30,109 bases of DNA from the IMG/VR virus record IMGVR_UViG_3300001589_000022, positions 6,056-36,164 of that record. One strand, 5' to 3'. The stretch comes from a virus. How positions within the stretch are numbered: position 1 is the first letter of the stretch; every line of letters begins with the position of its first letter. Under the pieces are notes generated by a model, which made no database searches, was not told the origin of the DNA, and saw only the letters and a list, made by a program, of their open reading frames with translations. Made by a program: the position numbers and the translations under genes. This document shows positions 1 through 30,109 of this stretch, piece after piece.

Positions 1-3000
1 CCAGCATCAGTTATTATCGTACTGTGTGAACCTCCACATAGACCTGTAAACACATAATTTAAATTATTAGTAGTATCAACCTGTCCTGAACTACCTTGAT
101 AGGTATAAGGTGCGGTTCCACCTGATATTGTTAAAACAATTTGACCATCACACGTAAAACAATTCGCTTGTGAAGGTACTGAAGAAACTACGCCTAAACT
201 TTCTGCTAATCCAACATTAAAAGTATTAACTACACGACATCCATCATTATCAGTAACCGTAACTGAATAATTACCCTGATTTAATCCTGTTGCAGTAGAA
301 CCTGTTTGTCCATTAGACCAAGAATAACTAAACGGTGCGGTACCTCCACTAATATTGGTTACAGAAGCGGAACCAACGGGTGTACGAGTTGAACACGGCG
401 AATCATCATTAACTATTAAATTATAAGTAAATGCGCTACTACTAACAATTACACCATTATTTGTTTGTCCTGTTGCTCCTCCAAAATCAGTAACAATAGC
501 ATAATAAGTTTCAGGTGTTAATTGTGTAAATATAAAAGTTGGTAAAGGTACATTAACCGACTGAACCAAACCTAAACTACTATAAAGGTCTATTTGGTAA
601 GGAGAGGATAAAGAATTACTAGTTACAGTTAAAGAACCTGAATTAAAATCCCCACATGTTGTACCTGTAACACCTATAATTTCTGCAACAAAACATCCTT
701 CAACACTAATATTAATTGTTATATCTTGATTAACTCCACCAGAACTATCTTGAAGTAAAAATACATAATTTCCTTCTGAAACACCACCATATGAAAATGG
801 ACCTGTACCTGTTTGTTGAGGTAACAATAATCCTCCTGCTGCGGTAGTTGAAGTATTTGTAACTGTATATGGTTGAGTTCCACCTGACGGATAAATAATT
901 ATAATACCTCCTTTAGGGTTGGTACAAGTACCACTAACATCAAAACTATAACTTAGTGGTCCTTCATTACAATTAGCTACACATTGGTCCGCAGTTAATG
1001 CAATACCACTATAGTTTTTAGATGTGTCCACACAAATTGATAAACCTACTTGACTACCCTGTTGTAATTCTCCACAACAATCAACGTAAGTATAAAACCC
1101 ATCAGTTTGTCCTGAAAAACATCCAGTAGACTCACAATTTTCACAGGTACTAAATGGACCCACTTGATTTGTAACTGACGTTAGTGTTGTTGGTGGTGTA
1201 ATACTTACCGACTCAACAGTATAACAATCTCCAGATAAATTGTATACTTCATTTCTTACTCTACCTCCCGTTTGTACATAAATCACATTTAAAGGAGTTT
1301 CAATATTAACCAAGAACCCGTCTAAAGAATTAGTAACTGAAGTTTCAGTAAAATTATTAACCGTTGGGTCACTTAAAATACCAAAATGTTTAAGACCAGC
1401 ACCATTTTGATTGGTTGGAGATAAATTTTGATAGGCGGTTGTAGTGGTTAATCCTGAATACGGATTAATAGTATTTAATGCACTTAAATTTAAACTGTAC
1501 GGACCTACTGATGTTATATTCTGCCCGTAATTTGTTAAAAAGTTTGAAGTACTAATTGTATCACCTTCGGAAGCGGCTACTGAGTGTAACACAAAAGAAG
1601 GTGTAGGTCCAGTAGTTGACTCCGCCACAGGGTAAATTAAACCATTTAACGTTCCGTTGTTGTCTTTTATATCTTCCCAAACTTTTAAATAAGATTCATA
1701 ATCATATTGGTACCTATTTGTGTACTCTTTTAGATTATTATTAGTCCAATAAGTCCCATCTAACATAAATGGTTGAGTTACAAGGTGTTCAAATTTCTGT
1801 AAACTACCTGTATATAGTCCAACCGCACTATCAGATTCGTCTATTACAAAAATTACAATATAATTACTTTCATCACCTGAAAATGTACCTGGACCAGATG
1901 TAGATGAAAAATCTAAATCATTGTGGTCAAAAGGTACACCATTACTTCTTAAGTCGTCAACACCATATGACCCTGTCAATTGATAACCTCTATTTATTCT
2001 TCTAAAAATAGATGATGATTGGTTTTCATCGTTAAATTGTACTGATTTAGGTACACATTCTCCACTAACTTCAGAAGAACACCATTGACTTTGATATATA
2101 GAATTAGTTACAGGACTATTAAATTCATTGATTGGTGTGTTATCAGATAAGGTACCCCCTGTTAATGAACCTAAATACGGATATGATGCCCACCATAACC
2201 AATTTTCACCATTATCTCCATCCTCACCAATAATACCTTCGTATAAATTACCTGATGTTAAATCTCCATTAGTTACTTTAGTTTGATACCAAGAACGTAT
2301 AGATTCGGAAGCGGTACTAGCACTACTTTCATCTAAAGATGTCCCATCATAAAAAATAAAGACTTTTTGACTTTGGCTTGTAACCACACAACTATTTAAT
2401 TTATCCGCTAAACCGGCTGGTGATGGGGTGGGTGTAGGTGTAGAAGTTAGAGTGGGTGTTGGTGTTAGAGTAGTCGTAACTGTAGGCGTTGGTGTGGGTG
2501 TTACTCCTACTGTTGGAGCAGGTGTAGTTGTTACTGCTGGTGTAGTTGTTACTGCTGGTGTAGTTGTTACTGCGGGTGTTGGGGTTACTGCCGGTGTAGT
2601 TGTTACTGCCGGTGTTGGGGTTGGGGTTGGGGTTACTGTTGGAGTGGGAGTGGGAGTTACTGATGAACATACAGCATCTGTACAATCTTTAGTAGATGTT
2701 GAAACAAAACTAGCTATGGTATTATCCCAATAAACAATGTCTGTGACGGGGTCACTTCCGGGAGATGATAGTCGAGTATAACAACCATTAGGTTGAGTAC
2801 CTACATCGGTAAAGAGATAAGTATTATTAATAGATGGGGTTGCAAAGTCATTAAGGAAATCTACCGCATTATATCTATAAATTTTATTAACTGAACAAGC
2901 AGAGAAATAATAATATTCAGGTATTTGATTTACATTATTAATACAATCGGGACAACTATTATATATACCCGCAATAGTATTACCCACTAATGGGGTCGAA

Positions 3001-4064
3001 ATATTAACTTGGTCAACCGCGTTGGATTCTCCTCCATAACAATCTGATTTAAGTTTAACAAATTGTGGAGTTACTTTACCTCCTCCTTGTGGTAGACCCC
3101 ATGTTAAAGTATTAGCACTAAAAACTTGAACACCTTGACTTACTCCTGAACAATTGTCATCAGATGTAAATTTATAAATGTCATTAAATTGATTATTTGT
3201 TTGGCAATCAACACAATCACTATACCAAGTCGAGACAATATCAAATCTTCCTGTTAAATTTGGGTCAGTTAACTTATTACCACTATAAGGTGTTTGAACA
3301 TTATTAGGTCTTAAACATGGTCCACCCCATTTTGATGAATACGATTCTGACCTATCGTACATATCACCCGCATAAATTATTCCGTTAACACCGGTAAATA
3401 AATTACCATAACAATCGTCAGACATTGAAATCCATCCATCATATAACCCATCAAAATAAGTTCTAGCCGCTGTTGCAGAATAAGGTATAAGGTCATAATA
3501 TGTGTTGGTTCCGTTATGAATTAAATCGGATACTATTGTGGTTGCGTTATTAAAATCATATATTGATACTCCATTATTAGTAATATGAGTATAATCAGTT
3601 TGTCCTGTTAACATAATAGAATCATAACGATTCGTATCTGTACCAATTTTTTTTGATGTATCATTAAATGAACTTGCACTATAAAATGAATCAGCAAATC
3701 TAGGCGATTTAAATTCGCCGCTTGGTCCTTCAACTGTTATATAATTCTTAGCAAAAAATGTAGTATTTATATTAAATGTATTTCCAACATAGGAATTAAT
3801 ACTAGCTATAATTGAACTCCAAGGTTCTCCTGATATCATCTGAGTATCAAAAGATATAGGTGTAGAACCTAAATTAGTTAGTAACCAAGTTCTTGACCTA
3901 AAAGACCATGTGGAATTGGGGTAAGTAGATAAAAAATTAACAGTATCAGTTCGGTTTAACCCTGACGGTACGCTAGCGTCTGGCCACGCCATATAAATGG
4001 TAGACCCTGTAGTTGGTGACCCAACAGTGGCTCTTTGTTCTAATTTAAAATATAAAGTCGCCAT
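1..4064 (-). CDS. Giant SprB-repeat, Pro/Thr-linked adhesin-like structural protein (partial, C-terminus beyond window)
   Basis: The frame is open from the ATG at 4064 to the left edge, at least 1354 codons with no stop. The ATG overlaps the stop of the preceding 987-codon gene by one base (TAATG). From the N-terminus I see about 230 residues I do not recognise; three cysteine-rich modules (about residues 215-465) in which a Cys-Tyr pair is followed by CxxC or a similar cysteine pair; an 81-residue Pro/Thr/Val linker (469-549); a possible degenerate von Willebrand A-like alpha/beta region (about 565-830); another Cys-Tyr to CxxC module (about 945-977); a cysteine-rich stretch; then about four SprB-like units (about 1040-1354) with signatures such as ISGGTAPFSYSW and ISGGTAPYTYQG. 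SprB repeats are known from the mobile surface adhesin of gliding Flavobacterium. Position after the baseplate genes suggests a tail fibre or other host-contact protein; that role is inferred. The protein is real with high confidence; its function is less certain. Confidence 0.85.
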   Translation of the reverse strand, partial: MATLYFKLEQRATVGSPTTGSTIYMAWPDASVPSGLNRTDTVNFLSTYPNSTWSFRSRTWLLTNLGSTPISFDTQMISGEPWSSIIASINSYVGNTFNINTTFFAKNYITVEGPSGEFKSPRFADSFYSASSFNDTSKKIGTDTNRYDSIMLTGQTDYTHITNNGVSIYDFNNATTIVSDLIHNGTNTYYDLIPYSATAARTYFDGLYDGWISMSDDCYGNLFTGVNGIIYAGDMYDRSESYSSKWGGPCLRPNNVQTPYSGNKLTDPNLTGRFDIVSTWYSDCVDCQTNNQFNDIYKFTSDDNCSGVSQGVQVFSANTLTWGLPQGGGKVTPQFVKLKSDCYGGESNAVDQVNISTPLVGNTIAGIYNSCPDCINNVNQIPEYYYFSACSVNKIYRYNAVDFLNDFATPSINNTYLFTDVGTQPNGCYTRLSSPGSDPVTDIVYWDNTIASFVSTSTKDCTDAVCSSVTPTPTPTVTPTPTPTPAVTTTPAVTPTPAVTTTPAVTTTPAVTTTPAPTVGVTPTPTPTVTTTLTPTPTLTSTPTPTPSPAGLADKLNSCVVTSQSQKVFIFYDGTSLDESSASTASESIRSWYQTKVTNGDLTSGNLYEGIIGEDGDNGENWLWWASYPYLGSLTGGTLSDNTPINEFNSPVTNSIYQSQWCSSEVSGECVPKSVQFNDENQSSSIFRRINRGYQLTGSYGVDDLRSNGVPFDHNDLDFSSTSGPGTFSGDESNYIVIFVIDESDSAVGLYTGSLQKFEHLVTQPFMLDGTYWTNNNLKEYTNRYQYDYESYLKVWEDIKDNNGTLNGLIYPVAESTTGPTPSFVLHSVAASEGDTISTSNFLTNYGQNITSVGPYSLNLSALNTINPYSGLTTTTAYQNLSPTNQNGAGLKHFGILSDPTVNNFTETSVTNSLDGFLVNIETPLNVIYVQTGGRVRNEVYNLSGDCYTVESVSITPPTTLTSVTNQVGPFSTCENCESTGCFSGQTDGFYTYVDCCGELQQGSQVGLSICVDTSKNYSGIALTADQCVANCNEGPLSYSFDVSGTCTNPKGGIIIIYPSGGTQPYTVTNTSTTAAGGLLLPQQTGTGPFSYGGVSEGNYVFLLQDSSGGVNQDITINISVEGCFVAEIIGVTGTTCGDFNSGSLTVTSNSLSSPYQIDLYSSLGLVQSVNVPLPTFIFTQLTPETYYAIVTDFGGATGQTNNGVIVSSSAFTYNLIVNDDSPCSTRTPVGSASVTNISGGTAPFSYSWSNGQTGSTATGLNQGNYSVTVTDNDGCRVVNTFNVGLAESLGVVSSVPSQANCFTCDGQIVLTISGGTAPYTYQGSSGQVDTTNNLNYVFTGLCGGSHSTIITDA
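2418..2660 (-). repeat. Pro/Thr/Val low-complexity linker coding region
   Basis: This stretch encodes residues 469-549 of the SprB-repeat protein, made almost only of Pro, Thr, Val and Ala as TP and VTTTPA units. Such linkers are usually extended and flexible and often separate adhesin domains. The complementary + strand is G-rich, with GGGG runs at 2617-2620, 2623-2626 and 2629-2632 and GGG at 2646-2648 and 2652-2654. The linker splits the protein into a cysteine-rich N-terminal part and an SprB-repeat C-terminal part. Confidence 0.9.
2521..2610. repeat. Five tandem 18-bp repeats
   Basis: Five consecutive 18-base units starting GGTGTAG or GGTGTTG are read directly on the + strand. Units 1 and 2 are identical; unit 3 differs at one base; unit 5 differs from unit 1 only at its last base; unit 4 carries a G-rich variant. 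Each unit encodes six residues of the VTTTPA type on the minus strand, so a gain or loss of units keeps the frame. This is a minisatellite inside a gene. Confidence 0.9.
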
Positions 4065-7027
4065 TAATTACAATTAATTTCTATGTTTACTCCAACATTT
4101 ACAGTTAAAGTTTTATTCGTAAATTCTGGTTCACATCCAGTATTACTTACTGTTAAAATATTATTATTATCTATATTATAATTCAAACCGTTTTGATATA
4201 AATACTGTAACTTATCATTCAACGCATTAATCCATTGATTAAATGTTGGGTAGTCTTGATTACCGTACCCCGTATAAAATAATTCTTGTACTAATACTGT
4301 GGAGTCTAACCTTACATCGACATACCACTTACTTGTAAGTGAAGACTGAACACAGTCAGTAATTGTATATCCTGATTTTGCAACGCAACTATTAATACTA
4401 CTATTTAATAAAGTTGGAATTGAATTGATATTAACGTCACACGTTAGTGTTTCATCAATACAGTCAACCTCAAATAACTGTCCATTATAAGTACATGGTA
4501 TACATTCAACAGGTATTATTTCACATCCTCTTTGTCTTCTCCACACATGTTTTTGTCTTTGTAAAACATTGTTAACCATTTTTTGACCACCCATCCATAT
4601 TGTTGAAGCAGGAATCATTTGTTCTACAAACTTTGTCCAATAATCTCCAATACCTAAAGTAAAATCAATCATTTTTTGGTAAGTATACTGGTTAGAAGGT
4701 ATATTAACCGCTGATTCTGACTGTAGATATTTCCAATATATTGATTGAAGTGTCGGATAACTATTGGCCGCACCATCACTAATAACTTGTCGATTTCTAA
4801 CGTTTATTAATGTATTATAAAATGTTTGTGAAAATTCAAAAAACGTCTTCTCTTTAGGTAATGGGTTAATAACTGTCCAATCTTTACCCGAAGGTGAAGG
4901 ATATGGGGCGGTTAAACCAGAAGAAGGAAAAGGATAATTATATCTTCTTGACATTCTCCATATATCGTAAGTTATACCTTGAGCCATATTAAGATAAAGT
5001 TCAACGTTTTTGGCATTTAAAACTAAGTCCTCTTCAAACGCGGTATAATAGGCGTTATACGCCCCATCTCTATTTCGTCTAAGACCTATTTCCGAATCGT
5101 CCCAAGATTTATTATTATCTACAGTTCTAGTTAATCCAAAACCTAAGTTCATGTAAGGAAAATCTCTAAACCTATCAAAATATTTTTGACCATAAGTAAA
5201 CGTTTCTAATTTTGTTTGAACATCAGGATTAGCCCCTGTAAAAGTTGAATTACTCACATCTAACTTTTCATTAGCCCTATGGTCAGGAGTTTCAATATAC
5301 CACCCCGCACCCTTTTCAAAAAAGAAATCATTATTAACTATTGGTCTTTTAGGGTATCCCTTGTCATTCATAGGATAGTCACCCCTAACTTCATTAGTTT
5401 GAGTAACATATGTTGAGGTTGTAAATCCTGTATAGGTCACCCCTTGAATATTATATATTACTGTAGGGTCTAAAGCTGGAACATCATCGACTTTAGTTCC
5501 TCCTGATATTTTTAAGAATTCTCCTTCGAACCTTTTAACATTAATCGGTCCATCCGCAACATAAACAATTTCATTAAACTCAATTAAATCTTTAGGTGCC
5601 CCTACCATTCTCATAATCGCCTCAACTGAGTGACGAGTACCTTTAGACTTAAAAAGATAAGCCGAGTTAAGTATTATATTTCTATAAAATTGATAATTAA
5701 GTTGATTAGGTGTTGGGTCATTCTGAAAACCAGGGTATATCGATTTATTTTTAGAACCGAATATAGAGGTTAAGAAATCTTCATTTGTGATTGGTGATAT
5801 GTTAGTATTCCACCCTAAAGTTTGTGCTAAATTCTGTAATAGAGCTGAAGGTATATCATTTTGAGGGGTATAATGAACTGAATTCATAAAAGATAATGCG
5901 TCTATAAATTTTTTAGATTCATCAAAACTTCTACCATAAATTTGTAATACTTTTTCTACTTTGTTATCCTGAGTATCAAAATCTTTAAACGCCCCTGTTG
6001 TTAAAAATCTAACTATTAAGTCAGTTTTATATCTATCTAAAACTTCAGATATTTGACTAACCTCTAAAAGGTAGGTATCAAAATTTTCACTTGTTATATC
6101 TAAATTCCATACACCACTTTTTGGCCAAGTAACTTTCTTTTTACTTTTAATAAATTGACCCATGTCATTTTCTTCTACTAAATCAAATGAGGCCGTATAG
6201 GGCGGATTACTAAATCTATTAAGTAAAAAATCTTCAACTTCATCAAATGGTTCTTGAAACGCAAATTCAGTATGAAATGTATTTGGTCGTAATATTAAAG
6301 TACTATTAGTCGTACTAACACCGCTAAACGGATTACCCATAACACTTAAAGTTATTGTTCCTGCGGAAAATGTGGTAGAAGGTGTAAAGTTAACTAACTG
6401 ATATTCAGTCTCCATATTATCCACATATAATGCGTATTTGTTATAGGTGTTAGTAAGGTCTCTTAAAGGACTCGTAGGGAAAGGTCTTAGCTCTAAATTT
6501 CTAGCGGCATTAACTGAATAATCAATATCAAAAGGATTAGTAAATCTACTAACATCCATAGTTAGTGTTGTAACTTGCTCAATACTATTAAAAGATATAT
6601 TAGTAGCGGTATTAGCACTTGAGTAATCCTTTAATAATATTTTATCTACTTGAATAGATGCAGGAAAAAAATTGATTATTTTTGTTATTGAAGATGATAA
6701 TCTTTTTTGTAATGAACCATATAAAGCATAATTTGTTACTTGACTTATATCGTAATTAGGATATACCCTATAATTTTTTATTGCAATTGCCTTGGACTCT
6801 TCAATACTATCAACGTCAAGGTCAGCTAAGGATATTGGATTACTAAAGACTCCAGTCTCAAATGTTCTATTAACTTTTTCAACAATAGAAGTACTAAACT
6901 CGAAATTACCCTGAGTCAATCCACCACCATCAACCACTTGTAACCCAACTAAATTGGGGGAAAAGGATTCATCTGCACTTGGAGGTGCGGGTGGATAAAA
7001 GTATTTTTTATTGTTATTATTTGCCAT
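4064..7027 (-). CDS. Large baseplate/tail structural protein with tail-protein-I-like motif
   Basis: 987 residues, starting MANNNNKKYF, two bases after the stop of the 302-codon gene. The middle carries KGTRHSVEAIMRMVGAP (about residues 458-474), which resembles the KGT...(A/V)...LLG signature of P2 gpI-type baseplate proteins; before it lies a helical stretch (about 340-400) containing DRYKTDLIVRFL and QIYGRSFDE. The last 150 residues contain a cysteine cluster starting CEIIPVECIPC, followed by further paired cysteines, hinting at a metal-bound or disulphide-linked domain at the tip. No signal peptide or membrane segment is visible. It lies between wedge proteins and the adhesin-like gene, so it may connect baseplate to fibre. 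The baseplate assignment is inferred from neighbours and one motif; the exact T4 counterpart is not clear to me. Confidence 0.7.
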   Translation of the reverse strand: MANNNNKKYFYPPAPPSADESFSPNLVGLQVVDGGGLTQGNFEFSTSIVEKVNRTFETGVFSNPISLADLDVDSIEESKAIAIKNYRVYPNYDISQVTNYALYGSLQKRLSSSITKIINFFPASIQVDKILLKDYSSANTATNISFNSIEQVTTLTMDVSRFTNPFDIDYSVNAARNLELRPFPTSPLRDLTNTYNKYALYVDNMETEYQLVNFTPSTTFSAGTITLSVMGNPFSGVSTTNSTLILRPNTFHTEFAFQEPFDEVEDFLLNRFSNPPYTASFDLVEENDMGQFIKSKKKVTWPKSGVWNLDITSENFDTYLLEVSQISEVLDRYKTDLIVRFLTTGAFKDFDTQDNKVEKVLQIYGRSFDESKKFIDALSFMNSVHYTPQNDIPSALLQNLAQTLGWNTNISPITNEDFLTSIFGSKNKSIYPGFQNDPTPNQLNYQFYRNIILNSAYLFKSKGTRHSVEAIMRMVGAPKDLIEFNEIVYVADGPINVKRFEGEFLKISGGTKVDDVPALDPTVIYNIQGVTYTGFTTSTYVTQTNEVRGDYPMNDKGYPKRPIVNNDFFFEKGAGWYIETPDHRANEKLDVSNSTFTGANPDVQTKLETFTYGQKYFDRFRDFPYMNLGFGLTRTVDNNKSWDDSEIGLRRNRDGAYNAYYTAFEEDLVLNAKNVELYLNMAQGITYDIWRMSRRYNYPFPSSGLTAPYPSPSGKDWTVINPLPKEKTFFEFSQTFYNTLINVRNRQVISDGAANSYPTLQSIYWKYLQSESAVNIPSNQYTYQKMIDFTLGIGDYWTKFVEQMIPASTIWMGGQKMVNNVLQRQKHVWRRQRGCEIIPVECIPCTYNGQLFEVDCIDETLTCDVNINSIPTLLNSSINSCVAKSGYTITDCVQSSLTSKWYVDVRLDSTVLVQELFYTGYGNQDYPTFNQWINALNDKLQYLYQNGLNYNIDNNNILTVSNTGCEPEFTNKTLTVNVGVNIEINCN

Positions 7028-7029
7028 TA

Positions 7030-7938
7030 TTAATTAGTTATGTTGTTGAAATTCTTACTGAAATCAATATTATTATCTCTATCTTGACGAACTTCATAAA
7101 GTAAATTATTGAATTCATCACGGATTTCGTATAAGTTATATTGTTTATAGATATTAAGACTATTATCATACATCGTATATATACCATCTTCCATACTCTT
7201 AGTTTGGTTACCGTAAAGCGCAATAGCTAAAGTATCTATATCGTGTTCAGCCAATTCAACATCAACACTAATTGGATTAAAAAATGTATTGGTCATAACA
7301 ATATTTTGATTTGGTTGACCAATAAATGGAGTCGCGTTTGCTTTGTTAGAAGGTGCACTTGAAGGTGAAACCGTACAAAAAATTAAATCACTACCACTAT
7401 CAACATACCTATAACGAATGGCTTTTTGAGAGCTATTAGATAAATTAGTTACCACAGGTTCACAATAAAAAGAAGATGTGACTACTCTGTAGAAGTTAGG
7501 TATTTTAGTACCATCACTATTTAAATATTCGATACGGTAACCTATTAATCCTTGATTAATAAATCTATTTCTAAATTGTTGTGGTACCGCATTTAAATCT
7601 ATAATAATCCCTTTTACATTTGGTAAAGATGATAACACACCACAATCTGTTATAGTCGTTCTTATCTCTACAGGTCTTATATATAGAGTATATATACCTA
7701 TTTTATTAAATTCCTCTGCTGGTAATTTTAAATTATATAAACCTCCTAATATTTCCACATCTGCGTTCCCTCCTGTTGTTGAACTATGAAAATAAGGTGT
7801 TAACACATCAGCGGCGTTTAGCTTTGTTAAAACAAAATTTGTCGTAACGTCTCTTGAAGGAGTATAATTCAGTATTATCTCCACATCTTCGGGAGACATA
7901 TCTGCTGGTCGTACTGTTCCGTATGTTCCTAATGCCAT
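7030..7938 (-). CDS. Unrecognised virion structural protein (302 aa)
   Basis: I do not recognise this protein. It starts MALGTYGTVRPADMSPEDVE, has no membrane segment or signal peptide, and appears rich in beta strands. The C-terminal end is charged and probably helical or strand-forming (YEIRDEFNNLLYEVRQ). Cysteines are few: one in a TDCG segment (residue about 99), one in SFYCEP and one in IFCTV. It is packed between the 360- and 987-codon genes with gaps of 5 and 2 bases, so it is almost certainly cotranscribed with them and is probably part of the baseplate or fibre connector. Function is unknown. Confidence 0.75.
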   Translation of the reverse strand: MALGTYGTVRPADMSPEDVEIILNYTPSRDVTTNFVLTKLNAADVLTPYFHSSTTGGNADVEILGGLYNLKLPAEEFNKIGIYTLYIRPVEIRTTITDCGVLSSLPNVKGIIIDLNAVPQQFRNRFINQGLIGYRIEYLNSDGTKIPNFYRVVTSSFYCEPVVTNLSNSSQKAIRYRYVDSGSDLIFCTVSPSSAPSNKANATPFIGQPNQNIVMTNTFFNPISVDVELAEHDIDTLAIALYGNQTKSMEDGIYTMYDNSLNIYKQYNLYEIRDEFNNLLYEVRQDRDNNIDFSKNFNNITN

Positions 7939-7943
7939 TTTAT

Positions 7944-9026
7944 TTACTCGTTATTTTTGTTTATTTTGAAGTAACCGTACCCATAAGATTCCATGTCACC
8001 TAAGTTATCAACTTCCCCAAGTCTCTGTAATGATTCAAAGCCTGAAAGCTTACCTCTTTCAATAAATATTTCAGATTGTATTTCCGGTGAGTCAACTACG
8101 TTAATTAATACTTCTTGTTTAGTTATTGCTGAGGCAACAAGGTCATAACTTGTTAAACCTGAGGAATTGGCGATATATAATGTAGTACCATCAGGGTAAT
8201 CATAGTAATCAACATCATTAATTGTGTACGAAGTATAACCACTCGTTATTTGATTAACTTTACCGTATGGTTGTCCCCCTTTAACTACTGTAGTAGTTAT
8301 ATCATATTGAACTGTACCATATAATTTAAGTTCAGATAATCTAGATGAGGTAAAACCACTAACTATAAATGGTACTGTTGTAAAATTATTAGAAGTCTGA
8401 CTTTGTACGGTATTTGAACTGTCCCCGGTAAAAATATAATTATAATTTATTGGTATACCTGACCAACTTCCACCTTGAGGTGTAAACGTAATATTACCAT
8501 AAGGATTATTTATCGTAACTCCCGTTGTCGGTAAGTAAACTTTCTTTTCTATATTAGTCTGTCCCCATGGATTATTTTGAGTTAAGGTTATTGTATAACT
8601 CGTAGGAACGTTGGGATAAGTATGTGACAAATATTGAGGAGAGTTTGTGGTAAATGGCTCTGAATTACCGTCTCCCCAATTTACAGTATAATTAGCTAAC
8701 TTTAAAAACCCTTTATATTGGTCAGAAGTATTAAAAATTCTAATTACGTATTGGTTTCCAGGGTCTCCTGAGGTTATAAAATTACTAACCACATCTTTTT
8801 GTAACGCGAAACCGTCAAATGGCGTATAAAACCCATAATTTTCATAAGTTTGTCTAAACACTAAAGGTATGGTTAAACCCGTAAGTAAACTACTACCTCC
8901 TGTACCTCCACTCAATACTTGAGTCATACCTGTATAAACACCAAAAGTATTACCACTGAAATACTCAGTAATAACGTCACCTTTTATTGATTCAGGAGAA
9001 ACTTTTATGTAATATTTTTCTTCCAT
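7944..9026 (-). CDS. Virion structural protein with a PKD-like domain (360 aa)
   Basis: Residues about 90-168 read as a PKD-type immunoglobulin-like fold: WGDG at 117-120, HTYPN at 135-139 and YTITLT at 144-149 are the family's typical marks. The Gly/Ser-rich segment before it (LSGGTGGSSLLTG, residues 38-50) looks like a flexible linker. PKD domains commonly mediate surface contact or protein-protein packing in adhesins and phage fibres. The ATG overlaps the stop of the upstream 286-codon gene by one base. The C-terminal half is not recognised. The PKD call is made from the sequence; the place in the virion is inferred from the surrounding operon. Confidence 0.75.
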   Translation of the reverse strand: MEEKYYIKVSPESIKGDVITEYFSGNTFGVYTGMTQVLSGGTGGSSLLTGLTIPLVFRQTYENYGFYTPFDGFALQKDVVSNFITSGDPGNQYVIRIFNTSDQYKGFLKLANYTVNWGDGNSEPFTTNSPQYLSHTYPNVPTSYTITLTQNNPWGQTNIEKKVYLPTTGVTINNPYGNITFTPQGGSWSGIPINYNYIFTGDSSNTVQSQTSNNFTTVPFIVSGFTSSRLSELKLYGTVQYDITTTVVKGGQPYGKVNQITSGYTSYTINDVDYYDYPDGTTLYIANSSGLTSYDLVASAITKQEVLINVVDSPEIQSEIFIERGKLSGFESLQRLGEVDNLGDMESYGYGYFKINKNNE

Positions 9027-9886
9027 TATTGTGGATTAACGTATTCGTACCATTTTATACCATTATTTAATTGACCTACTCTATTTCCTACCCCATATTC
9101 TTCAAAAACCTCATATTCATAATTATCAACATCTAAGTTAACTTTGTAATAAAAGTATTCAGACTTATCAAAATTAAATTTTTCAGATATATTAGATTGT
9201 GGTCTATTTGTCATTCTAACAAATTGTCCTATTTTAGCATTAAAAAATTTAGCCGACATATAAAAAGTATTTAAATCTATATATTCACGACTTTTTAACC
9301 AATAAATAAAATACCCCTCTTTATCTCCAACATAGTCTAAATTAAATAATGGTTTTCTAATATCGACTGGTTTTGGTACTGTAGGTGTACCGATATCAAC
9401 TTGTGTTTTTTCACCTTGTTGTGTCGGTATAACTACTGTGAAATAAATTTGTTGATTTTGAGCGTCAGTAGTATCATAAAAATCTAGTTTAAAGAAACTT
9501 CTCTTAAATGAATTGGCGTAATAATAAAGTTCTTTATTAGTAAATGTAATACCACTATAATTTTGATAGACTGAAGGGTCGACATAAGTATAACTAGAAA
9601 CCCATAAATTACTATTAGCCGGTGTAGTTGTATCGACATCTACTGTACGATTAAAAAAAGAAAATTCGTAAGTAGTACTGTTTTTAGGTATGTTATTAAC
9701 ATTTAACCACTTATTATGTGAGTAACGTGTCGTTTCAAAATCTTCAACAGGATTAATCACTTGTTCTATGACATCATCTTCATATTGTTTAATTAAATCT
9801 TCTCTACCTAAATTATCGAAATCAATTTCAATAGGTAGATTAAATTGTGTGTCTTTATCGTTTACGGTAAATCTAAATTTATTCAC
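9026..9886 (-). CDS. Unrecognised virion structural protein (286 aa)
   Basis: This protein is not recognised. It opens with MNKFRFTVNDKD and an acidic strand LPIEIDFDNL, similar in layout to the starts of the 582- and 1680-residue neighbours. It is rich in Tyr, Phe and Asn, with many predicted beta strands, and contains no cysteine in the parts I examined and no membrane segment. The start overlaps the end of the 582-codon gene by 8 bases and its stop overlaps the next start by one base, indicating translational coupling within the structural operon. It is probably a baseplate or tail component, but this rests on context alone. Confidence 0.72.
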   Translation of the reverse strand: MNKFRFTVNDKDTQFNLPIEIDFDNLGREDLIKQYEDDVIEQVINPVEDFETTRYSHNKWLNVNNIPKNSTTYEFSFFNRTVDVDTTTPANSNLWVSSYTYVDPSVYQNYSGITFTNKELYYYANSFKRSFFKLDFYDTTDAQNQQIYFTVVIPTQQGEKTQVDIGTPTVPKPVDIRKPLFNLDYVGDKEGYFIYWLKSREYIDLNTFYMSAKFFNAKIGQFVRMTNRPQSNISEKFNFDKSEYFYYKVNLDVDNYEYEVFEEYGVGNRVGQLNNGIKWYEYVNPQ

Positions 9887-11627
9887 AATCGTCAGTTATT
9901 GGGTCAAAGATTATGTCATTAAAGACGTTATTGTTTTTCATTAAGGGAGTCTGTAAAAATAGCACATCCGCAAAAGGATAATGTTCCCCATTTAAAAATG
10001 GGTAATTAACTCCATTACCATCGGTGTCTATATACCCATAAGTGTATATATCTCTCCATCTCCACTGTCCCTCAAAATTTGAAAAGAAAGAATAGTCAGG
10101 AACACCACTTACAGCTTCTCTATCTCCCGTTTCAATATAGTCCGAATAAACTCTTAGTTTTACTGAATGATGTGGGTTATATGTGTATCCATCGGGTAAA
10201 TTAACATTTCCTGATGTTGTTATTACACCAGGATTAAAAGAATATTTATGAGATATCTTTGATAGAATAGTTTCTTTTTGGTCGAATTTATTCCATTCAC
10301 AAATATCTCCTTTAATTTCTGTTCCTATCGGTAAATCTTTATTATAGTAAAATCTTATATTTAAATTATTATCACCCGGTTTATCATAATAGTCTGTAGT
10401 TATATTATCTTTATTCTGTAGATTTAACTTAGACCACCAAGTATCAATCATGCTCTTTCTAAAATTAAATGACCACCCAACTTCTAACCCTTTATTAGGG
10501 GGTCCTGTTCCACCGTGATTGAAAAATCCCATATAACCTTTGTTCACTATCGTAACGAATAATTCTGTCACAGGTCTATCAAGATTATCCATTAGTGATA
10601 TAATATCTATATCTTTATCAAATGATAAACCAAACGAACCTCTACCATCTTTTACTGATATCCTTGTTGTTTGATTTGGCGTAAGTGCGGAGTACTCTAA
10701 TTTTTTTTCTACAGGAAAATTATTTTGTTCAAACCCCATTCGGGTTAAATCTACATTTTTTACTTCAGTTAATGTCTTATGTTTTCTTACATAGTATTCT
10801 GACATAGTTTCTCCAGAATTGCTAGGGTTAATAACTCTTTTTAATGTTCCCATAGCTCCGTCACTAATACTATTACCTGTATACCCATAGTTATAAACAT
10901 TAAGAATCTTATCTTCATTACCATATGATTGGTCTCCTAAACTATAAACTTCTAATAAATTTTTACCATTTACAGGTGTTTGCAAGTAAACATAATCACC
11001 TTCCTTTATGTTATGTTTGAATCCACAATAAAAACTAATCATTCTTTTTCCATTTACTGTGCGATTCTTAATTGAATATGGGATACCGTCAGACACATTA
11101 AAAGTTAAACTAGTGTTAGTATCATCATCAGTATATTTCATAGACTGATTATAGTCATTTTTATGAGAGTAACTTAAATACACTGACCAATTATAGGTTG
11201 ATGCACTTTTACTATCATAATCTACATGACCTGGCACTCCTGATGTTCTAAAAAAATTAAATTCATCATAAGGAGGGTACCCTGTCCAAACCGCGTTAGC
11301 GACGTTTCCTTGAGCCGCTACTAATGATTGTGTTGGGTCTATATAATACAATTCTTCTTCAAAGGGAGCATAATTAGAACATCTTCCTGATACCGTATTA
11401 TCAAATAAATTTACTATTTTACCGGCTATTCTAAACTTTGTTGAAATCTGTCTTTCATGGTCAAATCTTTCTTCTAAATTAATTAGTACATTTCTATCTC
11501 CCTCAATAATACTTTTTTTAGAATTTTCTAATGGTATCTGAATAGATAAATCCGTATCAGGTGCGCCCGCATAACGGTCAGAACCCCTAACTATTCTAAT
11601 ACTTTGATTATTTTTTTGATTACCCAT
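9879..11627 (-). CDS. Unrecognised virion structural protein (582 aa)
   Basis: Not recognised. The N-terminus (MGNQKNNQSIRIVRG, then DLSIQIPLE) mirrors the beginning of the upstream 1680-residue protein (SIRIRTEPG, then DINVKI), suggesting a shared docking strand pair. The body is rich in Tyr, Asn, Asp and Gly with alternating strand-like segments, as is common in phage baseplate and fibre proteins. No signal peptide or membrane helix is seen. Overlaps of 8 bases at both ends couple it to its neighbours. In T4 the slots after gp6 hold gp7, gp8, gp9 and gp10, but I cannot match this protein to any one of them. Confidence 0.72.
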   Translation of the reverse strand: MGNQKNNQSIRIVRGSDRYAGAPDTDLSIQIPLENSKKSIIEGDRNVLINLEERFDHERQISTKFRIAGKIVNLFDNTVSGRCSNYAPFEEELYYIDPTQSLVAAQGNVANAVWTGYPPYDEFNFFRTSGVPGHVDYDSKSASTYNWSVYLSYSHKNDYNQSMKYTDDDTNTSLTFNVSDGIPYSIKNRTVNGKRMISFYCGFKHNIKEGDYVYLQTPVNGKNLLEVYSLGDQSYGNEDKILNVYNYGYTGNSISDGAMGTLKRVINPSNSGETMSEYYVRKHKTLTEVKNVDLTRMGFEQNNFPVEKKLEYSALTPNQTTRISVKDGRGSFGLSFDKDIDIISLMDNLDRPVTELFVTIVNKGYMGFFNHGGTGPPNKGLEVGWSFNFRKSMIDTWWSKLNLQNKDNITTDYYDKPGDNNLNIRFYYNKDLPIGTEIKGDICEWNKFDQKETILSKISHKYSFNPGVITTSGNVNLPDGYTYNPHHSVKLRVYSDYIETGDREAVSGVPDYSFFSNFEGQWRWRDIYTYGYIDTDGNGVNYPFLNGEHYPFADVLFLQTPLMKNNNVFNDIIFDPITDDCE

Positions 11628-14600
11628 TTAAATCTCTATTAAATATAAATTTAGTTATGAACAAATTCATCGCACTTTTACCTCTTTTTAATCCAAAATA
11701 GAATTGAAATGGTGACCCAACCCTATAACCATCATTACCATTATCCGTAGGTACACTACCAGGATATACATTGACTGGTCTATTAAAAATAAATCCTGTA
11801 CCTAAACCTGTGGTCGGTTTAGCATACTGATTGGCTCCGTCAAATTTTTCATCTTGATATGTACCCGTTTGACAAGTATTTGTTTTCCACGTATTTTCCT
11901 CAGTACCAAACATATTTCCACCAGCAAATTCCCAAGTATAAAATGGAACTGTTTGTGACCCAATATAATTAAAATTACTAACTAATAATGGGTCTTCAGA
12001 AAATGTTAATTCTCCAGGGCCAACAATTCTTCTATCAGCAACTGTTGTACCTACAGTGTTATAAGGACTCACGGTGCTTCCTGTAAACCATACACCAAAT
12101 AAACTGTCTCCTACTGCAACTTCGTCTTCATAATTTCCAGCAAGATAAGGTAATACACCAAATTCTGTATTGATAGAACATGCCTGCGCATAATCCCCAT
12201 CAACTCTTGAATCAAAAAATCTATTAACTAAACCAAGTCCAGGGTCTCTAGAAAATAATTGTTGTATTGATGCGTCACCCACCCCTAATAGTTGTTCTAA
12301 AAAGTTAGCGTCAACTAATCTTGAAATTATAAATAAGTTTAATAATCCTGATATATCTTGATATGAAGTTGATTCAATCTCATCCATTATATATCCTTGG
12401 AATTCAGGTGTAAGTAATACTTCTTTTAGGAAATCTGTTTTAGGTCCCAAATCCATAATTGTTGTTGGTTGCCATATATTTCCGTCATTTGAACCAATAT
12501 TATTTAATCCAAAAAAACCTCCATAACAGTCTCCTTGTGGTTTAAATTGATTCGTATTAGTATTATATGGTGCGGACCTATAAAAGAATGAGTTAGAATC
12601 AGTATTAAAGTATAATGGTCCACACATTTGTTTTTGATTTCCAAATAACCCTCCATTACCCACGAAAGGGTCACCACAATATTTGTAACGTTTTACTTCA
12701 TTATTACTATCATAAAAAGTCTTCTTTTGAAATGATGGCATATATAAAGTACCATTTATCCAATTATTTTGGAACATATGTCCGACAACTCCTCTACATG
12801 CTCCAAACATAAATCTAAACCTTGTCCTCCACTCAAAGAAAAATTTAAAATCTTTAGGTATACTAATTATTAAAGGGTTATCAACAAACACATAACAACC
12901 CCCTTGAGTTCTATCGTCTAAGTCACACGGATTGTCTACACTAAAATTACTACCTGTACCATTATAACACTCTAAAACTTTTAATCCTGAACATTCAAAA
13001 CTCTGTAATATTCCATTTCCCATAAATCCTGGTTGTGGTTCATCTCCATAATCTGCTGCTCCGCCTGAACCATCTGTAGAACCGACAGAAGTGTTAGGTG
13101 AGACTGCTTCACTTACACCTGTGTCGGTCACAGTAAAATAAACAAATGTGTCATTTAAGTGTAAACAGAAATCTTGATATGGTGCTAAAGCCCCTTCGTC
13201 CCTAACCGATGATGTTGGTAATCTATCTGACCTAAAAATTAAACGAGTCTCATCATTCATATTAATTTTAGGTGCAAGTCCTGCGGCGTTCCATAACCAA
13301 TAAGATGGTGATATCGTATACACTTTACTCGCAGAAGTTAAATTAGCTTGAGGACTTGTATCGGTCCATTGGTATGATGCTCCTTCTATTTTACTTTGTC
13401 CACTAAGAGTTGTACTAATAGACATCACATCATAACCAACTAAAGGGTCAAGAAAACTACCAGTTACTTCGACACCATTACTACTACCAAAATTTGTTAA
13501 TGTGGTCCCAAATTGATAATCTAATGAAGAGTAATAGGCAAAACCTCTAGTAAAAAATGATTGAAATGTAGTTCCTGAATTTGAAATAGGGGTAAAAAGA
13601 TAAGACCCATGAAATAATGCAGTATTATCATTAATTCCATCATCAAAATGTATTGTACCTGGAGGTAAATCTATATCATAGTGAGGTGCGGGTGTATCAT
13701 CATCACCATTACCTCCATTAGCGTTACTAACCTCTTGTATTGGTATGTTAGGAAAATAATCTCCTTGGAAAATAAAGTTAGGGTTTGCGTTATATAGTTC
13801 TCCAAATAGTCTATTCAAATCATATTTTATTTTTTGTCTTCCTGAGTATGGGTCCACACCTTTAGCTATAAAATATATTTTAACATTGTCTGCATCCTCA
13901 AAATAATCAAGAGGGTCTTGTATGGGAACGGCCCAGTTTGAATTACCTCTGTCACAGAAATATTGACAATCTTTATCTAAAAAGTATTTCCATAATATAG
14001 AATCACTACTATTTGCAGTTACACCAGATAAGTAAGCTCTTGCATCACTAACATCCATACTACCAATAACCTGATAGTATTCAATACCCGTTTTAAAATT
14101 GTATGACGCTCCTGGAACAGGTGAATATAATTCTAAATCTATATTTCGTGGAGTACCGTTACCGTCAATATAACTACATGGTCTTGTAACGTATGCGGAA
14201 GGATTACTTACCATGGTACCTGTTAATGACTGATAACCAAATTGATTTACGGTCATTCCTGTATTATTAACGTTAGGGTCATCAATTAATTCTCCATCAA
14301 CAAATGTTAATAACTGACCAGGGGTTAAATTAACATTACCATCAAGTACAGTAACTAACGGCATGTCTTCGTACCTATTTTTTACATGTGTAATTGGTGA
14401 TGTATTAGGAACCCCATTAGGGTTTAGTTGGTCATTTACAATATCCACTAACATACGATTAGGTGTTGTAGTATCAAAATATCTACTTCTTTGATTCATT
14501 AAATTTAATGACTGAGGTAAGGTTGTGGTAAATGTTGAATGGTATTCACTACTATGTGTTTGTAAACTAAATGGACTCTTTGACCACTGTGCAGGTGGAG

Positions 14601-16662
14601 TAAAAGGTGGATTAAATTCTCCTGGTTCTGATGGTGGTGGGATATCAGGGTCGTATCCTGAAAAGATAAGTTGGTTGTATTGTGCAGCAACATAACTCGG
14701 TTGTCCATTATAACATGCATAACATTCCGAGTTTATATTAATAGTTGGAGGAACTACCCCTCCAGGTGAGACGGAGCTAGTACTACATACAATATCATTA
14801 TAAGCCCCTATACTAACGAAGTCAGCTAAATTACTCTGATTCGCATTTGCAATTTCTAATTCCAAACTTGTAATTGTTTCATCTTCAGCATCGGGTAAAT
14901 TAACATCATCACATGAACATGCTTCACAGTCAGGATAGGTTATCATAGGTAAAGTTAATCTCTTAAATGGGTTTTCTTTAGGTAGTTTTTTAATTGTGTC
15001 TTTTTTACAATCACTTTTTTTAACTTTTCTACTTAAAAATGCAACCGCTTTACAAATTAAGTATAAAATAGGATTAATTATGGTTACAAGAAGGTTAACA
15101 ATAAGCCTTACTATAGGATATAATAATGCTAATACGTGCATTATAGGGATAATAACAAAAACCGTTGGGGTAATAACACCGAGTAGGATGTTAAATAAAA
15201 AATATAAAAAATCAAAGTTACGTTGTCCATCATTTACAGGAAACCTATTATTTTCACTCATACAGTCCCTATTAAGAATCTCTTTTATACCATAATGAGA
15301 AGCTCTATTTGCACCATATTTCCATCTATCAATGTGTGCTGCTGTAGTGTAGACTTTATTATAACCAAAACTATAAAATGTGTCTTCACATTTTATTGCG
15401 GCATCTTTATCGTAATAATCCGACCAATCTAATGAAAATGAATACGATTTATTTAAATCAAATGGAATACCAGATATAGGATTACCATTCCAATGTTCTT
15501 TTATATTTGGAATTAAATAATTTGCCCTCATTATTTGAGTTTGTAATCCTGCTTCGTTTTGCCATTTTATCTTAAACCTATACTTAGCTTGTGTGGGAAT
15601 TCCAACACTAGGGTCAGGAGAAGTTACTCTTTCTCCGAACTCATTAGTTGTTACATAATTCATATTCATTGGAAGGTCAATTAACCACGCTCCATTATCG
15701 TTAATAACATTACCCCCATCTTCTAATTGATACTGTTCTAATACTGGGTCACCATTTTCATCTTCCTGTATTGTTTGTCTTATGGCTAATATCTCTCCAG
15801 GGCCCGCAACAGTATCACATAAATTACCTGTATCTTTTTTAGGTCTACAAGTGGCCTTTATATAGTCATCCTCATTTGAGGAGAACAAAGAACCCATAAA
15901 TACTGAGTGAGGTGTAATTTCTATTCCTTGGTCACTCAAATCAAAATCAACTCTAGTTATACCTACATCACATATATCATCTTGTCCCCAAAATGATGAA
16001 ACATCAATGTCTTTTACTTCATTTAATATCTGTGGTAATGAATCAATATTTTCAGAATCTTTAAATAGTTGACCATTAAATTGTGAAGGTACTCCACGAC
16101 CCATTCTAATTAAATCTGAAGGTCTAAGTGAAAACTCACCCATGTTAGATAAATCTAAATCCATAACTAATTTTTGATTACCTAAGGGCACTCCGACAAT
16201 CATAAAGTCACCTGAGTCATTAGTTCTAACCGAATACTTATAGTATTTTTCATAAACTTGTAAAACCTCTTTACGAGTTAATACATCGTCAACTGTTGGA
16301 AATGTACCTGTACCGTTATGTCCGTAGTATTCATCTTCATATGGTAGAAGATTATATCTATACCCGTCTTCATTCTTTGTAGTCGGGGTTTTATATGGGT
16401 ATAGTGTGGATATTATAGGGTCACTTTCATCAACATCATCTAAAGGGATAAAAATTGATATATGAGCATTAGGTATACCTAAACCCCCATTGGCTATTAC
16501 TCTTCCCACAACAACCCCATAATCGGCGCAGAACTGTGTATATAAGTCTTCTTGTCTTAATTTTAAAGACAAAATTTCTAAGGAATCAAAATCTTGGTCA
16601 ATTTTAACATTAATGTCTCTATCAACACCAGGTTCTGTTCTTATTCTAATCGATTTTGGCAT
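11620..16662 (-). CDS. Very large baseplate-associated protein with CarboxypepD_reg-like domain and hydrophobic segment (1680 aa)
   Basis: It lies directly after the gp6-like gene, the slot of the largest wedge protein (gp7) in T4, but at 1680 residues it is much longer than T4 gp7 (about 1030) and I see no clear homology. Residues about 48-170 resemble a carboxypeptidase-regulatory-like beta sandwich: VVGRVIANGGLGIPNAHISI at the start and TNDSGDFMIVGVPLG near 147-161. Around 482-545 comes an unusually hydrophobic stretch, long enough for two or three membrane helices, followed by a Lys-rich segment and a cysteine cluster CEACSCDD. A Pro-rich loop (PPSEPGEFNPPFTPPAQW) follows, then a long strand-rich C-terminal half. 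The hydrophobic segment is odd for a soluble virion part and could insert into a membrane or be buried at a trimer axis. The baseplate role is inferred from context. Confidence 0.75.
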   Translation of the reverse strand: MPKSIRIRTEPGVDRDINVKIDQDFDSLEILSLKLRQEDLYTQFCADYGVVVGRVIANGGLGIPNAHISIFIPLDDVDESDPIISTLYPYKTPTTKNEDGYRYNLLPYEDEYYGHNGTGTFPTVDDVLTRKEVLQVYEKYYKYSVRTNDSGDFMIVGVPLGNQKLVMDLDLSNMGEFSLRPSDLIRMGRGVPSQFNGQLFKDSENIDSLPQILNEVKDIDVSSFWGQDDICDVGITRVDFDLSDQGIEITPHSVFMGSLFSSNEDDYIKATCRPKKDTGNLCDTVAGPGEILAIRQTIQEDENGDPVLEQYQLEDGGNVINDNGAWLIDLPMNMNYVTTNEFGERVTSPDPSVGIPTQAKYRFKIKWQNEAGLQTQIMRANYLIPNIKEHWNGNPISGIPFDLNKSYSFSLDWSDYYDKDAAIKCEDTFYSFGYNKVYTTAAHIDRWKYGANRASHYGIKEILNRDCMSENNRFPVNDGQRNFDFLYFLFNILLGVITPTVFVIIPIMHVLALLYPIVRLIVNLLVTIINPILYLICKAVAFLSRKVKKSDCKKDTIKKLPKENPFKRLTLPMITYPDCEACSCDDVNLPDAEDETITSLELEIANANQSNLADFVSIGAYNDIVCSTSSVSPGGVVPPTININSECYACYNGQPSYVAAQYNQLIFSGYDPDIPPPSEPGEFNPPFTPPAQWSKSPFSLQTHSSEYHSTFTTTLPQSLNLMNQRSRYFDTTTPNRMLVDIVNDQLNPNGVPNTSPITHVKNRYEDMPLVTVLDGNVNLTPGQLLTFVDGELIDDPNVNNTGMTVNQFGYQSLTGTMVSNPSAYVTRPCSYIDGNGTPRNIDLELYSPVPGASYNFKTGIEYYQVIGSMDVSDARAYLSGVTANSSDSILWKYFLDKDCQYFCDRGNSNWAVPIQDPLDYFEDADNVKIYFIAKGVDPYSGRQKIKYDLNRLFGELYNANPNFIFQGDYFPNIPIQEVSNANGGNGDDDTPAPHYDIDLPPGTIHFDDGINDNTALFHGSYLFTPISNSGTTFQSFFTRGFAYYSSLDYQFGTTLTNFGSSNGVEVTGSFLDPLVGYDVMSISTTLSGQSKIEGASYQWTDTSPQANLTSASKVYTISPSYWLWNAAGLAPKINMNDETRLIFRSDRLPTSSVRDEGALAPYQDFCLHLNDTFVYFTVTDTGVSEAVSPNTSVGSTDGSGGAADYGDEPQPGFMGNGILQSFECSGLKVLECYNGTGSNFSVDNPCDLDDRTQGGCYVFVDNPLIISIPKDFKFFFEWRTRFRFMFGACRGVVGHMFQNNWINGTLYMPSFQKKTFYDSNNEVKRYKYCGDPFVGNGGLFGNQKQMCGPLYFNTDSNSFFYRSAPYNTNTNQFKPQGDCYGGFFGLNNIGSNDGNIWQPTTIMDLGPKTDFLKEVLLTPEFQGYIMDEIESTSYQDISGLLNLFIISRLVDANFLEQLLGVGDASIQQLFSRDPGLGLVNRFFDSRVDGDYAQACSINTEFGVLPYLAGNYEDEVAVGDSLFGVWFTGSTVSPYNTVGTTVADRRIVGPGELTFSEDPLLVSNFNYIGSQTVPFYTWEFAGGNMFGTEENTWKTNTCQTGTYQDEKFDGANQYAKPTTGLGTGFIFNRPVNVYPGSVPTDNGNDGYRVGSPFQFYFGLKRGKSAMNLFITKFIFNRDLNG

Positions 16663-16733
16663 AATTAGTTTTTAAGATAAATAGTTATTCATCTTAATTT
16701 TAATTTGATTTTATCAAAAGTATATGGATAGAT
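16663..16733 (-). promoter_or_regulatory. Intergenic leader with hairpin before the 1680-codon gene
   Basis: This 71-base gap is long for the structural operon. On the minus strand it holds a 9-bp stem (16674-16682 with 16687-16695, one G.U pair, loop AACU) ending about 12 bases before the ATG, and a smaller TTTGAT/ATCAAA inverted repeat. A TACTTTTG octamer fits the Bacteroidetes -7 element TAnnTTTG, but I see no matching TTG at the usual -33 distance. It may tune translation or provide a weak internal promoter. No Shine-Dalgarno sequence is visible. Confidence 0.35.
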
Positions 16734-18572
16734 TTATGAGAAGTCGACATTTTTAAGTGACTTAGCTCTCACTTTAATGTCATTGTCGGGGAATCGAATT
16801 TGATAAACTTGATTTGGTTGTGCAAAAATAGTGTCATCAACTAACTGAATTTGTTTTGTCTGATTGTCTGAATATCTTTGAGATGTTTGTGAATTAGAGT
16901 ATCTACCACCCACTTTATTAAAAACTTTTAATTCTGAAAGAGATATGACTCCCGGTATATCTTGTACTATTCTTCGTATGTCCGAAATATTAACATTATC
17001 ACCTAATTGTTGTTTTTGAGGTGAAAAATAACTATCTACTGAGTTAATAATATTAGTAATAATCTGTCCTTGGTTTTGAGTTGAGTCCATTACTACGGAT
17101 AATTCAAATTCTAAATCAACCACATTAGCGTTAGTTATTGAGATGTAATCATTTATCATTCTATAATGTGATAAATAATTAGCTATATTTTGTTTTAATG
17201 TATTTGAAACTGATTCTGTAAGTTTTCCTTGTGTATCATAAGATAATATTTCAATTCTTATTTTATTCTCTTGTTCTGTGATAGCCGCCTTCGCAGGTGC
17301 TCCAAACCTACTAGGCATTGTTCTAACCAATGAGTTATAATCGTTAACTGTTACCGCTCTTTTTTGTGCCGCAAAATTAAATGATACCATATTTCTAACC
17401 TCTTCAGGGGTCGGTAAATCTCCACCACCTATAGCCGCAGTAACATTAGTAGTTCTTAAACTATCAATAACATTTTGATTAACGTTATTAGATGGTCCAT
17501 TAACATCAAAATATGTTGTACCAAACTGTGTTATTACATCAACACCAACATTAGAGGATTTACCTCCTCCAATTCTATATTGTACAAATAATGTTGTATT
17601 CGCCTTTACAGTTAACCCTAATCCAATATTATTTTGATAATCTTGGATTCTTAAAGGAATACCAGTTCTCGTAAATTCTTGTAGTTGTTCCTCAGGTGTT
17701 GTTGTTCCTCCTCCAAAATTAACTTTACAGTAACCTTCAGGTGTATATTCAGAAACAAATCTATTTTCAGTTTCAATATACTTACCTACTTTAAGTCCTG
17801 GTTTATCTGCCGGTCGTGTGGGGTCTTCAATAAAAATTTTAGATTCTGCTAAAGCATCTACTTCGTACCATTTGTCAGGAGAACTAATAAACTCATCATA
17901 CGTAGGAGGTGATTGATAATTTACACCATCTTTTTGAATTAATGAAGTTATACTAATAACATTTTTTTCGGGTAAGAAAAATTCAAAAAATGGTTTTACA
18001 TCGTTATTATTAATAACTTTTTTAAATGTTTTAGTTAATCCATTAACTACAACTTCTCTTTTAGTCATTGTATAATTAATTAACCTATTATTAGAATCAA
18101 AGTTTGGTATTTTAGTACGGTTTGGGAAACCTTCACTATTGTACTGTGAAGTAAAATCAATATCGTTAGGGTTTTCAAATACCTGTCCAGCACCAATAAA
18201 TTGAGAACCCGCTCTCATAACACCTAAATACCTTTCATCTTCTTGGTCCCCTAATGCTGGAACCGTGATTGAAATATCTACTAAGGCAATTGACGGTCTG
18301 TTACCGGGTATCTTTAAACCATAAGTTCTAGCAATATTATAAATTGACGATTTTTGTTGAGCGTATTGTAATACTGTTTCTTGGATACTTCTATCCATGT
18401 GATAATGTAGATTATCTCCGATAGCCGCATTTAAGTCCATAAATACAGAATAAATCGAGGCATCGTTAAAATTAGCTATTAATTCTGGATAATACTGTTG
18501 TGTATAATTTATCAATTCTTGTCTTAAGGATTGAAAGTCTCTATCTGTGTATGAAATTTTACGGTTAGCCAT
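16734..18572 (-). CDS. gp6: Baseplate wedge protein, gp6 / J-like
   Basis: 612 residues. The N-terminus (YTDRDFQSLRQELINY, then DLNAAIGDNLHYHMDRSIQE) is the typical start of T4 gp6 and P2 gpJ-type baseplate proteins: a helical region with an alternating D...Y..D...E pattern. The centre contains QKRAVTVNDYNSLV and the C-terminal part QDIPGVISLSELKVFN, both characteristic of baseplate_J proteins. In T4, gp6 forms a heterotrimer with gp7 and dimerises around the hub, making the inner baseplate ring. It follows the gp25-like gene by five bases, the same adjacency as in many contractile phages and type VI secretion clusters. T4 gp6 has about 660 residues, so the length fits. Its assignment is confident. 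Confidence 0.9.
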   Translation of the reverse strand: MANRKISYTDRDFQSLRQELINYTQQYYPELIANFNDASIYSVFMDLNAAIGDNLHYHMDRSIQETVLQYAQQKSSIYNIARTYGLKIPGNRPSIALVDISITVPALGDQEDERYLGVMRAGSQFIGAGQVFENPNDIDFTSQYNSEGFPNRTKIPNFDSNNRLINYTMTKREVVVNGLTKTFKKVINNNDVKPFFEFFLPEKNVISITSLIQKDGVNYQSPPTYDEFISSPDKWYEVDALAESKIFIEDPTRPADKPGLKVGKYIETENRFVSEYTPEGYCKVNFGGGTTTPEEQLQEFTRTGIPLRIQDYQNNIGLGLTVKANTTLFVQYRIGGGKSSNVGVDVITQFGTTYFDVNGPSNNVNQNVIDSLRTTNVTAAIGGGDLPTPEEVRNMVSFNFAAQKRAVTVNDYNSLVRTMPSRFGAPAKAAITEQENKIRIEILSYDTQGKLTESVSNTLKQNIANYLSHYRMINDYISITNANVVDLEFELSVVMDSTQNQGQIITNIINSVDSYFSPQKQQLGDNVNISDIRRIVQDIPGVISLSELKVFNKVGGRYSNSQTSQRYSDNQTKQIQLVDDTIFAQPNQVYQIRFPDNDIKVRAKSLKNVDFS

Positions 18573-18578
18573 ATAATA

Positions 18579-19040
18579 TTAAATATTAATAATCACGAAA
18601 TCTTTTGATGAAAATGTACCATTAACAATAGTAAAGTCAATTCTTAGTTTTGCGGTGTACTCTACCGCACTATCACTCGCAACTCTAAAAATTTGACCAC
18701 CTAATTCATCGTAATTGATTTCACCAGGTAATGGTTCTGCTTCGACATAAGGTTCAATGGTTATGTCATTTATTTGTAAATTTGGTATAAATTTATCTAC
18801 GGCTTGTCTAACATCTGCTTTAATCGCATCGAATGTCGGTCCATCCATTGGTTCAAATATAAACTCGTATATTCGAGTACCAAAATCAGGTAGATAGTAC
18901 CTACTACCTTTCCTTGTTAATATTAAATGAAGTAAATCTGCCCTTATTTCCTCATCTGAGGATTCAGTTAATCTTAGGTAGTCACCTTGTAAACTATCTC
19001 TAAAAGGAAAAAATACACCATATGTTTTACCGTTTGCCAT
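18579..19040 (-). CDS. gp25: Baseplate wedge protein gp25 (GPW/gp25 family)
   Basis: 153 residues, close to T4 gp25 (132). The family's hallmarks are present: a loop with LTESSDEEIRADLLHLILTR and then RYYLPDFGTRIYEFIFEP (arginine-glycine and aromatic pattern that gave the family its misleading 'lysozyme' name), followed by a strand-rich C-terminus ending in SSKDFVIINI. gp25 sits in the inner baseplate next to gp6 and the sheath initiator, and is a conserved core protein of all contractile injection systems. The gene is the first after a terminator and so probably starts the wedge operon; the leader has no Shine-Dalgarno sequence. Confidence 0.9.
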   Translation of the reverse strand: MANGKTYGVFFPFRDSLQGDYLRLTESSDEEIRADLLHLILTRKGSRYYLPDFGTRIYEFIFEPMDGPTFDAIKADVRQAVDKFIPNLQINDITIEPYVEAEPLPGEINYDELGGQIFRVASDSAVEYTAKLRIDFTIVNGTFSSKDFVIINI

Positions 19041-19085
19041 ATCCCATAAATATAAACACAGATTATTTTATCTAAATATAAAAGA

Positions 19086-19113
19086 AAAAAGGTTAGACGA
19101 ATCCAACCTTTTT
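19086..19113 (-). terminator. Rho-independent terminator with UUCG loop after nrdA
   Basis: On the minus strand, a 12-bp stem (AAAAAGGTTGGA pairing with TCTAACCTTTTT, one G.U pair) is capped by UUCG, and the minus-strand 3' side runs into a U-rich tract. It starts about 25 bases after the nrdA stop and precedes the gp25-like gene by about 46 bases. It therefore separates the replication/nucleotide block from the wedge operon. The stem is A/T-closed at its base, so it could work in both directions, but no plus-strand gene needs it. Confidence 0.85.
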
Positions 19114-19138
19114 ACATAATATACACCTATTTTATACC

Positions 19139-20845
19139 TTAACCCTCACACGCAACACATTGTAAGTCATTTAAATTCAACTTTTTTCTAGCAAAAGCCT
19201 GTGCCGAGTTCATAGAATGTTGATAATATAGTGTCTTAACCCCTAACTTCCATGAGTCAATAAGTAATTTATTAACGTCTTTAGTTGGCATCTCAGGTGA
19301 AACCATTAAATTTAAAGATTGCGACTGGTCAATAAAGTCTTGTCTAATTGCTGCCTGATTAACAATTGACGATTGATTAATTTCTGCAAATGTTCTAAAC
19401 ACATCTTTTTGGTCGTCATTTAGAAAATCTAAATGTTGTACTGAACCGTCAGCCTTTTTTATACTATCCCAAGTTTCCTTATTATTTTTACCGATTGAGT
19501 CTAACAAATCTTTTAATATAGGATTTTTAATAGTAACCTTCATTTTAGCTACATCCTTAACATAACAGTTAGACCAAATAGGTTCAATGGATTGTGACAC
19601 TTGACCAAGAATAAACGCCGATGAAGTAGTCGGAGCAACAGCATTAAGTGTTACGTTTCGTCTACCATAACCTTTTAGATATTCAGGTTCACCAAAAATT
19701 TCAGCTAACTCTTCTGATGCTTTATATGATTTATCTTTAATTGTTCTAAATACCTCAACATTAAGTTTAGCAGTTTCTTTAGTATCGAAAGGTAATCCTT
19801 TTGATTGTAGAAGTGAGTGCCAACCTAAAACACCTAAACCGAGTGCTCTTTGTCTTTTAGCGAAGTTATAAGCCTTTTCCATATATAAAAACGCCATTTT
19901 ACCTTCTCTAGTACCGTTGTCTCTTAATTTTTCTAATTTATTACAATACTCTGTAACAACCGCATCTAAGAAATAAACCATAGTTTCAACAGCGTCAGTA
20001 TCTTTCCATTCATCGTAGTGTAATACATTCATTGAAGATAGTACACAAACAAATGATTCGTCTTCAGAATTATGTAGAGCTATCTCAGAGCAAAGATTAG
20101 AGTTATATATTTTAGCTCCTTTATCTTGGTAGACTTTAGGTGCGTTATTGTTCATTGTATCATGAAACATAATATAAGGATAACCAATTTCACCTCTTCT
20201 TTGAATTACTTTAGCCCATATCTTTCTTTTTTCATCGTCCCCCGCAATCATTTCTTCCATAAATTTATCAGTAACTGTTACCGCGTGTGTTAAATCTTGT
20301 ATTGAAGCTCCTTCCGTACCAATCTCTAAGAATTCCATAATATCAGGGTGCTCAATAGGTAGGTAAGGTGAGAAACGACCTCTTCGTGTCGCCCCTTGTG
20401 AAATGTTATCAACCACACTTTGAAATAGATTCATAAAATGGACTGCACCTGGTGCATGTCCATTATCCGTTATCTTAGCTCCACGACCTCTAATGTTACC
20501 GAAATACCCTGAAGTACCCCCACCCATTTTACTCATTTCACCAACTTCAGCCTGTGTAAATAATATTGATTCTATACTATCACTAACGTTTGAACCAAAA
20601 CAACTCACAGGAAGACCTCTAACTTTACCGAAATTTGCCCATACTGGTGATGATAATGAATACCATCCTTTACTCATGTAATCATAAAATTTATCCGCAA
20701 ACCCTTCTTTATTTAAAAGTTTTTCTGCATGTTCTGCAATTATTTTTATTCTATCTAAAGGTTCTTCACCTTCACTTAAATAACCTCTACGAAGAAACGT
20801 TATTGATTCTTCATTAATCCAATTAAAAGGTTCTCTCTTTTTCAT
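19139..20845 (-). CDS. nrdA: Ribonucleotide reductase large subunit (class I, alpha), no ATP-cone
   Basis: Converts ribonucleotides to deoxyribonucleotides with the NrdB partner encoded just upstream. Key residues are visible: C82 in VSCFGSN and C267 in FVCVLSSMN form the active-site redox pair; N250, C252 and E254 in NSNLCSEI are the catalytic set; Y540-Y541 in KTLYYQHS are the radical-transfer pair; C563 and C566 (CVAC) form the C-terminal shuttle pair. PTTSSAFILGQVSQSIEP is the substrate-binding loop. At 568 residues it is shorter than E. coli NrdA (761), mainly because the N-terminal ATP-cone is missing: the protein begins almost at the helical domain. Regulation of overall activity is instead expected through the cone fused to NrdB. 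Gene order is nrdB then nrdA, 35 bases apart, followed by a terminator. Confidence 0.95.
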   Translation of the reverse strand: MKKREPFNWINEESITFLRRGYLSEGEEPLDRIKIIAEHAEKLLNKEGFADKFYDYMSKGWYSLSSPVWANFGKVRGLPVSCFGSNVSDSIESILFTQAEVGEMSKMGGGTSGYFGNIRGRGAKITDNGHAPGAVHFMNLFQSVVDNISQGATRRGRFSPYLPIEHPDIMEFLEIGTEGASIQDLTHAVTVTDKFMEEMIAGDDEKRKIWAKVIQRRGEIGYPYIMFHDTMNNNAPKVYQDKGAKIYNSNLCSEIALHNSEDESFVCVLSSMNVLHYDEWKDTDAVETMVYFLDAVVTEYCNKLEKLRDNGTREGKMAFLYMEKAYNFAKRQRALGLGVLGWHSLLQSKGLPFDTKETAKLNVEVFRTIKDKSYKASEELAEIFGEPEYLKGYGRRNVTLNAVAPTTSSAFILGQVSQSIEPIWSNCYVKDVAKMKVTIKNPILKDLLDSIGKNNKETWDSIKKADGSVQHLDFLNDDQKDVFRTFAEINQSSIVNQAAIRQDFIDQSQSLNLMVSPEMPTKDVNKLLIDSWKLGVKTLYYQHSMNSAQAFARKKLNLNDLQCVACEG

Positions 20846-20880
20846 ATTCTTATTTTATTATTATTTGTTTTGTTTTGTTT

Positions 20881-22161
20881 TTAAAATAAATCGTTTGATG
20901 TGATTGATTTTTGTTTCTTACTGTAGTTGATACTTCTTTTATTAAAAAAATCAGTATGTTTAGTAGTTAAAATCTCATCATCAAACCATTCAGTAGTCTC
21001 TAATAATGTGTCATTAATCTCAAATATACTATCCACATCTATTGAATTCAAAGATACATTAAATCTATGTTTAATGAACTCCATTGTTTGTTTTTTAGTT
21101 AAGAAATCTAAGTCACCCTTTTCAAAAATCCAATTAACTACTTCTGTTTCTGCTTCATAAGCTTCTTTAGTTGCAATAATTAAATCCTCAACTAATTGTG
21201 GTGTCCACCACTCTGGATTTTCTTTTTTAATTAAATTAACTAACTCGAACCCAAATTCAGCGTGAATATTTTCTTCTTTAGATGTCGCTTCAACAGCATT
21301 ACTAATACCTTTTAATTTGTTTTTATGTTTATTAAATGACATAATAACTAAGAATTGTGAAAATAGTGAAACATTTTCAACAAACATTGAAAACAACACA
21401 ATAGATTCAAAATATTCTTTGTCATCTACAGACTTAGAATTAGAAATAGCTTTTTCTAAATACTTAATTCTTCTTCTTACTTGAGGTACTTCTAATAAAT
21501 TTTCAAACTCATTATTAAGTCCTAACAATTGAATTAGATGCGAATATGCATCAGCATGTCTTACCTCTGACTCAGCGAATGTAGCACCTACATTACCAAT
21601 TTCAGGTTTTGGCATTCTTTTATAAATGTCACCCCAAAATGATTTAACCGCTACTTCAATTTGTGAAATAGCTAACATAGCTCTTTCAACTGCAGATTTT
21701 TCTTTATCGTTTAAATGTACTTTATAATCTTGAATATCTGAGGTATAATTAAATTCAGTATGTACCCAATATGAATGTCTAATTGCATCCACATATTCAT
21801 TTAAGTTAGGATATTCATAAGGTTTAAGATTAATTCTTTTAGAAAAAATATTAGGTTGGTTCTTAGAACGATAAATAATATATTCTTTAGCGACATAATT
21901 TAAACCGTTATCCATTAACTTGTTTTCAACCATATCATGAATTTCATCAACATTAGGTACCCTTTCTTTATTACCTCTGAAAAGACCTTTTGTTGTGAGT
22001 CTGGCAATTTTTTCTGCCATATTTTCATCTACTTTATCGATACTTTTCATCGCATTTAAAATAGCTATTTCAATCTTTTCAGATTTAAAAACTACTTTAT
22101 CTCCACTTCTTTTTATTACATAACGAATGTCTTTAGTGACACTATCAATTAGATTGTCCAT
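20881..22161 (-). CDS. nrdB: Ribonucleotide reductase small subunit with N-terminal ATP-cone
   Basis: 426 residues. Residues about 12-105 form an ATP-cone (YVIKRSGDKVVF, then an A-x-x-x-A-M helix, ending KEYIIYRSKN), a domain normally at the N-terminus of NrdA. Residues about 110-400 are the ferritin-like metal-binding core: ligands E169, E199 and H202 (ESEVRHADAY), E262, E297 and H300 (KEENIHAEF). Tyr206 lies where E. coli NrdB has Tyr122. The first ligand is Glu rather than Asp. The tail ending SNDLF is probably the NrdA-binding peptide. NrdB proteins with an ATP-cone were described from Leeuwenhoekiella blandensis (Flavobacteriia), where dATP drives the small subunit into inactive oligomers. 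The same control here is inferred. The ATP-cone is seen; the cofactor class is not proven. Confidence 0.95.
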   Translation of the reverse strand: MDNLIDSVTKDIRYVIKRSGDKVVFKSEKIEIAILNAMKSIDKVDENMAEKIARLTTKGLFRGNKERVPNVDEIHDMVENKLMDNGLNYVAKEYIIYRSKNQPNIFSKRINLKPYEYPNLNEYVDAIRHSYWVHTEFNYTSDIQDYKVHLNDKEKSAVERAMLAISQIEVAVKSFWGDIYKRMPKPEIGNVGATFAESEVRHADAYSHLIQLLGLNNEFENLLEVPQVRRRIKYLEKAISNSKSVDDKEYFESIVLFSMFVENVSLFSQFLVIMSFNKHKNKLKGISNAVEATSKEENIHAEFGFELVNLIKKENPEWWTPQLVEDLIIATKEAYEAETEVVNWIFEKGDLDFLTKKQTMEFIKHRFNVSLNSIDVDSIFEINDTLLETTEWFDDEILTTKHTDFFNKRSINYSKKQKSITSNDLF

Positions 22162-22183
22162 TTAATATTGTTTTTAAAAAAAT

Positions 22184-23563
22184 TTATACTTTATTTTCCC
22201 TTTGTTTTCTTTTTTGTAGGAGTTCTTGAATACGTACTTTGTTTTTTTCTTCTTTTTGTTCTTCCATTCCTAAGAATGTAACACTACTATCCGTATCAAT
22301 CTCTATCATTTCGTTATCAAATTTACAGTTTTCAAATACAATTCCATCTTTACCTATTCTTGATTTGGTAATAGCAATTGTAGCTAAATTCATTTCTTTC
22401 TGTTGTAGGGATTTAGCAACAGAAATAATAACGTGTCCTACTTGGGCTTTTTTGATTGACCCACCCATTTGGTCCGTTGTTACTACATCAGAAGATATTG
22501 ATGAACGATTTCCTTGAGTTGCCGTCCATCCTGCAATATCTAATTCGTGACACATAGATTCAAACCCTCTCATAACTGAACCTTCACTTTTCCACTCGTC
22601 ACCTAAATTCTTATCAGGAACGATACAATCAATATAATCAACCACAACTAAGTCTATTTTATTACCTTCAGCAATCATTTTACGCATCTGATTTTTTATC
22701 TGATTCATTGTCATTGTATCAGAAGGTAATTTTTTTAGAACTAATCTATTTGGTGCATTTTCTTTAATTTGTCTAACTTTTTCTAAAACTTCTTCTCTTT
22801 GTAATGACAAATTATCGGGTGCGATTTTTGTCCACATAGTGAAATGTTTTCTCTGTATAATTTTAGGGTTATCTTCAAAAAATATTTGTAAAACATTGTA
22901 ACCTAAATTAAATGCGTTATTTGCTATTTTACTAAGGACTGTAGTTTTACCTACACCGGTCGGTGCTAAAATAACACCAATCTCTCCTTTTGCTAATCCA
23001 CCTTTTAGTAAATTATCTATACCATTTATACCTATCGGAATTGGGTGTCTAAAATCGTCATCCAATACTTCATCTAAATTAAAAAAAACATCAGCAGTTC
23101 CCGTGTCAACTTCTCCAACCTGTAAAGCTTCCCTTACCATTTCTTCTAAATGGTCGTAAGACTCAAAATCACCTTTATCTATAATTTTTTGTGCTTTAGA
23201 CATAACCTTCTGTAATTCTTGTTGTTTACAAAATTTTAATGCCTTTTCTTGAACGTATTGATACCCATCTTCTGGAGCATCAACTACTTGAGTTATCATA
23301 TCTAAGACCATTTTTTGGGCCATAGGTGATGAAACTTCAGATTTAGTAATTTGTTCAAGTGTAGAGAATGAAGGAGCGTGTTCATACTTGTGATAATACT
23401 CCTTGGTCATCTGCATGATTAACTTAAAATATTGATTATCAAAGTACTTAGGTTCCAAAACATCTACAATCGAAGCTGCAAAATCCTTATATAGGATAAT
23501 ATTGTTAAGTATTTGTAATTGGAAGGTGTTACCGAGGTAACCAAAGTTCTTTTCTTTTGACAT
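22184..23563 (-). CDS. gp41: Replicative DNA helicase, DnaB / T4 gp41 family
   Basis: 459 residues, close to T4 gp41 (475). The first 150 residues form a helical N-terminal domain. The RecA-like motor holds Walker A APTGVGKTT (200-208) and Walker B DLVVVDYID (304-312, D309). DQMGGSIKKAQVGHVIISV and the later TKSRIGKDG match the loop and arginine-containing motifs of the DnaB family. It should form a hexamer that unwinds the fork ahead of the polymerase. The tail is basic (QKRKQRENKV). It lies between the 150-codon gene and nrdB, in the replication block. No primase or helicase loader gene is in the window. I see no intein or insertion. Confidence 0.9.
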   Translation of the reverse strand: MSKEKNFGYLGNTFQLQILNNIILYKDFAASIVDVLEPKYFDNQYFKLIMQMTKEYYHKYEHAPSFSTLEQITKSEVSSPMAQKMVLDMITQVVDAPEDGYQYVQEKALKFCKQQELQKVMSKAQKIIDKGDFESYDHLEEMVREALQVGEVDTGTADVFFNLDEVLDDDFRHPIPIGINGIDNLLKGGLAKGEIGVILAPTGVGKTTVLSKIANNAFNLGYNVLQIFFEDNPKIIQRKHFTMWTKIAPDNLSLQREEVLEKVRQIKENAPNRLVLKKLPSDTMTMNQIKNQMRKMIAEGNKIDLVVVDYIDCIVPDKNLGDEWKSEGSVMRGFESMCHELDIAGWTATQGNRSSISSDVVTTDQMGGSIKKAQVGHVIISVAKSLQQKEMNLATIAITKSRIGKDGIVFENCKFDNEMIEIDTDSSVTFLGMEEQKEEKNKVRIQELLQKRKQRENKV

Positions 23564-23606
23564 ATTTTATTGAGTTTTAATCTGTGTTTGTAAAATATAA
23601 ATATGG

Positions 23607-24059
23607 TTAAACTAGTTGATAGTTCAAGTACTTGTAAGTTAAATTTTCACTTGAGAAAGTGTCAGTCAAATCACGAAGTAACTTTTTTAGGTGTGGGCGT
23701 ACATCCACAGTGTATCTTGTCTTTGGTGGGTATAATTTAGCATCCCATATTCTATGACAAATTGTCTCATCTCCAATCTTAATATAGATATTAAAATATT
23801 CGGGTCCCTCAGTATTAGAAGTCTCTAAAATATTTGGATTTGCCATTATCTGATGAGTATTCTCTGTCATATAGTCAGACGCCTTATTTTTCAAATCTTC
23901 TTGAATTTTTTCCGCAACATCTCTAACTATACTATAAAGTTCAACACTCTTTCTAGCTTTAGGGTTATACCCTTTAACGTTAAAGTATCTTTGCACAACG
24001 AAGTTATCGTTAAGTGTCATTAAGAACTCTAATTTAGTTGTTTCTATTTTTTCTTTCAT
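23607..24059 (-). CDS. Unrecognised small protein in the replication block (150 aa)
   Basis: I do not recognise its function. The protein has a moderately basic, mixed alpha/beta sequence: an N-terminal segment FLMTLNDNFVVQRYFNVKG, then a helix (about 38-65) and strands near DETICHRIWDAKLYPPKTRY. It has one cysteine (residue about 108). Its ATG overlaps the stop of the upstream nuclease gene by four bases (ATGA), indicating translational coupling, and it precedes the helicase gene by 43 bases. A role in replication or recombination is likely from position alone. It is not obviously gp59 (loader), which is longer and helical. Confidence 0.7.
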   Translation of the reverse strand: MKEKIETTKLEFLMTLNDNFVVQRYFNVKGYNPKARKSVELYSIVRDVAEKIQEDLKNKASDYMTENTHQIMANPNILETSNTEGPEYFNIYIKIGDETICHRIWDAKLYPPKTRYTVDVRPHLKKLLRDLTDTFSSENLTYKYLNYQLV

Positions 24060-25072
24060 AATAAACGTTTTTTTGTTTTAAATCTTCTTTTTTCTTTTCT
24101 TGTTAATTTCATAAAAGGGGTTAAAAATTCAACCCATACATTATCGTGTTTTGGTAAATATTTAAAAATTCCATCACTCATCATCATCCTCATCAAATTT
24201 TTATAACCTCTACCATCAGGGTCTAAATTTTCTGTATGGTATTCTTTTATCGTTTCTTTTGATTCTTCATTTAATAATGGTTGTGACAAATCTACGAGTT
24301 TTTTATTAATTACAAAGAATTCTTCACCAAAAATTCCTTTTTTTGTTTTACCCGAAAGTAAATTTTGTAATGCTCGATTGTCTTTATCATTTTTATGTAT
24401 CTCTTCAGCTCGTTGTATAATATCGTCAATCGTAACCACACTATCAACTATTTCAGGAAATAGTTTAACAAATGTTTTTTCACCCATAAATCTAATACCA
24501 TCAATATTATCGGATTTATCTCCTGAAATTATTTTAAATGTTGCTATGTTTTGATGAGGAATTGATATCTCTTTTAGAGGTACTTTATCTCCGTTTTTAA
24601 GGGTTATCTTCTTCATCGGTTGGTACACCTCCACTTTATCTGATATAAGCTGTGTGAGGTCTTTATCTGAAGAAAATATAGTTTTATATTCGTCTTCGGA
24701 TATTTGACAGTAATACGCTATTAAATCATCACTTTCAGTATTTTTAACTGAAATTTGTCGAATAAACATTTCTTCAAGATAAGCCTTAACTCTTTGAACT
24801 TGCCATTCAAATGATTCTTTTTTAGCTTGATTTAAAGTTTGTTTACGATTTCCCTTATATTCTGGTGAAATAAGTTTTCTTTGGGATGAGTTATTTTCCC
24901 CATCCCAAAACACAATGACTTTATCATGATTGTGTTCATTAAGAAACTTTTTGATTGTGTTAACAAAATGATATAAACCTCCAATATGTTTTCCGTCATG
25001 GTAGAAATCTCTTACTCCATGAAAACCTATTTTAAATAAATTATTTCCGTCAATTAATAATGTTTTAACCAC
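24056..25072 (-). CDS. rnh: 5'-3' exonuclease / FEN-type nuclease (T4 RNase H-like)
   Basis: 338 residues, slightly longer than T4 RNase H (305). A PIN/FEN nuclease with acidic residues in order: D8 (LLIDGNN), D57 (VFWDGE), E113, D115 and D116 (TESDDLIAYY), D136 and D138 (SSDKDLTQ), and D185 and D188 (GDKSDNIDGI, start of the helix-three-turn-helix). These bind the two magnesium ions. Such enzymes remove RNA primers and 5' flaps on the lagging strand, in T4 together with gp32. The C-terminus is strongly basic (LTRKEKRRFKTKKRLL). It lies between uvsX and the 150-codon gene. A Pol I-type 5' nuclease is the alternative name for the same fold. Confidence 0.88.
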   Translation of the reverse strand: MVKTLLIDGNNLFKIGFHGVRDFYHDGKHIGGLYHFVNTIKKFLNEHNHDKVIVFWDGENNSSQRKLISPEYKGNRKQTLNQAKKESFEWQVQRVKAYLEEMFIRQISVKNTESDDLIAYYCQISEDEYKTIFSSDKDLTQLISDKVEVYQPMKKITLKNGDKVPLKEISIPHQNIATFKIISGDKSDNIDGIRFMGEKTFVKLFPEIVDSVVTIDDIIQRAEEIHKNDKDNRALQNLLSGKTKKGIFGEEFFVINKKLVDLSQPLLNEESKETIKEYHTENLDPDGRGYKNLMRMMMSDGIFKYLPKHDNVWVEFLTPFMKLTRKEKRRFKTKKRLL

Positions 25073-25090
25073 TTTATTTGTGTTAAATTG

Positions 25091-26095
25091 TTACTGTTCT
25101 TTTTTTTCTTCTTCTAACTTAAAATCACCTTCAACTCCGATGACCTTTTTCCAATACTCAGATTGCTCACTTTTGTATTTTTCAATTGATTTTTTTTCCT
25201 CAGTACTCTCTTTACCTGCTATGAATCCGTGAGGAGTTACAATTATTTTTCCATCCGCGTATCCTAATCCATTGATATGATTTTTCATTACCGATATTTT
25301 TGTTCTGGACGCAAACTTTACTTTTCTTTTGTTCTTAACTGCCGCTATAGTGGTGGTACCAGCATCTTTTTGATTACCAAATAAGAAAACTAAAGAAGAA
25401 TTTAACCAAATCGCCTCACCTCCTTTACTCTTTATCTTAGGTTGCCCAAATGGGTTATCAGGAAGTTGTACCCAAGGTTGGTTAACAATTAATAAAGTAT
25501 TTTCATACTTAGAATCCGCTCTACGTGAGCCCGAAATTCTTTGGTTGATACCCATACCTATTTTATCCGCTAATGTAGATGCGTTATGCATTTTACCACC
25601 TTTACCGTCAAAAGTCATTTTACATGGTACTGAACCCACTGAGTCCCATAAGAACAGTAAGTCATAATCTAATTCACCTTTAGACTGAGCGTCCAATAAC
25701 TCATTAATGAAGTCAGTTATTTGTTCTATATAATTAAAATTATTATTAAAAATGAAGAACCCGTCCCAATCTAATTCACCTGTTTCTTCATCAACTACTT
25801 CATCACACTCGAAACCCATAAGTTTTGCGTGCTCAAAAGACCATTTTTGTTCCGTAATAATGAATACAGGTAATATATTTTTTTTCTGAGCGTCTACTGC
25901 CGCTTTTACTAACGCAGTTGTTTTACCCGTATCTGAATGTCCTAAAAACATATTTAAATGACCTATTGCTGGTCCAGGTAATCCAACAGCATCTAAGAAA
26001 TCCTCACCCAAATCAAAAAACCTTTGTGGTTTATATTTTGCGGATGTAGAAAATTTCTTCTTTATACTATTAAAATCTTTTTTCTTTATTGCCAT
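25091..26095 (-). CDS. uvsX: UvsX/RecA-type recombinase
   Basis: 334 residues. The RecA core shows Walker A GHSDTGKTT (52-60), a likely catalytic Glu in TEQKWSFEHA (E82), Walker B LLFLWDSVG (D151) and DNA-binding loop 2 region near FGQPKIKSKGGEAIW. The start MAIKKKDFNSIKKKF is basic. It should form filaments on ssDNA and catalyse strand exchange, for recombination-dependent replication and repair. T4 UvsX has about 390 residues, so this one is compact. The gene follows gp32 (59-base gap with a stable hairpin) and precedes the 5' nuclease gene by 18 bases. The C-terminus is Lys/Glu rich (KLEEEKKEQ). Bacterial RecA has different loop sequences, so UvsX is preferred. Confidence 0.88.
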   Translation of the reverse strand: MAIKKKDFNSIKKKFSTSAKYKPQRFFDLGEDFLDAVGLPGPAIGHLNMFLGHSDTGKTTALVKAAVDAQKKNILPVFIITEQKWSFEHAKLMGFECDEVVDEETGELDWDGFFIFNNNFNYIEQITDFINELLDAQSKGELDYDLLFLWDSVGSVPCKMTFDGKGGKMHNASTLADKIGMGINQRISGSRRADSKYENTLLIVNQPWVQLPDNPFGQPKIKSKGGEAIWLNSSLVFLFGNQKDAGTTTIAAVKNKRKVKFASRTKISVMKNHINGLGYADGKIIVTPHGFIAGKESTEEKKSIEKYKSEQSEYWKKVIGVEGDFKLEEEKKEQ

Positions 26096-26111
26096 ATTTT
26101 TTTAAATAATA

Positions 26112-26139
26112 ATGGTAACGACACGAATGCCGCTACCAT
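26112..26139 (-). promoter_or_regulatory. UUCG-loop hairpin between gp32 and uvsX genes
   Basis: On the minus strand, a 12-bp stem (ATGGTAGCGGCA with TGTCGTTACCAT, two G.U pairs) is closed by UUCG. It is followed by a U-rich but interrupted stretch (UUAUUAUUU) and then the uvsX start. It may be an attenuator that lowers uvsX relative to gp32, or a barrier protecting gp32 mRNA from 3' exonucleases. It lacks a clean U-run, so a full terminator is less likely. Confidence 0.65.
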
Positions 26140-26154
26140 CAATTGATTAATATA

Positions 26155-27012
26155 TTAAAATGGTAAGTCTGTGTCAACGCCCATTTTTGATTGTGGGTCT
26201 GTAGACTCTTCTACTTTACCCGTATTTGAAGCTCCTCCGAGAGATAATTCTGTATCATCACCATATACATATTTCTTAAGTTCACTACTCCAAACAGGTG
26301 TTTCACCTCTTGCGATAGCTTCTAAATACTCTACAGGTTTCTGTGCGTATACATCTTGCCATGATAATTCATCTTCCACCCACTCTTTCATTTGAGCCTC
26401 ATCTTTATGAATAGTACATGGGTCATCATACATTACTGTTTGAACAACTGTATACTCAATACCTTTAGGTGTTTTAGCCTTTGAAAGTTCGATAATTAAA
26501 TCTCTACCCTCATTAGCATCAGTTATATCTCCTTTTGCTTTCCATATTGGAATAATTTTATCTAAGATACCTTCTTGTTTGTAGTTATCTTTAAATCTCC
26601 AAAACTTAGGTCCGTGGTCTTCGTTGTCTCTATCAACAAGTTTAACGATATAAAACTTACGTGGTCTGTATTGTCTTGCTAAATCTTTGTCTGATTCTTT
26701 ACCTGTTGATGTTAACTCCTCGTAAACCTCAGTAAGAGGTGAACGCTCCCCATCATTTTTACCTGGGTCATATAGTTTAGTCCATTTACCGTCAATCTGA
26801 ATTTCGTGATACCACACCTCTTTAAATGGTGAAGAACCGTCTGATGTTGGTAGGATTCTAACTGTTTTTTGACCTCCTTTAGTTCCTTTTGGTAGATAAG
26901 TCGTGAAGTAACGTTTTAACCTATCTTCTTGTGAAATCGATTGATTTCCTCCGTTTGTTTTTGCAGTGTTTTTCTCGTACTGAGCTAGAACTGCGTCTAA
27001 TGCATTTGCCAT
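26155..27012 (-). CDS. gp32: ssDNA-binding protein, gp32-like
   Basis: 285 residues, close to T4 gp32 (301). The pattern fits: a short basic/helical N-terminus (MANALDAVLAQYEKN), an OB-fold core with KTVRILPTSDG (49-59), WYHEIQIDGKW, YRPRKFYIVKLVDRDN and WRFKDNYKQ, then an acidic C-terminus. It has only one cysteine (C199), so the Cys3His zinc site of T4 gp32 cannot form. The extreme C-terminus reads DTDLPF, like the peptide tip of bacterial SSB proteins. It should coat ssDNA at forks and recruit partners. It is the first gene of the replication block after a terminator and a candidate promoter; the A-rich leader of about 43 bases could allow autogenous repression as in T4, which is inferred. 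Confidence 0.9.
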   Translation of the reverse strand: MANALDAVLAQYEKNTAKTNGGNQSISQEDRLKRYFTTYLPKGTKGGQKTVRILPTSDGSSPFKEVWYHEIQIDGKWTKLYDPGKNDGERSPLTEVYEELTSTGKESDKDLARQYRPRKFYIVKLVDRDNEDHGPKFWRFKDNYKQEGILDKIIPIWKAKGDITDANEGRDLIIELSKAKTPKGIEYTVVQTVMYDDPCTIHKDEAQMKEWVEDELSWQDVYAQKPVEYLEAIARGETPVWSSELKKYVYGDDTELSLGGASNTGKVEESTDPQSKMGVDTDLPF

Positions 27013-27061
27013 AATTTTCTTTTTTCTCTGTTATTAATAATTTATCTTTTACTCAAGTAAT

Positions 27062-27089
27062 AATATAAGAAAGAAAGTCGTTAAGTCAA
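27062..27089 (-). promoter_or_regulatory. Candidate promoter for the replication block
   Basis: On the minus strand, TTGACT (27089-27084) lies 16 bases before TATATT (27067-27062), a sigma-70-like arrangement; the same stretch roughly fits the Bacteroidetes form with TTG upstream. Predicted transcription would start near 27055, giving a leader of about 43 bases before the gp32 start. It lies just after a terminator, which supports a new transcription unit here. Promoter elements in AT-rich DNA arise by chance, so confidence is moderate. Confidence 0.4.
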
Positions 27090-27105
27090 ATAATTTAAAA
27101 TAAAA

Positions 27106-27131
27106 AAAAGACCAATTAATATTGGCCTTTT
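27106..27131 (-). terminator. Rho-independent terminator after the 208-codon gene
   Basis: On the minus strand, an 11-bp stem (AAAAGGCCAAT pairs with ATTGGTCTTTT, one G.U pair) with loop AUUA runs into eight U residues. It starts 26 bases past the stop of the 208-codon gene. It separates the hub-side genes from the replication block. The rest of this 144-base gap (27013-27156) holds the candidate gp32 promoter and an A-rich leader. Confidence 0.9.
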
Positions 27132-27156
27132 AATTTAAAAAAATAATATATTAGGG

Positions 27157-27783
27157 TTAGTATTCGTCTTCGAATGGTGTGTCAAATGATTTTTTGATAT
27201 CGCTTCTTGAAAAGTTATCAACTTCATCAGAAGTAAGTACATATTCGTTTTTACCTGTTTTTTCCATTTCGACTCCTTTATCAACAAAAAAATCTGTTAA
27301 TTTTTGGTTGTATGGATAACTGTCTAAACTTCTAAGTTGTAACTTTTCTTCTGGAGATTTTTGACGATATTTGTCAACTTTAGTTTCGAGGTCATTAATT
27401 TTATTAAGTATTGTATCCATATCAGCTAATTTACTGGTTAGGTCATTTAACCTATCCATCATACTATCCATATACTCTTCTTGTTTTTTAGACATATCTT
27501 TTTGTGTAGTAACTAAATCCGTAATATCTAATTCTTCCGTACCTGTTTCTTCAACATCTACAGACTCACTATTAGGTTCATCTACAACTTCAACGTCTGG
27601 GTCTGAGTCGACATCAACAGATTGGACTAATTCGTCTTCTAATTCTACACCATCTAAATTTAAATCTTCACCTTCGTCACCAGGTGTATTCGGCGGTGGT
27701 AAAGTCTCATCTTGTTCGGAAATATACTTATTAATATTATTATATTTAGTTATTTCCTCTAATATTTTTTTATCTACAGACAT
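27157..27783 (-). CDS. Acidic coiled-coil protein of unknown function (208 aa)
   Basis: I do not recognise it. Residues about 36-90 are highly acidic (Asp/Glu with Val, for example VDVDSDPDVEVVDEP) and probably disordered; residues about 90-140 form a likely coiled coil (MDSMMDRLNDLTSKLADMD, then ILNKINDLETKV); the C-terminal 60 residues look like a small folded domain (YPYNQKLTDFFVDKG). No cysteine or membrane segment. It ends shortly before a terminator and so closes the hub transcription unit; the gap to the 74-codon gene is 14 bases. Acidic coiled-coil proteins in phages include head-core, scaffold and tail-chaperone-like factors, but nothing here decides between these. Confidence 0.75.
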   Translation of the reverse strand: MSVDKKILEEITKYNNINKYISEQDETLPPPNTPGDEGEDLNLDGVELEDELVQSVDVDSDPDVEVVDEPNSESVDVEETGTEELDITDLVTTQKDMSKKQEEYMDSMMDRLNDLTSKLADMDTILNKINDLETKVDKYRQKSPEEKLQLRSLDSYPYNQKLTDFFVDKGVEMEKTGKNEYVLTSDEVDNFSRSDIKKSFDTPFEDEY

Positions 27784-27797
27784 TTTATTATTTTTTT

Positions 27798-28022
27798 TTA
27801 ACCATTTAAAAGTGTTTTAACCCCATGAGGAGTTTCAACTTTTAATGTTCTATTTAGTTTCATAGAATTATCAACTCTTTCTATAAGGCCGTCTCTCATT
27901 CTTACAGTATAACAATCACCCGTATCTAAATCACAAACTTCTTTGTAACCATTACCCGCATCTTTTTCAGTGATTCTTGTGTCTTTAGACAAATATTGGT
28001 CTAGCAGTGTTTTTGTATCCAT
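27798..28022 (-). CDS. Small unrecognised protein (74 aa)
   Basis: 74 residues starting MDTKTLLDQY. The centre, EVCDLDTGDCYTVRMRDGLI, looks like a short beta-strand domain with two cysteines (C30 and C37) that could pair or bind metal; the C-terminus is basic (TPHGVKTLLNG). It sits between the hub-like gene (55-base gap) and the acidic coiled-coil gene (14-base gap), same strand and unit. The gene lacks a Shine-Dalgarno sequence, like its neighbours. Too short for a safe family assignment, but its position, codon style and tidy spacing support a real gene. Confidence 0.65.
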   Translation of the reverse strand: MDTKTLLDQYLSKDTRITEKDAGNGYKEVCDLDTGDCYTVRMRDGLIERVDNSMKLNRTLKVETPHGVKTLLNG

Positions 28023-28077
28023 AATGTTTTTATTTATAAATATACGTAAATTAGTCTTTTTCTTAATTTATTGATTA

Positions 28078-30109
28078 TTATCCCCAAGCATTTATAGCAG
28101 TTTTAAAAATAACTTCAGATTTATCGAATAATTGTTTAGATACAGTATTAGTTGAAATATCATGATTAACCGCGGCGATAATTGAATCATCTACATTACT
28201 AGACGCGTTTAATTCTTTTTCTTTAGTTGTAAATCTAAACGTATAATACCACAAATAGGTAAAACTCTTTGCCAAATCACCGTTGATTGTACTATTAACT
28301 AAAAACGCATCAATTATTTGACTAAACTGATTACATACTTTAGACATAAACTCTATTGAGTCACCCGCATTTTCAAAGGATAAATACGGTACAACATAAT
28401 TACCATCTTTAACACAGGTTTGTTGGTTGAAATTAACTGTCCATCTTGCATTACTCTTCATGTTTTTAAGATTAAAGTAGTTGTTATTAAATGCTTTTAG
28501 ATTTTTCCCTACTCCTGTCTCTACATATCCTACACCAAAAATAAATTTTTGAACATTTTCAGGTAAAGTAATTTGTTGTACACCTCCTTTAAACTGTGTT
28601 TGATTTAACTCAGTCTTTAGTAATGGTACGTAAGGTTTGTCTAATTGTTGTACTGCAACACATTTAGTTTCTATTGCCTGTCTCTTACCATTAGTAGTTG
28701 TTGAACTATTTTTTATATAATTACTTCTAGTTAGTGTGTCTCCACTTGTATTAGATAGTGATGGAATTCTTCGTATTTCAGATAAATAATTTTGAACGAT
28801 ATCTCTATTTACACTTGATATTAATCCGTCTGGCATCTGTAAAGAATATTTTGTTGCTCTAACACCTTCAAATGAAGTTTGAAAATCTCTAGTTGTAATA
28901 TCGTGAGTAACACTTGTAATTAGATATGGGCCATAAAACATTGGTACATATCTTAGATTAAAATACATTGTTGGTTGAATCATAACATTACCCATTGAAG
29001 TTACACTACAGTTATAACTTGCGTTTTTATAAAAATTATAAAGATTTGCAGTTTCTTGAGAAACTTTCTGTCCATCAGCCATGGAACCCATGTCAGATAG
29101 TATTTGAAAGGTTGGTGCAATATTTTTTCTTTGCGCCATATCAATCGATATTGATTTAAAAATTTGTTGGTTTTGTACTCCAAAATCTACGTTAAACGCA
29201 ACTACTTTATTTCTATTAGAAAAATTAGTTACTCCATCTTCAGAGGAACGTAAAGGAGATAAAGCCGGTTTAGTTATATCAAATGAATCATCACCATAAA
29301 GATAGTTGTCATTTTCTGGTGACGTATTAATAGTTTCAGAAACTTTACCGACATATATTGCTAAAAATTTAGGTTCGGAACCATGTGTGTCTACCTCTAA
29401 AAACGTACCAAAAGTATTATTCCCAATATCACTAAAAGATGGGTCAGGCATTCCTTCTTTTACTCTTAAATTTCTACCATAAAAATTAGAATAAGATGGT
29501 GTAGGCATAAATATAAAATTATTTTTTTCTAAAATAGTACCTAAGAGTGAAAGTACGCTAGCAGATGAGTTTGCGGTCTTTAATGCACTTCTTAAATCTT
29601 CTATATTAATAACAACCTTATCACCGATTGGTCTATTTGCCTTGTCCATAAATAAAAATTGTTCAAATAATGTTTTGTTTTTAACATCTTGACCTGAAAT
29701 CCATCTATCATTAAAAGTTTTAAATGTTGACCATAAATCATTTTTAATTGTATTACCATCTAATTTTGAAATTCTAACCTGTGTTGGATTTACTTTAACG
29801 GACGGTAATGTTTTATTAAGTGTTCTAAATATTTGATTTAACATATCATTTTGATATGTTATTTGACCCGATAGAAAACTTTCGAAAGTTTGTTGAAAAT
29901 CACTTGAAGTTAAATTATTATTATTATACTTCTGTGTTGCAAAAACTTTTATTATTTGTGATAGGTCTCTTACATTTTCTTCAGTAAATCTAATATCCAT
30001 TGTCGGAAAAAAATCGGTAACAAATGAACCGTCATCTGAATATCTCATATTTTCCTCAATATAGTCTCCGACATATTCATATAATGCGTCCCACGCTTCA
30101 GGATTTAAT
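28078..30109 (-). CDS. Baseplate hub-like protein with possible C-terminal peptidoglycan hydrolase domain (partial, N-terminus beyond window)
   Basis: The frame has an ATG at 30048 but remains open to the window edge, with protein-like sequence upstream (NPEAWDALYEYVGDYIEEN), so the true start probably lies outside. Numbering from that ATG, residues about 345-400 (MGNVMIQPTMYFNLR, then GPYLITSVTHDITTRDFQT) match the closing strands of gp27/gpD-type tail hub proteins: pg-like turn, 'G.Y.I..V.H.I....F.T'. Residues about 505-600 (VGYVETGVGKNL, then FNNNYFNLKN and PYLSFENAGDSIEFM) resemble lysozyme/glucosaminidase domains, with E511 a candidate catalytic Glu. A hub fused to a cell-wall hydrolase parallels T4 gp5/gp27. 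Hub assignment is fairly likely, hydrolase tentative. It is the first gene seen of the hub-side transcription unit; the downstream gap (28023-28077) has no terminator. Confidence 0.75.
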   Translation of the reverse strand, partial: LNPEAWDALYEYVGDYIEENMRYSDDGSFVTDFFPTMDIRFTEENVRDLSQIIKVFATQKYNNNNLTSSDFQQTFESFLSGQITYQNDMLNQIFRTLNKTLPSVKVNPTQVRISKLDGNTIKNDLWSTFKTFNDRWISGQDVKNKTLFEQFLFMDKANRPIGDKVVINIEDLRSALKTANSSASVLSLLGTILEKNNFIFMPTPSYSNFYGRNLRVKEGMPDPSFSDIGNNTFGTFLEVDTHGSEPKFLAIYVGKVSETINTSPENDNYLYGDDSFDITKPALSPLRSSEDGVTNFSNRNKVVAFNVDFGVQNQQIFKSISIDMAQRKNIAPTFQILSDMGSMADGQKVSQETANLYNFYKNASYNCSVTSMGNVMIQPTMYFNLRYVPMFYGPYLITSVTHDITTRDFQTSFEGVRATKYSLQMPDGLISSVNRDIVQNYLSEIRRIPSLSNTSGDTLTRSNYIKNSSTTTNGKRQAIETKCVAVQQLDKPYVPLLKTELNQTQFKGGVQQITLPENVQKFIFGVGYVETGVGKNLKAFNNNYFNLKNMKSNARWTVNFNQQTCVKDGNYVVPYLSFENAGDSIEFMSKVCNQFSQIIDAFLVNSTINGDLAKSFTYLWYYTFRFTTKEKELNASSNVDDSIIAAVNHDISTNTVSKQLFDKSEVIFKTAINAWG

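Follow-up and report, generated by a model that had tools for sequence, protein, structure and literature searches.

The window analysed here, a 30,109-nucleotide stretch spanning bases 6056-36164 of a 49,293-base IMG/VR virus record, carries its genes on the minus strand and includes a cluster with homologues of the T4 baseplate wedge proteins gp6 and gp25, the baseplate hub and the tail tube, alongside NrdA/NrdB, a DnaB-like helicase, a UvsX-like recombinase, an exonuclease and a single-strand binding protein (Table 1). Within this baseplate cluster lies a gene whose product matches the SprB repeat profile PF13573, bearing out the preliminary description, which had reported SprB-type repeats in a phage structural gene. 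The array was also said there to run off the window, and it does, but only because the window starts just past an N at contig base 6055; the remainder is present on the contig up to the stop codon, and the gene in full (contig 3715-10119(-), 2134 aa, two undetermined bases) encodes seven units at residues 1034-1620. The sole PHROG match of this SprB-repeat protein was phrog_15511 (unknown function), over its Thr/Pro linker, with no sequence match to the T4-like long tail fibre (gp34-gp37) families in PHROG, and the genes between gp6 and the SprB-repeat gene had no PHROG matches.

Table 1. Features of the window discussed in the text (window coordinates).
Feature	Position	Strand	Basis
SprB-repeat tail-module protein, 5' part (1354 of 2134 aa)	3..4064	-	ORF, PF13573
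N-terminal domain, residues 1-460	2685..4064	-	phmmer
Thr/Pro-rich linker, residues ~468-552	2409..2663	-	read from translation
Module A, residues 553-930, exchangeable head, predicted vWA-like fold	1275..2408	-	AlphaFold2 + structural matches
Cys-rich N-terminal domain of conserved core, residues 982-1033, CFSGQTDGFYTYVDCCG...	966..1121	-	alignment
SprB-type unit 1, residues 1034-1124	693..965	-	alignment; clusters by position
SprB-type unit 2, residues 1125-1210	435..692	-	alignment; clusters by position
SprB-type unit 3, residues 1211-1286, ISGGTAPFSYSW ... GNYSVTVTD	207..434	-	PF13573 place G000:C1:6358-6429, E=7.3e-9
SprB-type unit 4, residues 1287-1354 of 1287-1368, cut by window edge, ISGGTAPYTYQG	3..206	-	PF13573 place G000:C1:6139-6237, E=3.2e-10
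987-aa structural protein, directly upstream of SprB-repeat gene	4064..7027	-	synteny
Baseplate wedge gp6 homologue	16734..18572	-	PHROG 219, 8.6e-23
Baseplate wedge gp25-like protein	18579..19040	-	PHROG 261, 8.3e-17

Profile searching with PF13573 gave two matching stretches in the part of the gene inside the window (E=1.7e-10) and four in the complete gene (E=6.3e-18, 64.6 bits), the latter above the curated cut-off of 28 bits, with the strongest stretch in unit 4 (residues 1295-1327). Because none of 14 control genomes matched the same profile, we exclude a chance match. The preliminary description had counted about four units; units 1-4 do fall within the window (3-965(-), the fourth cut off), but the full array has seven. 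Likewise, the two motifs that it quoted are both present, in units 3 and 4, but it is the minus strand that encodes them; plus-strand frame 1 is full of stops. The resulting architecture, a Cys-rich domain followed by seven Ig-like units and then an alpha/beta domain, constitutes a conserved core: all 23 aligned relatives match PF13573 in their cores at E 0.01 or better, and the cysteines of the Cys-rich domain are invariant across these 23 in the alignment.

Scans of viral contigs recovered 24 loci with the SprB-repeat protein and, with the upstream 987-aa neighbour as query, 46 loci with that neighbour. At every locus with a complete downstream gene the core follows the 987-aa neighbour (in L071 as a second, separate reading frame), and at loci lacking a visible core the contig ends before reaching it. 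At its C-terminus the 987-aa protein is similar to the C-terminal domain located after unit 7, sharing 35% identity with it over 51 aa (E=8e-5), and the core also matched relatives' versions of the 987-aa protein. The shortest form of the SprB-repeat protein (767 aa) comprises the Cys-rich domain, seven units, the C-terminal domain and little else, having no head modules, while longer versions also carry Thr/Pro linkers and additional modules, reaching ~3,800 residues. The domain at residues 1-460 is confined to the closest relatives (phmmer; L008, L009, L011, L013, L016, L032, L033, L039, L048). A phage protein of this kind has already been named 'SprB repeat' in UniProt: A0A6J5LD72, from an uncultured Caudovirales phage (UniProt/BFVD), is the best match to the core in the viral library (Foldseek E=3.1e-54, 29% identity) and aligns over almost all of it. 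At 714 aa it is about as long as the minimal form, and it should therefore lack the N-terminal, vWA-like and Thr/Pro parts. New here are the fixed order of the seven units, their orthology throughout the lineage, and heads that are exchangeable and probably vWA-like. Among the papers searched, none named SprB repeats in phage virions, and tblastn with the whole protein and with the minimal form revealed no named phage isolate with a homologue, matching only LR756502, which we rejected as such since the protein encoded there is bacterial in type, having both a hydrophobic N-terminus and a T9SS domain. Scanning genomes with the core profile gave 28 pattern matches, none of them confirmed, and thus no host-integrated copy was seen.

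Given the two undetermined bases in the window's own gene, we modelled the core of a relative (L012, 63% identical) with AlphaFold2 from 23 sequences. The model (mean pLDDT 81.7, units mostly 80-90) predicts a string of Ig-like beta-sandwich beads with ~7 strands per unit, ending in an alpha/beta domain, and its pTM of 0.29 is what flexibly linked domains would be expected to give. Structure prediction of the units had been proposed as a check on the repeats, and the predicted fold agrees with them. Fibronectin-type (Fn3) and Ig-like domains ranked highest by VIA (Z 9-11), while the nearest solved structures by Foldseek were fragments of GhpA, the grappling hook protein of Aureispira (PDB 9flp, 9flw, 9fly; E=2.7e-20). 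GhpA, the closest solved counterpart of the Ig-like array, shares 14-18% identity with it and is a cellular surface hook rather than a virion protein. The tailed-phage decoration protein 5lxk and the neck-whisker 9occ share G..PYTY.W / Y.VTVTDS motifs in single Ig-like units, but they have one or few such units, come from other phage lineages and match the phage core with weak E-values (1.4e-5 to 0.016).

The modules flanking the core vary and move between genes. Module A occurs in several different proteins, and because it is present in other genes and doubled in three relatives we consider it an exchangeable part. Its AlphaFold2 model (pLDDT 86, pTM 0.88) is likely vWA-like: the best structural matches were integrin beta I and vWF A1 domains, and the top VIA rows were mostly vWA/integrin I domains, at a borderline Z of ~8 over ~153-181 residues. 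There was no Foldseek match below E 0.001 and no Pfam match, and neither module A nor the 987-aa neighbour had a sequence match to solved structures. The MIDAS motif DxSxS is absent from module A, which has an invariant FYDxT (D21, T23) instead. One relative carries a clear VWA domain (E=2.9e-17) in the N-terminal part of the same protein. Separately, the C-terminal module of the SprB-repeat protein (L006:3979-4788), found elsewhere only in L008 among the loci examined, holds a canonical DxSxS (DDSGS) with no VWA match in Pfam.

To place the units relative to those of bacteria, we cut 161 phage units from the alignment and compared them with a set of 1349 units that came almost entirely from bacterial loci; among the 80 loci listed (L082-L161), 79 are labelled Bacteroidota or close relatives. 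The sole exception, L129 (JAESTE010000102.1), is an SprB array in a MAG labelled Nitrospinaceae, perhaps a binning error. Phage and Bacteroidota arrays belong to the same repeat family and share a Cys pair and the GG..PY.Y.W / VTVTD..GC motifs, but the bacterial arrays are long (up to 45 units per reading frame among the loci listed) and homogenised, whereas the phage array has only seven units, which are diverged. For 158 of the 161 phage units the best match outside their own clade lay at the same position in another phage clade, mean identity between clades being 38.6% at the same position and 27.5% at different positions. A tree of the units of six phages with 40 bacterial-type units resolved positions 1, 2, 4, 5 and 6 each as a pure group of six (support 0.92-0.99), with position 7 pure but without support and position 3 mixed with bacterial units. 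Since the units are orthologous by position, the seven were in place before these phages diverged.

These observations bear on the suggestion, made in the preliminary description, that the repeat was captured from host adhesin genes. In favour of a recent capture, units 3, 4 and 7 have their best bacterial matches at 44-67% identity in most clades, and unit 3 fails to separate from bacterial units in the tree. Against it stand the position-wise matching, the pure position clades and the low likeness among units of one phage protein, whose median nearest-paralogue identity is 34% (23 proteins) as opposed to 56% in bacterial arrays. The position-wise orthology leads us to reject recent capture, which we regard as highly improbable. 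By these comparisons the array looks old, inherited in order throughout the phage lineage, and looks like an ordinary adhesin stalk; its units may originally have come from a bacterial source, through a very old common origin.

Secreted SprB-type adhesins, by comparison, have a signal peptide as well as a T9SS sorting domain; the phage protein lacks both, a difference that also speaks against recent capture. We detected no signal-peptide-like N-terminus (best 11-residue hydrophobicity mean 0.49, versus 2.34 in the bacterial-type control) and no C-terminal match to CHU_C or TIGR04131, both of which are matched in the control protein of L078; a weak Por_Secre_tail match lay within the array and below cut-off. 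Lacking both features, the protein is not a secreted host-type SprB adhesin, a candidate that we rejected. The control itself (L078:18915-23927) sits in a 642-kb uncultured phage record (LR756502.1), where its neighbours include gyrase/topoisomerase subunits, SpoVR and a glutamate synthase domain. It is an adhesin of bacterial type that combines 14 SprB stretches and a PKD domain with a hydrophobic N-terminus and a T9SS type B sorting domain; its presence in this record reflects either a real capture or a chimeric assembly.

Judged by its genes, the phage is T4-like and contractile-tailed, and it is distant from every isolate: the nearest named ones by baseplate wedge are Flavobacterium phage immuto and Microcystis phage Mel-JY01, alongside an uncultured 484-kb phage, all at ~26% identity. 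The NrdA-like protein (window 19139-20845) is far closer to isolates' versions than the wedge is, being 60-64% identical to Sporosarcina and Staphylococcus phage proteins. Shine-Dalgarno words occur at 0/20 genes in this phage and 3/130 in its relatives, compared with 0/25 in immuto and 6/234 at Bacteroidota loci, and with 15/26 in T4 and 8/23 in the Microcystis phage. This scarcity, as in Bacteroidota and immuto, fits a Bacteroidota host, and from these sequence signals the host most likely lies in that phylum. Flavobacterium phage vB_FspM_immuto shares with this phage the T4-like contractile-tail cluster and the missing Shine-Dalgarno signals but, unlike it, has no PF13573 match anywhere in its genome, nor did the other two of three phage records searched outside the lineage.

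Drawing these lines together, we read the protein as probably an adhesin or fibre on the virion of a T4-like phage of Bacteroidota, with an SprB-type stalk and exchangeable heads. It would be made in the cytoplasm and built into the baseplate or tail tip beside the 987-aa protein, whose C-terminal likeness to the domain after unit 7 may mark the place of anchoring. The seven SprB-type Ig-like beads of the core would then act as a flexible stalk, with the Cys-rich and alpha/beta domains at its two ends, and the heads, at least one of them predicted to be vWA-like, would be carried by Thr/Pro-rich linkers on either side of the core and make contact with the cell surface; a role in adhesion is suggested by this architecture. 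The minimal form, having no heads, means that the core may have a purely structural job, and a possible, if rather unlikely, alternative is that the seven beads serve as a structural element of the baseplate or neck (a spacer, whisker or decoration of Ig-like type) away from the host, which only the variable heads, where present, would touch. Besides that core-only form, the constant adjacency to the 987-aa structural gene and weak sequence matches of the core profile to the neck-whisker 9occ (E=1.4e-5) and the decoration proteins 5lxk and 8zvi point this way. Yet the core diverges faster (29-68% identity among core sequences) than the 987-aa neighbour (55-85%), unlike a tightly packed structural part, and flexible fibre-like arrays are the usual thing in exposed parts.

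A more elaborate alternative, also raised in the preliminary description, is that the repeats mimic or engage the gliding adhesins of the host (SprB/RemA) or their track, such that the virion binds or rides the moving adhesin. The repeat family is indeed common to Bacteroidota adhesins, and published work on this phylum counts gliding adhesins among the possible phage receptors and describes phage resistance in gliding mutants (PMC13288928; PMC7345892), which keeps the idea open yet does not support it for the SprB-repeat protein itself. Nothing in the sequence demands such an interaction, and beads of the Ig-like type do not necessarily associate with one another. The phage array is long inherited, none of its units stands particularly near a single host, and the anatomy can be accounted for more simply by an adhesin stalk. 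We consider engagement improbable. We give still less credence to the broader proposition that phages of gliding Bacteroidota carry fibres made of their hosts' adhesin repeat with vWA-like heads in order to bind or ride moving SprB-type adhesins.

A repeat that is usually taken as the mark of a host gliding adhesin is here a constant component, fixed in its order, of a T4-like lineage of uncultured phages, and therefore a PF13573 match alone is not proof of a host gene or of recent capture. The combination of conserved stalk and exchangeable heads points to where host range could be encoded, and the role of gliding adhesins as phage receptors would become directly testable if an isolate were found.

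The product of the next gene downstream of the SprB-repeat gene (L006:931-3633, 900 aa) consists to about two thirds of Thr/Pro repeats, and its C-terminal domain resembles, by eye, the C-terminal end of the L052 relative. Several relatives have a second gene, of another family, with SprB-type units placed both N-terminally and centrally (L163:10031-11605, L164:5175-6806, L165:5799-8498, L166:5270-6658), and the L165 member of this family holds an inserted module A.

Follow-up and report, generated by a model that had tools for sequence, protein, structure and literature searches.

A conserved viral form of ATP-cone on the NrdB subunit of a phage class Id ribonucleotide reductase

We analyzed a window of 30,109 nucleotides, corresponding to positions 6,056 to 36,164 of IMG/VR record IMGVR_UViG_3300001589_000022, in which the two genes of a ribonucleotide reductase (RNR) lie side by side on the minus strand. 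The nrdB gene (20881..22161) is an uninterrupted frame of 426 codons' worth of residues, and the 426-aa product was assigned as the NrdBi/class Id radical-generating subunit with an N-terminal ATP-cone on the basis of Pfam, the match to PDB 5OLK, and a structure model searched with Foldseek. Its metal-binding core (residues 109-382; 21016..21837, minus strand) was recognized by Pfam as Ribonuc_red_sm (E 1.6e-57). The closest solved structure by sequence was NrdB of Leeuwenhoekiella blandensis (5OLK; residues 9-426, E 8.7e-156). The AlphaFold2 model (mean pLDDT 88, 65-sequence alignment) had the same cone-containing structure as its top PDB match (Foldseek, E 7.5e-34), so that sequence and fold both bear out an earlier reading, made in a first-pass annotation, that the phage carries the L. 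blandensis kind of RNR. All six metal ligands (Glu169, Glu199, His202, Glu262, Glu296, and His300) are kept, and the three class Id signatures, i.e., Asp to Glu at the first ligand, Gly to Lys, and Tyr to Trp (PMC6754362), were found by alignment as Glu169, Lys173, and Trp176. As a check on numbering, the published L. blandensis residues Glu170, Lys174, Trp177, Tyr207, and Glu263 landed on those residues in the alignment. With every signature residue present, the protein is, as judged from its sequence, of the NrdBi/class Id (dimanganese) subclass, and a Mn cofactor is predicted. The phage that carries it is probably marine.

The nrdA gene (19139..20845, minus strand), directly downstream of nrdB, encodes the 568-aa NrdAi catalytic subunit, identified by Pfam, NCBIfam, and a tree of NrdA partners. 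As the first-pass annotation had stated, it lacks an ATP-cone; Pfam found only the all-alpha and barrel domains. Distant outgroup phages excepted, none of the partner NrdA proteins in the set has enough sequence ahead of the match to accommodate a cone. Class Id alpha subunits are minimal, with a median length of 565 aa (PMC9531940), and the phage protein fits this short, cone-free form. Beta-borne cones almost always occur in a beta-then-alpha gene order (PMC9669993), which is also the order in the window.

We examined the ATP-cone of NrdB residue by residue. The cone scored 65.3 bits on PF03477 (cut-off 25.8; E 7.6e-18; profile positions 2-86 of 88) and covers residues 14-101 (21859..22122, minus strand), within a few residues of the full cone placed at 12-105 by the first-pass annotation. 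That annotation had also raised the question of whether the nucleotide-binding residues are intact, and the answer differs between the two nucleotide sites. Site 1 is intact (Lys17, Arg18, and Lys29, identical to L. blandensis). At the second site, published structures place Gln72, Arg98, and Arg102 (L. blandensis numbering) at the bound dATP, and Arg102 is the sole contact of the L. blandensis protein with the gamma-phosphates. The corresponding phage residues are His75, Tyr97, which retains the base-stacking Tyr, and Asn101 in place of Arg98, and there is no Arg102; the L. blandensis-type combination of a helix-3 Gln and a helix-4 Tyr-Arg-Arg set is not found. In a number-checked alignment read together with the literature, the His75 codon (21937..21939, minus strand) aligned with L. 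blandensis Gln72 and with His59 of Escherichia coli NrdA, the helix-3 His sensor, making His75 the proposed ATP/dATP sensor. The turn that bears Arg102 is deleted at the end of helix 4, where alignment and model place residues 101-104, Asn-Gln-Pro-Asn (21850..21861, minus strand); in the model, helix 4 stops at residue 100, and the residue adjoining the deletion, Gln102, is not basic. The cone-cone interface residues of the β4 tetramer are the same as in L. blandensis (Asp76, Met83, Lys92, Ile95, Ile96, and Arg98). In the alignment, the phage cone differs from that of E. coli at the gate positions Trp28 and Phe87, and another gate is possible.

Next, the cone was compared across 214 distinct NrdB sequences, among which the cone-bearing ones split into two types. 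Of the 56 type 1 sequences, 40 are cellular (L. blandensis among them) and 16 viral; in L. blandensis numbering, 13 residues run from Arg95 to Phe107, and Glu69, Gln72, and Arg102 are invariant in 56/56. Type 2 comprises 91 sequences, every one of them viral, including those of the window and of Salicola phage SCTP-2. In these, the same stretch has 9 residues, the Arg102 turn is deleted, Asp69 and His72 are invariant in 91/91, the Arg98 position is mostly Asn or His, and the site-1 residues and sensor position are invariant throughout. Arg or Lys stands beside the deletion in 50/92 rows, a count that includes the row of Methylophilales phage Melnitz, which was otherwise left out because its N-terminus is different, glutaredoxin-like, and not a cone. 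At 85% identity, the 91 sequences fall into about ten clusters; they probably share one origin and represent a single conserved change rather than 91 independent ones. A scan of 84,980 species genomes used six peptides from the window, two of which come from the cone and one of these two covers the His. Among the 65 loci recovered, the 39 distinct sequences with a cone were all type 1, and no cellular gene with the type 2 cone was found. The median dN/dS in type 2 pairs was 0.05 for the cone and 0.02 for the core (160 pairs with measurable divergence, which are not independent), and each of ten longer records of the window group has exactly one cone. These sequence comparisons indicate that the cone is under purifying selection within the viral group; a degenerate cone or decaying remnant was ruled out by the dN/dS of 0.05 and the invariant site-1 residues.

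A cone on NrdB in viruses has been in print since 2018, and the first-pass annotation's view of it as a rarity there does not hold. In a phage collection, cone-NrdB was found in numerous records of Staphylococcus phages (Twortvirinae: Silviavirus and Baoshanvirus), Sporosarcina phage Lietuvens, and Salicola phage SCTP-2. None of these was more than 53% identical to the window NrdB, and the collection held no isolate of the window's own group. In IMG/VR, 450 stretches encode relatives, and the best 80 of the 450 span protein and cone with 84-100% identity; a scan with SCTP-2 NrdB as query gave one weak relative. The apparent NrdB cone of Aeromonas phage 60AhydR15PP was rejected because the match runs into a separate upstream ORF, and a glutaredoxin partner in the larger relatives was dismissed since it occurs in just 1/6 records. 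Both bacteria and other viruses are known to have the cone-on-NrdB layout; the detail that seems new is a redesign of the second nucleotide site that is virus-specific and conserved.

The known systems resemble the phage enzyme to different degrees. L. blandensis NrdAi/NrdBi is alike in domain order, class Id metal site, cone-free NrdA, and cone-cone interface, but in the phage Gln72 is replaced by His, Glu69 by Asp, and Arg98 by Asn, and the four-residue Arg102 turn is absent. The Twortvirinae and Lietuvens also have a phage cone-NrdB with a cone-free NrdA downstream; however, their NrdB proteins have a cone of the cellular Gln/Arg102 type and group with Bacillota. SCTP-2 NrdB shares the viral cone type with its His and deleted turn, whereas it is only ~49% identical to the window NrdB, comes from a phage with a gammaproteobacterial host, and is accompanied by an NrdA that carries an intein. 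In Facklamia ignava NrdB (Grx-cone-NrdBi), the cone is likewise on NrdBi and the tetramer is dATP-induced, but there is an additional glutaredoxin domain, and two bound dATP molecules have been measured. With the E. coli NrdA cone, which binds one dATP, the phage shares the helix-3 His position, the hairpin Lys-Arg, and the helix-1 Lys; by contrast, the E. coli cone is on the catalytic subunit, the inhibited form is α4β4, and the Trp28 and Phe87 residues of its gate are not kept in the phage cone.

Characterized cones give a basis for a proposed mechanism. In E. coli NrdA, dATP is hydrogen-bonded by His59 of helix 3, and only ATP opens the second site, so that one dATP is bound (PMC11447812). 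StNrdD binds two dATP molecules, has Gln79 at the position equivalent to His59, and grips the phosphates of the second dATP with Tyr101, Arg105, and Arg109 of helix 4 (PMC12662201); the spacing of these three is that of Tyr94, Arg98, and Arg102 in L. blandensis. Pseudomonas aeruginosa NrdA and Prevotella copri NrdD also bind two dATP molecules, and our alignment places Gln at their sensor position. Both dATP inhibition and the β4 tetramer have been measured for L. blandensis NrdB and for F. ignava NrdB. We propose that the phage pair would function as a class Id (NrdAi/NrdBi) RNR with activity control on NrdB. With ATP in the cone, NrdB would stay dimeric and able to build active α2β2; when dATP rises, dATP would occupy the cone, and the cones would pair via helices 3 and 4, trapping NrdB in nonproductive tetramers. 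His75 would serve as the ATP/dATP sensor, the role that His59 has in the E. coli enzyme. The arginines that grip the phosphates of the second dATP are absent, so the viral cone would most likely take one dATP, at site 1, compared with two in L. blandensis. The second dATP thus appears to be lost or weakened in the phage cone, with site 1 and the tetramer interface kept, and such a combination of E. coli-type sensing with L. blandensis-type output was not found described in the literature searched.

We regard the mechanism as a whole as the favored account, held with some reservation, given that one might expect a lytic phage to drop such a brake. For one dATP per viral cone, taken as a step on its own, the balance falls slightly short of even: Arg or Lys lies beside the deletion in about half of the type 2 cones, and the Trp28/Phe87 gate is not conserved. 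Nor does the His alone define a one-dATP cone, since phiTE NrdD has His at the sensor place together with both helix-4 arginines. That a virus-only NrdB lineage converted a beta-borne cone binding two dATP into a His-sensed form binding one, while keeping beta-tetramer inhibition, is a tentative extension, somewhat less probable again. The cone might instead behave exactly like that of L. blandensis, with two dATP each and a β4 tetramer. In that case, the His and the shortening of helix 4 would be neutral, and Lys100, or an Arg one position on in relatives, would replace Arg98/Arg102. The retained tetramer-interface residues and base-stacking Tyr97, the match of the model fold to 5OLK, and the basic residue in 50/92 type 2 rows are compatible with this, but we consider it unlikely because Gln72 and Arg102, invariant in 56/56 cellular-type cones, are replaced or deleted in 91/91 type 2 cones, and in the window the residue beside the deletion, Gln102, is not basic. 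It is more improbable still that the cone is folded and conserved but has lost the dATP brake, its role being assembly or ATP activation only. The second-site residues are indeed gone, and RNRs that dATP cannot switch off have been argued to be beneficial to lytic phages (PMC6370689); however, the site-1 residues and sensor position are invariant in 91 sequences, the dN/dS is 0.05, and the tetramer-interface residues are kept. The allosteric off-switch of the first-pass annotation survives in part: with site 1 kept and purifying selection on the domain, the cone is probably a working dATP brake, but its changed second-nucleotide site sets it apart from the L. blandensis switch. We infer the effect of this changed site, as well as dATP inhibition, oligomeric state, and nucleotide number for the phage enzyme. 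These differences suggest that the group may sense dATP unlike the studied bacterial enzyme.

Furthermore, the origin of the genes was examined in separate phylogenies. The window group forms its own viral clade in the NrdB core tree (100/100) and in the NrdA tree (100), apart from Flavobacteriia as drawn, and the cone tree, with 93 columns only, gave weak forks and placed some viral cones near NrdD. Acquisition of nrdBA from a flavobacterial host with an L. blandensis-type gene, which would make NrdB a host marker, could be argued from the fact that most cone-NrdBi in RefSeq in 2018 came from Flavobacteriales, and an AU test on the NrdB core did not reject the window group with Flavobacteriia (p 0.255). 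Against this stand the separate viral clade, the lack of any cellular gene with a type 2 cone in the scan of 84,980 species genomes, and the best core tree, which unites the window group with the SCTP-2 group at a lnL 9.3 higher; we regard such an acquisition as very improbable. The core tree with type 2 held together beat the free search (lnL +9.3, p 0.667), and it was also better with all cone-bearing forms as a single clade (lnL +5.2). Separate capture of the cone from NrdD or another protein was set aside, as the core favors one clade and a cone tree with all NrdB cones constrained together was not rejected (p 0.101). On these trees, one fusion origin of cone-NrdB is the simplest interpretation, though not proven.

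The first-pass annotation had taken the cone as a strong link to a Bacteroidetes host, and this link is not upheld. Cone-NrdBi is spread over Bacteroidota, Bacillota, Pseudomonadota, Spirochaetota, and many Patescibacteria metagenome-assembled genomes (MAGs), as well as phages of Gram-positive and gammaproteobacterial hosts, so that NrdB tells little about the host. In the peptide scan, Patescibacteria MAG contigs with cone-NrdBi and NrdAi outnumbered Flavobacteriia loci (L082, L088-L109, L114, L121, L140, and others), and Flavobacteriia may not be the main home of cone-NrdBi. Other features of the window bear on the host. All of its genes are on the minus strand, and the GC content is 32%. 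A Shine-Dalgarno-like 4-mer precedes 1/19 genes, no excess over the ~10% expected by chance, unlike the cone-NrdB phages of Staphylococcus and Salicola, in which Shine-Dalgarno sites are present. A large protein at 3-4064 (minus strand), whose frame leaves the window, has SprB repeats (PF13573, E 1.7e-10) and a Thr-Pro-rich stretch; it may be a tail fibre or an adhesin-like protein belonging to a Bacteroidota phage. Bacteroidota typically have SprB repeats and make weak use of Shine-Dalgarno sites. The baseplate and helicase have distant relatives (~26%) in Flavobacterium phages immuto. The SprB repeats, near-absent Shine-Dalgarno sites, and baseplate relatives make a Bacteroidota host plausible.

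Lytic phages are thought to benefit from loss of dATP feedback on RNR (PMC6370689). Contrary to that expected benefit, a common uncultured phage group retains a full feedback domain, in its own form and under purifying selection. If the altered site shifts dATP number or inhibition threshold, enzymes with no cone, a two-dATP cone, and the viral cone would form a natural series on the same class Id core, bearing both on dATP/ATP discrimination by the cone and on dNTP pool control by phages.

Several observations were made on other phages. The NrdB C-terminus of Staphylococcus Twortvirinae extends ~27-30 residues beyond the usual NrdA-docking end (L147, L149, L150, L152, and L158). In Staphylococcus phage Golestan101-M (L150, 4364-4525), the cone-NrdB is intact and adjoins an NrdA CDS annotated as only 53 aa. 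The stretch examined yielded no NrdA frame, and the gene may be split or lost. LAGLIDADG inteins occupy about the same NrdA site in SCTP-2 (L151, 5300-7966), Paenibacillus pini (L107, 5255-7936), and a Staphylococcus phage (L158, 4357-6561). In addition, Proteus phage Vb_PmiP-P59 encodes an ATP-cone protein of 111 aa that stands by itself, unattached to an RNR (L341, 1501-1836; PF03477, E 3e-20), annotated as anaerobic RNR and adjoining a Dps-like gene. Such a protein is also present in Privateer and Cronobacter phage 009 and could target the host RNR or NrdR.
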